Source: Pedobacter frigidisoli
Lineage (GTDB): Bacteria > Bacteroidota > Bacteroidia > Sphingobacteriales > Sphingobacteriaceae
Direction of reading: 5' to 3'
NCBI RefSeq assembly: GCF_004331675.1
Contig: NZ_SJSN01000019.1
Location: forward strand, 301-64,300
Length of the DNA stretch: 64,000 bases
In this document: positions 1 to 64,000 of the stretch, piece after piece
Layout of the letters: every line of letters begins with the position of its first letter
Numbering within the stretch: position 1 is the first letter of the stretch
Notes under the pieces: model-generated
Seen by the model: only the letters and a program-made list of their open reading frames with translations
Databases searched by the model: none
What the model was told of the DNA's origin: nothing
Program-made: the position numbers and the translations under genes

Positions 1-171
1 CATACGCTTGCCTGGGGAACTTGGTTATTAGCCAGATTGGCGGGATGGAGCGGATACAAATCTCACGGTCCACCTGGATACATTACCATCAAAGATGGCT
101 TCGATAAATTCAACCTACAATTTGTAGTGTATGCCGAAATAATGAAATATAAAGATGTGTGTAAAGATTAG
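1..171 (+). CDS. IS4-family (Tn5-like) transposase, C-terminal fragment
   Basis: An open frame runs from the first base to a TAG at 169-171 and encodes 57 residues. It contains WLLARLAGWSGYKSHGPPG followed by ITIKDGFDKF. This pattern (hydrophobic helix, W-x-G-Y-x-S, P-P-G, then a G-W/F-x-K/Y-F tail) is typical of the extreme C-terminus of IS4/Tn5-type transposases. The catalytic DDE core would lie upstream of the window, so intactness cannot be judged. No terminal inverted repeat was recognised after the stop. Confidence 0.7.
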   Translation, partial: HTLAWGTWLLARLAGWSGYKSHGPPGYITIKDGFDKFNLQFVVYAEIMKYKDVCKD

Positions 172-911
172 CTCCTTAAGAGAGGGGATGAAAGGGTGCA
201 GGCTTAGCAAGGCGCCAAAAGGTATTTGATGGGTAAGTGCAGTAGTTGGTGGTCCAACCACCAATCGTCATTCCCTTGTAGACGAGAATATTAATACTTT
301 AGCTGTTTTTGAAACGGGTGCTATGCCCTTCTTTGGAGGGAGTGAGTTGGGATTGAGTGATGGGAGGGGGGAGGAATTTAAATTTCGCATTTCTCATCGC
401 TGTATGTTTGTTTAAATAATAGCACAAGCGGTATTGCATCAATCGATGAAAAATCGATTTCGCAATTACGGAAAATAAGAACATCAATTGTCGGATAACG
501 ACCTTATGAAACACTCGTAATAAGACTAAGCGAGAGCTGACATAGTCATTTCAACTGTTTTAATGTTGCAATTCCAAGAGGGGCAAGGTGCATAACTAAC
601 AAATTGCCATAAGGTGTTTTATTTGCACATGACCTGGTCAGTGGTACATCCACTATTCGTTATTCCGTGCAGAAATGAATATTAATGCTTTGGTTATTTT
701 GAAAAGATCACTATATCCCTCTTTGGAGGGGTGAGTTGGGATCAAGTGATGGTAAGGGGAGGAATTAGAATTTCATGTTCTTATCCCTGATTGATGGCTT
801 ACCAATCCTTTCGATGCTCTGAATTCTAATTATGCTTTTACAGCCAACAAAAATGGCTTAAAATCTGATTTTGATCAATTTTAGGCCCTTATTATTTAAT
901 AGAATACCCTA
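172..911. repeat. Gene-free spacer with a diverged direct repeat
   Basis: No convincing gene was found in these 740 bases. Two imperfect direct copies of about 110-130 bp are visible, roughly 255-395 and 640-780. Both contain GAATATTAATRCTTTRGYT and then TTTGGAGGG..GAGTTGGGAT. The first copy also carries CCACCAATCGTCATTCCCT (258-275), whose reverse complement recurs at 34038-34057. This looks like interspersed noncoding repeat sequence left next to an insertion sequence. Confidence 0.55.
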
Positions 912-1838
912 TTAATACCTGCTTTCGAAATCTTGATAAGCCAGTGCAATGCCTTCAGGTAATTCTATCTTGTGTTTCCAACCAAGGTTGTGCAATTTGG
1001 TTACATCCATTAATTTTCTTGGTGTTCCATCAGGTTTGCTGGCATCGAATACCAATTCGCCCTCAAAACCTAAAACATCCTTAATTAATAAGGCCAGGTC
1101 TTTAATGGTTAAATCTGTTCCAGTACCAATGTTGATTAAATTAGGCTCATTATAGGTTTGCATTAAGAAATAACAAGCCTCAGCCAAATCGTCAGCAAAA
1201 AGAAACTCACGCATTGGCGATCCTGATCCCCAAACCACTACTTCCTTTTCGTTATTCACTTTTGCTTCATGCACCTTGCGGATTAAGGCTGGTAACACAT
1301 GAGAATTTTGTGGGTGGTAATTGTCGTTAAAACCATATAAATTGGTTGGCATTACCGATATGAAATTACAGCCATATTGATCGCGATAAGCATCGCACAT
1401 TTTGATGCCTGCAATTTTGGCAATGGCATAAGGCTCATTAGTATGCTCCAAGGTTCCGGTTAATAAATAATCTTCTCTTAGGGGTTGGGCAGCCATTTTT
1501 GGATAAATGCAACTCGAACCCAAAAACATTAATTTTTTAACATCATATAAATAGGCATTGTGGATCACGTTGTTCTGAATTGTTAGGTTTTCATAAAGAA
1601 AATCTGCCCTATAGGTATTGTTTGCTACAATACCACCCACTTTAGCGGCGGCTAAAAATACATAGTCAGGTTTTTCTGTAGCAAAAAAATCAGCAACAGT
1701 CTGCTGGTTGCGTAGATCCAATTCGGCTGATGTTTTTGTTAGCAGATTAGTGTAACCCTCTTTCTGTAGTTTACGATAAATGGCAGAACCCACCATACCC
1801 CTATGACCAGCAATATAAATTTTAGCGCTTTTTTCCAA
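912..1838 (-). CDS. fcl: GDP-L-fucose synthase
   Basis: This 308-residue extended short-chain dehydrogenase/reductase converts GDP-4-keto-6-deoxy-D-mannose to GDP-L-fucose by 3,5-epimerisation and NADPH reduction. The N-terminal Rossmann motif is GHRGMVG (residues 11-17). The catalytic set is Ser108/Ser109 in FLGSSCIYP and Tyr137-x3-Lys141 in EPYAIAK. Length matches the family (about 310-320). The start is TTG at 1836-1838: there is no in-frame ATG before the Rossmann fold, and a TAnnTTTG box on this strand lies 20 bases upstream. Its substrate comes from the gmd product encoded at 5701-6837 on the opposite strand. Confidence 0.95.
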
Positions 1839-1857
1839 TGATTAAAGATTTGTATTA

Positions 1858-1865
1858 CAAAAGTA
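1858..1865 (-). promoter_or_regulatory. Bacteroidota -7 box upstream of fcl
   Basis: On the minus strand this reads TACTTTTG, a full match to the Bacteroidota TAnnTTTG -7 element. It would start transcription about 12 bases before the TTG of fcl and so supports that start. No well-spaced -33 TTG was found. Confidence 0.5.
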
Positions 1866-2133
1866 CGATAGATTTAACAAAGGACTGGAAACGAGATGAA
1901 AAAACTTGTTTAGTAACATGGAATGCTTTTTCGTTTGTTACTTTATAGTGCGACAAATTGAACTTTATATTAGCTTTATGCGTCACTTGAAGCTATGGGT
2001 CGTAAATTCTTTTCTATTTGGGAGGGCAAGAGGAGGTAAAGTGGTAATGCCATCTTAAATGAACAACTTGTAATCATGTGCATGCTATAACAATGATTAT
2101 TTCTTCACAGCCAAGAGTGATATCCATTTTATA
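1866..2133. other. Divergent intergenic region fcl / sugar dehydrogenase
   Basis: This spacer separates two divergently transcribed nucleotide-sugar genes. Apart from the -7 boxes at its edges (1858-1865 minus, 2134-2141 plus) I see no hairpin, RNA gene or open frame of substance. Confidence 0.5.
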
Positions 2134-2141
2134 TATCTTTG
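2134..2141 (+). promoter_or_regulatory. Bacteroidota -7 box upstream of nucleotide-sugar dehydrogenase
   Basis: The sequence TATCTTTG matches TAnnTTTG exactly. It overlaps the TTG at 2139 that would open the longest reading frame, which argues that this TTG is promoter rather than start codon. The ATG at 2160 lies about 12 bases after the expected transcription start. Confidence 0.55.
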
Positions 2142-2159
2142 CCCATCAAGCATTCAAAG

Positions 2160-3443
2160 ATGAATATAGAAAGGCAAATTGCGATTATTGGTTTAGGTTA
2201 TGTAGGTTTACCATTAGCCATAGAATTTGCCAAATACTATCAGGTGATTGGATTTGATACCGATGAGGATCGAATCGCTGAACTCGATCAGTTAAAAGAC
2301 GCTACACAGGAAGCTGACTTGGAAGCGCTTGCTTTAGTTACACAAAAGACGAGTCAAGAAAAAGGACTAAGGCTCAGTGCAAACCTGCCTGATATTGCAA
2401 ATTGCAACATTTACATCGTTACGGTACCCACACCAATAGACCAACAAAAAAGCCCAGATTTAAGGCCTTTGCTGGAGGCTAGCAGAATGCTCGGCATCGT
2501 GTTGAAAAAAGGCGATACGGTAATTTATGAATCTACTGTATACCCGGGTTGTACTGAAGAGGATTGTGTGCCCGTGCTCGAAAAAATATCGGGCTTAAAA
2601 TACAACGTTGATTTTTTCTGTGGCTATTCTCCAGAGCGCATTAATCCTGGCGATAAAATCAATACCTTAACGAAAATTAAAAAAGTCACTTCGGGTTCTA
2701 CCCCAGAAATTGCAATGCAAATAGATGAACTTTATGCCTCCATCATCACCGCGGGTACGCATCTAGCGCCTAGCATCAAGGTAGCTGAAGCTTCGAAAGC
2801 TATCGAAAATGCCCAGCGGGATGTTAACATCTCCTTTGTAAATGAATTGGCACTCATTTTCGATCGGATGGAAATCGATACAACTGATGTATTGGCAGCC
2901 GCCGCTACCAAATGGAATTTTTTAAATTATAAACCGGGTTTGGTGGGTGGTCATTGCATTGGTGTTGATCCCTATTATTTGGCGCATAAATCAGAAGCTT
3001 TGGGTTATAAGCCTGAAGTCATATTATCAGGCCGCCGAGTAAACGACAACATGGGCATGTTTGTGGCCAATAAGGTCATTAAAATGATGGTTGCAAAAGG
3101 CAAGGCGATCAATGGTGCTAGGGTTTTAATCCTTGGTTTTGCTTTTAAAGAAAACTGCCCCGATACTAGGAATACGCGTGTCATCGATATTTATAAAGAA
3201 CTCAAATCTTTTAGTCTCCAAGTAGATGTGTACGATCCTTGGGCAAATAAAGATGAGGTAGTAAAAGAGTACGGGTTTCAATTAGTTCAAGATCATGATT
3301 CTGAGGTTTATGACGCTGTGATATTGGCAGTAGCGCATCAGCAGTTTCTAACCCTAGATTATGCGAAATTTAAGCACAACGGCGCAATTATTTTTGATAC
3401 CAAATCTTTTATAGATCGGACTTTGGTTGATGCAAGGTTGTAG
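2160..3443 (+). CDS. Nucleotide-sugar dehydrogenase (UDP-GlcNAc/GalNAc 6-dehydrogenase-like, WbpO/TviB group)
   Basis: This 427-residue UDP-glucose/GDP-mannose dehydrogenase-family enzyme oxidises C6 of a nucleotide sugar to a uronic acid with two NAD+. Visible features are the NAD-binding GLGYVG (11-16), the TVPTP segment (88-92), YESTVYPGCTEE (123-134), YSPERINPGD (156-165) and the active-site Cys266 in LVGGHCIGVDPYYLA. The YSPERINPGD and VYPGCTEE signatures resemble the WbpO/TviB/VipA group acting on UDP-HexNAc better than UDP-glucose dehydrogenases, but the substrate is not proven. The ATG at 2160 is preferred over an upstream TTG inside the promoter. A dead IS110 copy lies just downstream. 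Confidence 0.88.
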   Translation: MNIERQIAIIGLGYVGLPLAIEFAKYYQVIGFDTDEDRIAELDQLKDATQEADLEALALVTQKTSQEKGLRLSANLPDIANCNIYIVTVPTPIDQQKSPDLRPLLEASRMLGIVLKKGDTVIYESTVYPGCTEEDCVPVLEKISGLKYNVDFFCGYSPERINPGDKINTLTKIKKVTSGSTPEIAMQIDELYASIITAGTHLAPSIKVAEASKAIENAQRDVNISFVNELALIFDRMEIDTTDVLAAAATKWNFLNYKPGLVGGHCIGVDPYYLAHKSEALGYKPEVILSGRRVNDNMGMFVANKVIKMMVAKGKAINGARVLILGFAFKENCPDTRNTRVIDIYKELKSFSLQVDVYDPWANKDEVVKEYGFQLVQDHDSEVYDAVILAVAHQQFLTLDYAKFKHNGAIIFDTKSFIDRTLVDARL

Positions 3444-3587
3444 TATAATCGAAATCCTCCATATATCGTCGTCCTACCATTGACGTTATTTTTAACTGGC
3501 TATACCTCAATTATTGCATTTTGAGTTCATTTGCTTTTTTATTAAGAAACATGATTTGTTGCTGCTTGATTTTTTCTTCATATTTTG

Positions 3588-4820
3588 CTATTCCTGTCTC
3601 AACTCCACCATACCCTTATCAAATATTCTGTAGTATAGTTCAGCCAATTTTCGTGCCGTTGCCTTCATCGCGATGCCTGAGCCCTTTCTAGCTTTTAACC
3701 TTCGGGAAAACGCGCCTAACCTAGGCTGCTTACTAAGGATGAGGCTCTGTGCAACTTGTTTGGATATTTGCCCGGCTCTTGTGGCAGCCTTTTCCCTGCT
3801 CCTCTTGTTCATCTTACCGGATTGGTGTTTTCCGGGCGAAAGCCCAAGCCAGGGAACGTAATTTTTAACAGATGGCCACTGTTTGATATTGTTCCCTAAT
3901 TCGGCAGTGAGTCGCATGAGATTATAATCGGTTAGGCCGGGTAGAGTGGTTGGATTGGCGCCATGAATACCCAAAAGCAGATCATGCAAGTGATCTATTT
4001 TAGGTTTGTTATGGCGAATTGGTTTTATTGGATGGTTGTCGCTGTAATTCTTGTTGGATGAGCTACTATATTCCTCAAGTATTTTCTGGGTCTCGGTATC
4101 ACATTTGGAGACTTGGCTGAGGTAAAACATATAACTCTCATAAGACTGCAGAAGTTCGAAGATATATTCCTCCCTGTAATTACCTTCCAGGGCCAATAAT
4201 ATATCCCTGCCCTTGTTTTTGATCAAACTTGTTGTACAATAGCCTAAAAGCCTTTCAGGATTTCGCTCTCCTGCCAGAATAGCCTCTATCATGGCCAGGC
4301 CACTGGCTCCGTGGGTTTGTGAAAGCACTTCTGGCATGCGCATATTCATGAGGATCAACGCTTTTTGCATATGCTGAACATGAGTGGATGCCACTTGTAG
4401 TTTATCCTCCCTCATCCGCGTATAGACCCTTAGTTTTCGTGCAATATCCTCGGGGACAAAACTCTCACGCAATAGGCCTTAACTAAATAGCTGCTGAATC
4501 CCTTGACAGTCTTGGACATCGGTCTTTCTAACGGGAAGGTTCTTGCCGTCAGAGGGATTTACGAGTGTTACATCAAGGCCATCGGCTTCCAAGACATCAT
4601 AAAGGGTGATCCAATAGCACCCCGTGGCCTCCATCGCTACATGGGTTATCGAACATTCCCTTAGATATGCACTTTAATGCTTATAACTTGCAGTAAAGGT
4701 GCGAAAGTTCCTGACCGATTGGTTCTCTACGGAAACATAAACTTTTTCACTGCCAATATCGATACCGGCACTGTTGGGATAAATTTTGCTTAGAATATCG
4801 ATAATAACAAACGAGTACAT
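3588..4820 (-). pseudogene. IS110-family transposase, inactivated by two in-frame stops
   Basis: A single minus-strand frame from an ATG at 4818-4820 to 3588 reads 411 codons as a DEDD-type IS110 transposase. It is interrupted by TAA at codon 49 (4674-4676) and TAA at codon 114 (4479-4481). The N-terminal catalytic part keeps GIDIG (Asp21), HVAMEATG (Glu) and RKTDVQDC (two Asp). The C-terminal part from 4472 is uninterrupted and carries the Transposase_20 region (HGANPTTLPGLTDYN, then VPWLGLSPGKHQSGK). The second stop falls where relatives usually have HSYGLLRESF, consistent with a TAT-to-TAA change. There is no frameshift. Element ends are undefined because this family lacks clear terminal repeats. 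Confidence 0.88.
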
Positions 4821-5669
4821 TTTTAGAATGAGCTTAGGGTATATAAGATAAAGATATTACTACCATACGGGATATCTTTCGATTCACCAATATTGATTAA
4901 TAAAATACCCTAAAACAAGACTCAGATTCAGGTTGAAACACTAATGATACGACTGTTATGATGCTCATTTAATACTCAACATAAAGGTAACGTCATTTAT
5001 ATTGATTTTTATGAAATAAATTAACCCTCAGCTTGACTGGGGATCTTAATTGCTCTTTCGCCTCATTGGTGGCGGCCTAGTCCTTTTGGCTTGGCCCAAA
5101 ATGGACCAAAAGTCCAAGGCTTCCCGAAGACTCGGGACAGGTGGATTTGATGGCGGATAAATTCGTCAAAGCTTCATTTCGGCAACACAAGTGCCGATGA
5201 AAAATCGGGCGCTTGTGTTGCCTTGGGCTGTGGTTGCTTGATCGATCGTTCAAAAGCTTTAACGTTTTCTCCTTCCATCATTTCCTATGCCGGATGCAGG
5301 GTGACTATAGCGAGGGTAATAGCGTGTCATCCTCATTGCGAGGCTGGACAGGAGCGAGCAGCTTAGCGAACTGCTATACTTACAGAAACAATTATTGATT
5401 ATTATCGATCGATTGTGCTGAAAAATTGAGGTAGAGGATGAATGGTTGGATAACCATGATCTTTGCCGACTCTTTAAAGTTATGGATAAGACAAGTTACC
5501 GTTGGCTCAAGCCAGGATTACTAAAGTCCTATGTGATTGTTTGTAAATGTTACTATTCTAAGAACAAAATTGCTGAGCTATTTGATAAACAGACAATTTG
5601 GCTTTTGAGAAATATTTTTAGGTCTAATTTATCTAATGTGATCCTTTATTAATCAAATAAATTATTCTG
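4821..5669. repeat. Gene-free region with interspersed repeat fragments
   Basis: No gene was recognised. The first part lies upstream of the dead transposase start and could hold its former noncoding end. At 5090-5133 a dyad with CTTTTGG and CCAAAAG arms resembles the block at 32731-32777. At 5247-5310 sequence around CCGGATGCAGGGTGACTATAGCG is shared with the repeat mosaic at 32.9-33.9 kb. A strong hairpin sits at 5181-5222. Two short open frames (5213-5398 and 5446-5652) overlap these repeats or have no family resemblance, and I do not call them genes. Confidence 0.5.
5181..5222. repeat. Near-perfect 42-nt stem-loop
   Basis: Arms GGCAACACAAGTG-CCGAT and ATCGGGCGCTTGTGTTGCC enclose a GAAAA loop. 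Eleven outer base pairs are perfect, and the stem continues to the loop with one wobble and one bulge. No T-run follows, so it is not a standard terminator. A decayed version of the left arm (GGCAACACAAGGCCCGAT) occurs at 33745-33762, so it behaves as a repeated palindromic element. Confidence 0.6.
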
Positions 5670-5677
5670 TATGTTTG
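5670..5677 (+). promoter_or_regulatory. Bacteroidota -7 box upstream of gmd
   Basis: TATGTTTG matches TAnnTTTG and lies 23 bases before the gmd ATG, giving a short leader. No clear -33 TTG was found at standard spacing. Confidence 0.5.
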
Positions 5678-5700
5678 TGGCTTAGAAAATTTAGTACGAT

Positions 5701-6837
5701 ATGAAAGTTGCTTTAATTACAGGGGTTACAGGCCAGGATGGTGCTTACTTAGCAGAATTTTTGTTAAAGAAAGGATATTTTGTTCATGGAATTAAGAGGC
5801 GTTCTTCTTCTTTCAATACCGATCGTATTGATCACTTATACCAAGATCAACATGAAAAGGATGTTCAGTTCAAATTGCACTATGGCGATTTGACTGATTC
5901 TACCAATTTGATTCGAATTATCCAGGAAACACAGCCCGACGAAATATATAATTTGGCGGCAATGAGCCATGTCCATGTAAGTTTCGAGATGCCTGAATAT
6001 ACAGCTAATGCTGATGGGATAGGTACTTTAAGGTTACTAGAAGCGGTAAGGATATTGGGTTTAACTCAAAAAACCAAGGTTTATCAAGCCAGTACCTCTG
6101 AGCTTTATGGTTTGGTCCAGGCCGTTCCGCAAAGTGAGTCTACACCATTTTATCCACGTTCTCCTTATGCTGCGGCAAAGATGTATGCCTACTGGATTAC
6201 TGTAAATTACCGCGAAGCTTATAGCATGTTTGCTTGCAATGGTATTTTGTTTAACCATGAAAGCCCTTTACGTGGCGAAACTTTCGTTACCCGAAAGATC
6301 ACAAGAGCAGCGGCTAAAATTGCTTTGGGCTTACAGAAGTGTTTGTACTTAGGAAACCTATCTGCGCAAAGGGATTGGGGTCATGCAAAAGATTATATAG
6401 AAGCAATGTGGCTCATTTTGCAACAAGAAAAAGCAGAGGACTATGTAATTGCCACCGGCGTAACCACTACCGTTCGCGAATTTGTGCGAATGAGCTTTTT
6501 AGAACTGGGCATTGAGATAGAATTTTCAGGTAAGGATGAAAATGAAAAAGGCGTGATCATTGGTTTAGATGAGGAAACCCTAACTTCTTTAGGCTTAAAT
6601 AGTGAACAACTATTTTTAGGTAGTACCATAGTACAAGTAGATGCAAAGTATTTCAGGCCAACAGAAGTTGATTTATTATTGGGTGATCCAACAAAGTCGA
6701 AAACACAATTGGGTTGGGAGCCTAAATTTGATTTACTAGCGCTAGTGAAAGATATGGTGATCTCCGATCTTCATTTGATGAAAAAAAACGAGTACCTTAA
6801 AAATGGAGGTTTTAAAACATTAAACTATTTTGAATAG
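5701..6837 (+). CDS. gmd: GDP-mannose 4,6-dehydratase
   Basis: This 378-residue NADP-dependent SDR enzyme converts GDP-D-mannose to GDP-4-keto-6-deoxy-D-mannose, the precursor for GDP-L-fucose and related sugars. It has the Rossmann motif GVTGQDG (8-14) and the catalytic set Thr132, Glu134, Tyr156 and Lys160 (in [10 protein letters not shown] and PRSPYAAAK), at the same numbers as I recall for the E. coli enzyme. [11 protein letters not shown] near residues 33-43 fits the NADP/tetramer loop of GMD. Length is normal. It is monocistronic here, apart from fcl (912-1838, minus strand), with the sugar dehydrogenase and the IS110 remnant between them. Confidence 0.96.
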
Positions 6838-7130
6838 TTACAGCATAATTGGTATCGAATATTTTAAATGCTCCGAGATGTGTTAAGCTAAAATTTAATC
6901 TTTAGAAACGATCTACTTTTTGCCTGTTTTGATCAACTATTTTAATCTAAAACCCTATCTTTAGATTTTATTAGCTTAATAGATTACATATTGTAGCTAA
7001 TTTTATTTGAATTACCTAATTAAAGTGTCTATCCTTATTGAAAAATGATCGAGTTACTATTGCTTGATTAAAATTAAATTATTTATCAAAACTTATTTAA
7101 TAATCATTTCTTATTGTTCATTAAATTTTT
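6838..7130. other. AT-rich spacer
   Basis: This very AT-rich stretch lies between gmd and the phosphatase gene. It contains one near-match to the -7 element (TATCTTTA around 6956) but no convincing hairpin or open frame. The leader or promoter of locus I probably lies here but I cannot place it. Confidence 0.4.
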
Positions 7131-7871
7131 ATGTTGAATTTTTTTAGTAAAAAACAAAAAGTAACCGATATCGCTTGGTTAGGTATAGATATGCATTCAC
7201 ATATCCTACCGGGCATAGATGATGGCTCGCCCGATTTAGCCACCTCTATTCGTTTTGTTAAAGCCCTACAGGAATTAGGTTATGATCAATTGATTGCTAC
7301 ATCACATATCTTCAAGGAACTCTATCCTAATACCTACGAAACCATAAATGCTGCAAAAGATTTGCTGCAAGTTGAGATGGATAAACAAAATATTTCCCTT
7401 AAACTAAGCGCTGCGGCTGAATACATGGTGGATCCGGATTTCAATTTAAATGAATCAATGTGTACCCTAAATAATAAACACCTATTAATTGAAATGTCAT
7501 ATCTAACTGAAACACCTAATTTCAGTAAAACGATATTTGATATTGAAATTAACGGATACCAACCCATATTGGCCCACCCAGAACGTTATACATTTTATTT
7601 TAAGGATCGAAGCCGTTTAAAAAGATTTAAAGAAAAAGGTTGTCTTTTGCAATTGAATTTGTTGTCTGTACTAGGCTACTACGGAAAGGATGTGAAACAA
7701 TTAGCGGATGTTTTGATAAAAGAAAAAATGTACGATTTGGCTGGTACCGATCTGCACCACGATAAACATTTGAGAACACTAACTGATTCAGTGCAGTCTG
7801 GAAAACTTTACGATTTGATCGGAAACTATAATTTTAAGAATCAAGAGATTTTTGGTGCGGTTATGGCGTAG
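7131..7871 (+). CDS. PHP-family tyrosine-protein phosphatase (CpsB/YwqE type)
   Basis: This 246-residue metal-dependent phosphatase of the polymerase-and-histidinol-phosphatase superfamily is predicted to dephosphorylate the tyrosine cluster of the polysaccharide co-polymerase kinase. Visible metal ligands are MHSHILPGIDDG (His22, His24), ATSH (His59), ILAHPERY and GTDLHHD near the C-terminus. These match the CpsB/CapC/YwqE pattern best known from Gram-positive capsule operons. The likely substrate is the Wzc-like kinase encoded at 8868-11219. It is separated from the next gene by about 180 bp with its own -7 box, so it may be a separate transcript. Confidence 0.9.
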   Translation: MLNFFSKKQKVTDIAWLGIDMHSHILPGIDDGSPDLATSIRFVKALQELGYDQLIATSHIFKELYPNTYETINAAKDLLQVEMDKQNISLKLSAAAEYMVDPDFNLNESMCTLNNKHLLIEMSYLTETPNFSKTIFDIEINGYQPILAHPERYTFYFKDRSRLKRFKEKGCLLQLNLLSVLGYYGKDVKQLADVLIKEKMYDLAGTDLHHDKHLRTLTDSVQSGKLYDLIGNYNFKNQEIFGAVMA

Positions 7872-7994
7872 GGGCAGGGAGTTATTATACCGAAGTTGAT
7901 TAGTTATGAGGGCAGTAACATTTAACATACTCTTATCAGCCTAAGTTTTTTACAAATCCGCATTTTTGACTTTTCTATTTTACAATTAAATGAT

Positions 7995-8002
7995 TAAGTT
8001 TG
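7995..8002 (+). promoter_or_regulatory. Bacteroidota promoter for locus I export genes
   Basis: TAAGTTTG matches TAnnTTTG. A TTGAC at 7966-7970 could be the -33 element, though the 26-bp gap is a little long. Expected transcription start is near 8009, too close to the ATG at 8016 and well placed for the lipoprotein ATG at 8049. Confidence 0.5.
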
Positions 8003-8048
8003 CAAGCTGTTCAAAATGCTCAATTTCATTTTAGACAGATATACTCCT

Positions 8049-8855
8049 ATGAATAAACGAAACAATGTGATTAAAGGGATTGGTGTTTTAGCCATTTTTA
8101 TTACAATATCCCTAACCTCTTCTTGTGTAAGCAACAAGAAAATAGCTTACTTTCAAGATATACAAACTGTTAATCAAGCCCAACTTGAAAATGCGGTGAA
8201 ATTTACAGAACCAACTATCCAGCCAGATGATATTTTAAGTATTAATATATTTACGCTCAATCCTCAGAGTGGTGCGATTGTCAATCAGGCTGCTTCGACT
8301 CCGACACTTGGTGGTAACACAAATGCTAGCTTAGCGGCACAAAATACTGGCTTTCTAGTGGATAAAAATGGGGAAGTTGAACTTTCCTTAATAGGTAAAG
8401 TGAAAGTAGCTGGCTTAACGACTTATCAGGCCCGCGAATTAATTAGAGATAAGACAAGCGAAGTTTATAAACAGCCTAATGTACAACTTCGCTTTGCGAA
8501 TTTTAAGGTAAGCGTTTTAGGTGAGGTAAATGCCCCGTCTGCCTATACTTTGCCAAATGAAAAAGTAAGTATTTTGGATGCCTTAAGTTTGGCAGGTGAT
8601 TTGACTATTTATGGAAAACGTGACAATGTTTTAATTGTTCGAGATAATAATGGTAAGAAAGAGTTTGCACGGTTGGATTTAAATTCTTCAAATATCTTTA
8701 ACAATCCGTTCTATTATTTGAAACAAAATGATGTGATTTATGTGGAACCGAATAAACGTAAAGTTTCCGCATCCAATTCGGCTCAAATCCAAACCATTGG
8801 TGTAATCGCATCTGTCATCTCTGTAATTGTCTTGGCCATTTCTAGTTTTAAATAG
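8049..8855 (+). CDS. Wza-like polysaccharide export lipoprotein (OPX)
   Basis: An outer-membrane polysaccharide export lipoprotein of about 268 residues. From the ATG at 8049 the N-terminus is a classic lipoprotein signal (MNKRNNVIKGIG..LTSSC, lipid-bearing Cys26), which is why I prefer it to the ATG at 8016. A Poly_export domain follows (IQPDDILSINIF, then VDKNGEVELSLIGKVKVAGLT), then an SLBB-type segment (FKVSVLGEVNAPSAYTL, ILDALSLAGDLTIYG). The C-terminus ends in a hydrophobic helix (VIASVISVIVLAISSF) suitable as a membrane-crossing segment. It is paired with the co-polymerase gene 12 bases downstream. Confidence 0.9.
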   Translation: MNKRNNVIKGIGVLAIFITISLTSSCVSNKKIAYFQDIQTVNQAQLENAVKFTEPTIQPDDILSINIFTLNPQSGAIVNQAASTPTLGGNTNASLAAQNTGFLVDKNGEVELSLIGKVKVAGLTTYQARELIRDKTSEVYKQPNVQLRFANFKVSVLGEVNAPSAYTLPNEKVSILDALSLAGDLTIYGKRDNVLIVRDNNGKKEFARLDLNSSNIFNNPFYYLKQNDVIYVEPNKRKVSASNSAQIQTIGVIASVISVIVLAISSFK

Positions 8856-8867
8856 TACACAAACCAA

Positions 8868-11219
8868 ATGAATAACTTACCGGAAATAAATATGGTAAAT
8901 CATACTGATGAAGAGGATAGCATTAATCTAAAAGAGATTTTTAATAAATTAATAGATAAATGGCTATTTTTTGCCTTAAGCCTGTTTATATGTTTATTGA
9001 TATCATTTGTTTATATTAGGTACACTCCACCAACGTATCAAATTAAAGCCAAACTTCTTGTTAATGACGATGAAAAAGGTGGAGGACTTGGTAAGCAAGC
9101 TGGAGCGCTGATGGATCTTGGTAGTTTAATGGGCGCTAAAAATTCTGTTGATAATGAGGTTGAGATCTTGAGGACAAGGTTTTTAATGGAGCAGGTGGTT
9201 CGTCAAATGCAATTAAACATTGTATATACCAAAAAGATTGATTTTGTTAGCAGAGAACTTTATCAGCCCCCTTTTAGATTCAATATCATAAAAGGGGTTG
9301 ATACCATCAAGGCAACCAAGTTTGATGTGCATAAGATCTCCAACCTCAAATTTAGAGTGACTACTAAGGGCTTTACAAAAGAGGTAACTTGGGGTGATCA
9401 ATTCGTTGTGAATGGTGTTGGTGTGATTCAAATGGAACCCAATCAAATTGGGCTAGTGGACTCCGGTGAATATTTTGTTACTATTAGCTCAGTTGATGAA
9501 CGGGTAGCTAACCTTATGGGTAAGCTTTCTGTTGGGGTTTCAAATAAACAAGTTTCCATAATAGACATAGGATTATCATACACACTGCAACAAAAAGGCG
9601 AAGATATACTGAACACTTTGATTAGAAAATATACAGAAGCTAATATGAGCGATAAAAATGCAATTGCTGATAGTACCTACCAATTTATCAAAGAGCGCTT
9701 GAACGTTATTGCTTCTGAACTTGGAGATGTAGAAGATAAAGTAGAAACTTTTAAGCAAAAGAATCAATTGGCTGATATGAGTGAGCAAGGCAAATTGCTT
9801 GTTCAAAACACGGGTGAATTTAGTGCAGATTTAGCTAAAGCCGAAACTCAAGTAAGTGTGCTCACAGACTTGGAAAAATACCTTAAAGATGAAAGCAATA
9901 ATACGCGAGTTTTTCCTTCAGCACTTGTCCCTTCAGATTTGGTTTTTTCTAACCTAATGAGCCAATACAATGCTCTCTTGATTGAACGCGAGAAACAACT
10001 ATTAAGTGATACTGAAGAAAGCCCTTTTGTTAAAAACATTGATAATCAGATTAAGGGTTTAAAAAGCGATATCTTATCGAATGTTCAAAGTTCAAAAAGC
10101 TCAGCACTTTTTACAAGAAATAAATTACGAGCTCAATTAAGTCAAGCTGAAGGACAAATTTCTGGGGTACCACAAATTGAGAAAAATTACCTGAAACTCG
10201 CTAGAAATCAGCAGATCAAACAAGAGCTATATATCTTTTTAATGCAAAAGGCAGAAGAAACCGCTATCTCAAAAACTTCAAATATTTCCATTGCAAAGAC
10301 TATTGATCCTCCTAAGGCCGATGTATTACCAATTAGCCCCAAGAAAAGCATTATTTATCTTATGGGTTTAATAGCTGGCCTTATCATACCAATAGTTTTC
10401 ATTTTTGTCGTTGAGCTCTTTAATAATACTATTAAAACCAAGGAAGAAATAAATGCACTTACGCAAGTCCCTGTAATAGGAGAAATCAGTCATAATGATA
10501 GTGATGATAACTTAGTTGTCGCAAACCAAAGTCGTTCTGCTATCTCTGAACAATTTCGAGCGCTGCGCACCAATCTCTCTTTCTATCTAAAAAACAAAGA
10601 CGAAAAGGTTATCTTATTAACTTCTAGTATGAGCGGTGAGGGCAAGTCTTTCACTGCTATTAATCTTGGCAATATTTTGGCATTAGCAGGCAAAAAGGTT
10701 TTATTAATGGAGTTAGATTTACGCAAGCCGGGCTTATCAGCTAAATTAAGTGTTGACAACTCTGTTGGTTTTAGTAACTACACTATAACACCTAATTTAA
10801 AGGTTGAAGACATTATACAACCCTTATTGATTAATAAAAACATTTTCATTATATCGTCTGGTCCGTTGCCTCCAAATCCAGCAGAAACCTTAATGAGTGA
10901 GCATATGCCCAAATTGATGAAAGACCTTAAAGAGGAATTCGATTATATCATTATGGATGCACCACCCATAGGCGTTATTGCTGATGCACAGCTTTTGTCT
11001 GTATATGCTGATGTAACGCTCTATCTAGTACGACAAAAAGTAACCCAGAAGAATCAGATCACTACTGTTGAAGATCTTTATCGCAGTGGTAAAATGAAAA
11101 ATTTAGGTATAGTGGTCAACGACATCATAAGTAAATATTATGGATATGGCTATGGCTATGGTACTTATGGTGAGGAAGCGAATACCAAATGGTATAGTAA
11201 ACTTTTAAGGAGGTCATAA
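8868..11219 (+). CDS. Wzc-like polysaccharide co-polymerase / BY-kinase
   Basis: This 783-residue inner-membrane protein joins a Wzz chain-length domain (first membrane helix near residues 33-50, long coiled-coil periplasmic part, second helix near 500-520) to a cytoplasmic bacterial tyrosine kinase. Kinase motifs are intact: Walker A SMSGEGKS with Lys593, Walker A' LLMELDLRKPG, Walker B YIIMDAPP with Asp697. The C-terminus carries a tyrosine cluster (KYYGYGYGYGTYGEE) for autophosphorylation. It is expected to set chain length and gate export together with the Wza-like lipoprotein, and to be reset by the phosphatase at 7131-7871. Confidence 0.94.
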   Translation: MNNLPEINMVNHTDEEDSINLKEIFNKLIDKWLFFALSLFICLLISFVYIRYTPPTYQIKAKLLVNDDEKGGGLGKQAGALMDLGSLMGAKNSVDNEVEILRTRFLMEQVVRQMQLNIVYTKKIDFVSRELYQPPFRFNIIKGVDTIKATKFDVHKISNLKFRVTTKGFTKEVTWGDQFVVNGVGVIQMEPNQIGLVDSGEYFVTISSVDERVANLMGKLSVGVSNKQVSIIDIGLSYTLQQKGEDILNTLIRKYTEANMSDKNAIADSTYQFIKERLNVIASELGDVEDKVETFKQKNQLADMSEQGKLLVQNTGEFSADLAKAETQVSVLTDLEKYLKDESNNTRVFPSALVPSDLVFSNLMSQYNALLIEREKQLLSDTEESPFVKNIDNQIKGLKSDILSNVQSSKSSALFTRNKLRAQLSQAEGQISGVPQIEKNYLKLARNQQIKQELYIFLMQKAEETAISKTSNISIAKTIDPPKADVLPISPKKSIIYLMGLIAGLIIPIVFIFVVELFNNTIKTKEEINALTQVPVIGEISHNDSDDNLVVANQSRSAISEQFRALRTNLSFYLKNKDEKVILLTSSMSGEGKSFTAINLGNILALAGKKVLLMELDLRKPGLSAKLSVDNSVGFSNYTITPNLKVEDIIQPLLINKNIFIISSGPLPPNPAETLMSEHMPKLMKDLKEEFDYIIMDAPPIGVIADAQLLSVYADVTLYLVRQKVTQKNQITTVEDLYRSGKMKNLGIVVNDIISKYYGYGYGYGTYGEEANTKWYSKLLRRS

Positions 11220-11221
11220 TA

Positions 11222-12253
11222 ATGAATTATACTCTAAAGGTTGCAGAAATTAGAAAGGAAACTGCAGATACAGTTACCTTGTGCTTTAAGCAACCTGGTC
11301 TTAAGAAAATTAAGTACTTAGCTGGTCAGTACCTCACCTTAATCTTTAGGATAAATGGTAGGCGTTATATTCGCCCATACTCTTTTTCCTCCTGCCCAGG
11401 CTTTGATGCTTTCTTAGAAATTACGGTTAAAAGAGTAAAAAATGGTATCGTCTCTAACCACATCAATGATATGGTTAGTGTTGGTGATTCGATTGAGGTA
11501 ATGCCACCAATGGGAGATTTTATTTTTGAGGAAGAAAGTTTATTTACGGATGTATATTTTTGGGGAGTAGGTAGCGGTATTACGCCACTTATCTCGATCA
11601 TGAAATATATCCTTTCTACGAAGCCAAATATAAGGGTGCACTTGAATTATGGAAACAAAAACCACGAGACTACTATTTTTAAAGACCAAATACAGCAATT
11701 AATTGCTCAATACCCAGTACATTTACTTGTTAGGCATTTTCACACTAAACTATTTGTCGATGAAAGTCATCCGCATTTAATCCAAGGAAGAATAGATCAA
11801 GACAAGGCTTTACAAATACTCGACGATAAACTAGATCCCAAAACATGTGCTCATTACATTTGCGGACCAGCAGGATTAAAAGAATCTGTAAAAAAGGCTA
11901 TTGTAGTCAAATATGGATTTCTGGCTAATGTTTTTTCAGAGGATTTTGAATTGATTAAAGACCCAAAAGATTTTGAAGATGTACACACTCAAAATATCTT
12001 GATTAATTTCGAGGGCATTGAACATCGACTTGAAATTTCAAAAGGTAAAAGTATTTTAGAAGCCGCATTAAATGCTGATATTGAATTGCCTTATTCTTGC
12101 CAAACTGGCAATTGCAGTACCTGCAAAGGTAAATTGACGGTTGGGCAGGCCAAAATGATTGGATTAAGCAAAGAACGTGATGATCTTGCAGCAGATGAGT
12201 TTTTATTATGTTGCACACATCCTTTAACAGAAAATGTACAAATAAGCATATAA
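11222..12253 (+). CDS. FAD/NAD(P)H reductase with C-terminal 2Fe-2S ferredoxin domain (putative E3 partner of RfbH)
   Basis: This 343-residue protein has a ferredoxin-reductase FAD domain (RRYIRPYSFSSCPG), an NAD-binding part (GVGSGITPLISIMKY, CGPAGLKES) and a plant-type ferredoxin domain at the C-terminus with Cys293, Cys298, Cys301 and Cys330/331. Known CDP-6-deoxy-L-threo-D-glycero-4-hexulose-3-dehydrase reductases (AscD/DdhD/RfbI) have the ferredoxin domain first. Here the order is that of PaaE-type reductases. Position directly before rfbF, rfbG and later rfbH suggests it passes electrons from NAD(P)H to the PMP/2Fe-2S dehydrase. It starts three bases after the kinase stop. Confidence 0.82.
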   Translation: MNYTLKVAEIRKETADTVTLCFKQPGLKKIKYLAGQYLTLIFRINGRRYIRPYSFSSCPGFDAFLEITVKRVKNGIVSNHINDMVSVGDSIEVMPPMGDFIFEEESLFTDVYFWGVGSGITPLISIMKYILSTKPNIRVHLNYGNKNHETTIFKDQIQQLIAQYPVHLLVRHFHTKLFVDESHPHLIQGRIDQDKALQILDDKLDPKTCAHYICGPAGLKESVKKAIVVKYGFLANVFSEDFELIKDPKDFEDVHTQNILINFEGIEHRLEISKGKSILEAALNADIELPYSCQTGNCSTCKGKLTVGQAKMIGLSKERDDLAADEFLLCCTHPLTENVQISI

Positions 12254-12262
12254 CGTAAAAAT

Positions 12263-13039
12263 ATGAAAGTAGTAATACTTGCAGGTGGTTTAGGTACCCG
12301 ATTAATGGAAGAGACAGAAGCTCGCCCAAAGCCTATGGTAGAAATTGGTGGCAAACCAATTTTATGGCACATCATGAAAATCTACGAAGCCTATGGCTAC
12401 AACGATTTTGTATTGTGTTTGGGCTACAAAGCTCAAAGTATTAAAGAATATTTCTTAAACTACTATTTGTATAATTCTGACGTATCCATTGATATTGAGA
12501 AAAACAAGGTTGATGTACATTTTTCTAATTCAGAATCCTTTAAGGTAACTTTAGTGGATACTGGATTAAGGACCAATACGGCAGGCCGAATAAAAAAAAT
12601 TCAAAAATACGTAGAGGGCGAAACATTTATGTTGACTTATGGTGACGGCGTTGCCGATATTAACATTACAAAACTACTTGAGTTTCACAACGGTCATGGT
12701 AAATTGGCTACGCTTACGAGCATCCAGACTCCCGGACGCTTTGGTAACATCGAGATGGATGAAGATGGAAGTGTAAATCATTTTGTAGAGAAACCACAAG
12801 GAGATGGGATGTGGATTAACGGAGGTTTCTTTGTATTAGAACCTGGCATATTCAAATATCTTGAAAGTGATATGGATGACATTCAATGGGAAAATGTGCC
12901 CTTAAAAGAGATAGCCAATGATGGGCAGTTAGCGGCGTACAAACATCCAGGTTTTTGGAAACCCATGGATGCTTTAAGAGATAGAATAGAATTAGAACAA
13001 ATGTGGGCTAGTGGAGATGCTAAATGGAAAATCTGGTAA
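12263..13039 (+). CDS. rfbF: Glucose-1-phosphate cytidylyltransferase
   Basis: This 258-residue nucleotidyltransferase forms CDP-D-glucose from CTP and glucose-1-phosphate, the first step to CDP-3,6-dideoxyhexoses. The N-terminus VVILAGGLGTRLMEET and RPKPMVEIGGKPILWHIMK are diagnostic for RfbF rather than RmlA. The metal-site segment LTYGDGVADI and the late FWKPMDALRDRIELEQMW are also typical. Length is normal. The next gene, rfbG, starts one base after its stop. Confidence 0.95.
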   Translation: MKVVILAGGLGTRLMEETEARPKPMVEIGGKPILWHIMKIYEAYGYNDFVLCLGYKAQSIKEYFLNYYLYNSDVSIDIEKNKVDVHFSNSESFKVTLVDTGLRTNTAGRIKKIQKYVEGETFMLTYGDGVADINITKLLEFHNGHGKLATLTSIQTPGRFGNIEMDEDGSVNHFVEKPQGDGMWINGGFFVLEPGIFKYLESDMDDIQWENVPLKEIANDGQLAAYKHPGFWKPMDALRDRIELEQMWASGDAKWKIW

Positions 13040-13040
13040 C

Positions 13041-14123
13041 ATGTTAAATAAGCTTAAACAAACATATTCTGGGAAGAAGATTTTTTTAACTGGTCATACG
13101 GGTTTCAAAGGGTCTTGGATGCTTAAAACACTTCATTTACTTGGAGCTGAGGTAAAGGGATATGCTCTTGAACCACAAACTCCTCATGATCTTTACCATC
13201 TGATTAATGGCGATCAAATTTGTGATTCAGTTATTGCAGATTTGCGTGATCGTGAAACCTTAAAAAACGCCCTATTGGATTTTCAACCCGATTTTGTTTT
13301 TCACTTGGCGGCTCAACCACTAGTAAGGTTATCTTATGAAATCCCATCTGAAACTTTTGAGGTTAATGCGATTGGCACAGCTAATTTGTTGGATGCTGTT
13401 AGGTTATTGGAAAAAAAGTGTTCAATTGTATTGATTACAACAGATAAGGTTTACCATAATAATGAGTGGGAATATCCTTATCGTGAAAATGATAGATTGG
13501 GTGGTTATGATCCATACAGCGCTAGTAAAGCTTGTACAGAATTGGTGATCGATTCCTATAAGAATTCATTTTTTAATAAGGAAAAAATAAGTGAACATCA
13601 AAAAGGAATAGCCATTGGAAGAGCAGGCAATGTTATAGGGGGTGGAGATTGGTCAAAAGATCGATTGATACCGGACATTGCAAAAGCTTTATCTAAAAAT
13701 GAGGAAATTATCGTTCGAAATCCTAAATCTGTACGGCCTTGGCAGCATGTATTAGAACCAGTAATTGCTTATTTATTGTTGGGTATGAATCTGGATGTAG
13801 AACCAATTAAATTTGGTAAAGCTTATAACTTCGGGCCATATGCAACTGATGCTCTACCTGTAGAAAATATGCTAGGCTTAGCCATAAAATGTTGGGGATC
13901 TGGAAATTTTAAGGTAGAACAATCAAAAGATCAGCCACATGAGGCTGGTTTGTTGAAACTAGATATTAGTAAGGCAATTGCTGATCTAAAATGGCAGCCG
14001 AAATTAAATGCAGGCCTAGCGGTTCAAACTACCATTGATTGGTATAAAGCCTTTTCTGTAGATCCACATAATATGGATGAATTCACTGCTAAGCAGATTT
14101 TAAGTTATTTAAAATTGGCGTAA
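13041..14123 (+). CDS. rfbG: CDP-glucose 4,6-dehydratase
   Basis: This SDR enzyme of 360 residues from the ATG at 13041 converts CDP-D-glucose to CDP-4-keto-6-deoxy-D-glucose. It has Rossmann motif GHTGFKG (18-24), TTDKVYHN (133-140) and the catalytic pair Tyr159-x3-Lys163 in DPYSASK. The ATG at 13041 is preferred to an ATG at 13011 inside rfbF, because the shorter protein matches family length and begins right before the Rossmann fold. The stop TAA overlaps the ATG of the next gene by one base, indicating translational coupling. Confidence 0.95.
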   Translation: MLNKLKQTYSGKKIFLTGHTGFKGSWMLKTLHLLGAEVKGYALEPQTPHDLYHLINGDQICDSVIADLRDRETLKNALLDFQPDFVFHLAAQPLVRLSYEIPSETFEVNAIGTANLLDAVRLLEKKCSIVLITTDKVYHNNEWEYPYRENDRLGGYDPYSASKACTELVIDSYKNSFFNKEKISEHQKGIAIGRAGNVIGGGDWSKDRLIPDIAKALSKNEEIIVRNPKSVRPWQHVLEPVIAYLLLGMNLDVEPIKFGKAYNFGPYATDALPVENMLGLAIKCWGSGNFKVEQSKDQPHEAGLLKLDISKAIADLKWQPKLNAGLAVQTTIDWYKAFSVDPHNMDEFTAKQILSYLKLA

Positions 14124-15166
14124 TGATAAGCTATTTTGAAGATGATCTTTCTACCGTACTAAGTAATACTAAGGATTGCTGGGGTGAGTTTAGGGGTAAG
14201 ACTTTATTTATAACAGGTGGTACTGGTTTTTTTGGAATATGGCTTCAAATGAGCTTTATTTACATCAATAGGGAACTGAATTTGAATGCTAAGCTTATTG
14301 TATTAACTAGAAATGAAGAAAGTTTCTTAAATAAATATGCTTGGCTAAAAGAGTATAAAGAGGTTACATTTTTAAAAGGGGATATTTTAGACTTTACTTT
14401 TATCGAGGAGAAGGTAGATTATATTATACACGCCGCTACAGAAGCAAGCGTTAAACTGAATTTAGAAGAGCCATTAACGATGTTCGAAACTGTTGTTAAT
14501 GGAACAAAAAGGGTTTTAGAGTTTGCTAGAATTAAAAAAGTTAAATCTTTTTTATTAACTAGCTCTGGAGCGGTTTATGGAAAACAACCAGCAGATATCG
14601 AAAATATAAAAGAAGATTATCAAGGCGCCCCTAATCCCTCAGATGCAGCAGCGGTTTATGGCGAAGGCAAAAGGATGGCAGAAGTGTTGTGTGCTGTTTA
14701 CCACAAACATTTCAATTTGCCTGTAAAAATTGCTAGATGTTATGCCTTTATTGGACCCTATTTGCCTTTAGATTCTCATTTTGCAGCAGGGAATTTTATT
14801 AGCAATGTAATTAAACAGGAAGACATAGTGATTCAAGGTGATGGTACACCTTTCAGATCTTATATGTATTCAGCAGATCTCGTAACATGGCTGTGGAAGA
14901 TATTATTTAATGGTGAAGATAATAGGCCATACAACGTCGGTTCAGATCAGTCCATTTCTATAGCTGATTTGGCACAACTTATTGCTACAAGTGAAACTGA
15001 AATAAAAATAATGACACCTAAATCGAACCAACCTGTACTCAGGTATGTTCCAAATGTAGATAATGCGAAAAGAGAATTAGGGTTAAAAATTTATACAAAT
15101 TTAGAATCCGCAGTATATAAAACCATTCGGTTTAATCAAAACACCTTAAATTTAAGCAAGAAATAA
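14123..15166 (+). CDS. NAD-dependent epimerase/dehydratase-family (SDR) sugar enzyme, paralog 1
   Basis: A 347-residue extended SDR protein with Rossmann motif GGTGFFG near residue 30, TSSGAVYG for the catalytic Ser/Thr and Tyr-x3-Lys in VYGEGKRMAE. RCYAFIGPYLPLDSHFAAGNFI resembles dTDP-glucose-dehydratase and UDP-glucuronate-decarboxylase-like proteins. It is clearly related to the protein encoded at 18914-19966, and the two bracket the carboligase/aldolase genes. A ketoreductase or epimerase acting on the branched CDP-sugar is the most economical role. The exact reaction cannot be read from the sequence. Confidence 0.85.
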   Translation: MISYFEDDLSTVLSNTKDCWGEFRGKTLFITGGTGFFGIWLQMSFIYINRELNLNAKLIVLTRNEESFLNKYAWLKEYKEVTFLKGDILDFTFIEEKVDYIIHAATEASVKLNLEEPLTMFETVVNGTKRVLEFARIKKVKSFLLTSSGAVYGKQPADIENIKEDYQGAPNPSDAAAVYGEGKRMAEVLCAVYHKHFNLPVKIARCYAFIGPYLPLDSHFAAGNFISNVIKQEDIVIQGDGTPFRSYMYSADLVTWLWKILFNGEDNRPYNVGSDQSISIADLAQLIATSETEIKIMTPKSNQPVLRYVPNVDNAKRELGLKIYTNLESAVYKTIRFNQNTLNLSKK

Positions 15167-15173
15167 ATATAGC

Positions 15174-17009
15174 ATGAGTAACCTAATTAAAGTAAGTGAT
15201 TTAATTGCAGATTTCTTGGCAGAAAAAGAAATCAAACATGTTTTTGGAATAATTGGAGCAGGTAATGCTCATATTTTTGATTCTATACACAAAAAAGGAT
15301 ATACAGAAATAATTTGTGTTCATCATGAGCAGGCTGCTTGTATGGCGATGCAGACTTACTATAGAACCTCGGGTAAGGTAACAGCTGCTTTACTAACGAC
15401 TGGGGCAGGCTCTACGAATGGAGTTACCGGAGTAGTTAGTGCCTGGGCGGACTCAATTCCAGGTATTATTATATCCGGAAATGAACATTCAAAATATGTT
15501 GACATACATAAAAATTTAAGAATGTGGGGTGTGCAGGGATATGATAGTCCTGCTATGGTAGAGAAAGTAACCAAATATTCCAAACAGGTTTTAGAAACAG
15601 AAAATGTTAAATATGAATTGGATAAGGCATATTCAATTGCAACCCATGGCCGCCCTGGTCCCTGTTGGATTGATGTGCCGATGAATATCCAATCTGCTAA
15701 TATTGAATTATCAGAAATAAATGATTTCAAACAAAGTGAGTTGGCTGAACTCCACCTAGACACTCCTGAACAACTAGAAGCTTCAGTGGAAAAGTTGACT
15801 AGTGCTTTAAAAAATGCCAAAAGACCTGTGTTTTGGTTAGGACATGGGATAAAACTAGCTGGAGCAGATCATTTGATACAAAGGCTAATTGAAAAATATC
15901 AAGTGCCATCACTTGTTACTTGGGCAGGAATTGATATGATAGATTCATATCATCCCTTAGTCTATGGCAGAGCTGGTACCTATGGACAGAGATGCGGTAA
16001 TTTTGTAGTGCAGAACTGTGATTTGTTGATCTGCATTGGAACACGCATGGCGATTTCTCAAATTGGTTATGAAATTAATGAGCTGGCTAGAGAAGCGGAT
16101 ATTGCTGTTGTAGATATCGATAAATACGAATTGGAAAAATACACAGATCGTTACAAATATTCAATAAATGCAGATGCCAAAGATTTTATAACTGAACTAT
16201 TGGCTCAACCTCTTGAGGGTGAATCTAAAAATGTTGAATGGGTTGCACAGTGTGATGCTTATAGGGTGAATTATCCATGGGTAAACGAAAATGATCATCC
16301 TGATCAAGATGGTTTCATTAATTCCTATCCTTTCATGGAAAAATTGAATAAACACTTTAAACCTGATCAGCATGTAACAACTGACATGGGTACAGCGTTA
16401 TTAAGTGGACATCAGGTATTGAAGTTTACAAAGGGGCAAAGATTGATGACTTCAACGGGCTTAGGTGAAATGGGGTATGGTTTACCTGCTGCAATCGGCG
16501 TATCTATTGCAAGAAATAAAGGGGAGGTAATATGTTTAAACTGCGATGGGGGAATGATGATGAATTTGCAAGAACTGCAAACCATGGTACATTACAAGCT
16601 TCCAATTAAATTATTCATATTCAACAACGATGGTTATCTGATGATCAAACATACACAAAATGCTCTTTTCAATGGTAGAAGGGCAGGAGTGGATAGTAAA
16701 TCTGGTGTTACCTGCCCAGATTTTAGCGCCTTGGCAAATGCTTTTGGTATCCCTGCATTTCAGATTAAAACGTGGGAAGATTTTGATCGGGTTATTCCAC
16801 AAGTACAAGAATTGGAAGGACCAGTGATCTGTGAGGTGTTTATGCACCCAAATCAATTATTTGTACCAAAATTATCGCTATCAATTCAAAAGGATGGTAC
16901 TTTAATATCGCCACCTTTAGAAGATCTGTCTCCATTATTATCAAGAGCAGAACTTAAGGCTAATATGGTTGCTGGCTTACATGCTAAGTCTGCAATGATG
17001 GATAATTAA
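15174..17009 (+). CDS. ThDP-dependent acetolactate-synthase-like carboligase
   Basis: This 611-residue enzyme has the three-domain layout of the acetohydroxyacid synthase family. The catalytic Glu52 lies in VHHEQAAC, the oxyanion/phosphate region reads TTGAGSTNG, and the ThDP/Mg motif is CLNCDGG..NLQELQT..FIFNNDGY with Asp of the DG pair and Asn-Asn at the usual spacing. It sits inside a CDP-dideoxyhexose cluster, as does the yersiniose enzyme YerE, which adds a two-carbon acetyl unit to a CDP-4-ketosugar. Here the next two genes can supply 4-hydroxy-2-oxovalerate, so a four-carbon transfer is plausible. A true acetolactate synthase is unlikely: there is no regulatory subunit or ilv gene nearby. 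Confidence 0.88.
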   Translation: MSNLIKVSDLIADFLAEKEIKHVFGIIGAGNAHIFDSIHKKGYTEIICVHHEQAACMAMQTYYRTSGKVTAALLTTGAGSTNGVTGVVSAWADSIPGIIISGNEHSKYVDIHKNLRMWGVQGYDSPAMVEKVTKYSKQVLETENVKYELDKAYSIATHGRPGPCWIDVPMNIQSANIELSEINDFKQSELAELHLDTPEQLEASVEKLTSALKNAKRPVFWLGHGIKLAGADHLIQRLIEKYQVPSLVTWAGIDMIDSYHPLVYGRAGTYGQRCGNFVVQNCDLLICIGTRMAISQIGYEINELAREADIAVVDIDKYELEKYTDRYKYSINADAKDFITELLAQPLEGESKNVEWVAQCDAYRVNYPWVNENDHPDQDGFINSYPFMEKLNKHFKPDQHVTTDMGTALLSGHQVLKFTKGQRLMTSTGLGEMGYGLPAAIGVSIARNKGEVICLNCDGGMMMNLQELQTMVHYKLPIKLFIFNNDGYLMIKHTQNALFNGRRAGVDSKSGVTCPDFSALANAFGIPAFQIKTWEDFDRVIPQVQELEGPVICEVFMHPNQLFVPKLSLSIQKDGTLISPPLEDLSPLLSRAELKANMVAGLHAKSAMMDN

Positions 17010-17019
17010 TGAAATTGAT

Positions 17020-17895
17020 ATGAAAAAATTAAGAGTAGCAATATTAGGTAGTGGAAATATCGGTACTGACCTATTGATAAAAATACAACGATCTGAACTT
17101 CTGGAATGTGTTCTATTCATTGGAAGAAATTTATCCTCTCCTGGTATGGCCAAAGCCATAGCGCTAGGGGTGAAGGTTTCTGATGAAAGTATCCATGCCA
17201 TTGAAAAAGACCCGGATGCTGTTGATCTTGTTTTTGATGCAACTTCCGCCAAAGATGCTGCTCATCACTGGAGTATCTTAGACAAATTAGGTAAAATTGT
17301 GGTAGACATGACGCCTGCTAAGTTAGGTGGTTTATGTATTCCTGCAGTGAATCTTGATGAAGCGGTTAAACAGCGGAATGTTAATATGATTACTTGTGGT
17401 GGCCAGGCATCAATACCAATGGCTTATGTAATTGGAAAGACTCAAAAAGATGTGAAATATATTGAAGTGGTATCAAGTATTGCTTCAAGAAGTGCTGGTC
17501 CTGCAACTCGCTTAAATTTGGATGAATATGTTGATACCACAGAAATGGGCTTAAGCATATTCTCTAAAGTAGAAAAGACAAAAGCGATTTTAAACTTAAA
17601 CCCTGCAGATCCATGTATTGATATGCAAACTACAATTTTTGCTCAAGTTGAAAATCCAGACATGGATGCCTTGAAAATTGAAGTTGATCTAATGATTGAA
17701 TCAATTAGAGGGTATGTTCCAGGGTATAGTCTATTGGTTGCGCCAATTTATGAAAATGGTAGAATCGTGATTATGGTAAAAGCGCAAGGCTTAGGAGATT
17801 ACCTACCTAAATACGCGGGTAATTTAGATATTATTAATTGTGCTGCGATTGCAGTTGCGGAACAATATTCAAAAGTTCAAAATCAGATTAATTAA
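17020..17895 (+). CDS. Acetaldehyde dehydrogenase (acylating), MhpF/DmpF family
   Basis: This 291-residue enzyme interconverts acetyl-CoA and acetaldehyde with NADH/NAD+. The Rossmann motif is ILGSGNIG (8-15), the catalytic Cys126 lies in MITCGGQAS, and the length equals MhpF/DmpF (about 310). In aromatic degradation it forms a channelling complex with the aldolase encoded by the next gene, and the same gene order is kept here 8 bases apart. No aromatic-degradation gene is present, so the pair is more likely used to make acetaldehyde from acetyl-CoA for the aldolase. Confidence 0.92.
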   Translation: MKKLRVAILGSGNIGTDLLIKIQRSELLECVLFIGRNLSSPGMAKAIALGVKVSDESIHAIEKDPDAVDLVFDATSAKDAAHHWSILDKLGKIVVDMTPAKLGGLCIPAVNLDEAVKQRNVNMITCGGQASIPMAYVIGKTQKDVKYIEVVSSIASRSAGPATRLNLDEYVDTTEMGLSIFSKVEKTKAILNLNPADPCIDMQTTIFAQVENPDMDALKIEVDLMIESIRGYVPGYSLLVAPIYENGRIVIMVKAQGLGDYLPKYAGNLDIINCAAIAVAEQYSKVQNQIN

Positions 17896-17903
17896 TCATT
17901 AAA

Positions 17904-18914
17904 ATGTTAAAACATATTCTAATCACTGATTCGACCTTAAGAGATGGGAACCATGCTGTTGCTCATCAATTGAATGCGCATCAAATAGCTGTTTATGCAG
18001 AAGCTGCCGATAAAGCAGGCGTACCTATTGTAGAAGTTGGGCATGGTAACGGTCTTGGTGCATCTTCTATGCAAGTGGGTTTATCTTTGGTAGATGATGT
18101 AACCATGTTGGAGACAGCAAGGAAGCATTTGTCAAAAAGTAAGCTTGGCATACACGTTATCCCAGGTTTTGCCACAATTAAAAGAGATTTAATAAGGGCT
18201 TTGGATATTGGCGTTGATGTAGTAAGGGTTGCTTCGCATTGTACTGAAGCGGACATCACGCAGCGACACCTGGGTTTTGTAAGAGAACGAGGTAAAGAGG
18301 CTTATGGCGTATTGATGATGAGCCACATGGCATCAGCATCTGTTTTAGTAGAGGAAGCCCAAAAAATGGAACTTTATGGAGCTGAAGGCATTATTATAAT
18401 GGATTCAGCAGGTGCGTATCTACCGAGCGATGTTGAAGAAAAAATTACAGCGCTTGTAAATGGATTAAAGGTTCCTGTAGGATTTCATGCCCATAACAAT
18501 TTGGGCATGGCCATAGCCAACTCGATGACCGCAATAGCATCAGGCGCTAAATTACTTGATGCAACTGCTCGGGGTTTTGGAGCAGGTGCTGGTAATGCTC
18601 AAATCGAAGTTTTAATTGCTGTTCTGGAGAGGACAGGCTACATTACTGGTATTGATTTCTATGGCATTTTGGATGCCTCTGATCTTGCAGAAAAAGAAGT
18701 AATGCCAGTTGTACCCACTATTAAATCAGAAAGTATCGTTAGCGGGCTATCAGGTGTTTTTTCTGGGTTTGCTAAACATGTTACGCGTATATCGAAAGAA
18801 TACGGAGTTGATCAAAGAGATGTATATCGGGAGCTTGGAAAAAGAAAAGTAGTAGGTGGACAAGAAGATATTATTATAGAGGTTGTGATGGATTTAGTTA
18901 AAAACAGGAAATAA
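17904..18914 (+). CDS. 4-hydroxy-2-oxovalerate aldolase, MhpE/DmpG family
   Basis: This 336-residue class II pyruvate aldolase of the HMGL/DRE-TIM fold cleaves or forms 4-hydroxy-2-oxovalerate from pyruvate and acetaldehyde. Residues Arg13, Asp14 and His17 in STLRDGNHA match the catalytic arginine, metal Asp and base of DmpG. His195 and His197 in VGFHAHNN are the other metal ligands. The C-terminal part (TRISKEYGVDQRDVYRELGKRKVVGGQ) is the DmpG dimer/complex domain, so it can probably bind the dehydrogenase encoded just upstream. The final base of its stop is shared with the ATG of the next gene. It is expected to work in the synthetic direction here. Confidence 0.93.
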   Translation: MLKHILITDSTLRDGNHAVAHQLNAHQIAVYAEAADKAGVPIVEVGHGNGLGASSMQVGLSLVDDVTMLETARKHLSKSKLGIHVIPGFATIKRDLIRALDIGVDVVRVASHCTEADITQRHLGFVRERGKEAYGVLMMSHMASASVLVEEAQKMELYGAEGIIIMDSAGAYLPSDVEEKITALVNGLKVPVGFHAHNNLGMAIANSMTAIASGAKLLDATARGFGAGAGNAQIEVLIAVLERTGYITGIDFYGILDASDLAEKEVMPVVPTIKSESIVSGLSGVFSGFAKHVTRISKEYGVDQRDVYRELGKRKVVGGQEDIIIEVVMDLVKNRK

Positions 18915-19966
18915 TGAGCGATGCAATTAAACACTTAATTACAGAAGACTGTAAAAAGTCATGTAATGATATTTCTATTTTTAGCGAATTAGCTAACCAG
19001 GTTATCCTTGTTACTGGCGGAACTGGTTTCATGGGAAAATGGATTGCTGAAATCGTATCATTTTTAAACGAAACGGAAAATTTAAATATTTCCTTGTATT
19101 TATTGGCAAGAGATACCGAAAAATTTAAAGATGAAGTACCGCATTTGGCAGCCAAGCAATTTATAAAACTCATTAATCAAGATGTTAGGAATCTACATGA
19201 TTTGCCAGAAGAGGTCAATCATATTATTCATGCAGCAGGAACGCCTGACAATAGAGATCACGTGTCACAGCCACTTAGAACATTAGAAACTTTTTACAAG
19301 GGCACTAATAACGTGCTTGATGCTGCAACAAGATTGCCAGCATTAAGAAAAATTCTACATGTCAGTTCTCATACAGTTTACGGTAAAAATACCGATGAGG
19401 CGTATATAAAGGAAACTTATCTTGGCACGCTCGAGGTAAATAATGTGAACCATATATATGGAGAATCTAAAATTGTGGCAGAGACCCTTTGTTCTATTTT
19501 TAGAAACCAGTTCAAATTACCCATTACCATATTAAGGCCCTTTGCTTTTATTGGCCCTTACCATGACCTTGAAAAACCGTGGGCAATCAATAATTTTATA
19601 CGTGATGGAATATTAGGCGGGCCGATCCGAATTTTGGGTAACGGCAGTACCATCAGGAGTTATCTTTATGCAAGCGACATGGCTGTTTGGGTTTTAAAAG
19701 CATTAGTAAACGGACAGGTAGGAGATGTTTATAATTTGGGCAGTAATGTGCCAATTTCCTTAAATGACTTAGCCACGAAAATACAAACCTCCATCAATCC
19801 AAACATTGAGATTTTGTCTAAATCTTCAAAGGAGAATTATTCTAATGTTTCAAGGTTAGTACCTGAAACCTCGAAAACGATAAAGGCTTTAGATGTGCAA
19901 GAAACCCACACTCTCGATGATGCAATAAGTAGGACCATTGTTTGGAATCAATTAAATAAGAAGTAA
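18914..19966 (+). CDS. NAD-dependent epimerase/dehydratase-family (SDR) sugar enzyme, paralog 2
   Basis: A 350-residue extended SDR with GGTGFMG near residue 35, VSSHTVYGK at the catalytic serine strand and Tyr-x3-Lys in IYGESKIVAE. LRPFAFIGPYHDLEKPWAINNFI aligns with the matching segment of the protein from 14123-15166, and both share the unusual N-terminal extension before the Rossmann fold. The two are therefore paralogs kept around the carboligase module. It may reduce the ketone left by carboligation or act on the neighbouring carbon; this is inference. It overlaps the aldolase stop by one base. Confidence 0.85.
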   Translation: MSDAIKHLITEDCKKSCNDISIFSELANQVILVTGGTGFMGKWIAEIVSFLNETENLNISLYLLARDTEKFKDEVPHLAAKQFIKLINQDVRNLHDLPEEVNHIIHAAGTPDNRDHVSQPLRTLETFYKGTNNVLDAATRLPALRKILHVSSHTVYGKNTDEAYIKETYLGTLEVNNVNHIYGESKIVAETLCSIFRNQFKLPITILRPFAFIGPYHDLEKPWAINNFIRDGILGGPIRILGNGSTIRSYLYASDMAVWVLKALVNGQVGDVYNLGSNVPISLNDLATKIQTSINPNIEILSKSSKENYSNVSRLVPETSKTIKALDVQETHTLDDAISRTIVWNQLNKK

Positions 19967-19978
19967 CAAAACATAATA

Positions 19979-21280
19979 ATGAATTTTAATAATATCACCC
20001 CGGAATTGAAGACCTTGTTGCAAGCAAGTATTCAAAAAAATATTAATAAGCCAATCATTGCAGGTGAAAACTACATTCCAGTTACTGGAAAAGTAATCGA
20101 TGAAGAAGATGTACTGCTTGGCGTGGATGCTACTTTAGATGCATGGCTAACCGCAGGAAGATTTGCAAGTCAATTTGAGCATGAATTTGCACAATACTTC
20201 GGAGCCACTAAAGCCCTTTTGGTAAATTCTGGTTCATCTGCAAATCTTGTGGCTTTTTATGCGCTTACTTCTCCAAAATTAGGGGATAGGGCCATCAAGC
20301 CTGGTGATGAGGTGATCACAGTGGCTGCTGGTTTCCCCACAACAGTAAATCCAATAGTACAATTCGGTGCAATACCTGTATTTGTAGATGTGGATATTGC
20401 AACACACAATGTATTAGCTGAAGACATAGAGAAAGCAGTGTCTCCAAAAACAAAGGCCATTATGATTGCCCATTCATTGGGAAACCCATTTGATTTGGAT
20501 GAGGTAATGCGTGTGGCTAAAAAATATAACCTTTGGGTTGTTGAAGATGATTGCGATTCTTTAGGCGCGACCTATAAAGGAAAGAAGACAGGTACATTCG
20601 GAGATATTTCTACATTTTCATTCTATCCTGCTCATCACATGACAATGGGCGAAGGCGGTGCAGTAGTTGTGAATAATCCTGAATTAGCAAAAATCGCGGA
20701 AAGTTTTAGAGATTGGGGTAGGGATTGTTATTGTTTGCCAGGGAAAGATGACACCTGCGGATGTCGTTTTGGGCAACAATTGGGATCATTACCTTATGGG
20801 TACGACCATAAATACACTTATTCCCATATCGGCTTCAATTTAAAAGTAACAGATATGCAGGCTGCATTTGGCGTATCACAATTTAAAAAATTAGATTACT
20901 TTATCCAAAGAAGACGTGAAAACTATGCGGCTTTGTATTCGAGAATGAAAGAATTAGAGGAGATTTTTATACTTCCAGAAGCCACTCCAAATTCTGATCC
21001 ATCATGGTTCGGATTTTTATTGACGTTGCGTGAAGGTGATTCCAACGATCGCCACATGCTCGTACAACATTTAGAAGAGAAAAAAATTGGAACTCGCTTA
21101 CTATTTGCTGGTAACTTATTAAGACAACCGGCTTATGCAAATATTGAGCACCGGAAAATTGGGGATCTTAAAAATACAGATATCATTATGAATCAATCAT
21201 TCTGGCTAGGCGTGTGGCCTGGCCTAAATGAGAGCCACTATGATTATATGCTTGAAGTTATTAAAAACTATATAAAGTAG
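19979..21280 (+). CDS. rfbH: CDP-4-keto-6-deoxy-D-glucose 3-dehydrase (E1)
   Basis: This 433-residue PMP- and 2Fe-2S-dependent enzyme removes the C3 hydroxyl of CDP-4-keto-6-deoxyglucose. It has the aspartate-aminotransferase fold of the DegT family, but the usual lysine is replaced by His220 in [14 protein letters not shown], the hallmark of E1. The iron-sulfur cysteines are Cys250, Cys252, Cys260 and Cys262 ([14 protein letters not shown]). With the reductase at 11222-12253 it would give CDP-3,6-dideoxy-4-ketohexose, the acceptor proposed for the carboligase. Confidence 0.96.
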
Positions 21281-22641
21281 TGAACTATTTTATGAAGATG
21301 AAAGAGTTGGTCATATCCAAAGTAGGGATTGATAGAGCCATCGCATACACAATATTCAGTCGGATTATCCAAGCTGGTGGAGGAGTTTTTTCTGTAGTAT
21401 TTATTGCTAAATTCTTGAGTGCTACAGAACAAGGGTATTATTATACTTTTTCTAGCATCATTGCTCTTCAGATTTTTTTTGAGCTTGGTCTTTCAAGTAT
21501 TATTACTCAATATGCCAGTCATGAATTTGCACACCTATCAATAAGTGAGGGAAAAATAATTGGCGATGTGGAACATCTTTCGAGGTTATCATCTCTATTG
21601 CGATTTTCCTTAAAATGGTTTTCTTTGATCTCGTTAGGTTTATTTTCAGTTCTTTTATTTTGTGGCACCTACTTTTTTGATTCTTTTAATAACAATGAAA
21701 ACGTCAATTGGCAAGCCCCTTGGATGATCTTATGTATTGCCACTGCTATTAATTTAATTGTTGATCCAATACTTGCTTTCTTGGATGGAATTGGATTCAT
21801 TGGCGACATGTCCAGGACCCGCTTGATACAAAAAACTATTAATATAGTTTTGCTATTTATTCTATTATTTGGCGGGTTCGGACTTTATTCTGCTGCGATA
21901 GCATCCCTCGTAGCTATTACTTTCAATGCATTTCAAATAATATTTTCTAGTAAACTTTCTCTATTAAGAAAGCTTTGGCATTCGCTAGATAAAGCAGTCA
22001 TCAAATATTCTACCGAAATCTTTCCATACCAATGGAAAGTGGCGATAAGTTGGATAAGTGGTTACTTTATTTTTTATTTTTTTAATCCAGTTTTATTTGC
22101 CACGGAGGGACCTGTAGTTGCTGGTCAAATGGGCATGACATTAGCTGTTTTAGCAGGGATCTCTTCAATTTCAATGAGTTGGATAAACACGAAAGTGCCA
22201 CTATTTTCAACTTTGATCGCCAAGAAGCAGTTTAATGAGTTAGACTCAGTTTTCAAAAGTGTTTTAGTACAGCTTTCAACTATAAACCTCTTAGGTTTGG
22301 TTGCGTTCATTTTTGGTATAGTCATGTTAAGCAATTTTGGAAATAGCTATTCCATTAGATTTCTTCCCATCACGGCAACTATATTATTATCTCTCGTAAC
22401 TTTTATTAATCAATTCATTGGCTCTTGGGCTACATACTTACGTTGTTTTAAAAAAGAACCATTTTTGGTGGCATCAGTTGTTGTCGCCGCATTGTGCGTA
22501 GCCTCGACGCTTGTTTTCGGCAAAATTTTTGGAGCTTGGGGAATGGTAGTTGGTTACACTTCAATCGTTGTCGTAGTAAGCTTGCCATGGGCATATATTA
22601 TATTCAAAAACAAGTCGGTAGAATTTAAAATCAATAACTAA
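21280..22641 (+). CDS. Wzx-like polysaccharide flippase
   Basis: This 453-residue protein has about twelve hydrophobic segments and fits the MOP/PST flippase superfamily that moves lipid-linked repeat units across the inner membrane. Early GGGVFSVVFIAKFLSATEQGYYY and later SISMSWINTKVPLFSTLIAK are the usual flippase landmarks. The longest frame starts with GTG at 21280, overlapping the rfbH stop. An ATG at 21292 is equally possible. It is the flippase of locus I and has a distant counterpart at 45618-47099. Confidence 0.85.
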   Translation: MNYFMKMKELVISKVGIDRAIAYTIFSRIIQAGGGVFSVVFIAKFLSATEQGYYYTFSSIIALQIFFELGLSSIITQYASHEFAHLSISEGKIIGDVEHLSRLSSLLRFSLKWFSLISLGLFSVLLFCGTYFFDSFNNNENVNWQAPWMILCIATAINLIVDPILAFLDGIGFIGDMSRTRLIQKTINIVLLFILLFGGFGLYSAAIASLVAITFNAFQIIFSSKLSLLRKLWHSLDKAVIKYSTEIFPYQWKVAISWISGYFIFYFFNPVLFATEGPVVAGQMGMTLAVLAGISSISMSWINTKVPLFSTLIAKKQFNELDSVFKSVLVQLSTINLLGLVAFIFGIVMLSNFGNSYSIRFLPITATILLSLVTFINQFIGSWATYLRCFKKEPFLVASVVVAALCVASTLVFGKIFGAWGMVVGYTSIVVVVSLPWAYIIFKNKSVEFKINN

Positions 22642-23562
22642 ATGACTTTTAAACCTGAAGATATTACCATCGCGATTCCTGTATTTGAAAGATACGATTT
22701 TTTCGAAGATGCTGTCAATAGTGCAATATATCAAACTGTTGCTTGCAATATAATAATCGTTGATAATTGTTCTACCCATACTCTCTTTGAAGATTTTGTC
22801 GAACGCCAGAATCTACCTAATTTAAAATATTACAAGAACTCCACAAACCTTGGCGCAATCGGTAATTGGAATAAATGTATTGACTTAAGTGCGACTAATT
22901 GGGTAACTATACTTCATTCTGATGATACGCTTTCGAAAGTTTATATTGAAATGATGCTTGAAGTTATCAATGACAATGTAAGTGAAGTCGCAATTCTTTG
23001 CAAAGATGAGGCAGGTAAAAAACCAACGCTAATTTTAGATGGCGCGGAAAAGATTCGGTATCGAGGGCATTTAACTCCTATTCATTTTTTGTTTGGAAAT
23101 CTTGCAGGATTTCCCGGTAATATCTTTAACAAAGATAGGATACAAAATATAAGATTTAGAAATTTACAAGGAGCTTCAGATTATGCATTTTGGTACGAAC
23201 TTTCTTTAAAAAGGCCATTACTTCAAATTGATAATATTTTAGCCTTTTACAGGCAATCGAATGATCAAGACTCAGCATCAATGGACATCGAGGAAATTGT
23301 AATCAAACCTGCTTATATATTGCGTAAGGAAGAAATTGGCTTTAGAAATAAGTATCTCAAACTTTTGTCGATGTATGAACTCTATAAGTTAAATCAACAT
23401 TATGTTGATACATATGGGAGGAAAAAAAATGACATCAATAATTTCTCTGTTGATGATATTAATGTCTACTTTAATTTTTTTAACAAAAAGATTTCCAAGA
23501 TAATAATCCAGCCCTCGTTAAGAGTATTAATTTTTCTTACCAAGAAAATGTTTAATTTTTGA
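22642..23562 (+). CDS. Family 2 glycosyltransferase
   Basis: This 306-residue cytoplasmic enzyme has a GT-A fold: ITIAIPVFERYDFFEDAVNSAI at the N-terminus, IIIVDNCS, NLGAIGNWNKC and the metal-binding HSDD near residue 92. It is expected to add one sugar of the repeat unit. The acidic catalytic region around LQGASDYAFWYELSL fits GT2 enzymes, but donor and acceptor cannot be read. The ATG directly follows the flippase stop. Confidence 0.87.
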   Translation: MTFKPEDITIAIPVFERYDFFEDAVNSAIYQTVACNIIIVDNCSTHTLFEDFVERQNLPNLKYYKNSTNLGAIGNWNKCIDLSATNWVTILHSDDTLSKVYIEMMLEVINDNVSEVAILCKDEAGKKPTLILDGAEKIRYRGHLTPIHFLFGNLAGFPGNIFNKDRIQNIRFRNLQGASDYAFWYELSLKRPLLQIDNILAFYRQSNDQDSASMDIEEIVIKPAYILRKEEIGFRNKYLKLLSMYELYKLNQHYVDTYGRKKNDINNFSVDDINVYFNFFNKKISKIIIQPSLRVLIFLTKKMFNF

Positions 23563-23565
23563 TAT

Positions 23566-24168
23566 ATGGTTAAAAAAAAACATGCAATCAATTTAATTTG
23601 GTCATTATTGCTAGGGTTCATAAAATACCTGTTCAAGAGATGGAGGAATATATTTTCGAATCTTTATTTACAAAGTATATTTGATTGCACGATAGCTGAA
23701 ACTGTTATCATAGAATATAATGAACTTGCTTCCTTAAAAATTGGGCGCTCTGTTAACATTGGTGCCAATACTGTTATTTATTGTACTAATGAAGATGCCA
23801 AAGATGGGCAATGTTCGTCAATTGAAATTGGATATAAAACATATATTGGCGAGATGAATAATATTCGTGCAGCAGGTGGTAAAATTTTAATTGGGGAAAA
23901 ATGTTTAATTGCTCAGAATGTTAATCTTATCGGCAGCAATCATTCAATAGCAAAAGAACACAATATATTAGATCAGTCTTGGGACGATTCAAAACTGAAC
24001 GTTATTATCGGCAACGATGTTTGGATCGGTTGCGGTGCTACTATACTACCTGGTGTTAAGATAGGAAATGGTGCAATTATCGCTGCAGGTTCTGTCGTTG
24101 TGCGTGATGTTGAAGAGTATGCAATTCATGGTGGCATCCCAGCAAAGTTCATAAAATTCAGAAGCTGA
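23566..24168 (+). CDS. Hexapeptide-repeat acyltransferase (WcaF/Maa-like)
   Basis: This 200-residue protein consists of a membrane-proximal N-terminal helix followed by left-handed parallel beta-helix repeats ([62 protein letters not shown]). The catalytic histidine is likely in GSNHSI, with the usual IPAKFIKF tail. It probably O-acetylates a sugar of the repeat unit using acetyl-CoA. Serine or sialic acid acetyltransferase activity is less likely in this context. Confidence 0.85.
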
Positions 24169-24169
24169 A

Positions 24170-25342
24170 ATGAGGAAAAAAAAAGTGCTTTATGTTTTCG
24201 GTGGCGAATTTGCTTCAGGAGGAGAGTATGTGATTGAACGTTTAATGATCAATAATCAAGATGTAGAACCCACTCTTTTTATTGCGCCAGGTGCCTATTC
24301 TAATAGTCTCAAACAAAAATATAGTTTTGAGATTGTGGAATTGAATGCACTGAAAAAATTGAACAGATCTAGGGTAAACATTTTTCTTTTTTGTATGAGA
24401 GCAATATTTAATTATCTCATAGTTTCTAAAAAAGTTTTGTCTTACTCCTTTAGTAACGAAATTTCAATTGTACATGCTAACACCCTTGGGCCGGCATCAT
24501 ACTTACTTCCTGCAATTCTACTATCAAAATTATTTCGATTTAAAATATTCTGGTTGTGGTCTGATCATGACTTAATCCATCATTCGGCATTGGATAAGTT
24601 TTTACTTAAATTGTGTAGCAAATTTTATAATCTTACGCTGGTTGTTTCATATGCTGTCAAATCTAAATACAGTCCTAGTAATGATAAGGTAAAGGTCTTA
24701 TATAATGGCTTAGATACTCGTAATTTTAAGCGTGACGATATAGCTAGGGAACGACTTAGGGATCTTTACTCTTTAGAAAAGGATTGTTTAGTTATTGGTA
24801 TAGCGGGGTTTATCGCTCCAAGAAAAGGTCAAATACAATTAATAGAAGCAATTCAATCTCTTAATCTTTCCTCTTTGAGGCTAAAATTACTTATAACTGG
24901 TTTGCCTTTGGATGCAAACTCCTCATATTATAACGAATTTTTAGCTAAAGTAAACCAAAATAGTAACACTATTTATGTTGGCTCGAGTGAAGATATGGTT
25001 GCTTTTTATAATTGCTGCGATGTAGTTGTTAACAACAGTAGTATTAATGGAAGTGAACCTCTAGGTACAACTATTTATGAAGGCATGGCGTGTGAAAGAA
25101 TTGTCGTTGCTGCAAGCGTAGGTGGAACACCAGAAATTATCTCTGACGGTATTGATGGATTCCTTTATCATGCAGAAAATATGACAATATTTCTTTCAAT
25201 TGTAAATACCATACTTGACAGGAACTCTGATTTTAATATTATAAAAAATAATGCTAGACGAAAAGTGATTGAAAAATTTGATGTGAATGTTATGTCTAAA
25301 TCTTATAATATTATCTTAAATCAATTAATCCAAAAACAATGA
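24170..25342 (+). CDS. Family 4 glycosyltransferase
   Basis: This 390-residue GT-B enzyme has an N-terminal VLYVFGGEFASGGEYVIERL and the C-terminal nucleotide-binding half with GIAGFIAPRKGQIQLIEAI and the E-x7-E type motif in EPLGTTIYEGMACERIVVAASVGGTPEII. It should transfer a hexose from a nucleotide sugar during repeat-unit assembly. It overlaps the polymerase gene by four bases (ATGA), so translation is probably coupled. Confidence 0.88.
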   Translation: MRKKKVLYVFGGEFASGGEYVIERLMINNQDVEPTLFIAPGAYSNSLKQKYSFEIVELNALKKLNRSRVNIFLFCMRAIFNYLIVSKKVLSYSFSNEISIVHANTLGPASYLLPAILLSKLFRFKIFWLWSDHDLIHHSALDKFLLKLCSKFYNLTLVVSYAVKSKYSPSNDKVKVLYNGLDTRNFKRDDIARERLRDLYSLEKDCLVIGIAGFIAPRKGQIQLIEAIQSLNLSSLRLKLLITGLPLDANSSYYNEFLAKVNQNSNTIYVGSSEDMVAFYNCCDVVVNNSSINGSEPLGTTIYEGMACERIVVAASVGGTPEIISDGIDGFLYHAENMTIFLSIVNTILDRNSDFNIIKNNARRKVIEKFDVNVMSKSYNIILNQLIQKQ

Positions 25343-26535
25343 TTGATGTAATCCTTATCATTGGTATATCATTTGTTATCCATATTGGATTTTATTTTTA
25401 TGCCGTAAAAAAAGAGAAAAATTACATAAATGTTTTTTTTCCTTTTATGCTAAGCGTTATTCCAGTTAATTTTATTTTTGAACCACTTTGGTTATATTAC
25501 TATGGCACTGCTGGTACTACATATGCGTATTTTTATGTATATTTTTGTAGCAATGTAACAATCAGTACTATGGTTTGGGCTTACATAAAATTTCCAAAAG
25601 GAATTATAATAGACTTACCATTCTCTCGTGTTTTACCAAAGGCCCGTCTACTCAGCTATTTCTTGATTATAGTCGCATCATTAGTGTATCTTCCTGTACT
25701 ACTTGAATTCAAAGAATTTATTTTTGAGCCAAGGGAAATATACACCAGAACTAGAACAGGCTATGGGCTGTATTTCTTTGTTTCATCGTTCCTCGCAATG
25801 ATTGGCTTTGTATTACTGTTATTTTCAAAGAACTTAACAAGATCTAACATCATTATAGTAACTATTTTTGAAGCGGTCTTTCTTTTCTTACATGGAAGTA
25901 AAGGTCAAGTGTTGATTTTGCTGTTAATACTTGCAATTTTTTTTACATATGTTAAAGATTGGAAAGTCAATGTAAAAAAAATGGTAGTTATGTTAGTTTC
26001 TGCCGGGGGATTAGTGGTAACTTTATTTATATTAACGACATCATATGAATATGATAATATTTTTAAAGTAATGCTGGGATATTCAGATTACAATCGAAAT
26101 GCGATGATCGTTGTGGACAGGGATGATTCAAATTATCATGGACAAATAACTTATGAGTCTAATTTTTATTCACGGATACCACGGGCATTAATGCCTGACA
26201 AGCCAAAAGATTATGGGGTTTTTAAGTTAGCGAAAAAATATTTTCCAGAGTGGTATTATGCAGATACTGGTTCGCCTGCATTTGGATATGGCATTCAATA
26301 CGCTGATTTTGGTATATTTGCTTTATTTTATTTGGCATTTTGGGGATGTTTGACTGGCGCTTTGTTAAAGATTTTTATAAATCGGCTACAGAAATTTAAG
26401 ACACCTGGTGATTTTATAGTTGTGTTATTTCTGTGTGGGATCGTTCTTATTCCATTAGGGGATGGATATTTATTGCCAGAGCACCTACTGACAGCCCTTA
26501 TTATTAACATGCTATTGAGTCTGAAATTTAAGTAG
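25339..26535 (+). CDS. Polysaccharide polymerase candidate (Wzy-like)
   Basis: This 398-residue protein has about ten hydrophobic helices and little conserved sequence, as is normal for Wzy. FLHGSKGQVLILLLILAIFF and the large periplasmic-type loop with NFYSRIPRALMPDKPKDYG resemble oligosaccharide-repeat-unit polymerases (O-antigen polymerase family). It is the only polymerase candidate in locus I and lies beside the flippase and glycosyltransferases. The call rests on topology, length and position more than on residues. Confidence 0.75.
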   Translation: MIDVILIIGISFVIHIGFYFYAVKKEKNYINVFFPFMLSVIPVNFIFEPLWLYYYGTAGTTYAYFYVYFCSNVTISTMVWAYIKFPKGIIIDLPFSRVLPKARLLSYFLIIVASLVYLPVLLEFKEFIFEPREIYTRTRTGYGLYFFVSSFLAMIGFVLLLFSKNLTRSNIIIVTIFEAVFLFLHGSKGQVLILLLILAIFFTYVKDWKVNVKKMVVMLVSAGGLVVTLFILTTSYEYDNIFKVMLGYSDYNRNAMIVVDRDDSNYHGQITYESNFYSRIPRALMPDKPKDYGVFKLAKKYFPEWYYADTGSPAFGYGIQYADFGIFALFYLAFWGCLTGALLKIFINRLQKFKTPGDFIVVLFLCGIVLIPLGDGYLLPEHLLTALIINMLLSLKFK

Positions 26536-26558
26536 TCTTCAACAAATAATTTAATTAT

Positions 26559-27860
26559 ATGTATAATGCTTTTAGGTATTGTCTCATAATTCTTCTAAGT
26601 TTTTCAAACATTCTTAATTGTGAGCTAGCGCCTGAAAAAGATTTTGTTAATGTTAGGTCATATGGTGCAAAAGGTAATGCCTTAATTGATGATTATTTAG
26701 CGATACAACGAGCTATAAATACTGGTAAAAAGGTTTATTTTCCGAAAGGTAGATATAAAGTATCTAAAACAATAAGATATAAGGGGCGGATTTATTTGTA
26801 TGGAGAAGGAATAGATTCTGTCATTATGGGAGATGGATTAGTTCTATCAATCTCTAACGGTAGTTATTCACAAATTAAAAATATTTCGTTCGAGAACATT
26901 AAAATACCAACCTTGCTTATCAGAAATGTGAGTAATTTACATAGTTTTGTAATTAAAGCTGCTTATAGTGGAAAAGGTTATCAGCCTACAATTAATGATC
27001 TTGATGCTTGGGATAGATTAGATTCATCGATTAAAAACCAAAAAATTGGACCGCATATATTTTTTGAAAAAGACTCTAAAAGAATTGTTATTAGCAATAT
27101 TAATGGAAAATTTTTATCAATTCAAATAAATAATTCATGCGATTCTAAAATCCAAAATTGTATAATCAGGGGGAACAATAATGTGTTTGGTGCGATAGTG
27201 TTTTGTAACCTTGGCAATTATGGTTTGAGAAATGTTTCCGAAAACAATATTGTTGAAAATTCAAGTTATTCTGGAATAGTTTTTATTGGCAATAAGGCGG
27301 GGCTTATTAAAGCTAATCAATCGAATATGAATGGTGAATCAGGTATCAAATTGTATCAGAATACGTTGGATGGATTCGACGCTAGTTGCTATGGAATGAC
27401 GATTGTAAATAACACATGCAATTACAACTTCTATGATGGATTTGATTTGCAAAGTAATTATCCTAGAAACGGCAAGGGTAAAATTTTCCATATAGTAAAA
27501 AAAAATTCAGCAAATTTTAATTTCCGTACTGGTTATATAACTGAAGGTATAGGTTTGCGATTTGAATTTAATTCAGCAAAAGGAAATTTTGACTCAGGTT
27601 TAAATGCTTTTAATAGTCAATCTTATTTTAGAAGTAATTATTTTAAGAATAATAATAGATCAAATACTACCATAGGTGTTCATCAAATGGCATTTAATAT
27701 AGGTGAAAAGAACGTTATTGAAAATAATTACATTGAGCAGATATCTAAAGTAGGCTATTCTATTTATGATGAATCAGGTAAAAGTGTTATAAGAAATAAT
27801 AGAATACCAAATGGTACAGCTTTCTCTGGTGGTAAAGTTATTAATCAAAAAAAGGAATGA
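26559..27860 (+). CDS. Secreted right-handed beta-helix protein (pectate-lyase-3 / epimerase-like)
   Basis: A 433-residue exported protein. The N-terminus is a signal peptide ending in NILNC, possibly a lipoprotein site. Next is VNVRSYGAKGNALIDDYLAIQRAI..VYFPKGRYKVSKTI, the classic opening of the Pectate_lyase_3/rhamnogalacturonase fold. Repeating N-rich coils follow (NNSCDSKIQNCIIRGNNN, NIVENSSYSGIVF, NNTCNYNFYDGFDL). It may trim, epimerise or bind the polysaccharide in the periplasm or at the surface, as AlgG-type proteins do in alginate export. No catalytic residues can be assigned with confidence. Confidence 0.8.
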   Translation: MYNAFRYCLIILLSFSNILNCELAPEKDFVNVRSYGAKGNALIDDYLAIQRAINTGKKVYFPKGRYKVSKTIRYKGRIYLYGEGIDSVIMGDGLVLSISNGSYSQIKNISFENIKIPTLLIRNVSNLHSFVIKAAYSGKGYQPTINDLDAWDRLDSSIKNQKIGPHIFFEKDSKRIVISNINGKFLSIQINNSCDSKIQNCIIRGNNNVFGAIVFCNLGNYGLRNVSENNIVENSSYSGIVFIGNKAGLIKANQSNMNGESGIKLYQNTLDGFDASCYGMTIVNNTCNYNFYDGFDLQSNYPRNGKGKIFHIVKKNSANFNFRTGYITEGIGLRFEFNSAKGNFDSGLNAFNSQSYFRSNYFKNNNRSNTTIGVHQMAFNIGEKNVIENNYIEQISKVGYSIYDESGKSVIRNNRIPNGTAFSGGKVINQKKE

Positions 27861-28843
27861 ATATATTAGCTGATAGTAGGTGGATGGGAAACACTGGTAT
27901 AGGACGTGTTTACGCAGAACTAATAAGTAGGGTTCCAGAGGAATTAAGCATTGTAGGTATAGATAATAGCTTCCCACTTGGAAACCCTTTAAGTCCGATG
28001 TTTTTAACAAGGGAAATTGCATCTCGTAGTAAATTAGATGCCTTTTATTCCCCTTCATACATGCCACCTCTTTATAGTAAGGTGCCATTTGTTATAACGA
28101 TTCATGATTTAAATCACCTTTATTTCTATAGTGCTTTTCATAAGTTTTATTTAAAAAATATTATTGGTTCATTAGCGAAGAAAGCAAGCAAGGTAATTAC
28201 GGTCTCAAATTTCACAAAAAGGGAATTAGTTGAAAAGTTAGAACTAGATGCTAATAAAATTGAAGTAATTTATAATGGTGTTGATGGTGCATTTATTAAT
28301 AATCAAGAAAGTTATAATTTAGCAAAGCCATATTTTTTATATGTGGGTAATAGACGTTCTTATAAAAACCTTGTAAGGACCATAGAGGCTTTCGCTATTG
28401 CAAAAATATCGAATGACTTTATATTTGCCATAACTGGCACGGAAGATTTGCTTTTAAAAGAGACTATAAATAGACTAGGCTTAGAAAAGCGGGTGGTTTT
28501 CCTCGGTTTTATATCAGAAGCTGATTTACCCAAGCTTTATAGGGGTGCTTATGCTTTATTGTTTGTTTCCTTGATGGAGGGTTTTGGTCTTCCAATATTG
28601 GAATCAATGGCATCTGGAACACCAGTGCTTACTTCAAATGTGTCGTCATTGCCTGAAATCGGTGGTGATGCGGTATTGGTAGTTGATCCATATTCCGTTA
28701 GTGAAATTGTGAGTGGGATTGAAACATTAGTAGATAAAGGCGATTTATATTTTAAGCTTGTACAAAAAGGCTATGAAAGAGTTAAGACGTTTGATTGGGC
28801 TGTAACTGCAAATAAAACATGGAATGTTATTAAAAATCAATAA
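27857..28843 (+). CDS. Family 4 glycosyltransferase
   Basis: This 328-residue GT-B enzyme begins MNILADSRWMGNTGIGRVYAEL and has FLYVGNRRSYKNLVRTIEAF in the second Rossmann domain, then SLMEGFGLPILESMASGTPVLTSNVSSLPEI with the conserved glutamates. This motif set is the mannosyl/rhamnosyl-type GT4 signature. Its ATG overlaps the stop of the beta-helix gene (ATGA), preceded by AAAGGA. Donor unknown. Confidence 0.9.
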   Translation: MNILADSRWMGNTGIGRVYAELISRVPEELSIVGIDNSFPLGNPLSPMFLTREIASRSKLDAFYSPSYMPPLYSKVPFVITIHDLNHLYFYSAFHKFYLKNIIGSLAKKASKVITVSNFTKRELVEKLELDANKIEVIYNGVDGAFINNQESYNLAKPYFLYVGNRRSYKNLVRTIEAFAIAKISNDFIFAITGTEDLLLKETINRLGLEKRVVFLGFISEADLPKLYRGAYALLFVSLMEGFGLPILESMASGTPVLTSNVSSLPEIGGDAVLVVDPYSVSEIVSGIETLVDKGDLYFKLVQKGYERVKTFDWAVTANKTWNVIKNQ

Positions 28844-28851
28844 GTTTGAAA

Positions 28852-29772
28852 ATGTTTAAATTGGCAATTTTAATACCAACTTTGAATGCAGGTTCTACCT
28901 GGGCAAGTTTGTTAAAAAGTATTAGTGAACAAGATTATGCGGCATCACGGAAAATCATCCTTGATTCTGGTTCTTCAGATGATACTGTTGCGCTAGCAAT
29001 AACGAATGGTTTCGAAGTGTTAAATATTCATAAAAAGGATTTTGATCATGGATATGCAAGGCAGGTTTTAGCGGATGCCGCAGATGACTGTGAAATCTTA
29101 GTTTACTTAACACAAGATTGCATCATTGCAACCAGCTCATCTCTTAAAAACTTGGTTAATTCTTTCTTCAATAAACATATTGGTCTTGCTTATGGTAGGC
29201 AGTTGCCTCATAAAGGCGCTACAGTATTGGAAACACATGCGAGACTATTTAACTATACCGATCAATCACGAGTTAAGCTGTTAAGCGATAAAGATGAGCT
29301 GGGAATTAAAACGGCATCTTGTTCAAATTCTTATGCTGCTTACCGAAGAGAGGCATTATACTCAGTAGGTGGCTTTCCCAGTCACACTATTTTTGCCGAA
29401 GATGTAATTGTTGGCGGTCAAATGCTATTAAAGGATTGGCAAATTGCCTATGTTGCTGAGGCTGAAGCTTATCATTCTCATGATTATAAAGTTTCAGAAG
29501 AATTCAAACGATATTTTGATATCGGTGTTTTTCATTCAACAAATCAGTGGTTGTTAAATGAGTTTGGAACTGCTGGAGGAGAAGGGTTAAAATATCTAAA
29601 ATCGGAATTGAAATATGTGCTGAAACATAATGCATTAGTACTTCCTAAAATGATAATGTCTATTGGCGCCAAGTTTATAGGATATAAATTGGGTATGATG
29701 CATAAAAAACTATCGCCCAAACAAAGAAAAAGTTTTTCTATGCACAAAAGTTATTGGGACAAAAATAAATAA
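28852..29772 (+). CDS. Family 2 glycosyltransferase, rhamnosyltransferase-like
   Basis: About 306 residues from the ATG at 28852 (a TTG six bases earlier is possible). The GT-A fold shows LAILIPTLNAGSTWASLL, IILDSGSSDDTV, the deoxysugar-transferase-like DFDHGYARQVLADAA, and YLTQDCI for the metal site, with IFAEDVIVGGQML as the catalytic acidic region. The H-G-x-x-R/A segment and TQD pattern are typical of rhamnosyltransferases such as RfbN. Actual donor could be another 6-deoxysugar, such as the branched CDP-sugar made in this operon. Confidence 0.87.
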   Translation: MFKLAILIPTLNAGSTWASLLKSISEQDYAASRKIILDSGSSDDTVALAITNGFEVLNIHKKDFDHGYARQVLADAADDCEILVYLTQDCIIATSSSLKNLVNSFFNKHIGLAYGRQLPHKGATVLETHARLFNYTDQSRVKLLSDKDELGIKTASCSNSYAAYRREALYSVGGFPSHTIFAEDVIVGGQMLLKDWQIAYVAEAEAYHSHDYKVSEEFKRYFDIGVFHSTNQWLLNEFGTAGGEGLKYLKSELKYVLKHNALVLPKMIMSIGAKFIGYKLGMMHKKLSPKQRKSFSMHKSYWDKNK

Positions 29773-29777
29773 AATAT

Positions 29778-30752
29778 ATGAATCATTTAATATTTGGTGG
29801 AGCTGGCTTTATTGGTACTCATTTAAAACGATATATAAAGGACACATTATTACTTTCTGATGTAGTTTATAGTTATGACATCAAAAAAAAGGTTAGTGAA
29901 GATTTCACAGTAATTGATATACGCCAACCAATAGTATTGGCCCTACCAAAATTAGAAGATAGCGTAATTTATAATTTAGCCGCGGTACATACCACACCTG
30001 GTCATCCCGATCACGAATATTTTGAGGCTAATATTTTTGGCGCACAAAATGTATGTGATTTTGCTCGTAAGCATCACATTAAAACCATAGTTTTTACCAG
30101 CTCAATAGCACCTTATGGCGCATCAGAAGATTTTAAGACTGAAGAGACTTTGCCAATGCCCAATACACCTTATGGAATTTCGAAGTTAACGGCAGAATAC
30201 ATACACAAGTTATGGCAATCGGAAGATCCTCTAAATAGGAAATTAGTAATTGTTCGTCCGGGTGTAGTGTTCGGAAAACAAGAAGGGGGCAATTTTACGC
30301 GGTTATACAATTCGATGGCTAAAGGTTTCTTTTTTTACCCAGGTAGAAAAGATACCATAAAGGCAAGTGTGTATGTGAAAGATGTAGCAAGGATTTTGTA
30401 TGAGGCAGGGCAGAAGGAATTGCCTGGACTCGTAACTTACAACCTAACCTATTTTCCCGCACCTACCATTGAGGAAATTTGCGTAACCATGGCAGAAGCG
30501 ACCCACATTAAGCCGCCAAAGGTTTTAATTCCAGGCTGGGCCTTAAAATCAGCTGCGGGGTCTGCTTATTTTGGTGCAAGGGTATTAGGAAAAAATATTA
30601 GTGGCATCCATCCTGATCGGGTAAAAAAATTGATGATCTCGACTAATATTTCAGGTGAAAAATTGAGCTTATCCCCATATAAACTGCAATTTACTTTAAA
30701 AGATGCATTAAAAGATTGGTATTTGGATTGTGACACAAAAGGGTTATATTAG
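29778..30752 (+). CDS. NAD-dependent epimerase/dehydratase (SDR) family protein
   Basis: This 324-residue SDR protein has an N-terminal GGAGFIG (7-13), TSSIAPYG as catalytic strand and Tyr-x3-Lys in TPYGISKLTAE. NLAAVHTTPGHPDHEYFEANI is distinctive for a group of sugar epimerase/reductase-like proteins encoded at the ends of polysaccharide operons. It is only distantly similar to the SDR pair at 14123 and 18914. It is the last gene of the locus I operon and a terminator follows 93 bases later. Substrate unknown. Confidence 0.82.
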   Translation: MNHLIFGGAGFIGTHLKRYIKDTLLLSDVVYSYDIKKKVSEDFTVIDIRQPIVLALPKLEDSVIYNLAAVHTTPGHPDHEYFEANIFGAQNVCDFARKHHIKTIVFTSSIAPYGASEDFKTEETLPMPNTPYGISKLTAEYIHKLWQSEDPLNRKLVIVRPGVVFGKQEGGNFTRLYNSMAKGFFFYPGRKDTIKASVYVKDVARILYEAGQKELPGLVTYNLTYFPAPTIEEICVTMAEATHIKPPKVLIPGWALKSAAGSAYFGARVLGKNISGIHPDRVKKLMISTNISGEKLSLSPYKLQFTLKDALKDWYLDCDTKGLY

Positions 30753-30845
30753 AATTGCTTTCAAAAGAAAAAAGCAATGATATCACTCTCTTACAATGAA
30801 GTTGGAACTTTTTCGAAATAGAGTTAGAGAAATTTAAAGTATTTT

Positions 30846-30872
30846 GGGCTTAAATTTATGTAAGCCTTTTTT
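30846..30872 (+). terminator. Rho-independent terminator ending the locus I operon
   Basis: A perfect stem GGCTTA / TAAGCC (30847-30852 with 30861-30866) closes an 8-nt loop and is followed by six T. It lies 93 bases after the last gene. Confidence 0.8.
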
Positions 30873-31092
30873 GTGTCTATAAATTTATTACTGTCATCTA
30901 CTAATTGTTAGTAAAACCATACTAAATTTAAGTTTATCGATTTATAGAATTATATTGAGCACTGGTTAGCAATTTTTATTTCGATAATGTTTCCTTAACT
31001 TTGAAATAACATTTTGGGCACTAATTTTGTGCATGGAGTGTGGTCTTTAAACAAAAGAATTTAAAAAAGTTCATGCCGCCCATTATAAGCCT
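30873..31092. promoter_or_regulatory. Leader and promoter of the first phosphoglycosyl transferase
   Basis: A full -7 match TAACTTTG lies at 30996-31003, giving a predicted start near 31010 and a leader of about 80 bases. Inside the leader GCAC and GTGC arms flank a short loop (about 31018-31033). No -33 TTG at ideal spacing was found. The rest shows nothing recognisable. Confidence 0.5.
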
Positions 31093-32484
31093 ATGCAAAC
31101 ACGTTACTTATTCATCCTAAAATATATCTTACCCATTACTGACCTGATCATGGTCAATATTGTGTACTTCTTCGCCTACGAATTTACAGCATATATGGGT
31201 AGGACTGTAAGTTTAGAATTACAATGGCATTACATTGTAGTCTGTAATTTGATTTGGATTGTAAGTACCACCTCTTTCAGTCTATATACAGAATATGGCT
31301 CTCGTAGAATTGAGCGAATTTATAGAGGTACTTGGAAAAGTGTGGTATTGCATGGTGTATTATTTGCAATTTATCTTTTCTTCTCTAAACAAAATGAATT
31401 CTCGAGATCTTTCTTGGTAATTTTTTATGGCATGCTGGCCATTCTATTTTTGGTGAATCGCTTTATTGGTACTTCATTTCAGTTCCTATTGTTTAATCAT
31501 CTAAGGGGAGTGAAGTCGGTAGCCATTATGGGCAATAATCCAACTGGTTTACAATTGGCTACTTATTTTGAGAAACAACGGTACATAGAGTTCCATGGTT
31601 TTATTAATGATGTACCCCAAGATTATTTAGACCGCAATGGGCAGATTGCTGACGCAGTTGGACATCAATTTAAATTGGCAGTTGATAAAGGCATCAAAGA
31701 CATTTATGTGACCATTGCACCGGAGCGCATGGCGGATATGACGCTTTTGACTGAAGAGGCAGAGCGACAGTGTGTAAGGTTAAAATTTATACCTGATATC
31801 AGTGGCGCATTATTGTCACCTTATACGGTAAGTTATTTAGGAAATGAATTTCCGGTAATATCTCTTAGATCAGAACCACTAGAAAAGATTAATAACCGTT
31901 TTAAAAAACGTGCGCTCGATGTGGTTTTTAGTGGTTTGGTGATTCTTTTTGTGTTAAGCTGGTTGTATCCAATTATCGCGATTCTAATCAAGATGCAAAG
32001 TAAAGGGCCCGTATTGTTCAAACAATTGAGAAGCGGGCGTGATGATGAACCTTTTTGGTGTTTTAAATTTAGGAGTATGCGCATGAATGCCGATAGTGAT
32101 AAAAAACAGGCAAGCAAGGGCGATTCCCGCATTACACCAATTGGTCAGTTTTTACGCAAATCGAGCTTAGATGAATTGCCGCAGTTTTTTAATGTATTTA
32201 TGGGGCACATGAGCGTTGTTGGGCCTAGGCCACACATGTTAATCCATACCGAACAATATAAAGGCATTGTAGATCAGTTTATGGTACGCCACTTTTTAAA
32301 GCCTGGGATTACCGGTTGGGCGCAAGTAAATGGCTTTAGAGGGGAAACTAAGGAAGATTACAAAATGGTTAAACGGGTAGAGTATGATATTTGGTATTTA
32401 GAGCATTGGACAGCGATGTTGGATGTGAAGATCATTTTTATGACGGTGATTAATATGGTGAAGGGTGAAGAGAACGCTTTTTAA
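31093..32484 (+). CDS. Initiating polyprenyl-phosphate phosphoglycosyl transferase (WcaJ-like), copy 1
   Basis: This 463-residue membrane enzyme moves a hexose-1-phosphate from a UDP-sugar to undecaprenyl phosphate, starting repeat-unit assembly. Four N-terminal helices are followed by a Rossmann-like CoA-binding region (VAIMGNNPTGLQLATYF), a further membrane segment (VVFSGLVILFVLSWLYPIIAIL) and the catalytic bac_transf domain with FKFRSMR, the Asp-Glu dyad in SSLDELPQFFNV, VGPRPHM and KPGITGWAQVNGFRGET. It closely resembles the protein at 39577-40986 in its catalytic half. It stands alone with its own promoter after locus I. Confidence 0.93.
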   Translation: MQTRYLFILKYILPITDLIMVNIVYFFAYEFTAYMGRTVSLELQWHYIVVCNLIWIVSTTSFSLYTEYGSRRIERIYRGTWKSVVLHGVLFAIYLFFSKQNEFSRSFLVIFYGMLAILFLVNRFIGTSFQFLLFNHLRGVKSVAIMGNNPTGLQLATYFEKQRYIEFHGFINDVPQDYLDRNGQIADAVGHQFKLAVDKGIKDIYVTIAPERMADMTLLTEEAERQCVRLKFIPDISGALLSPYTVSYLGNEFPVISLRSEPLEKINNRFKKRALDVVFSGLVILFVLSWLYPIIAILIKMQSKGPVLFKQLRSGRDDEPFWCFKFRSMRMNADSDKKQASKGDSRITPIGQFLRKSSLDELPQFFNVFMGHMSVVGPRPHMLIHTEQYKGIVDQFMVRHFLKPGITGWAQVNGFRGETKEDYKMVKRVEYDIWYLEHWTAMLDVKIIFMTVINMVKGEENAF

Positions 32485-32505
32485 TAACAATTGAATATTT
32501 AGTAT

Positions 32506-32526
32506 AATGCTCTTAGTTGGGCTTTT
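32506..32526 (+). terminator. Possible weak terminator
   Basis: A short stem GCTC-N6-GGGC is followed by seven T, 22 bases after the stop. The stem is only four pairs, so confidence is low. Confidence 0.35.
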
Positions 32527-32559
32527 TTTAGGGCTCAATATTTTTCGGCTCTAGGGTTT

Positions 32560-34020
32560 CGAAAGTTATCTGTTATAAGCCTTTCTCTTTAAGGATAACT
32601 TGTGCCGATTTTACATCGGCAAAGATGCCGATAGGCGGATTGAGGTTTTGATTCGTTCTGATTTGCCCTAGTTTGTAAAAAGTGGTTTTTTTGTTGCGAA
32701 AAGGATGTTTTGTAGCGGCTCATTGCCGCCGGGCTAGTCCTTTTTCCTTGATGAAAAAGGGACCAAAAAATCAAGGCTTGGATCTTTTGTTGCATAAAGC
32801 TAGCGTAATCCTTTTTGCGGCAATTTGATGCCTGGACACGCTCAGTCTCTGCGGCTGCAAAATTTCCTTGGTCTATAGAAACTTGAAAGCTAGTGGATTT
32901 ATTCCACTGCTTTCTACTGCCAAAATCTCCTTGGCCTGATAGCATGGTGGCTATAGCGAGGAGCCCGGTTACAAGTTCAATTTCTGCACTCGGCTTTTAC
33001 AAATGTTTGTCACAAGCCTTTCTCTTTAAGGATAACTTGTGCCGATTTTACATCGGCAAAGGTGGCGATAGGCGGATAGAGGTTTTCCAAGACGCTCTAT
33101 CTTGCCTCGGCTAGCCGCCGGTAGGCTTTTACTTTTTTTTCAGTTGTGTTTATGTTAAAGTTGGTCTTCAAGCTTGCTTCGCAGGTTGCTTGAGGAAAAA
33201 AGTAACAAAAAAACCGAGACCGATATTTCAATCGGGAGAGCTCATGAATGCCATTAAAACAACAAAAACTAATGAATAATCAGGCTTGGATCTTTTGTTG
33301 CATAACGCTAGGGGAATCCTTATTGCGGCAATTTGAGGTCAGGCCAAATCTCAGGCTCCTACGGCTACAATTTTCCTTGGTCTTTAGAAACTTGAAAGCT
33401 AATGGTTGGATTCCACTGCTTTCTACTGCCAAAATCTCCTAGGCCGGATAGCAGGGCGGCTATAGCAAATGAGCTCGGTTACAAATTTAATTTCTACACC
33501 ATGCTTTTACAAATGTTTGTTACACCCCTTTCTTTGTAAGGATAAAAGTGCCGATAGGCGGATAGAGGTTTCTCTAGACGCTCAACCTGACCTCGGCTAG
33601 CCGCCGATGAGCTTTTACTTTTTTTTCAGTTGTGTTATATTAAAGTTGGTCTTCAAGCTGGCTTCGCAGGTCGCTTGATCAAAAAAGTAACAAAGAAAGC
33701 AAGGCTTAGACTAAATCTTGAATAAGCCTATCGAAGCTTTCTACGGCAACACAAGGCCCGATAAAAAATTGGGAAAATACGTACTGCCGCTATTTCGTTT
33801 AAAAGGGAAGTATCTTGAAAAGCTTATGGTGGTTCTTCGGCGATCATCCCCTAGGCCGGATAGCAAGATGACTATAGCGTGGAGCCTAGATACAAGTTTA
33901 ATTTCTGCACTATGCTTTTATTAATTCTTGTTACAATCCTTTCTCTTTAAGGATAATCTTTGCCGATTTTACATCGGCAAAGGTGCAGGTAGGCGGATAG
34001 AGGTTACCTAGCACAAAGCA
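32560..34020. repeat. Mosaic of tandem and interspersed noncoding repeats
   Basis: About 1.5 kb without a gene, built from diverged copies of a unit of roughly 410-510 bp. A core beginning CTTTCTCTTTAAGGATAAC recurs at 32581, 33018, 33528 (shortened) and about 33939. In three copies it contains a perfect hairpin GCCGAT-N5-ATCGGC (32604-32620, 33041-33057, 33962-33978), followed by GATAGGCGGATAGAGGTT or close variants. A second block (GGCTTGGATCTTTTGTTGCAT) occurs at 32776 and 33283. A third block forms large dyads with TTTTACTTTTTTTT and AAAAAAGTAAC arms (33126-33210 and 33612-33696). Fragments also occur at 5.1-5.3 kb and near 36.0 kb. Small open frames inside it are not gene-like. Confidence 0.7.
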
Positions 34021-34178
34021 ATAAGATTCCCTCCTGCGAGGGAATGACGATTGGTGGAGGCAATTCGTACTAAAGGTTAAATGGCCAAGTGTTACAGCAC
34101 TTTACACTATTTCCCCATACCTTAGCGTTTTAAATATAATTTACGTTCTTTTGTAAGAATTTACGTCACATGTCCTAT

Positions 34179-35807
34179 ATGAAAAAACTAATACTCTTTC
34201 TTTTTTTAGTGGTCGCAATAACAAAGTTGAATGCCCAGGCGGTTTATCAACCTTATTCTTATCATTTCTATCAAAAACTAAGTGGAGAAATCTATAATCC
34301 CAATACTCGTTTTCACAGTTCTTTAAAGCCATTCTTTATAGATGACAGCTTAATCGTGAATAAGAGTGATAGTTTGTTAAATATGGGTGCAGACTCTAGT
34401 CGCAAATCATGGGGTGCAAGGAAACTATTTCAAGAGCATTTACTGGATGTAAGAAAGGATGATTTTACCGTGTATGCTGATTTTCTTCCTGATTTTCAGA
34501 TTGGAAGAGATTTTACAGGAAAGAAGAATACCTATTTGAATACCCGCGGTTATCAAATTGGGGGTACCGTTGGTAAGAAATTCTCTTTTTATACAAGTGG
34601 TTATGAGAATCAAGGTCGTTTTGCAGATTACTACAGAAATTATATAGACAATACGGGAATTGTACCCGGTCAGTCTTACAATAGAATTGGTGGAAAATAT
34701 GGGCAAGGTTATAATCCCGACATTAGCCCACTAACTGCAGATTGGTCTTACGTCACAGCGACTATCTCTTATACTCCAATAAAGTATCTAAACGTTACTG
34801 CCGGTTATGATAAAACTTTTATCGGGGATGGTTATCGTTCGATGTTATTGTCAGACTTTTCATCACCAGCGCCCTTTTTGAGGTTGACAGGAAATTTAGG
34901 GAATGTTCAATATATGGCCATGTGGACGATGATGGAAGATCCGGGTGCAAACAAGTTATCTTATGACGCAGGTTTTAGAAAAAAGGGCGGCGTTTTTCAT
35001 TATCTAGATTGGAATGTGAATAACCGTTTGTCCATAGGTTTTTTTGATTCAATAATTTGGTCGCAATTCGATGATGCGGGTAATAGAAGAGGCTTTGATT
35101 GGGGTTATGCCAGTCCAATTATCTTTTTGCGTCCTGTTGAAGCTTCAAGTGGTTCTCCGGATAATGCCCTTTTGGGTTTTACAGGAAAATATAAATTCAC
35201 CAAAGAACTAGTGGCTTATGGTCAATTCTCTTTAGATGAGTTTCAGGCAAAAGAATTTTTTTCTTCGCAAGGAAGCTCCCGAAACAAATATGGTTGGCAA
35301 TTGGGGGTGAGGGGTGCTGATGTATTTAAGGTTGAGGGTTTGAACTATTTGTTGGAATATAATACCGCAAAACCTTATACCTATTCGTCAAGAACTCGTA
35401 TTGGAAACTATGCCAATTATAATGAGCCCTTGGCGCATCCATTTGGTGCAAACTTCCGTGAGGTGGTTGGTTTGATAAACTATACATATAAACGTTTTGA
35501 TTTCAGTGGAGAGTTATTGTATTCGAAATATGGATTGGATGTAGCAGGCCAAAACTATGGTAAGAATATATTCGAGCCTTATACGGATGCGGTAAAACCT
35601 GATGGTAACTTTACCACTCAGGGAATTAGAACCGATCTGGTTTATTTAGAGGGTAAGGTTGCTTATGTGATCAATCCGAAATATAATTTACGTTTGGAGT
35701 TGGGTGGAATTGTAAGAAGAGAAAGCAATACTTTGGGAACGAATAATTCCGGTCTGATTACATTCGGACTACGCAGTTCATTTAGAAATTTATATTCAGA
35801 TTTTTAG
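34179..35807 (+). CDS. Outer-membrane beta-barrel protein, RemB / Wzi-like
   Basis: About 542 residues with a signal peptide MKKLILFLFLVVAITKLNAQ (the ATG at 34170 would add three residues). The body is rich in alternating aromatic/polar strands. The segment ISYTPIKYLNVTAGYDKTF followed by IGDGYRSMLLSDFSSPAPFL resembles the conserved GxxFIGDGYRSxLLSD signature of RemB-type proteins of Bacteroidota and the Wzi capsule-assembly family. It may anchor polysaccharide at the cell surface or serve surface motility. It is monocistronic, between the repeat mosaic and a good terminator. Confidence 0.75.
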   Translation: MKKLILFLFLVVAITKLNAQAVYQPYSYHFYQKLSGEIYNPNTRFHSSLKPFFIDDSLIVNKSDSLLNMGADSSRKSWGARKLFQEHLLDVRKDDFTVYADFLPDFQIGRDFTGKKNTYLNTRGYQIGGTVGKKFSFYTSGYENQGRFADYYRNYIDNTGIVPGQSYNRIGGKYGQGYNPDISPLTADWSYVTATISYTPIKYLNVTAGYDKTFIGDGYRSMLLSDFSSPAPFLRLTGNLGNVQYMAMWTMMEDPGANKLSYDAGFRKKGGVFHYLDWNVNNRLSIGFFDSIIWSQFDDAGNRRGFDWGYASPIIFLRPVEASSGSPDNALLGFTGKYKFTKELVAYGQFSLDEFQAKEFFSSQGSSRNKYGWQLGVRGADVFKVEGLNYLLEYNTAKPYTYSSRTRIGNYANYNEPLAHPFGANFREVVGLINYTYKRFDFSGELLYSKYGLDVAGQNYGKNIFEPYTDAVKPDGNFTTQGIRTDLVYLEGKVAYVINPKYNLRLELGGIVRRESNTLGTNNSGLITFGLRSSFRNLYSDF

Positions 35808-35825
35808 TCGATTAAAAGATTTTTG

Positions 35826-35857
35826 AAGTTCAATTGTGTAAACAGTTGGGCTTTTTT
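35826..35857 (+). terminator. Rho-independent terminator after the RemB/Wzi-like gene
   Basis: Arms AAGTTCAATTG (35826-35836) and CAGTTGGGCTT (35843-35853) form an 11-pair stem with three G-U pairs, followed by a T run. It starts 18 bases after the stop codon. Confidence 0.75.
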
Positions 35858-36447
35858 ATTGATAGATAAATGCGGGCTGGCCAATCGCCTGTTTAGATTT
35901 CATGGTTGTTGTTATTTAGATGTTTGGTTTTCTAGATATGGTTGACGAGCCACCGACCATGGGTATAGCGCCCTGGTCTAAAAGTATTAATTTCTGCACC
36001 ATGTTTCTATGAATGTTACAAATGTTTTTTTAAGGATAACTTGTTCCGATTTTATATCTGTAAAACTGGCGATAGGCGGATAGAGGGTAATGCGAAAACG
36101 GTAGAGATGATGGATAAATTGTTTAATGTTTTATAGAGACCCCAACAATGGATGCATTAAAATGCGAAATTGTATTGTAATCAATTCTGTTCTAACATGG
36201 ATTGTAACCCTGTTAGCCTTGGGCTTTTCTAAGCGTGGTTTAGGGTAATTTATTCTTAGACCTAGTTTTAACCCAGGGATAAATTGTTTAACGAGTAACC
36301 AACCATGGATTTCGTGCCGATAGGCAGATGGCGGTTACATAATTAAGCCCCAGTTAATTCAATAACGAGGGCTTTTTCTATTTGGTTAGAATAAATAATA
36401 TGGGTAAAATAAATTACCGGGAAGAATAAATTATCAAATAGGTAAGA
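35858..36447. other. Gene-free spacer with a decayed repeat copy
   Basis: A degenerate copy of the 33-kb repeat core is visible at about 35985-36090 (TTAATTTCTGCACCATG, TTTAAGGATAACTTG, GGCGATAGGCGGATAGAGG). A stem AAGCCC (36345-36350) / GGGCTT (36369-36374) with T-run on the plus strand is terminator-like, although the nearest plus-strand gene is far upstream. No coding sequence recognised. Confidence 0.5.
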
Positions 36448-36930
36448 TTAAGAGATCTGTTCGATGTAACTGATCAGGTATTGCTCTAAGTCTTGTTTGT
36501 TCGAGGCGTATGGAACTGGTGTAAAGCTTTTTGCCCGTTCCACCAATTCATTGAAGTTATCGTGCTCGTTCCAGGGAATGAGGTAATTGTGCTTAGCAAA
36601 TTCTTCCAGGATATCGAGTTGATGATCATCAACATGCTCATGGTATTTATATAAACGTGGTATAGCGATTACCTTTTTCTTCATTTTAAAGGCTTTCAAT
36701 ATCGAGCCCACACCTGCATGAGTAACAATAATTTCCGCATCTTGATAGAGGTTATTTAATTCATCTGAATCTATAAATGTTCTGATGTTGAGTACATCAG
36801 ATTTGAATGCCGTATGGCCAGCCTGTACAATTACCGCCTGATCATATTGATAGTCTATCGCAGCCTTTTCAATTGCAAACAAAGGCCTTGAAAAGTTAAT
36901 TTTGAATGTTCCGAGTAAGACTAAAATCAT
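36448..36930 (-). CDS. Alg13/PssE-like glycosyltransferase subunit (catalytic half)
   Basis: This 160-residue protein corresponds to the C-terminal, nucleotide-sugar-binding half of a GT28/MurG-type enzyme. It starts MILVLLGTFKINFSRPL, then VIVQAGHTAF, and contains the donor-site EIIVTHAGVGSILKAFKMKKKVIAIPR and HVDDHQLDILEEF. In bacteria such halves (PssE, Cps14G) work with a membrane-anchored partner, encoded here immediately upstream on the same strand with a TAATG overlap. It probably adds a sugar to a lipid-linked intermediate. Confidence 0.9.
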   Translation of the reverse strand: MILVLLGTFKINFSRPLFAIEKAAIDYQYDQAVIVQAGHTAFKSDVLNIRTFIDSDELNNLYQDAEIIVTHAGVGSILKAFKMKKKVIAIPRLYKYHEHVDDHQLDILEEFAKHNYLIPWNEHDNFNELVERAKSFTPVPYASNKQDLEQYLISYIEQIS

Positions 36931-37406
36931 TAGAATAAACTCCCCCTGTAGATCGATTTGTTATATAAACGCTGTGCAGATTCCCATTGCACTAAAAATA
37001 AGTTGGCAAATGGGTATATAAATGTAGCCGACTTCGCTTTTGAATTCACCCTTGCATAAGATAGAATGTATACCACCTTTATCCTTAGCATGTAAGCCAG
37101 CACGCACATTGGAAAAGCTGTGTGACTCCCAGTTGTGATGATAATGGTTGGCCTAAACTTCCATAAAATAGGAATGGAAAGATAGAAATTAAGCAGTATA
37201 TTAATATAGTATGAAAACCCCCGGCCTTCCATATCTGGCTTGAGGTATTTCATGTTGTATTTATGCCCTAAAGACCTAGTGGTTTCCACGTCTTCTGTTA
37301 CAATAAGGTGCTCATACTTTTCCCTAAGTTCTTTCATTTCTAGAACTTCAGCCAAATGCCCACCGGCAGAACTGATAAATAGGATGCGTTTGTTTGTCTT
37401 CTTCAT
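36930..37406 (-). CDS. Alg14/PssD-like glycosyltransferase subunit (membrane anchor half)
   Basis: About 158 residues from the ATG at 37404-37406; an upstream ATG at 37433 adds nine residues. It shows ILFISSAGGHLAEVLEMKEL, the acceptor-binding glycine-rich opening of Alg14/PssD, a central hydrophobic segment (YINILLNFYLSIPILW) and TIIITTGSHTAFPMCVLAYML. It recruits the catalytic partner to the inner membrane. The two-gene operon is isolated on the minus strand between loci, unlike the usual position inside an EPS operon. Confidence 0.88.
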   Translation of the reverse strand: MKKTNKRILFISSAGGHLAEVLEMKELREKYEHLIVTEDVETTRSLGHKYNMKYLKPDMEGRGFSYYINILLNFYLSIPILWKFRPTIIITTGSHTAFPMCVLAYMLRIKVVYILSYARVNSKAKSATFIYPFANLFLVQWESAQRLYNKSIYRGSLF

Positions 37407-37629
37407 TTTTTGAACGTTAAAAATGATTTGCAATAGCTAATGGTTGTAAGCGATTACAATAACGAATATCTGAATAAAGTTGAGCTAGGGCAATAGCCCT
37501 TTTACACTACAAACCTGTATAATTGTGTATAAATCGAGGTTTGCAGCGCCTGAATTAAGATCAGTAAATAGAAAAATGATGGAAAAGGTTATTGTTATGG
37601 ATTGCGTTTAGGGTGATCTTTTGATGTGC

Positions 37630-38424
37630 TTAGTCTTTAAGGTTTCCGAGTGGAATGGTTAAGGTTACTCGGGTGCCATTATGATTTTCAATCAGTAGAT
37701 CGCCATTAATTCGTTTGGCCCTCATTCGTAAATTGTCTAAGCCCATCCCTGTCTTTTTTATTAATTTTTCATCGAAACCTATTCCGTTGTCGGAAAAAGA
37801 AATGGTCATACAGTCATTTTCAAAAGAAACCAACAGGGTAACTTCTGTAGCTTTTGCGTGTTTTAGGGCGTTATGTGCAATTTCCTTTAATAATAAATAG
37901 CATTCTTTCTTGAAATCGCTACTTATTTCATGTTTTTGGATAAAAATTGGAATATTAGAGGTTAATTTTATGTTAGAATGTTGTAAAAGTTGTGTTAATT
38001 GTTCCTCAATATGGTAAATTAATTGCTCTAAACTATTTTTTTCTGAGTTTGTGGTCCAAATAATATCATTTATTTTCTCTGAAATTGCTTTAATCATGAG
38101 ATTTAATTGTGATAATTCTGAAATATCCTGCCTTTTTTCTGTAATTAATTCTGCAAAAAGTTTGATAGCAGTAAGGCCCGATCCTACTTCATCATGTATT
38201 TCTGAACTAATGCGTTGTCTTTCTAGTTCTACAAGTTGTGCGTTCGCATTCAATTGGACGATTTGTTTGCTGGCAATGATCAGTCTTTTATATAAAAAAG
38301 CAATCAAAATTAAACTTAAGAGCAATAAACCAATACTAATTTTTGCAAGCATAAAGTTAGATTGATCATCGAGTTTGATGGCGCTAATGTGAAAAGTAGA
38401 TGGGAGAGACGTTAAGTTTTTCAT
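37630..38424 (-). CDS. Sensor histidine kinase, NarL/DesK type, copy 1
   Basis: A 264-residue kinase with one membrane helix near residues 28-46, a HisKA_3 dimerisation domain with phospho-accepting His77 (RISSEIHDEVGSGLTAIK) and a HATPase domain (LLKEIAHNALKHAKA for the N box, FSDNGIGFDE and GMGLDNLRMRA for G boxes). It has almost no periplasmic sensor domain, so the input is probably in or near the membrane. It lies divergent to the response-regulator gene at 38795-39442, its likely partner. A close paralog is at 54381-55187. Confidence 0.93.
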   Translation of the reverse strand: MKNLTSLPSTFHISAIKLDDQSNFMLAKISIGLLLLSLILIAFLYKRLIIASKQIVQLNANAQLVELERQRISSEIHDEVGSGLTAIKLFAELITEKRQDISELSQLNLMIKAISEKINDIIWTTNSEKNSLEQLIYHIEEQLTQLLQHSNIKLTSNIPIFIQKHEISSDFKKECYLLLKEIAHNALKHAKATEVTLLVSFENDCMTISFSDNGIGFDEKLIKKTGMGLDNLRMRAKRINGDLLIENHNGTRVTLTIPLGNLKD

Positions 38425-38794
38425 AGGGATGGCAATTTTGTTTGTATCCTATTTAATACCGATGTATTAAAATGTATTGTAATGTTATACTACTCATTTT
38501 TAATTTATTTATGTAGTATTTGATCGCTTCATATTGCCCTCCAATATACACTAACTATGTGATTTAAAAGGTCATGCAAAAATTTTTTATCTGATAAATT
38601 TCAATATATATTTGCAGCAGATCAAATAATCGTCCCAGAATTATTTATTCAATTGTTTTAGTTTTTGCAGGATTCCAGAATTGCAAACCGATTTAAAGAT
38701 ATAAAATTGGTTGACATTTCGGAATAATTTTTCTCCTCTTCGGAAGAGACTTTGATACTTGTAATTATAAATTAACATCCCAAACCAATTGATT
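38425..38794. promoter_or_regulatory. Divergent regulatory region of kinase/regulator pair 1
   Basis: 370 AT-rich bases between divergent kinase and regulator genes. A full -7 match TATATTTG lies at 38607-38614 on the plus strand, about 180 bases before the regulator ATG. No clear operator dyad was recognised. The TTG at 38789 opening the longest regulator frame lies in its leader. Confidence 0.4.
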
Positions 38795-39442
38795 ATGATC
38801 TCCGTTTCTATTGTTGAGGACCATCCTCACTACCGCCAGTCTCTGGCGAAGGCTATTAATGATAATAGCATCTTTACACTGCTCGGTGTATATGCATCAG
38901 CAGAAGAGGCACTGGCCTATTTACCTACCAGCTCTCCAGACATTTTAATCGTCGACATCAAGTTAAAAACCAAATCTGGAATAGAGCTTGTGAGGCAGAT
39001 TAAGAACACGCTTTTATTCACGCAGTTTTTAATGTGCAGCAGCTACCAGAACGATGAGTATGTTTTCGATGCACTTAAGGCGGGTGCTGCAGGCTATATT
39101 CTAAAAGGCGCTTCATTCTCAGAAATTCATAACGCTATTATCGATCTGCACAATGGTGGCTCACCCATGAGTCCGTTTATTGCCCGTAAGGTTATTGGCG
39201 CATTGTATCAAGATAAGAAAAGTGTAAACAGCATGGGATTAAGTGAGCGTGAAATTGAGGTACTCTCGCTTTTGGGTAGGGGTCATCTGTACAAGGAAAT
39301 TTCACACATGCTAGAAATTAGCCCGAATACGGTTAAGAACCATTGCAAGAACATTTATAAACGTTTACATGTGCAGAATAAGGTGGAGGCGCTGAACAAG
39401 TTCGGGGGCTATCAATTCAAGGGACAAAGCCTTGTTAATTAA
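38795..39442 (+). CDS. NarL-family response regulator, copy 1
   Basis: A 215-residue two-domain regulator. The receiver has VEDHP with acidic Glu8/Asp9 and phospho-acceptor Asp54 in DILIVDIKL, plus the conserved lysine in GYILKGAS. The LuxR-type helix-turn-helix reads LSEREIEVLSLLGRG..YKEISHMLEISPNTVKNHCKNIYKRL. The ATG at 38795 matches the paralog start (MISVSIVEDH against MISISIVEDH at 55533). It probably acts with the divergent kinase and is well placed to control locus II, which begins 134 bases downstream. Confidence 0.94.
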   Translation: MISVSIVEDHPHYRQSLAKAINDNSIFTLLGVYASAEEALAYLPTSSPDILIVDIKLKTKSGIELVRQIKNTLLFTQFLMCSSYQNDEYVFDALKAGAAGYILKGASFSEIHNAIIDLHNGGSPMSPFIARKVIGALYQDKKSVNSMGLSEREIEVLSLLGRGHLYKEISHMLEISPNTVKNHCKNIYKRLHVQNKVEALNKFGGYQFKGQSLVN

Positions 39443-39457
39443 TCTGTAAGGGGGCCG

Positions 39458-39473
39458 TAGTCCTAAGGGGCTA
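39458..39473 (+). promoter_or_regulatory. TAGYCC-N4-GGGCTA hairpin, copy 1
   Basis: TAGTCC-TAAG-GGGCTA followed by TTG, a six-pair stem with one G-U and a 4-nt loop. It lies between the regulator stop and the second initiating transferase. The same element recurs at 41039, 47751 and 59267. No T-run follows, so it is not an ordinary terminator. Confidence 0.5.
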
Positions 39474-39576
39474 TTGATTATGATCCCTTAAGTCAGCAAT
39501 TTAGCCCTGTCGCTTTTAGGATTAAAGCGGTAAATGTCAATTATCTAATTTATGTTTTTTAAGTTATCTCAAGCTT

Positions 39577-40986
39577 ATGAAAAGTCGCCACGTTCTAATT
39601 CTCATCTCGTTCCTGATCATCTTTGATGCATTGGCCATTAACATCGCATTTGGAGTTATTTTTTTAGCTGATATTGTAAATGGAAGTGGCATAGGTGTAC
39701 ACGCCGCCTTGATGATTTTAGTAAATGCCACCTGGTTTGCCTCTGCATTGGTAAATAAAACCTATGCCTACCGCAATGTTCAGTTTACGGAATTGCTCTA
39801 CAGGAAAAGTGCCTTTACCTTTATCGGCCAGATTTTAATGTTAGGCGCCATCTTTAGCCTTTTCTCACAAAAAATTGCCTTTAATGAATCATTCTTTTAT
39901 TTACTCATCACCGAGTTCGTTGCGGTAACCATAGTAAGGTATGTTACTTATCTTTCTGAACGCTTTTACATCAAAATGGATGGCTATAAGAAGAACGTTG
40001 CTTTTATTGGTGGTGATGATATTGGCTTAAAACTGGAGCAGTTCTTTTTAAACAACAGGCTTTCGGTAAAATTTGCAGGTTCTTTTCAGGAACTGCCAAC
40101 GCCATCAACCTCTATTGGTACCACACAGGTAGATGAGTTAAGAAAAGACATCAGCTATGCAATAGAGAACCATTTGGATGAAGTATATACTACTCAGTTT
40201 CCTGGTCATAGCAAGGCAATGGATCAATTGCTCGAACTTGCAGAACGCAATTGCGTAAGGGTAAAATTTGTAGCCTCGCCAGCAAGCTACTTACAGGATA
40301 GTGATAATTTCGCCAGTGCAAACTACTTGCTAAGCAATTTTTACGATGGCATCCCAATATTAACCAACAGACCAGAACCCCTTAATTTATTGAGCAATAG
40401 GGTGGTAAAAAGAGCATTCGACATTGCCTTTAGCCTTTTTGTGATTGTATTTATTCTTTCTTGGTTTGTACCCTTAATGACGATCCTCATCCGTTTAGAA
40501 TCTAGGGGATCAGCCATTTTTCGTCAACTGAGATCTGGTCGCGATAACAAGCCCTTTTACTGTTATAAGTTTAGAAGTATGAGGATAAACGACCAAAGCC
40601 ATCACAAGCAGGCCTCGAAAGGTGATCCTCGGATTACCAGAATTGGCGCCTTTATAAGAAAAACCAGTATTGATGAATTGCCTCAGTTTTTTAATGTATT
40701 GAAAGGCAACATGAGTATAGTTGGCCCAAGGCCTCACATGCTGAAACATACAGAGGAGTACAGTAAAATCATCAATAAATACATGGTGCGTCATTTCCTA
40801 AAACCTGGAATTACCGGTTGGGCTCAGGTGAATGGCTTTAGGGGTGAAACTAAAGAACCGGCACAAATGCTTGGAAGGGTTAACCACGACATTTGGTACA
40901 TGGAAAACTGGTCGCTTTTTACAGATATTAAGATCATCTACAAAACAGTTAGAAACGCACTAAAAGGTGAAGACAACGCCTTTTAA
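39577..40986 (+). CDS. Initiating polyprenyl-phosphate phosphoglycosyl transferase (WcaJ-like), copy 2
   Basis: A 469-residue paralog of the protein at 31093-32484. N-terminal helices, Rossmann-like linker (NVAFIGGDDIGLKLEQF), a membrane helix (IAFSLFVIVFILSWFVPLMTIL) and the catalytic domain with YKFRSMR, TSIDELPQFFNV (Asp-Glu dyad), VGPRPHM and KPGITGWAQVNGFRGET. The catalytic halves are far more alike than the N-terminal halves. It opens locus II and would charge undecaprenyl phosphate with the first sugar. Confidence 0.93.
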   Translation: MKSRHVLILISFLIIFDALAINIAFGVIFLADIVNGSGIGVHAALMILVNATWFASALVNKTYAYRNVQFTELLYRKSAFTFIGQILMLGAIFSLFSQKIAFNESFFYLLITEFVAVTIVRYVTYLSERFYIKMDGYKKNVAFIGGDDIGLKLEQFFLNNRLSVKFAGSFQELPTPSTSIGTTQVDELRKDISYAIENHLDEVYTTQFPGHSKAMDQLLELAERNCVRVKFVASPASYLQDSDNFASANYLLSNFYDGIPILTNRPEPLNLLSNRVVKRAFDIAFSLFVIVFILSWFVPLMTILIRLESRGSAIFRQLRSGRDNKPFYCYKFRSMRINDQSHHKQASKGDPRITRIGAFIRKTSIDELPQFFNVLKGNMSIVGPRPHMLKHTEEYSKIINKYMVRHFLKPGITGWAQVNGFRGETKEPAQMLGRVNHDIWYMENWSLFTDIKIIYKTVRNALKGEDNAF

Positions 40987-41038
40987 TACCTATTATAATA
41001 TCCTAACCATCAACTTATTAACAATTTATTTAAATGCG

Positions 41039-41054
41039 TAGCCCCATTGGGCTA
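41039..41054 (+). promoter_or_regulatory. TAGCCC-N4-GGGCTA hairpin, copy 2
   Basis: TAGCCC-CATT-GGGCTA followed by TTGG: a perfect six-pair stem with a 4-nt loop, between the initiating transferase and the Wza-like gene and upstream of the promoter at 41083-41112. Confidence 0.55.
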
Positions 41055-41082
41055 TTGGTGAAGCTTGCCATTAAAATGATCT

Positions 41083-41112
41083 TTGAGCAATCAAAAGCGT
41101 CGAACATATTTG
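41083..41112 (+). promoter_or_regulatory. Bacteroidota promoter for locus II export genes
   Basis: TTG (41083-41085), 19 bases, then CATATTTG (41105-41112), seven of eight matches to TAnnTTTG at ideal spacing. The TTG that opens the longest frame is therefore probably the -33 element, supporting the lipoprotein ATG at 41125. Confidence 0.55.
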
Positions 41113-41124
41113 TCCCAAATTTAT

Positions 41125-41904
41125 ATGAAGAAAACTTTACAAACCCTACTATCCGTTTACGCCGTTACGTTAATTTTCTCTTGTGGTTCTTATAAAAAGA
41201 TACCTTATTTTCAAGATTTAAATCCAACAACGCCCTTAAACGAACAAATTAGCAACTACGTTCCATTACTGGTTCAGCCAGGTGATAACCTTGGAATTAA
41301 CGTAAGTAGCAGAAACCCAGAATCGAGTTCGGTATTCAATTACAACCTGAACCGGGCGAATGGAAACAATTTTGATAACTCTGCGGAGAATCCGGTTACG
41401 GGTTATTTGGTTGATGAAAAAGGCGATATCCATCTTCCACTTTTGGGCAACCAGAAAGCCGCAGGCCTAACTACCTCTCAGCTAAGGGAGCAGATCAGCA
41501 AAAAACTGGAAACCTTTTATAAGGATCCTGTAGTAAATATCAGAATCCTAAATTTCAAGGTAGCCATATTTGGTGATGTACAGCGCCCTGGTGTGTACGC
41601 GGTTCAAAATGAGCGGGCAACCATTACCCAGGCCTTAACCTTGGCGGGCGATTTAAATATCACTGCGGTAAGGAACATCACCTTGATTAGGGAAGAAAAC
41701 GGTAAAAGAAGTTTTATTCCCATCGATTTGAAATCAAAGAAGATTTTCGAATCGCCATATTATTATTTAAAGAATAATGATGAGATATACGTACAGCCCG
41801 ACAGAACAAAATACGCAACTGTTGATCGGGGTTACAGAACTGCAACCCTGGTGCTTTCAGGATTATCTATCATCGCAATTGTGCTGTCCAATTTATACCG
41901 ATAA
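41125..41904 (+). CDS. Wza-like polysaccharide export lipoprotein, copy 2
   Basis: About 259 residues from the ATG at 41125, which gives a lipoprotein signal MKKTLQTLLSVYAVTLIFSC. The Poly_export domain (LVQPGDNLGINVSSRNPE, VDEKGDIHLPLLGNQKAAGLT) and SLBB-type part (FKVAIFGDVQRPGVYAV, ITQALTLAGDLNI) follow, and the C-terminus is a hydrophobic helix. It is the same family as the protein at 8049-8855 with clear sequence kinship. It is coupled to its own Wzc-like partner seven bases downstream. Confidence 0.92.
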   Translation: MKKTLQTLLSVYAVTLIFSCGSYKKIPYFQDLNPTTPLNEQISNYVPLLVQPGDNLGINVSSRNPESSSVFNYNLNRANGNNFDNSAENPVTGYLVDEKGDIHLPLLGNQKAAGLTTSQLREQISKKLETFYKDPVVNIRILNFKVAIFGDVQRPGVYAVQNERATITQALTLAGDLNITAVRNITLIREENGKRSFIPIDLKSKKIFESPYYYLKNNDEIYVQPDRTKYATVDRGYRTATLVLSGLSIIAIVLSNLYR

Positions 41905-41910
41905 AAAACT

Positions 41911-44277
41911 ATGATCGCTCAATCTATCCATTATAAAGAAAGCAGACCTCGAGCAAAAGTGCTTGAGTTTGTTAACCTGAAAGATTTATTCTCGAAATAT
42001 CTTTTTCATTGGCCACTTTTTTTCATTGTTTTATCTATGGCGCTTCTGGCCGCAATCTTTTATACCAAAGTAAGCAAGCCGACTTACGAGATAAAGGCTA
42101 CCTTATTAATCAAGGATCAAAAAAAGGCACCTGATCAGCAATCAGCACTACACGAGATCGACATGTACAACTCTTCAAAGATTGTAGAGAATGAGATTGA
42201 GATCTTGAGTTCGAAAAAGTTGAGTCAAGAGGTGGTAAACGATCTTCGCCTGTGGATCGGTTATGAAAAAGTAAATGGTTTTATGTCGAGCACTGATCTT
42301 TATAAGGCTAGTCCGGTTAATTTCAACTTGTTAGGTGCATCGGGTAACTATGCGCCAGAAGGTTTGGATATTGTAATCAAGAACGATAAAACCTTTCTTT
42401 TAAAAATGCCTAGTGGTGAGCTGAAAGAGATGGGTTTTTCCAAAAACTACACCACCGAACTTGGTGAATGGCGATTGGATGCTACGAACAATCTTAACCA
42501 GTATATTAACAGTACGATTAAGATTAAGGTGATGGATCCCGATCAGGTGGCAATACAATACCAAAAAGGCATTAATGTTATTTTGCCAAATAAGCTGGCC
42601 GCCGCTATCGATCTTTCGCTAAATGATACAAATGCCGAACGTGGAAAGGATGTATTGAATCGTTTAATTTACCACTATAACCTTGCTGAGGCTGTAGAGA
42701 AAAATAGGGAAACGAAATCTACGCTCGATTTCTTAGATAGGCGTTTGGCTTCGCTTACTGGTGATTTAACCAATGCAGAGAAAGGAATTGAGGATTTTAA
42801 GAGTACACGCGGTTTAACTGATTTAAGTTCTGATTCGAAGATTAGCCTAGAGAATATGCAGGCTAATGACCTAAAACTGATGGAAGTAAACATTCAGTTA
42901 AACGTTATTGAGGGCGTAGAAAGGTATGTAAATTCGCCTCAAAACCAGGGTAAGGCGCCTGCAACATCTGGCATAACCGATGCTGCGTTGAGCAGTTCTA
43001 TTGAAAAGCTTTCGGTTTTACAACTACAAAGAGAGAAACTACTGGCCACAACGCCTGAAACCAATCCAGATTTTGAGGCCATTAACAGACAGATCTCCAG
43101 CACAAAAATGGCCATAAAGGAAATTGTGGAGAATATTAAATCTGCCTTATTGATTACCCGCTCGAAACTACAAACCTTCAATTCACGTTTCGAATCATCG
43201 ATCAAAAATGTTCCTGTAGATGAACGCCAATTCATTAGCATTAAAAGGCAACAGGCCATAAAGGAAAGTTCGTATAACTATCTGCTTCAAAAGAAAGAGG
43301 AAGTTTCCTTGAAATATGCGGCTACCTTAACTGATGATCGCATTGTTGATCAGGCTTATGCCAATCAGGCAAAATTTCCTCAAAAACCAATTGCATTTGC
43401 CTTGGCCTTATTTATCGGCCTTGCTTTGCCTACCGGATTAATTTACGGGCGTGATGTTTTAAAGAATAAGATTACCACTATAAAGCAAATTAAAGATGAG
43501 GTTAATGTACCTGTGATTGGTGAGATCCCTTATTACAGATCGAAAAATGCCATTGCCATAAACGATTTTGATATCAACTCTACCACGGAACAGTTTCGGG
43601 CATTGAGAACCAAATTACATTATTTGTTTGCAGAACAGAAAAAAGGCAGAGTAACAATGGTAACCTCGAGTATTGGGGGCGAAGGAAAAAGTTTCATCAG
43701 TGCTAACTTGGCCTTATCACTTGCGCATATTGGCAAGAAAACCGTTGTGCTGGAGCTTGATTTACGTAAGCCAAAAATTGCGGATATATTTTCCATCGAT
43801 AAGCAAAGCATAGGTATTACCGATTTTTTAACGGGCAATGTACCACTAAAGAATATTATCAAAACCTCTGGAACCAACACCAATCTGGATGTGATTACCT
43901 GTGGTACCGAAGTTAAAAGCCCCGCAGAAATGCTGGAGAAAGAGGAACTGAAAGACCTTATCGATCAATTGAAGTTAATGTATGATGATATTATCATCGA
44001 TACGGCGCCAGCACATTTGGTGCCCGATGCGATGATATTAGGCCGTGTAACCGACATTACTTTGTATGTGATTAGACAGGGTTTCACCGGAAAATCTGAA
44101 TTAAGTTTTATCAGCACCCTCGCCGAAGAAAAGCAATTACCAGAATTACACATTCTCTTTAACGGTATTAACAAGGCTAAGTATGGCTATGGTTACGATT
44201 ATAGCAACAACTATTACAACACGGAAAAAGGAGCTGGTGTATTGTCGATTTTTCAGGATTTTAAAAGCAGGTTTTAA
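41911..44277 (+). CDS. Wzc-like polysaccharide co-polymerase / BY-kinase, copy 2
   Basis: A 788-residue protein with a Wzz domain (first helix near residues 37-55, coiled-coil periplasmic part, second helix near 500-515) and an intact tyrosine kinase. Walker A is SIGGEGKS with Lys593, Walker A' is VVLELDLRKPK, Walker B is DIIIDTAPAH. A shorter tyrosine cluster (KYGYGYDYSNNYYN) lies near the C-terminus. Lys593 falls at the same number as in copy 1, supporting duplication of the whole wza-wzc unit. No phosphatase gene lies beside it. Confidence 0.94.
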   Translation: MIAQSIHYKESRPRAKVLEFVNLKDLFSKYLFHWPLFFIVLSMALLAAIFYTKVSKPTYEIKATLLIKDQKKAPDQQSALHEIDMYNSSKIVENEIEILSSKKLSQEVVNDLRLWIGYEKVNGFMSSTDLYKASPVNFNLLGASGNYAPEGLDIVIKNDKTFLLKMPSGELKEMGFSKNYTTELGEWRLDATNNLNQYINSTIKIKVMDPDQVAIQYQKGINVILPNKLAAAIDLSLNDTNAERGKDVLNRLIYHYNLAEAVEKNRETKSTLDFLDRRLASLTGDLTNAEKGIEDFKSTRGLTDLSSDSKISLENMQANDLKLMEVNIQLNVIEGVERYVNSPQNQGKAPATSGITDAALSSSIEKLSVLQLQREKLLATTPETNPDFEAINRQISSTKMAIKEIVENIKSALLITRSKLQTFNSRFESSIKNVPVDERQFISIKRQQAIKESSYNYLLQKKEEVSLKYAATLTDDRIVDQAYANQAKFPQKPIAFALALFIGLALPTGLIYGRDVLKNKITTIKQIKDEVNVPVIGEIPYYRSKNAIAINDFDINSTTEQFRALRTKLHYLFAEQKKGRVTMVTSSIGGEGKSFISANLALSLAHIGKKTVVLELDLRKPKIADIFSIDKQSIGITDFLTGNVPLKNIIKTSGTNTNLDVITCGTEVKSPAEMLEKEELKDLIDQLKLMYDDIIIDTAPAHLVPDAMILGRVTDITLYVIRQGFTGKSELSFISTLAEEKQLPELHILFNGINKAKYGYGYDYSNNYYNTEKGAGVLSIFQDFKSRF

Positions 44278-44283
44278 TGCGAA

Positions 44284-44318
44284 GTCGTTTTAATCACTGG
44301 CTTTTTAATACAAACGAC
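44284..44318 (+). other. Inverted repeat between wzc-like and wzy-like genes
   Basis: Perfect 7-bp arms GTCGTTT (44284-44290) and AAACGAC (44312-44318) flank a 21-base loop containing a T-run. It could act as a processing or partial-termination site in the locus II transcript. Confidence 0.35.
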
Positions 44319-44332
44319 CCGCAAATTTAAAC

Positions 44333-45628
44333 ATGAAGATTGAACACATACTTTCCTTAATTACCTTATTTTCTTTTTTTGCGTACCTCGTTAAGCGTGG
44401 AGCAACAAGGAAAGATTACCTGCTTTTTGTATTGTATGTTATCCCTTTCATGGATTTGCCGGTAACGCCAGTAGAATATGGGAGGCTAAGGATTTTTGAT
44501 ATCATCACCTACATCAGTCTCTTCATTATGTTTAGGGATGTGGTATTGGTAAAGATAAAAAATGCCTACAATGTGTATTACGTTCTTTTCTGTTGCTTAA
44601 TTGCAGCAGTTTTCTTTAGTGCCTTAAATGCCCTTTTCATTCGGCAGTCGCTAATGGCCATCATTTCTATTTTGCCCATTTTTATTTATGCAAAATCTTT
44701 GATAACAGAATGTACGGCAGATGATGGTTTTCAAAAAGAGGTTATTAAAAGCTTAAAGGTTGGCGCACTAATTTCTATTGGCTTCTTGGTTGTGCAGCTT
44801 GTTATTGGCTTAAAGTTTAATTTCTATCCAGCACTGAATATCAATACTACCTTGTATGGTGCAAATCGATATCCAAGCTTTTTCCACGATCCACAGAAAT
44901 ATGGGCAGTATTTAATGATGCTGAGCTTTCTTTTTCTGGTGAACTATAAAAACGATAAGCGACCTGAATTGGTTAATTATCTGTTTTTTGCCCTTATCCT
45001 TTTTGGGATACTTCAAACTGGCGGACGAACTGCGTTAATTGGCTTATGTGCCGGAATGGTAATCTTATTCTTTGTATTGGGCACGAAGTATCGAGTAATT
45101 TTTTTATCCCTTTCCTTAGCTGGCGTTTTGGTTATCGCTTTTTTCTCTGATTCGCTTTTGGTGTTTAACCGGGCAAAAAATATTGATGACGATTACCTTT
45201 TTAGGGCAGCGCTTTGGGAAGAGGCCTACAAATACTGGGCAGATAAACCTATGTTGGGCATCGGCTTGGGGAACTATGAAAAATATGCCGTTTCCTTTTC
45301 CAATAACTATTACAAGGATCCAGATAACGAGATTATATTCTTTGATCAGCCAGAAAGCGGCCCATTAATGATCTTATCAGAAATGGGTGTTTTGGGCGCA
45401 ACCATTATTGCCTTGTTTTTTCTTATTCCTGTGTTCAGTGGAATAAGGAATTACATTTTCAACAATCGTAACGTGATCATATTCTTATTTATCGCCGGAA
45501 TTTTGGGTTGGCTTTTAACATTTGTGCCCATTTATTCTTTAGGCGATCGAAGGATCATGATCGTAGTCGTCTCTTTGTTAAGTATGCTCATCGTAGAAAG
45601 CAATAGAAAGGAAGAATATGAAGTTTAA
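44333..45628 (+). CDS. O-antigen ligase/polymerase-family membrane protein (Wzy candidate)
   Basis: A 431-residue protein with about eleven hydrophobic helices. The periplasmic loop carries YPSFFHDPQKYGQYLMM and a second segment RAALWEEAYKYWADKPMLGIGLGNYEKYA, which is the Wzy_C/WaaL signature, and GGRTALIGLCAG is the usual helix opening before it. In this setting it most likely polymerises repeat units for locus II rather than ligating to lipid A. Its end overlaps the flippase gene by 11 bases. Confidence 0.88.
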   Translation: MKIEHILSLITLFSFFAYLVKRGATRKDYLLFVLYVIPFMDLPVTPVEYGRLRIFDIITYISLFIMFRDVVLVKIKNAYNVYYVLFCCLIAAVFFSALNALFIRQSLMAIISILPIFIYAKSLITECTADDGFQKEVIKSLKVGALISIGFLVVQLVIGLKFNFYPALNINTTLYGANRYPSFFHDPQKYGQYLMMLSFLFLVNYKNDKRPELVNYLFFALILFGILQTGGRTALIGLCAGMVILFFVLGTKYRVIFLSLSLAGVLVIAFFSDSLLVFNRAKNIDDDYLFRAALWEEAYKYWADKPMLGIGLGNYEKYAVSFSNNYYKDPDNEIIFFDQPESGPLMILSEMGVLGATIIALFFLIPVFSGIRNYIFNNRNVIIFLFIAGILGWLLTFVPIYSLGDRRIMIVVVSLLSMLIVESNRKEEYEV

Positions 45629-47099
45629 ATCCTATGTAAATAAGGTTAACAGTTCGAGTTTTATTAGAAATAGCTTATGGGGTCTTGTGGCTACTTTCTT
45701 TCAAACGGTTTTTCTCAGTCTTTTCTTCATCATTCTTTCTAGAAATTACAACATAGTCGATTTTGCAAATTTTTTAGTTTCCAATACCATTTACCAACTG
45801 TTGGTAGGCATATCATCAATGGGCCTTGGGCATTGGTTTATTCGGGAATATGAGCACACGGAGAAGGGTCGATCGGAGTTGATCTACAGGTTTCTAAAAA
45901 TCCAGATTATTATGGGTGTGGTTTTCTATATCGCAAACATTTTTTTCGCCTACCTACTTTACAGTGAGGATCAGATTCGATTGCTGGCCATTATATTGGG
46001 TACGAATATTATATTCGATAACATTATTTATGCTATCAAACACTTAAATATTGCGCAGTTCGAGCAAAAGAAATCTGCCTTAATTATGGCTTTGGATGGT
46101 TTTTTAAGACTATTAATCGCAGGGTTATTATACCTTTCCCCATTTTCGCTCATTGTAGTGTCGCTGCTTTTAGTTGCCGTTAGGTTAGTTACGGTAAATA
46201 TTTTCATCACCATGGGTTCTAGCGGGTCGGTAAACCTGATGAAACTTTTGCGATTTAAAATCACTTGGGATGACCTTAATAAGAATGTATTTCAGAATTG
46301 GAAGTTTATACTAATTGTAGGCTCCTCCATTCTTTTTTGGCGAAGTGCTACGCTGATCATCTCCAAAACATTATCGCCAGCCGATATTGCAAACTATGAG
46401 GTTTGCTATAAGATATTTTCCATTTTTACCATGGTGGTGGTGGTGGCATCAACTACGGTGTATCCAAAATTTGTTCAGTTTTTCGTTAAGAAAGACATGA
46501 AAAAGATCAGAAAGTTCTATAAGCTTACTTTTTTGGTTTATACCGTTTTTGGTGCGGTATCTTATGCCATTGTTCAATCGTATGCAAGTGAGATCATCTT
46601 TATCATATTCGGAAATAAATTTCAATTTGCAGCCGACTGTCTTAAGGAAATGTACCTCACCTTATTAATTTTCCCAACCATTCTTTTACAGGCCAATTTA
46701 ATTGTGGCCATGAAAATGGAAAAGGTAGATATGTACCTTAACTTTCTGGCGCTAATCATTAATTTGTTGGGCTGTATGATCGGCCTTTACTTCTATAAAT
46801 CGTTATCTGTAATCAATTACTCTATATTTGGATCGTTTTTGATCTTCCACATCTCTCAGAGTTACATGCTGGTTAGGTTGAAGGTTAGTACCGTTTTGAG
46901 TACCTTAAGTTTTTATTTATTGATAGGATTGCTCGTATTTGGTTACCACTATGGGCTTAGCAAATTTAACCCTACTGCAGTATTTATCTTGTTTTTAGCG
47001 TTAAGCATGCCACCATTAATACTCACGCTCTTAAAGGATATTAAAAGTTACGGCTTAAACAAGGAAGAGGAGTTTCCTGCTGGCGTTGGGCTAGAGTAA
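45618..47099 (+). CDS. Wzx-like polysaccharide flippase, copy 2
   Basis: A 493-residue protein with about 12-14 hydrophobic segments of the MOP/PST superfamily. Early segments ILSRNYNIVDFANFLVSNTIYQLL and GLGHWFIREYEH, and later ILFWRSATLIISKTLSPADIANYEVCYKIFS are flippase-like. It would translocate the lipid-linked repeat unit of locus II. The start ATG lies inside the preceding gene, pointing to coupled translation. Confidence 0.87.
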   Translation: MKFKSYVNKVNSSSFIRNSLWGLVATFFQTVFLSLFFIILSRNYNIVDFANFLVSNTIYQLLVGISSMGLGHWFIREYEHTEKGRSELIYRFLKIQIIMGVVFYIANIFFAYLLYSEDQIRLLAIILGTNIIFDNIIYAIKHLNIAQFEQKKSALIMALDGFLRLLIAGLLYLSPFSLIVVSLLLVAVRLVTVNIFITMGSSGSVNLMKLLRFKITWDDLNKNVFQNWKFILIVGSSILFWRSATLIISKTLSPADIANYEVCYKIFSIFTMVVVVASTTVYPKFVQFFVKKDMKKIRKFYKLTFLVYTVFGAVSYAIVQSYASEIIFIIFGNKFQFAADCLKEMYLTLLIFPTILLQANLIVAMKMEKVDMYLNFLALIINLLGCMIGLYFYKSLSVINYSIFGSFLIFHISQSYMLVRLKVSTVLSTLSFYLLIGLLVFGYHYGLSKFNPTAVFILFLALSMPPLILTLLKDIKSYGLNKEEEFPAGVGLE

Positions 47100-47209
47100 T
47101 AATTTACCAAGCATATTTATTTATAATATTTCGACTATTTACAAATATATATTTTAGTCGCAAACCACCTAGTTAACTGAATGATAATCTACAATATAAC
47201 AAATTAAGT

Positions 47210-47761
47210 ATGGGTTTTTTTAGATTTATCTTTCAGGATTGGAAAGCCAATAAACAGAACCTGAAAGGGAAAATATTTCTGATGTTATTTCGGATTGCAA
47301 ATTTTTTTGCACGAAACCGATCTTATTATATTCTCGGCATTCCGTATCTAATTTTTTATAAGGTTTTTATTCAATGGATATTTACCCTCGAAATTCCATG
47401 GACGGTTACTATTGGTAAAAACTTTTCGCTTTACCACGGGCAACTGGTGATTATGAATAATGATGTAGTAATCGGCGATAACTGTACCATACGGCATTGT
47501 ACCACCATTGGCGTGAAGCAAAATGCAGATGGAACAAGCGGCAGGGCTCCTATTCTGGGGAATAATGTTGATGTAGGAAGCAATGTGTGCATTATTGGGG
47601 CAATAACCATTAACGATAATGTTAAGATTGGAAGTGGTGCAGTGGTGGTTAAGGATGTAGATGAGGACTGTATCGCTGTCGGAAATCCTGCCGCGGCGAA
47701 GAAGATAAATCACAAGATGAACATGAAAGTAATGGTAGGCATGTTTAGCGTAGCCTTATAG
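47210..47761 (+). CDS. Serine-acetyltransferase-like hexapeptide acetyltransferase, copy 1
   Basis: A 183-residue CysE-like protein: N-terminal helix FIFQDWKANKQNLKGKIFLMLFRIANFFARN, then beta-helix repeats VTIGKNFSLYHGQLVIMNNDVVIGDNCTIRHCTTIGV, ending APILGNNVDVGSNVCIIG..IGSGAVVVKDV. The HCTTIG box carries the catalytic histidine. Such proteins in EPS clusters O-acetylate sugars and lack the CysE regulatory N-terminus. A paralog sharing the IFQDW opening lies at 58499-59116. Confidence 0.85.
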   Translation: MGFFRFIFQDWKANKQNLKGKIFLMLFRIANFFARNRSYYILGIPYLIFYKVFIQWIFTLEIPWTVTIGKNFSLYHGQLVIMNNDVVIGDNCTIRHCTTIGVKQNADGTSGRAPILGNNVDVGSNVCIIGAITINDNVKIGSGAVVVKDVDEDCIAVGNPAAAKKINHKMNMKVMVGMFSVAL

Positions 47762-47766
47762 GGCTA
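47751..47766 (+). promoter_or_regulatory. TAGCC-N6-GGCTATTG hairpin, copy 3
   Basis: TAGCC-TTATAG-GGCTA followed by TTG overlaps the stop codon of the acetyltransferase and lies 84 bases before the acyltransferase gene. It has the same GGGCTATT right side as the other copies. Confidence 0.4.
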
Positions 47767-47849
47767 TTGCTAAGTAGCGCTTATAATGGCATTTTAGCGT
47801 TGTCTCTTTCTCTCCAAAAGATGGAGGCCTTTTAACGCTATCATGGTTT

Positions 47850-48914
47850 ATGAACACAGCATTTAAACTCAACAATTTTGATCTATTAAGGCTTTTTGCG
47901 GCGACTGAAGTATTACTCTTGCATTCATTTCTAAGGCTAAATATCAACTTTCCTGTCTTCTTTAAGGTAATGTCTTGTTTCCCTGGGGTAAACATGTTTT
48001 TTGTAATGAGTGGGTTCTTAATTTCCGCCTCGTTAGAAAGAAATAAAAACTTACCTGAATATGCAAAGAATAGGGCAATCAGGATCTTTCCAGGGCTTTG
48101 GGTTTGTTTAATTGTTACGGTAATTGCCATTCCTATATTTTCTGATATTAGTTTTTTTAACCGGGAGTTTTTCCCTTGGTTGTTGGCGCAGTGCGTAGGC
48201 TTAATTTATACTCCAAACTTTTTAAGTGGCTTTGGCTTTGGCTCATATAACGGCAGTTTGTGGACAATTCCCCTGGAACTTCAATTTTACATTTGTTTAC
48301 CCATCATTTACTATGTTATATCCAAATTAGCCAAAAGTGAGCGCAGTAAAACCGTCCTCATTGCAGTACTTTTTTTATTCTTTTGTTTTTTATCCTATTA
48401 CATCAAGATTAATTATTCGCCCGTGGGTACAGCGGCAGAAACCACTTTGGAAAAAGTACTTCGTTATACCTTTATACCTAATATCTACCTCTTTCTTTTT
48501 GGGGTGTTATTACAACGCTTAAAAATCTATAAACTTAGCTTATTTGTTGGTAAGGGCATTGTATGGGTTGGTTTGTATTTGGTTGTATGTTATTTCTTTC
48601 CAACAGATTCTTCTGCCTACCTGTTCAAGTTTCTCCTATTAGGCCTTACAACCATATCAATGGCCTATACTTTCCCAAATCTTTCGAATAAGTTGCTAAA
48701 AGGGAACGATATTTCTTACGGCGTTTACATTTATCATGGATTGGTATTGGGCATATTTATGGAAACCAAACAGTTTAATAATCCATTTGGTGTTTTTCTA
48801 ATTCTTGTGATTAGTTACTCATTGGCAGCCGTATCGTGGAATTATATCGAAAAGCCGTTCTTAAAACGAAAGAAACAAAGCATCCACAAGTTAAGCGAGC
48901 TGGCTGCTGTGTAG
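47850..48914 (+). CDS. Acyltransferase family 3 membrane protein (OafA/YrhL-like)
   Basis: A 354-residue integral membrane protein with about ten helices. The N-terminus FDLLRLFAATEVLLLHSF contains the conserved arginine-phenylalanine-x-A pattern and catalytic-type histidine, followed by FFVMSGFLISAS and KNRAIRIFPGLWV. These are the defining motifs of Acyl_transf_3. It would carry acetyl or succinyl groups across the membrane to the polysaccharide. Length and topology are normal. Confidence 0.92.
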   Translation: MNTAFKLNNFDLLRLFAATEVLLLHSFLRLNINFPVFFKVMSCFPGVNMFFVMSGFLISASLERNKNLPEYAKNRAIRIFPGLWVCLIVTVIAIPIFSDISFFNREFFPWLLAQCVGLIYTPNFLSGFGFGSYNGSLWTIPLELQFYICLPIIYYVISKLAKSERSKTVLIAVLFLFFCFLSYYIKINYSPVGTAAETTLEKVLRYTFIPNIYLFLFGVLLQRLKIYKLSLFVGKGIVWVGLYLVVCYFFPTDSSAYLFKFLLLGLTTISMAYTFPNLSNKLLKGNDISYGVYIYHGLVLGIFMETKQFNNPFGVFLILVISYSLAAVSWNYIEKPFLKRKKQSIHKLSELAAV

Positions 48915-48966
48915 TTTAAAATATTAGTGATAGTTAATTTGATATTTAAATTTAAACCATAGGATT

Positions 48967-50031
48967 TTGAAAAAAGTAGTCATAATTGGACCCAGCATTT
49001 CAAGAACAAAAGGAGGAATGGCATCTGTACTTAAGGGATTTATGGATAGGGCGGATGATTTTCGCGGATTCGAACTTACACTTTTAACTTCTCATGTTGA
49101 GGGATCGGCAGGGGAAAAGCTTCAGTTCTTTTTTAAATGTTTAATTAAGTTAATGTTTACCAAGAGCGTTAGTTTAGTTCATGTACACACCGCCTGCGAT
49201 GCCAGCTTTTACCGAAAAGCCATATTTACCTTTGTTTGTAAGTTGAGGAAAATCCCCGTATTTATTCATATTCATGGTGCAGATTTTGATTCTTTTTACC
49301 TAAACTCTAATAAGTTTATTCAAGGCATCATTAGCAAAACCCTAAAAAGTGCTACCCGTGTTATTGTACTCTCCAAATATTGGCAAGATTTCTTCTATGA
49401 GAACATGAAGCTCGAAAATGTAGTGGTACTCTTTAATGCCGTTAATTGCGAACTTTTTAATACCTGCGTAACCGTTCCCAAAAATATTTCCAGCTTTTTG
49501 TTTTTAGGCAGGCTGGGAGAACGAAAGGGAACTTACGATTTAATCAACGCGATAGATAAACTTTCAAAGGATATAGAATGTGAAAACCTAAGCTTTGTTT
49601 TTGCTGGCGATGGTGAAATTGATAAGGTTAAGGAAATCATCTCTGATAAAAACTTGGGCAAATACATCGATGTATTGGGATGGATTGACGAAAAAATGAA
49701 GTTAGAAGCTTTATCAAAATCAGATACTGTTGTGCTGCCATCTTATAATGAGGGTTTGCCGGTTGCTTTGTTAGAAGCCATGGCGGCGGGCAAGGTAGTG
49801 CTAAGTACACCTGTTGGCGGCATTCCCGATCTTGTTTATGAGGATGTCAATGGGTTTTTGATTAAGCCTGGAGATGTTGATGCCTTGGCGAGTCGGATCA
49901 AATATATTGCACACAACCCTGATCAAATGCGGATTATTTCGGAAAAGAATATGCTGAAGATTAAGGAGAATTTTGATGCCGTTGCCATTAATGGGCAGCT
50001 TTTGGAACTGTACAATTTAGAGGCAAGGTAA
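48967..50031 (+). CDS. Family 4 glycosyltransferase
   Basis: A 354-residue GT-B enzyme starting at TTG 48967 (no ATG precedes the Rossmann strand KKVVIIGPSISRTKGGMASV). The C-terminal half shows FLFLGRLGERKGTYDLINAI and PSYNEGLPVALLEAMAAGKVVLSTPVGGIPDLV, with the E-x7-E motif. Expected to add a hexose during repeat-unit assembly of locus II. Confidence 0.9.
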   Translation: MKKVVIIGPSISRTKGGMASVLKGFMDRADDFRGFELTLLTSHVEGSAGEKLQFFFKCLIKLMFTKSVSLVHVHTACDASFYRKAIFTFVCKLRKIPVFIHIHGADFDSFYLNSNKFIQGIISKTLKSATRVIVLSKYWQDFFYENMKLENVVVLFNAVNCELFNTCVTVPKNISSFLFLGRLGERKGTYDLINAIDKLSKDIECENLSFVFAGDGEIDKVKEIISDKNLGKYIDVLGWIDEKMKLEALSKSDTVVLPSYNEGLPVALLEAMAAGKVVLSTPVGGIPDLVYEDVNGFLIKPGDVDALASRIKYIAHNPDQMRIISEKNMLKIKENFDAVAINGQLLELYNLEAR

Positions 50032-50072
50032 CAAGAAGCCCCATAAAGAATAACAAAACATAATTAACGAGT

Positions 50073-51179
50073 ATGACAATTTATTTTCTCTCCACAACCT
50101 TTTTTAGTGATGTTGATATTAATTTACTAAAGCACTTGGCCAAGGAGCACAAAATAATTTATGGAGTAATTTTCTCAAAATTAGATAGCAATTATACCAT
50201 TGAGGAACTGGAAGACCTTTGTGGAAGATACAATATCGAATTTGTACCAATAAACTTAAAATACAGGCACCGAAACCCCAGGAACCTCATTACCTTTTAT
50301 AAGGTTTTAAGATCGATAAAAAAAAGCAAGGCAGATTTACTATACACGCTAGATTTTAATGAACTGTACCTAAATACGATGATGTTCTTTTTACGCAGTG
50401 CGAAAAGCACCATTGTAGGCTTTCATGATGTAGAGAATCACAGTGGCACAAAGAATGCTTTTTTTGCAAATTTTGCGAAACACCTGCTGTTTAAGAAGTT
50501 TAGGTTTCTGCAAACTTTTTCCAATGTACAGAACAATCTGTTAAGGGATATGTATCCTAAAAAAAATATCTTCTCTATCCCAATGACGTTAAAGGATTTC
50601 GGAGAAAAACCACTCATAGAACCTACCAAACAAGTTTGTTTCTTGTTCTTTGGCAATATCTTGCCTTACAAAGGGTTAGATAACCTAATGAAATGCGTAA
50701 ACCGATTAGCAGAAAAACGTTCGAATTTTAAGCTGATCATAGCTGGAAGATCCAACGATTGGAATGAGGTTTATGAGCCCTTGATCGAACACCCAGAAGT
50801 GCTCGAAACACACATTGGTTTTATTGAGAATAAGGAGATTCCTGAATATTTTACAAGGGCAAACTATTTGGTTCTACCTTATCGGGATGTAACGCAAAGC
50901 GGCCCGATGTCTATTGCGTACCATTATAATGTGCCCATAATCGCAACAGATTTGGAGGGTTTTAGAGAGTTTATTGCAGAAGACGTTTCTGGATATTTAT
51001 TTGATGGCTCGGATGTAAATGGGCTTTACGCCGTATTGGAAAATGCCATTATGCGAAGCGATGAAGAATATTCAGCCTTAAAAGACAGGTTAGCCAGCTT
51101 TGTGGCAACCGAATTTTCTAGTGAAAGTGTAGTAGAAAAGTATAACCGAATGTTTGATTTTGTTAAGGAACATGCTTAA
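50073..51179 (+). CDS. GT-B glycosyltransferase (family 4-like)
   Basis: A 368-residue protein. The N-terminal half is divergent (IYFLSTTFFSDVDINLLKHLAKEHK). The C-terminal half has VCFLFFGNILPYKGLDNLMKCV and NYLVLPYRDVTQSGPMSIAYHYNVPIIATDLEGF, with a serine-glycine-proline in place of the usual glycine-rich E-x7-E start. It resembles GT4 enzymes of the WbnK/AmsK-like group. Donor unknown. It precedes the GH10 gene by 16 bases in the same operon. Confidence 0.83.
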   Translation: MTIYFLSTTFFSDVDINLLKHLAKEHKIIYGVIFSKLDSNYTIEELEDLCGRYNIEFVPINLKYRHRNPRNLITFYKVLRSIKKSKADLLYTLDFNELYLNTMMFFLRSAKSTIVGFHDVENHSGTKNAFFANFAKHLLFKKFRFLQTFSNVQNNLLRDMYPKKNIFSIPMTLKDFGEKPLIEPTKQVCFLFFGNILPYKGLDNLMKCVNRLAEKRSNFKLIIAGRSNDWNEVYEPLIEHPEVLETHIGFIENKEIPEYFTRANYLVLPYRDVTQSGPMSIAYHYNVPIIATDLEGFREFIAEDVSGYLFDGSDVNGLYAVLENAIMRSDEEYSALKDRLASFVATEFSSESVVEKYNRMFDFVKEHA

Positions 51180-51195
51180 ATAAAACACCAGCAAG

Positions 51196-52263
51196 ATGAA
51201 ATTTTATTCATTATCCATAGTTTTTGTTCTCTTTGTATTTTTGGCTTGTACAAAAGGAATCTCCGATGGGGAAGTTGCAACGACTACTGCTGATAGCTCT
51301 TTGAAACAACTTCCTTTCCCATTTGGTGCAGCAATAAGCGCAGAATTACTCCGAACTGATCCACGATATAAAGCCTTAATCATTCGTGAATTTAAAAGTA
51401 TATCTACCGAAAACGCAATGAAGTTTGGGATCATCCATCCATTGGAAAATACGTATAATTGGACAGATGGAGATGAAATTGTAGCCTTTGCGCAAGCCAA
51501 TTGCATTCGTGTACATGGCCATACCTTAAACTGGTACCAGGATGCACCAGACTGGCTTAAAAATTTCGACGGGGATAAGAATGCTTGGGAAAATCTTTTG
51601 AAAACACATATCCAAACCATTGTCAAGCATTATAAGGGTAAGGTAACTTCTTGGGATGTTGTGAATGAGGCTTTTGAGGATGATGGTCGTTATAGAAATT
51701 CGATATGGGTACAAAAACTTGGTACAGACTATATTGCAAGGGCTTTCCAGTATGCACACGAGGCAGATCCTGTTGCCTTATTGTTTTACAATGATTATGG
51801 GCAGGAATACGGATATGAGTACAAAGGCTTGAAAAGAAATGCAATATTGGCGTTGGTGAACGAACTCAAATCTAGAGGTGTACCCATTAATGGCATTGGT
51901 TTACAAATGCATACCAAATATACCCAATCTGATTTCGATATTTCCCTAGCCATTTCTACGGCTGCAGAAACCGGACTAAAAGTTCACATTTCTGAACTTG
52001 ATGTAGCGCTTAACCCTAATTTTGATGCTACGCTTACTTTTTCACCTAGTTTGGATGAGATGCAAGCCTCTAAATACAAGGCCATTGTTAAACTTTATAA
52101 TGCAATTCCAAAGGCACAACAGTTTGGTATCACCACTTGGAATGTAACCGATAAAGACAGTTGGGTTCCCGTATTTTTTAAAAGGCCCGATTGGCCATTG
52201 CCCTTTAATGCCGATTACCACCGCAAGGCTGCTTACCGTGGCATTTTTGATGGATTAAAATAA
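51196..52263 (+). CDS. GH10 endo-beta-1,4-xylanase-like lipoprotein
   Basis: A 355-residue exported lipoprotein (signal ending VFLAC, Cys18) with a complete GH10 barrel. Landmarks are ENAMKFGIIHP (72-82), RVHGHTLNWYQDAPDWL (105-121), acid/base Glu158 in WDVVNEAF, YNDYGQE, and nucleophile Glu267 in HISELDVAL, then ITTWNVTDKDSW. All catalytic residues are present. As the last gene of locus II it probably cuts the locus II polymer or a related beta-linked glycan at the cell surface, as PslG or BcsZ do in other EPS systems, rather than plant xylan. It converges on dxs with nine bases between stops. Confidence 0.92.
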   Translation: MKFYSLSIVFVLFVFLACTKGISDGEVATTTADSSLKQLPFPFGAAISAELLRTDPRYKALIIREFKSISTENAMKFGIIHPLENTYNWTDGDEIVAFAQANCIRVHGHTLNWYQDAPDWLKNFDGDKNAWENLLKTHIQTIVKHYKGKVTSWDVVNEAFEDDGRYRNSIWVQKLGTDYIARAFQYAHEADPVALLFYNDYGQEYGYEYKGLKRNAILALVNELKSRGVPINGIGLQMHTKYTQSDFDISLAISTAAETGLKVHISELDVALNPNFDATLTFSPSLDEMQASKYKAIVKLYNAIPKAQQFGITTWNVTDKDSWVPVFFKRPDWPLPFNADYHRKAAYRGIFDGLK

Positions 52264-52272
52264 ATATAAATC

Positions 52273-54201
52273 TTAGCCAACCATTGTGTTGGTTACCCGC
52301 TTAACCGCTACCTTTCTTACCGCCTCAATAATCGATTGTTTATCATAACCACATTCAGCCCAAAGTTCTGCCTGTTCGCCATGCTCAATAAATTGATCGG
52401 GAATACCTAAGCGAATTACATTAGCCGTATAACCATGATCTGCCATAAACTCTAATATTGCAGAACCTACTCCACCTTGCAGCGATCCATCCTCAACAGT
52501 TAGGATATATTTATACTTGGAGAAAACCTCATGTAGTAATTCTTCATCTAGGGGCTTAACAAAACGAAGATCATAATGTGCAGGGTAAATGCCTTCGCTA
52601 TTCAATTCTGAACGGGATTCAACAGCAAAGTTGCCTACATGGCCAATCGTTAGAATGGCTACATCCTCTCCATCGCAAATTTTTCGGCCCTTGCCAATCT
52701 CTAAAGCCTTAAAAGGTCTTTTCCAATCGGCCATTACACCGTTGCCACGAGGATAGCGAATCACGAAAGGCCCTATGTTTTCCTGCTGGGCGGTAAACAT
52801 CAGGTTACGCAATTCTTCCTCATTCATTGGTGAAGAGATCACCAGATTCGGAATACAGCGCATGTACGCAATATCGTAGGCACCATGATGGGTTGCACCA
52901 TCAGCACCTGCTAAACCAGCCCGATCTAAACAAAAAACAACATTTAACTTTTGAATGGCCACATCGTGGATAACCTGATCGTAAGCCCTTTGCATAAAGC
53001 TAGAATAAATGTTGCAGAAAGGTACCAATCCTTGAGTAGCCAAACCAGCCGAAAATGTTACGGCATGTTGTTCAGCAATACCCACATCTAAAGCACGTGT
53101 TGGCATAGCTTTCATCATGATGTTTAAGGATGACCCTGAAGGCATTGCAGGAGTTATGCCCACAATTTTATCATTTGCCTCAGCCAATTCGACCATGGTA
53201 TGCCCGAAAACATCTTGGTATTTTGGTGGCTGCGGTTTATCGGGAATACTTTTTTTAATTTCTCCAGTAATCTTATCAAAAAGACCAGGCGCATGCCACT
53301 TGGTTTGATCTTTTTCTGCCAATGCAAAACCCTTACCTTTTACCGTAATGCAATGCAATAGTTTAGGGCCTGGAATGGCCGATAAATCTTTTATGGTTTG
53401 TGCTAAACGTTTAACATCATGGCCATCAACCGGACCGAAATACCTAAAGTTTAATGCCTCGAATAGGTTACTTTGTTTAAGGAGTGTCCCCTTTATGCTT
53501 TTCTCAATCTTCTTAACATATTTATGCGCATTTGGGCCTAATTTAGAAAGGCTAGCCAATACACTGGAAATATCATCACGAAAACGGTTGTACGATTTTG
53601 AAATGGTAATGCTGGTTAAATACTCTTTTAATGCACCAACATTTGGGTCGATAGACATACAATTATCGTTCAGTATTACGAGAACATTACTGTTTTCAAT
53701 GCCTGCATGGTTTAAGCCCTCAAAGGCTAGTCCGGCTGTCATTGCACCATCGCCAATTACCGCCACATGTTGCCTATTTACCTCGCCTTTTAGTTGAGAG
53801 GCTACAGCCATACCCAATGCAGCAGAAATAGAGGTAGAGGAGTGGCCTACGCCAAAGGTATCATACTCGCTTTCTGTAATTTTTGGAAAGCCACTAATTC
53901 CCTTATAAACGCGGTTGGTGTGAAACAATTCCCTACGTCCGGTTAAGATCTTATGTCCGTAGGCTTGATGACCAACATCCCACACTAATTTATCATAAGG
54001 GGTATTTAATGCATAATGTAAGGCAACAGTTAGCTCTACAACGCCCAAGCTTGCGCCGAAGTGGCCGCCATTTACGCTCACTACATCAATTATGTATTGA
54101 CGTAACTCTTTGCTTATTTGCTCTAAATCATCTTCGTTATATTGCTTTAAATCAGCAGGATAGTTGATGTTAGATAATAGGGGGCCAGCTTTAACTTGCA
54201 T
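52273..54201 (-). CDS. dxs: 1-deoxy-D-xylulose-5-phosphate synthase
   Basis: A 642-residue ThDP enzyme that condenses pyruvate and glyceraldehyde-3-phosphate in the non-mevalonate isoprenoid pathway, the source of undecaprenyl phosphate. It has [19 protein letters not shown], the ThDP motif [27 protein letters not shown], transketolase-like [15 protein letters not shown] with the catalytic Glu, and [18 protein letters not shown]. Length is normal. It is a housekeeping gene embedded between EPS genes on the opposite strand. Confidence 0.97.
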
Positions 54202-54380
54202 TAATTAATTGAGTAAAAAACAAGATACAAAGTAAGGTATTTTTGTTTTAAAAGCGAAGAGAATAACAGCATCATTATAAAAATATTACTTTTCGCATTA
54301 TTCGTGAAAGGCAGGTTAAAAATTTAATGCTGAATAGGATGGTAAAGCGACCTGATTCTTAATCAAAGTTTGTGAATTCG

Positions 54381-55187
54381 TTAACTCATGCGAACCATAA
54401 GGTTTACCTTTAAGGGAATTTTGATGTTTACCAATGTGCCCTTATAACTCTCAATAATTAATGTTCCTTTCAGGCGATCTGTACGTTGCCTTATATTATG
54501 TAGACCTTTTCCCAACCCCTCGCTTTTATCCGGATCGAAGCCAATGCCGTCATCCTTGATACTGATTAAAAGATTGTCGTTATCAATATCAATGGTTAAT
54601 TTAACCTTTGTTGCGGCTGCATGCTTGAGTATATTGTGTGCTATTTCCTTAACCAGTAGGTAACATTCCTTACGGCTTTGACTGTTGATTACGTAATTGG
54701 GAATTAATTCAGGCAGTTCGGAACTAAAGGAGATTGTAGTAAGCTCAAAAAGTTTTCTAATTTGCCCTTCAATGTAATATAAAAGGTCCTCAAGCTCATC
54801 GCTCTGCGCATTTGTGCTCCAAATAATTTCGTTTATCTTTTCTGAGACCTCATTTACCATGCCCCTTATTTTTTGCATTTCCTCAACATCTGGTCTGGTT
54901 CTGCTTGCAAGCTCGGTGTACAACTTTAATGCCGTAAGCCCTGAGCCAATCTCATCATGAATCTCGCCGCTGATACGTTCTCTTTCGCTTTTGATAAACT
55001 CGTTCTGAAAATTTAATTTGTCTTTATAAGTGGAAAGATTTTTTTTGTTAATGTAAAGGATGGCCCCAAAACTGATTGCAACAATGGCACAAACCGCTAC
55101 ATTTATGGCCCCTAAGTTCGAAAAAAAGTTAATATGCCCAGCTTCGGAAAACACTAAGTGGAATATGGTTAAACACAGTTTGTTCAT
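54381..55187 (-). CDS. Sensor histidine kinase, NarL/DesK type, copy 2
   Basis: A 268-residue kinase from the ATG at 55185-55187. One membrane helix lies near residues 27-46, HisKA_3 has His77 (RISGEIHDEIGSGLTALKLY), and the HATPase domain has LVKEIAHNILKHAAA, IKDDGIGFDP and GKGLHNIRQRTD. It is collinear with the kinase at 37630-38424 and likewise divergent from a NarL-type regulator gene. It also lacks a sizeable external sensor domain. Confidence 0.93.
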   Translation of the reverse strand: MNKLCLTIFHLVFSEAGHINFFSNLGAINVAVCAIVAISFGAILYINKKNLSTYKDKLNFQNEFIKSERERISGEIHDEIGSGLTALKLYTELASRTRPDVEEMQKIRGMVNEVSEKINEIIWSTNAQSDELEDLLYYIEGQIRKLFELTTISFSSELPELIPNYVINSQSRKECYLLVKEIAHNILKHAAATKVKLTIDIDNDNLLISIKDDGIGFDPDKSEGLGKGLHNIRQRTDRLKGTLIIESYKGTLVNIKIPLKVNLMVRMS

Positions 55188-55532
55188 CAAAAAACTTAAA
55201 TTTTGTAAAATTAATACTACATTATTTATCCTTTTTTGTTTTTTCTTGTAGATTTTTATGATTAAATTCTTGTCGGCATTTAGCGATTAAAATCTTACAA
55301 TATCATAGGACAAGGGTAAAACTACATATTATTTTCTTTATATCTAGATTTGTAGCGTCCCAGTGGTTTACTAGTATATAGTCTCTATCTTTATGTTATT
55401 TGTGCAATGGCCAAAATTTTGGGTATTATGGTATATCCTAATGCTCCATCGATTTTGTCTTATCGCCTTGTTCTCAATAACTGATTTAGAGACGTACTAA
55501 TATTTTCTATCACGTCACTAAAAAAAGATTAA
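55188..55532. promoter_or_regulatory. Divergent regulatory region of kinase/regulator pair 2
   Basis: 345 AT-rich bases between divergent kinase and regulator genes. Only near-matches to the -7 element are visible (TATCTTTA around 55387). No obvious dyad or sequence shared with the corresponding region of pair 1 was found by eye. Confidence 0.35.
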
Positions 55533-56186
55533 ATGATTTCAATTTCAATCGTTGAGGACCACGAGCAGTACCGACACAATTTAGTTAAAGCTATTGAGCA
55601 AAATAAATCCTTTGTAATTAAAGGGGTATATTCTTCTGCAGAAGATGCCATGAAAAAGTTGGCAATAGATTCTCCAGATATCGCCATTGTAGACATTAAA
55701 CTTAAAAGCAAATCGGGTATCGATTTAATTTTAGAAACTAAGGACGGCCTAAAAAACACGCAGTTTTTAATGTGTACGGGATTTCAAGACGACGAAAAAA
55801 TATTTAGCGCACTTAAGGCCGGTGCATCCGGTTATATTATAAAGGGATCTTCTACTACCGAAATTCACGATGCCCTTTTGGAACTTCATGATGGTGGCTC
55901 ACCAATGAGCCCGTTTATAGCCCGAAAAGTGATAAGTCATTTACATAAAAGTAAGCAAGAGCCAAAGGCTGATGTGCTTGGTCTTAGTAAAAGAGAAATT
56001 GATGTTCTAATACTTTTAAGTAAGGGACTGCAGTATAAAGAGATATCAGAAAAGCTATTTATTAGCGCTAATACGGTTAAAAACCATTGCAAGAATATCT
56101 ACAAGAGGCTTCATGTACAAAATAAGGTAGAAGCATTGAATAAATTTAAGTTTTTCAACTATCAATCGCCAACTTACGTGAGTTAA
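55533..56186 (+). CDS. NarL-family response regulator, copy 2
   Basis: A 217-residue regulator with phospho-acceptor Asp54 (DIAIVDIKL), the conserved lysine in GYIIKGSS, and a LuxR-type DNA-binding domain LSKREIDVLILLSKG..YKEISEKLFISANTVKNHCKNIYKRL. It is highly similar to the regulator at 38795-39442, including HVQNKVEALNKF after the recognition helix, so both may bind closely related sites. It sits upstream of the locus III genes. Confidence 0.94.
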   Translation: MISISIVEDHEQYRHNLVKAIEQNKSFVIKGVYSSAEDAMKKLAIDSPDIAIVDIKLKSKSGIDLILETKDGLKNTQFLMCTGFQDDEKIFSALKAGASGYIIKGSSTTEIHDALLELHDGGSPMSPFIARKVISHLHKSKQEPKADVLGLSKREIDVLILLSKGLQYKEISEKLFISANTVKNHCKNIYKRLHVQNKVEALNKFKFFNYQSPTYVS

Positions 56187-56446
56187 TTCCCTTATTAATT
56201 CATTAATATAAAGATAAGTGTTAAAAGTTATTCCATTTTATCACTTTTTTCTCATATTTAAGAAAATACTTCCAAAAATTTCTATTATATCGAAAATTTT
56301 TAGAGCTTAATGCTATAATTTAAATTCTATAATTTTTTTGGCTTAAATTTTGTTTTATCGACCATATTAACACACTTCCTCATTCTATTGGTACTTGTCG
56401 ACATAAATCCCTATCTAGACTACTCGCTAACCTTTATATCAATATA

Positions 56447-56668
56447 ATGAGGAAATTTAAAGAATATGAAAAGTTTATGATAAGAGTTGCATACACTACG
56501 CCAGTAGTTAAATTAGAAAAAATCAAAATTGGTGATGAGGTAATTGATGAGTATCAATCTACCGGTAAAGTAGTAAAAATAAACAAAAGAATAAATAATG
56601 GAGCCCTGGAATTTACTTTCCATCTGGATAACAAGCAGACCATTTATATTATGAGCCGTGCGGTTTAA
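56447..56668 (+). CDS. Small hypothetical protein
   Basis: A 73-residue (or 63 from the internal ATG, MIRVAYTTPVV) charged protein with strand-like pattern VKLEKIKIGDEVIDEYQSTGKVVKINKRI and FTFHLDNKQTIYIMSRAV. No family recognised; the short KxGDxV..GKVVKI pattern suggests a small beta-barrel (KOW/SH3-like). It lies alone between regulator 2 and the locus III hydrolase, with about 260 bases free upstream. Real gene status is uncertain. Confidence 0.5.
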   Translation: MRKFKEYEKFMIRVAYTTPVVKLEKIKIGDEVIDEYQSTGKVVKINKRINNGALEFTFHLDNKQTIYIMSRAV

Positions 56669-56736
56669 TTGCATCTCCTATTCTTTTATCTTGCTTTCCA
56701 ATTCTCAATTATTCAAATAAGACGACCTATGGATTT

Positions 56737-56754
56737 CTAGATAATCTTGTCTAG
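56737..56754 (+). promoter_or_regulatory. Dyad upstream of the locus III hydrolase
   Basis: CTAGATAA-TC-TTGTCTAG is an 18-bp near-perfect palindrome, 29 bases before the hydrolase ATG. TCTAGAT occurs twice here, and a related TATCTAGAC lies near 56412. It also holds TAATCTTG, one mismatch from a -7 box, so it could be an operator over the promoter. Confidence 0.35.
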
Positions 56755-56782
56755 ATTTACCATTTGACTAGTAATCCCATAT

Positions 56783-58381
56783 ATGAAAAACCATTCCTTG
56801 AAGAGGATAGCGGCTCTTTCCTTTTTAGCAATTTTTATACTTTTTGCATGCAAAACAAAAAATATTGATGGCGAGGAGTTGGGTAAAGCTAACTTAAACA
56901 GCGGTTGGCCAACAAATAGCACGTTTAAAGATTACCTTGGGATAAACGCCTTTGAATGGAATTTCGCATCAGATAATGTTCATGAGCAGGTTGATGAAAG
57001 TAGGTTTAACGTTATAAAATCATTTTCTGGGATAAGACATTATTTAGATTGGGAGCGAATTGAATCTATAGAAAACAAGTTTACCTACAGCGTTACGCAT
57101 TCTGGAGGCTGGGATTACGATGAGATTTATAGGCGGATGAAACTGGCCAATAAATTTGTACTGATCGATTTGAAAGGTTGCCCCGCATGGCTTTTGGCTA
57201 CTTATCCCGAAGGACAGCGAGATGCGGAGAATGTACCTGCACCTTTTGGGTTGGACAGAAAATTACCTGAAAGTTATATTAAACAAGCTAGAATTGCTTT
57301 TCAAATTGCGGCAAGATATGGCGCAAATAAAAAAGTAGACAAAGGGTTGCTTAGTGTAGATACCACAGTTAGATGGCCTCAAGACAAAAAAAACGAGGTT
57401 AAGGTTGGTCTGGATTATGTAAATTATATTGAGTGTGATAATGAAAGGGATAAGTGGTGGAAAGGTGCAAATGCTCAACAATCTGCAGAGGAATATGCTG
57501 CCAACCTTTCTGCATTTTACGATGGCCATAAGGGCAAACTCGGGAAAAATGTTGGTGTAAAAAATGCAGATCCCAACATGTTGGTTGTAATGGGTGGTAT
57601 TGCCAATGCAACCCCCGAATTTGTAACCAAAATGATTGAATGGTGTAGAAAGAACCGAGGCAGTAAAGCCGATGGTTCTATTGATCTATGTTTCGATGTG
57701 ATTAACTACCATTTATATTCCAATGATGCTTTTCAGCACGATGGTAAGGCTAGTGTGGGTATGGCACCAGAACTTTCAAATCTAAGGGCTGTTGCGCAAC
57801 AATTTAGAGCCATGTCTAAAGCTGCGGCAAACAATATACCTGTTTGGGTTACCGAAACTGGTTATGATGTTGGTTCGCAAACTCCGCAAAGAGCAATTCC
57901 GGTAGGAGAAAAAAGTTCACTTGTAACGCAGGCAGATTGGAATCTTCGAACGGCTTTGTTGTATGCTCGCTCTGGTATAGATAAATGCATTTTTTACATG
58001 CTGGATGATGTAAATTTAAATAGTAATGTTCAGTATAGTTCTTCAGGGTTTATCAATGCCAATTTCTCTAAACGGCCATCTGCAGATTATTTTCTTCAGG
58101 CAAATGCGCTTATGGGCGAATACCGTTACGATGTTAGCTTAAGTGCGGATCCAATTGTTGATGTTTATCGACTAAAGGATAAGAAAATGTATGTACTTGC
58201 CGTACCTGATCAAATTGGGAGAAGTGCAAGTTATACACTTGATCTTGGCGCAATGAAGCATGCTATTGTACATGCGCTGCAAATTGGGCACAATGAAATG
58301 GCAAACAAAACGGTAGATACTATTAATGGTAAATTAAAACTCGATGTAACCGAAACGCCTGTTTTTGTAGAGGGCTACTAG
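56783..58381 (+). CDS. Clan GH-A glycoside hydrolase lipoprotein (GH39/PslG-like)
   Basis: A 532-residue lipoprotein (signal ending LFAC, Cys23). The TIM-barrel part shows LGINAFEWN (52-60), IRHYLDWERIE (84-94), KGCPAWLL, the acid/base region NYIECDNERDKWW with Asn220-Glu221, NYHLYSND (308-315) and the nucleophile Glu358 in PVWVTETGYDVG. A C-terminal beta domain (VYRLKDKKMYVLAVPD) completes a GH39-like layout. PslG, which acts on the Psl exopolysaccharide, has this architecture. It lies directly before locus III and is the counterpart of the GH10 gene of locus II. Confidence 0.82.
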   Translation: MKNHSLKRIAALSFLAIFILFACKTKNIDGEELGKANLNSGWPTNSTFKDYLGINAFEWNFASDNVHEQVDESRFNVIKSFSGIRHYLDWERIESIENKFTYSVTHSGGWDYDEIYRRMKLANKFVLIDLKGCPAWLLATYPEGQRDAENVPAPFGLDRKLPESYIKQARIAFQIAARYGANKKVDKGLLSVDTTVRWPQDKKNEVKVGLDYVNYIECDNERDKWWKGANAQQSAEEYAANLSAFYDGHKGKLGKNVGVKNADPNMLVVMGGIANATPEFVTKMIEWCRKNRGSKADGSIDLCFDVINYHLYSNDAFQHDGKASVGMAPELSNLRAVAQQFRAMSKAAANNIPVWVTETGYDVGSQTPQRAIPVGEKSSLVTQADWNLRTALLYARSGIDKCIFYMLDDVNLNSNVQYSSSGFINANFSKRPSADYFLQANALMGEYRYDVSLSADPIVDVYRLKDKKMYVLAVPDQIGRSASYTLDLGAMKHAIVHALQIGHNEMANKTVDTINGKLKLDVTETPVFVEGY

Positions 58382-58472
58382 CATTCCAATTCAATCTTGA
58401 TAATAATAAATTTCTTTAATTTTCTTGAAAAGATGATCATTAAGGGCTATTTAACCATGCTAGTTTTACCCT

Positions 58473-58480
58473 TATTTTTG
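58473..58480 (+). promoter_or_regulatory. Bacteroidota -7 box of locus III
   Basis: TATTTTTG matches TAnnTTTG. Predicted start is near 58487, just before the acetyltransferase gene. A lone GGGCTATT, the right half of the hairpin found at 41039 and 59267, lies upstream at 58444-58451. Confidence 0.45.
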
Positions 58481-58498
58481 TAGGGTAAATTAAATTTA

Positions 58499-59116
58499 GT
58501 GGTGTTTAAGAAGAGGGCTGTAAGATTAAGTATTAACGCAAAGGAATGTTTGGCTACAATGAGGCTTGGCCGTGTTAGCGAACAACCAAATTCCGTATCT
58601 ATTTTTCAGGATTGGAGAGAAAACAAGGGTAATTTCAAATCGAGACTAGTAATGGTTTTTTATAGGTTAGCTTTTCTCATTCAAGGGAATAAGATATTAT
58701 CCATTTTGTTCTTTTGGTATCTATTAATCTATAAATTTATTATTGGCTGGGTACTAAATATTGGAATTAGTTCGAAATCTGTTATTGGTAAGGGCTTGCG
58801 AATTCAGTATGGTTTTGGAACCGTTATTGGAGGCCAGACAGTAATAGGTAATTCTTGCAACATTAGCCAGCTTACCACTATAGGAAATAAAATTATTGAA
58901 AACGGCACTTTTAGCAAATCGCCAATTATTGGTAACAATGTAGATATTGGGGTTAATGTAACCATTATAGGCGATGTGCGCATCGGGAATAATGTAGTAA
59001 TTGGCGCAGGTGCCGTTATTACCAAAGATATAGAGAACAACTGTGTAGTGGTGGGTAATCCTGCTGTACTCCTAAAGAAAAAATACGACCTCACTTCAAG
59101 TTACGATATCGGGTAG
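58499..59116 (+). CDS. Serine-acetyltransferase-like hexapeptide acetyltransferase, copy 2
   Basis: 205 residues from GTG at 58499; an ATG at 58559 would give 185 residues, closer to the 183-residue paralog at 47210. It has SIFQDWRENKGNFKSRLVMVFYRLAF and beta-helix repeats ending SPIIGNNVDIGVNVTIIGDVRIGNNVVIGAGAVI. The segment NISQLTTIG replaces HCTTIG of the paralog, so the histidine at that place is Gln here, and catalytic activity at this site is uncertain. It is probably an O-acetyltransferase of locus III or a degenerate copy. Confidence 0.82.
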   Translation: MVFKKRAVRLSINAKECLATMRLGRVSEQPNSVSIFQDWRENKGNFKSRLVMVFYRLAFLIQGNKILSILFFWYLLIYKFIIGWVLNIGISSKSVIGKGLRIQYGFGTVIGGQTVIGNSCNISQLTTIGNKIIENGTFSKSPIIGNNVDIGVNVTIIGDVRIGNNVVIGAGAVITKDIENNCVVVGNPAVLLKKKYDLTSSYDIG

Positions 59117-59266
59117 AACTGCTTCATCCATCTTAAATTCAGAATTATGGTAGCTCAAAAAGCCTCACATATCACTCAATTGTACATCGAATTTTAGTTT
59201 ATTTGGCGTACACAAAAATCTATAATTCAGAATTTTAAGCAATATTAAATACCGTTATAAAATAAT

Positions 59267-59282
59267 TAGCCCTAACGGGCTA
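59267..59282 (+). promoter_or_regulatory. TAGCCC-N4-GGGCTA hairpin, copy 4
   Basis: TAGCCC-TAAC-GGGCTA followed by TTTT: a perfect six-pair stem with a 4-nt loop, in the 327-base gap before the receiver gene. The short T run could allow weak termination, but the conserved GGGCTATT suggests the same role as the other copies. The rest of the gap shows nothing else recognisable. Confidence 0.5.
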
Positions 59283-59443
59283 TTTTCCTTTGAGGCCTTT
59301 AGCGGGAACTTTACATCGAAATCAAAAGCACATTTATTCTTACTAATAAGTTATACAGAAAGTGGTTTTGATGATCAAATCTTGAAAGAGATAATTAACA
59401 AATTATGAATTACATCAATATTAAGAATGGAGGTCTGCAAACT

Positions 59444-59809
59444 ATGAAAAAACATATACTACTGGTAGATGGAGGATTGAATCTCTCTAAGTTAATGCAC
59501 TTTATCCTATCGTCTGATTACAAACTTACCATTATGACGAGTGGAATTGAAGCGTTAAGTTGGCTGGAGGAAGGTAACGATCCCGACTTAATTATTACTA
59601 GTCTTCGAATGCCTTATTTTGATGGTGGTTTGTTTATCCAAAATCTAAAATTAAGTGGATTTTATCGCAACACACCTGTAATGTTGTTATCAGGAGAAGA
59701 AAATCTTCATGAAAAGGTAGAGCAGATGTCGTTCAAGATAGATGGCTATATGGAAAAGCCATTTAACCCAACAATATTAAAAAATCATATTAACAGATTA
59801 ATTGCCTAA
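59444..59809 (+). CDS. Stand-alone receiver domain lacking the phospho-acceptor
   Basis: About 121 residues from the ATG at 59444, chosen because GGAGG lies 11 bases upstream; an ATG at 59405 would add 13 residues. The CheY-like fold is clear (HILLVDGGLN, LIITSLRMPYFDGG, VMLLSGEE, GYMEKPFNP). At the phosphorylation position Asp is replaced by Ser53, and the first acidic pair is reduced to Asp9. The switch lysine in EKPF remains. It is probably a pseudo-receiver that signals by binding. It overlaps the next gene by one base. Confidence 0.88.
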   Translation: MKKHILLVDGGLNLSKLMHFILSSDYKLTIMTSGIEALSWLEEGNDPDLIITSLRMPYFDGGLFIQNLKLSGFYRNTPVMLLSGEENLHEKVEQMSFKIDGYMEKPFNPTILKNHINRLIA

Positions 59810-60885
59810 TGACTACAATAGCCATTGAGGAGTCAACAGCCAATATTAAGATCGCTTATTTTGGCACTATACTAAGCAGCAATTTAGCGCTCCAACTTGA
59901 AAATAATTTCAGGTATATTTCTTTCTCTGATAATTTAAGTGCCTATTTAGCTGAGCAAAGCCTGTTAACTTTGCCAGATGTAATTATAATGGAAGTTGGC
60001 GGTAATGATGAAAGCTTAAAACAGGTTGCCTACATTAAGCAACATCCTGTGCTTAAAAACCTTATCACAATCCTCATTGGGCTTGATGGTAATGAGGAGC
60101 TTAGAAAAAAATCATTAAACCTTAAGGTAAATGATTATTATGCCTATCCATTCCCGATGGAGGATTTTTTTGCCAGAATTAACTTCTTGGTAAAATTTAA
60201 ATCTATAAAACCAAGGATGCTTGAATTGCCGAGAGTAATGGAGCAGCGTTATCGGATGCCTGTAAGCAAAAGAATATTTGATGTAATTGCCTCGGGTTTT
60301 GCATTGTTATTGCTTTCTCCATTGTTCATCGTTATTGCCATTTTAATCAAGTTAGAATCGAAAGGGAAAGTTATCTATAAAAGCAAGCGTGTAGGTGCAG
60401 CCTATAAAATATTCGATTTTTATAAGTTCAGATCGATGCGTAGCGATGCGGATAAAATGTTGAATGACTTGGCCGCCCTTAACCAATATGCCAATGAGGG
60501 CGATAACAAAAATGGTAAATCTGCTTTTGTTAAGTTTAATAACGACCCACGGATTACTCGCCTTGGTAAAATACTTCGAAAAACCAGTATTGATGAATTG
60601 CCGCAATTGATTAATGTATTTATTGGTGATATGTCTTTAGTGGGTAATAGGCCACTTCCGCTTTACGAGGCAGAGCAGCTGACTACAGATCGTTGGTCTA
60701 CAAGATTTAACGGCCCCGCAGGCCTTACAGGTTTATGGCAAATTAGCCGAAGAGGACACAAGAACATGTCTGAGAGCGAACGCAAAGAGCTAGATAATTA
60801 CTATGCGAATCATTATTCTATTTTCCTTGATATGAAAATTATCATTAAAACCATACCCGCACTTATTCAAAAAGAACAAGTTTAG
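59809..60885 (+). CDS. Pseudo-receiver fused to initiating phosphoglycosyl transferase
   Basis: A 358-residue fusion. Residues 12-135 follow a receiver fold (IKIAYFGTILSSNLALQL, LPDVIIMEVGG, LITILIGLDGNEE, VNDYYAYPFPMEDFFARI) but with Glu62 at the phosphorylation position and Tyr in place of the switch lysine. From about 150 a membrane hairpin (VIASGFALLLLSPLFIVIAILI) and a bac_transf catalytic domain follow: YKFRSMR, TSIDELPQLINVFIGDMSLVGNRPLP and GPAGLTGLWQISRRG. This catalytic type resembles WbaP more than WcaJ. It would start repeat-unit synthesis for locus III under control of its N-terminal domain, possibly with the preceding pseudo-receiver. Confidence 0.9.
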   Translation: MTTIAIEESTANIKIAYFGTILSSNLALQLENNFRYISFSDNLSAYLAEQSLLTLPDVIIMEVGGNDESLKQVAYIKQHPVLKNLITILIGLDGNEELRKKSLNLKVNDYYAYPFPMEDFFARINFLVKFKSIKPRMLELPRVMEQRYRMPVSKRIFDVIASGFALLLLSPLFIVIAILIKLESKGKVIYKSKRVGAAYKIFDFYKFRSMRSDADKMLNDLAALNQYANEGDNKNGKSAFVKFNNDPRITRLGKILRKTSIDELPQLINVFIGDMSLVGNRPLPLYEAEQLTTDRWSTRFNGPAGLTGLWQISRRGHKNMSESERKELDNYYANHYSIFLDMKIIIKTIPALIQKEQV

Positions 60886-60910
60886 ATTACAAAACAGTAT
60901 TAAAAATATC

Positions 60911-61588
60911 ATGAAATATTTCTTCCTATTATTCTCAATGCTAGTTATTGCTACTAGTGTAAGCGCTCAAGAATCAATCATCCCTAAAATCAATTATGCC
61001 GATTTGGAGAAGTACGTTGAACTGGCAAAATTAAATTATGCTAAACGTAAGGTTCAATTTACCAAAGGAGAAAGTCTTAAAACCAGTGTTACTGTTGCTA
61101 AAATGTCTTATTTTGATATCTTCAATGGCTCGTATATTTATAGACCTAATGGCCAATCGGTTGTTGATCCAGTTAACCCTTACAATGTAAATGGTCTTCA
61201 ATTTGGAATAAGTGTAAGTCTTGGAACTATTTTGCAGAAACCTTTTTTAATTAAAAAAGCTAAGCAAGATTATAAGGTTGCTCAATTGGAGCTGGAAGAT
61301 TTTGATGCGGAGCTTTCTGTTGAGGTAAAGAAACGATACTACGACTATATCGAACAATTGGGGAAATTAAAAATATATACCCAAAGTGCACAAGATAGCA
61401 AAGGCATATCTGATAGCATGAGAAGCAAGTTTGAAAAAGGGCAAATTACCCTTGATCTTTATAACCAAGCCCGTATAGAGTTAACCTCAGCTTTCAGTCT
61501 TCAAATTCAAACGGAATCATTGTTCTTAAAATCAAAAGATTTACTAGAACAAATCATCGGTCAGAAAATCTCCACAGTTAATCAATAG
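60911..61588 (+). CDS. Half-length TolC-like outer membrane efflux family protein
   Basis: A 225-residue exported protein (signal MKYFFLLFSMLVIATSVSA). The coiled-coil body (IKKAKQDYKVAQLELEDFDAE and VKKRYYDYIEQLGKLKIY, then FEKGQITLDLYNQARIELTSA) matches one repeat of the outer-membrane efflux protein family, which normally has two repeats in about 430 residues. It sits where loci I and II have a Wza-like gene, so it may serve the outer-membrane export step as an oligomer of halves, or as an accessory subunit. Confidence 0.8.
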   Translation: MKYFFLLFSMLVIATSVSAQESIIPKINYADLEKYVELAKLNYAKRKVQFTKGESLKTSVTVAKMSYFDIFNGSYIYRPNGQSVVDPVNPYNVNGLQFGISVSLGTILQKPFLIKKAKQDYKVAQLELEDFDAELSVEVKKRYYDYIEQLGKLKIYTQSAQDSKGISDSMRSKFEKGQITLDLYNQARIELTSAFSLQIQTESLFLKSKDLLEQIIGQKISTVNQ

Positions 61589-61597
61589 CTTTTCGTA

Positions 61598-63736
61598 ATG
61601 GATAAGAAATCCCTAGTCACCCAGTTCATGAGATTTAAATGGTATTTTATTGCGATACCAATTGTTGCTGTATTAATAACCTTTTTTCTTGTAAAGAAAA
61701 TGGCCAAGCAATACATATCTGAGGTTCAGATATCGACTGGTCTTTTAGATCCATCAAAGAAGGTAGTTAGCAACGAAACTGTTGATTTTTTCGCTGTGAA
61801 TCAACAATTTGCAAATATTATTGAGAAATTTAGTAGGAAACGAATGATTAACATTCTAACCTATAACTTAATGATACACGATTTATCTGATCCGAAAAAA
61901 TCGTTCAGAGATCATGCTGATCCATTAAAAAAATTAAACGATTCAGATAAGACAAAAATCGTTTCGATATTGCAAAGTAAACTTGCAACAAAGGCATTGC
62001 TTACACTTGATGATAATAAGGGAACTTATAAACTGTACGATCTTGCAGAAAGTATGGGTTATGGAGAAGAAACTTTGAGAAAAAAACTCGATATCTCTCA
62101 TGCAAATAATAGCGATTTGATTACGGTTGGCTTTATTTCTGAGAATCCAAATCTATCGGCTTATGTTGTTAATACCCTCTCGAACGAGTTTTTGAACATT
62201 TATAGTTTGGATGTTTCTACTAACCAGAGTAATTCTGCCATGCTTTTAGATTCGCTACTTAAATCTAAGGAGCTTGTAATGAACAGGAAAAACGAATCGC
62301 TTTCAACTTTTAAAAGAACTAAGGGCGTACTTAATTTAAATGAGCAATCGGCCACTGTCTATAACGAGATTTCGAAATATGAAAGCCAGCGGGCCGACAT
62401 GTTGCGTACAATCGTATCAAACCAAGGCGCCATTAACACAATTGTTGGAAAATTAAGGGGTAGCGATGCCTACGTTAATGGAAGCAGCAGAGCTGATAAT
62501 AGAGAGATTGTTAATTTAAAAAGACAATTGCAAGCCGCCAATAATGCCTTTATAGATGGTGGTTTTAAGCCATCAGACCAGCGCAAGATTGATTCACTAA
62601 ATAAATTAATTACCATAAAGAGTGATATTAATGCTGATGAGAATGTTTTGGATCCAAGAACATCAAAGCAAAGTCTTGTACAGCAGAAACTTGATTTGGA
62701 AATAGCGCTACAACAAGCCAAAAGCGGGATAAAATCTATTGATACTGAACTAAGTACCTTGAGAGGAAGATATGCTGGGATGGTACCTTTTGATGCGGAT
62801 ATTCAGAATTATGAGCGTGACGCCGATATTGCGACAAAGGATTATATGGCTGCGCTTGATCGTTATAACCAAAGTAAAACCAGCCAAAGCTTAGGTTTAC
62901 ACCTTAAGATTGAGCAAGCAGGTTTGCCAGGAAACCCTCAGCCATCAAAAAAGGTTCTTTATGTAGCAGGGGCCGGCTTTGTAAGTATTGCACTCTGCCT
63001 TGGCGCATTATTTTTATTGGTTTTATTAGATGAAACGATAAAGGATGCAGACCGATTGCGTAAGCTTACCAAATCGAACGTAATTGCAAGTGTTTGCAAA
63101 ATTAACACCAACGAACGTAATCCCAGCGTAATTTGGAAAGAGAATGGTGGTGATTTAGCACTAGAGCAGTATAGAAATGATATTCGATCTTGTAGGTTTG
63201 AGTTACTTAAACAGCTAGACCATGACGATGACCAAATTTTAGGTATAACCAGTTTGGAACCAAATGATGGGAAAACACAATTGGCCTATAGCCTTGCTTA
63301 TTCTTTTGCTATGGTTGGTAGAAAAACACTCCTTATTGCAGATAATTTACCTTTAGTGGAGACAAATAGTAAACAAATTTCGGTTAATCAAAGTTTCCAA
63401 AATTTTATAGTAAAGAGAAAATTGCAGACAGAGGATTTAATTACTGTGATGACCAAGAATGCGGCAAAAAACTCTTTGCTAGAATCACAAAGCTTCCATA
63501 ACCTTAAAAGTGGTTTCGAAATTTTAAAGAATGAATTCGATAATATCATCATTGATATCAATAGTTTGCAAGATCTTAACTTGGCTAAGGAGTGGTTGCT
63601 TTTTACCGATAAAAGTATTACAGTATTTAAATCGGGCAATAAAATTTCAAGTGATCAGCATAAGCTTGTAGAATATATACAGCAGCAAGAAAACTTTGCG
63701 GGATGGGTGTTTAACCAAACAAGCACAGCAACCTAA
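61598..63736 (+). CDS. Wzz/GumC-like polysaccharide co-polymerase with degenerate kinase domain
   Basis: A 712-residue protein. A Wzz domain starts with a helix near residues 15-32, a long coiled-coil periplasmic part follows, and a second helix lies near 450-470 (VLYVAGAGFVSIALCLGALF). The C-terminal P-loop domain is eroded: SLEPNDGKTQLA with Lys559, the A' motif reduced to LLIADNLPL, Walker B NIIIDINSL. There is no C-terminal tyrosine cluster. It probably sets chain length and docks export without tyrosine autokinase activity, unlike copies 1 and 2. Confidence 0.88.
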   Translation: MDKKSLVTQFMRFKWYFIAIPIVAVLITFFLVKKMAKQYISEVQISTGLLDPSKKVVSNETVDFFAVNQQFANIIEKFSRKRMINILTYNLMIHDLSDPKKSFRDHADPLKKLNDSDKTKIVSILQSKLATKALLTLDDNKGTYKLYDLAESMGYGEETLRKKLDISHANNSDLITVGFISENPNLSAYVVNTLSNEFLNIYSLDVSTNQSNSAMLLDSLLKSKELVMNRKNESLSTFKRTKGVLNLNEQSATVYNEISKYESQRADMLRTIVSNQGAINTIVGKLRGSDAYVNGSSRADNREIVNLKRQLQAANNAFIDGGFKPSDQRKIDSLNKLITIKSDINADENVLDPRTSKQSLVQQKLDLEIALQQAKSGIKSIDTELSTLRGRYAGMVPFDADIQNYERDADIATKDYMAALDRYNQSKTSQSLGLHLKIEQAGLPGNPQPSKKVLYVAGAGFVSIALCLGALFLLVLLDETIKDADRLRKLTKSNVIASVCKINTNERNPSVIWKENGGDLALEQYRNDIRSCRFELLKQLDHDDDQILGITSLEPNDGKTQLAYSLAYSFAMVGRKTLLIADNLPLVETNSKQISVNQSFQNFIVKRKLQTEDLITVMTKNAAKNSLLESQSFHNLKSGFEILKNEFDNIIIDINSLQDLNLAKEWLLFTDKSITVFKSGNKISSDQHKLVEYIQQQENFAGWVFNQTSTAT

Positions 63737-63756
63737 CCGAAAAAAAGGCTTAAGAA

Positions 63757-64000
63757 ATGCAGAGAAGCATATTTATCGTTTTATTACTCTATTGTTTTTT
63801 ATATGGTATTTTATTCCGTGAGGTTGGCGGCATCCCTTATGGCCTTTTTGTAGAGGGATTAATTATCATAACCATTATTGCGGTAATTATTATTACCCCA
63901 AAGTTCGATTGGAAAATCATTAATAACGATCTTTTCTTTTGCGTGCTGATTTGGTTGGTAGTAAGTATACTGGAGGTTATCAATCCTGCGGCAAGTGTTC
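63757..64000 (+). CDS. Membrane protein, N-terminal part (probable polymerase/ligase of locus III)
   Basis: An ATG at 63757 opens a frame of 81 codons that runs off the window. It encodes hydrophobic helices (SIFIVLLLYCFLYGILF, GLIIITIIAVIIITP, FFCVLIWLVVSILEVINP) typical of the start of O-antigen ligase/Wzy-type proteins. Position directly after the co-polymerase fits a polymerase. The conserved loops lie beyond the edge, so the family is inferred. Confidence 0.65.
   Translation, partial: MQRSIFIVLLLYCFLYGILFREVGGIPYGLFVEGLIIITIIAVIIITPKFDWKIINNDLFFCVLIWLVVSILEVINPAASV

Follow-up and report, generated by a model that had tools for sequence, protein, structure and literature searches.

To our knowledge, there is one experimental case in which a receiver domain controls an initiating phosphoglycosyl transferase (PGT), namely the pair of EpsW and EpsZ. 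In Myxococcus xanthus, the phosphorylated single-domain response regulator EpsW stimulates the initiating PGT EpsZ (PMC12802240; all papers given by PMC number are cited from parts of their text). The discussion of the same paper describes small monotopic PGTs (small monoPGTs) as functional monomers, and the paper cites O'Toole et al. 2021 for the observation, made by sequence analysis, that receiver domains occur in small monoPGTs. The second related system is PleD of Caulobacter, in which the true receiver, once phosphorylated, contacts a pseudo-receiver in a different way, and dimerisation and diguanylate cyclase activity follow (PMC12632262). A pseudo-receiver is defined there as a receiver that lacks any one of five conserved residues. 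The same source gives Glu as the most frequent replacement of the acceptor in aspartate-less receivers, and states that the activation mechanisms of bacterial pseudo-receivers "remain a mystery".

Control of a PGT by a receiver is already in print, and so are receiver-PGT fusions, the latter by way of PMC12802240. As for a PGT as the output of a pseudo-receiver, the word "transferase" is absent from the main text of PMC12632262 as cited here, and "sugar transferase" and "glycosyl" are absent from that of PMC4395418. Apart from the general remark on receiver domains in PMC12802240, our searches found no literature on the Bacteroidota gene pair described below; since most papers under subscription lay outside their scope, absence is not proven. 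Two papers on F. johnsoniae (PMC7807042 and PMC10197871), in the parts cited, were not relevant to the pair. What is new, as far as these searches show, is an overlapping receiver-PGT pair across Bacteroidota, the fixed pseudo-receiver in it, and the repeated, coordinated loss of phosphorylation in its partner.

The pair was analysed in a stretch of 64,000 nucleotides of Pedobacter frigidisoli (contig NZ_SJSN01000019.1, positions 301 to 64,300), which we call the window. The features of the locus are as follows.

58499..59116, + strand: hexapeptide-repeat transferase, probably of the same polysaccharide locus (PF00132, 2.1e-9)
59405, + strand: in-frame ATG, alternative start of the lone receiver, giving 134 aa
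59444..59809, + strand: lone single-domain receiver, 121 aa (PF00072, residues 5-116, 1.9e-14)
59471-59473, + strand: codon of Gly10 of the lone receiver (second acidic position)
59600-59602, + strand: codon of Ser53 of the lone receiver
59809..60885, + strand: small monotopic PGT, 358 aa, with a pseudo-receiver fused at its N-terminus (PF02397, residues 154-353, 2.9e-60)
59836..60213, + strand: fused pseudo-receiver, residues 10-135 (NCBIfam PleD, 1.2e-6; conservation over 95 distinct sequences)
59992-59994, + strand: codon of Glu62 of the fused domain
60262..60882, + strand: catalytic domain of the PGT with hydrophobic hairpin (model helix 152-183) and D262-E263
60911..61588, + strand: TolC-like outer membrane protein, +1 neighbour (PF02321, 1.3e-16)
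61598..63736, + strand: Wzc-like chain-length protein, +2 neighbour (NCBIfam TIGR03007, 1.4e-22, and TIGR01007, 4.6e-12, both below the cut-offs)
63757..64000, + strand: start of a membrane protein, a relative of the +3 Wzy-type polymerase, cut by the end of the window

The AlphaFold2 model of the lone receiver has a mean pLDDT of 90. The residues at its five conserved positions are D9, G10, S53, S83 and K105; that is, the acceptor (Ser53, within PDLIITS-LRMP) and the second acidic residue are gone and the other three are kept, which makes the lone receiver of the window a pseudo-receiver by the above definition. The stop codon of its gene and the start codon of the PGT gene share one base (TAATG).

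The fused domain has Glu62, within PDVIIME, at the acceptor position. Gly19-Thr20 replace the acidic pair (placed at residues 19-20 from the strand positions of the two structure models), Gly91 replaces the Ser/Thr, and Tyr113 replaces the Lys. The Pfam model PF00072 did not match the fused domain of the window, and it matched that of 12 of 29 homologues at E values up to 0.01; the receiver models of NCBIfam did match the window's domain. The predicted model of the PGT has a receiver fold at the N-terminus, where the ten-residue blocks from 11 to 130 reach a pLDDT of 80-90. For the whole model the mean pLDDT was 70.5 and the pTM 0.46, the N-terminal part being good and the catalytic loops poor. 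Among the Foldseek matches of this model were PglC and WbaP; its N-terminal part matched many receivers and aligned with solved ones at a target-normalised TM of about 0.75-0.81. With a receiver fold and an incomplete DD/D/T/K site, the fused domain is likewise a pseudo-receiver by definition. The original prediction had placed Ser53 at the acceptor position of a lone receiver whose gene overlaps the PGT gene, and Glu62 at that of an N-terminal receiver fold of the PGT. Coordinates, residues and overlap all proved correct, and alignment by strands puts no Asp at the acceptor position in either domain. That is, both domains of the window lack residues needed for phosphorylation, at S53 and G10 in the lone receiver and at G19-T20, E62, G91 and Y113 in the fused domain.

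The enzyme itself belongs to the small monotopic PGTs. It carries PF02397 and the dyad D262-E263, which is invariant in all 89 aligned PGTs and which we take to be catalytic. The features of large monotopic PGTs of the WbaP, WcaJ and EpsZ type, a membrane bundle of four helices at the N-terminus and a DUF in the cytoplasm, were not seen, since PF13727 gave no match (of two other PGTs of the window, used as a control, one matched this model and one did not). The 19-residue hydropathy stays at or below 1.16 in residues 1-140 and reaches 2.72 in the hairpin, which speaks against a four-helix membrane bundle there. The two other PGT genes, at 31093-32484 (463 aa) and 39577-40986 (469 aa), have the length of the large type; PF02397 is found in both and CoA_binding_3 in the first only, and Pfam detected a receiver in neither.

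The locus resembles both described systems in part. Like EpsW-EpsZ, it combines a single-domain receiver with an initiating PGT, here of what is probably a Wzx/Wzy exopolysaccharide, and the function that we propose is likewise post-translational control of the first step. However, EpsZ is a large monoPGT with a four-helix bundle and a DUF, whereas the PGT of the window is small and has a pseudo-receiver of its own; and EpsW is phosphorylated, whereas the lone receiver of the window's clade lacks the acceptor (Ser53, with Gly10). Like PleD, the pair would combine a phosphorylatable receiver with an enzyme-tied pseudo-receiver, and PleD was also the best solved match of a 29-row fused-domain profile in the PDB (1.6e-12). 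Of the 136 profile positions, 84 are covered by this match, which scores 34 bits on PleD's true receiver and a weak 13 bits on its pseudo-receiver. PleD is one chain with a diguanylate cyclase as output, whereas here there are two overlapping genes and a PGT as output, and the pair is thus not of the PleD type proper. The loss of conserved residues is the same as that described for known pseudo-receivers and aspartate-less receivers in the parts of PMC12632262 and PMC4395418 cited.

We then asked how widely the pair occurs. Loci were collected by similarity to the PGT and are therefore not a random sample; 279 loci gave 225 distinct PGTs, and a receiver gene was sought on the same strand in the 400 bases upstream. 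A lone receiver was found just upstream of 221 of the 225, the exceptions being L019, L135, L138 and L142. The distance was 50 bases or less in 211 of these 221 pairs, and the genes touch or overlap in 147. Since the whole genome of the organism (5.3 Mb) contains only 62 receiver matches, such adjacency would by our estimate very rarely arise by chance. These results indicate that the receiver-PGT pair is conserved in Bacteroidota and is not a chance neighbourhood. A search for the same fusion elsewhere had been proposed with the original prediction, and it recovered both fusion and pair across the phylum.

In a draw of 399 genomes of the family, 167 had a match to the fused domain at an E value of 1e-9 or less, and in a smaller draw 124 of 201 had one at the loose cut-off of 0.001, which takes in ordinary receivers. 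In a draw from the phylum, in which at most six candidates per genome were scored, at least 35 of 296 genomes matched the whole-protein profile at 1e-60, some of them without the fused domain. The named loci (the best 80 of 175) come from Pedobacter, Mucilaginibacter, Parapedobacter, Niabella, Sporocytophaga, Bacteroidales and others. Among 30 loci of the phylum search, 7 encode a PGT of 249-284 residues without the fused domain, and in four of the seven (L136 and L139-L141) a canonical lone receiver still lies directly upstream of the PGT.

A few records are worth mentioning separately. One copy of the pair is in a record titled Heimdallarchaeota MAG (L099), which may be a binning error, and another in a record titled Flavobacteriaceae PS02338 (L102), which falls inside a Pedobacter clade of the PGT tree. 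One genome has two equally scoring copies of the fused domain about 6 kb apart in opposite orientation (G101:C1:2128400 and 2134660); one of them lies only in an open frame of 223 residues, which may reflect an inverted duplication in which one copy was truncated.

The lone receivers of the relatives differ from that of the window. In the 221 distinct pairs the acceptor was Asp in 203, Ser in 13 and Glu in 5. The complete quintet was present in 197 (DDDSK in 177, EDDSK in 16 and DDDTK in 4), and four Asp-type receivers lacked their N-terminal part. Judged by these residues, the lone receiver would usually be phosphorylatable in the relatives. Thus, the original prediction of two degenerate receivers holds for the window, but the lone receiver is not inherently a pseudo-receiver, and its family in general does not have that character.

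All 18 receivers without Asp also lack the second acidic residue (DGSSK in 12, DNSSK in 1, DSESK in 2, and DTESK, DGESK and DSETK in 1 each). Among Asp-type receivers this residue was changed in two, DGDSK and the EKDTK of L137, whose alignment is unsure because another alignment gave Val at its acceptor. In a PGT tree of 93 rows the Ser receivers lie on one side of a single branch, which means one change (SH-aLRT 84). In a tree of 221 rows the support of this branch was 57 and Glu arose twice, giving three changes in all. The Ser form is thus one Pedobacter clade. Since the second acidic residue is gone in all 18 cases, in three lineages, the loss of the phosphorylation site is both correlated and repeated. 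No compensating complete site was found in the fused domain of any lineage with such a loss. Because the acceptor is Asp in 203 and the quintet complete in 197 of the 221, and because receivers without Asp are confined to three lineages, the ancestral system was very probably controlled by phosphorylation. When 10 Ser rows were compared with 10 nearby Asp rows, the core positions at which the two sets share no residue were 10, 13, 38, 53, 55, 64, 85 and 87; most of them are in loops around the former phosphorylation site. The Glu-acceptor receivers (L200, L293, L294, L295 and L299), with their second acidic residue lost, are phosphomimic-like and form two lineages separate from the Ser clade.

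In the 225 distinct fused domains, the acceptor position was occupied by Glu in 195, Asp in 8 and other letters in 13 (one unreadable), with a gap in 9. None of the 225 has a complete canonical site; all five positions are occupied by a residue in 211 of them. The first acidic residue was kept in 6 and both acidic residues in 2 (L126 and L130, neither with Glu or Asp as acceptor); the Lys was kept in 2 (L119 and L122) and the Ser/Thr in 105 of 217. The domains nearest to canonical are those of two deep relatives, L119 (DPESK) and L122 (DHESK), which keep the first Asp, the Ser and the Lys around a Glu acceptor; that of L122 matches the lone-receiver profile at 2e-22. Because these two keep the pocket residues around Glu, we infer an order in which Asp gave way to Glu early and the rest of the pocket was lost afterwards. 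From its sequence, we take the fused domain to be an old, permanent pseudo-receiver.

The original prediction suggested that Glu62 may mimic a permanently phosphorylated state. In that case the fused domain would be locked in the active form, the enzyme would be constitutively dimerised or active, and the lone receiver would be secondary. The frequency of Glu (195 of 225, and 89 of the 93 with a residue there in the first set) agrees with such mimicry, as do the possibly early Glu change in L119 and L122, the retained Ser/Thr, the match of both phmmer and Foldseek to 2jb9, a structure of the constitutively active PhoB variant D10A/D53E, and the Glu of five lone receivers. However, only 2 of 225 still have the Lys, and the fused domains with Asp (8) or another letter (13, one unreadable) at the acceptor have no complete site either. 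The window also lacks the Ser/Thr and both acidic residues. Since the Lys and Ser/Thr that are thought to hold the mimic in place are gone, simple mimicry by Glu is less likely in the window, following the reasoning of PMC12632262, where Bourret et al. also note that such hypotheses were disproved in some cases. The claim is thereby weakened, and we consider it unlikely.

The most conserved residues of the fused domain are R123 (95 of 95), D109 and Y111 (94 of 95 each) and E62, and Y17 is also conserved. D109 and R123 align with positions that, to our understanding, form pairs across the helix4-strand5-helix5 dimer face in PhoB/OmpR relatives. A number of the best-conserved residues map to the former active site and to strand 5 and helix 5, and they could instead belong to a rebuilt pocket (Y17, E62, D109 and Y111) that binds a small molecule, such as a nucleotide sugar or a cyclic dinucleotide, and exerts feedback on initiation. 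D109 and R123, however, presumably resemble ordinary consensus positions of receivers, and a ligand sensor leaves the companion receiver unexplained. Although some other pseudo-receivers do bind ligands (PMC12632262), such a sensor seems to us quite improbable here.

Evolutionary rates bear on whether the two domains are still in use. In pairs with dS of 1.0-1.9 among L008-L011 and L039, the omega of Ser-type lone receivers was 0.023-0.092, similar to that of Asp-type pairs. In pairs with the divergent L013 it was 0.12-0.30 where computable, and many other pairs of the Ser clade were saturated in dS. The Ser-type lone receiver thus appears to be kept under purifying selection. The rate of the lone receiver relative to the catalytic domain was 1.48 in the three loss lineages together versus 0.90, which, like the higher omega in pairs with L013, fits relaxed constraint too.

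Over background branches the fused domain has a somewhat higher rate than the catalytic one, with a ratio of 1.34. With 22 taxa, the ratio was 3.06 in the Ser clade without L013 (2.37 with it) versus 1.12 in the nearest Asp rows, and the ratio of these ratios had a median of 2.7 and an interval of 1.7-4.2 over 40 resamplings. We did not retain a faster fused domain in the Ser clade as evidence, because with 186 taxa the values were 1.55-1.84 versus 1.34 and other clades reached 2.04. In the two Glu lineages the ratio was 0.93 and 1.35 (186 taxa).

The fused domain might be a structural relic, that is, a module for folding or membrane placement, with the lone receiver as a co-inherited orphan that acts on an unrelated target. 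Its absence from 7 of 30 phylum loci means that catalysis does not need it there, and its faster rate agrees with this explanation as well. But the adjacency of the receiver gene is near-universal (221 of 225), E62, D109, Y111 and R123 are near-invariant, and omega is low in close pairs for both the lone receiver and the fused domain. We therefore regard a mere relic as improbable.

A local duplication of the lone receiver was considered as the source of the fused domain. In a receiver tree, 15 fused domains formed one clade (99/96), apart from the neighbouring lone receivers and from other receivers of the window's genome; the tree is unrooted, with 121 columns and long branches, and 15 of 23 fused rows passed its length filter, that of the window not being among them. 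Within the limits of this short tree, the placement may speak against such a duplication. Direct coupling analysis of 186 pairs had an effective number of 79 for 247 columns. Four within-cluster shuffles served as the null. The top score was higher there (1.86) than in the data (1.68), but ranks two to ten scored lower there than in the data. Couplings between receiver and catalytic domain were as strong as those between receiver and pseudo-receiver.

The surrounding genes would fit a Wzx/Wzy locus, of which the window contains the outer membrane protein, the Wzc-like protein and the start of the Wzy relative. The +1, +2 and +3 clusters each occur in 61 of 80 wide loci, at exactly these positions in 60, 60 and 46. 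The corresponding proteins of the window match cluster members in 54, 60 and 46 of the 80 loci, the +3 protein with 81 residues. The +3 member in L034 (Pedobacter sp. BMA) carries PF04932 Wzy_C (6.1e-13). A GT2 glycosyltransferase and Wzx (PF01943) follow further downstream in the scanned relatives only, the window ending before that point.

In four relatives the gene directly upstream of the lone receiver encodes, judged by its sequence, a receiver-Hpt protein that resembles the end of a hybrid kinase; Pfam confirmed this for L139 and L120. The PGT of L139-L141 lacks the fused domain, and the fused domain of L120 has Lys at the acceptor.

L139, 2778-3728: receiver-Hpt gene upstream of the lone receiver
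L140, 2711-3583: receiver-Hpt gene upstream of the lone receiver
L141, 190-1056: receiver-Hpt gene upstream of the lone receiver
L120, 28-642: receiver-Hpt gene upstream of the lone receiver

These proteins are the best hint as to the input and likely feed a phosphorelay into the lone receiver. No kinase gene adjoining the pair was seen in the window, where the nearest one identified is at 54381-55190. It encodes a HisKA_3 kinase and is divergent from a gene for a LuxR-type response regulator, the two occupying 54381-56186, with a GH10 gene (51196-52263) on one side and the polysaccharide locus on the other; they are candidates for a transcriptional input. Hybrid kinases were rejected as regular neighbours, since the hits in L043 and L047 (the latter scanned with Pfam) were single cases among the 80 wide loci. 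Three seeds proved to be an NRPS (L058), an amidohydrolase (L100) and a rhomboid protein (L110).

Taken together, the best reading of these results is that the first step is controlled through protein contact, one of the two forms of control suggested in the original prediction. The two genes would form a switch of two parts that acts on the committed first step in the synthesis of an exopolysaccharide of Wzx/Wzy type. The fused, permanent pseudo-receiver may serve as a docking surface of the transferase and probably also as its surface for self-association. The lone receiver, when phosphorylated, would bind this pseudo-receiver in trans and change the oligomeric state or the activity of the PGT, much as the true receiver of PleD dimerises its output enzyme by acting on the neighbouring pseudo-receiver and as EpsW acts on EpsZ. 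By this analogy, the general design is probably a phospho-switch that acts in trans on an enzyme-tied pseudo-receiver, like a split PleD, with EpsW-EpsZ as the functional precedent.

In the Pedobacter clade of the window, the acceptor and part of the metal site were lost together and yet the receiver was kept. Its role there is therefore most likely that of a constitutive partner subunit, and control would be exerted by its amount, as the overlap of the genes suggests, or by another partner. We give an even chance to the two-part switch as a whole, that is, to a lone receiver acting in trans on a docking pseudo-receiver and serving as a constitutive partner in this clade. A fuller version extends a split, trans-acting PleD for glycan initiation to Bacteroidota throughout. 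The phosphorylatable lone receiver would dock on the pseudo-receiver and switch an oligomeric small monoPGT; in about three lineages, that of the window included, a coordinated two-residue change would have removed the phospho-input and left the receiver as a constitutive regulatory subunit whose abundance is the signal. We consider this version rather doubtful. For both versions, dimerisation runs against the description of small monoPGTs as functional monomers (PMC12802240).

If the split-PleD reading is true, small monoPGTs would act as oligomers, contrary to the monomer view, and the pair offers a comparative set for whether these enzymes can be regulated by assembly. It is poorly understood how undecaprenyl phosphate is rationed among competing glycans. 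The phosphorylatable and the naturally dead versions of one receiver also provide a ready comparative set for the function of pseudo-receivers.
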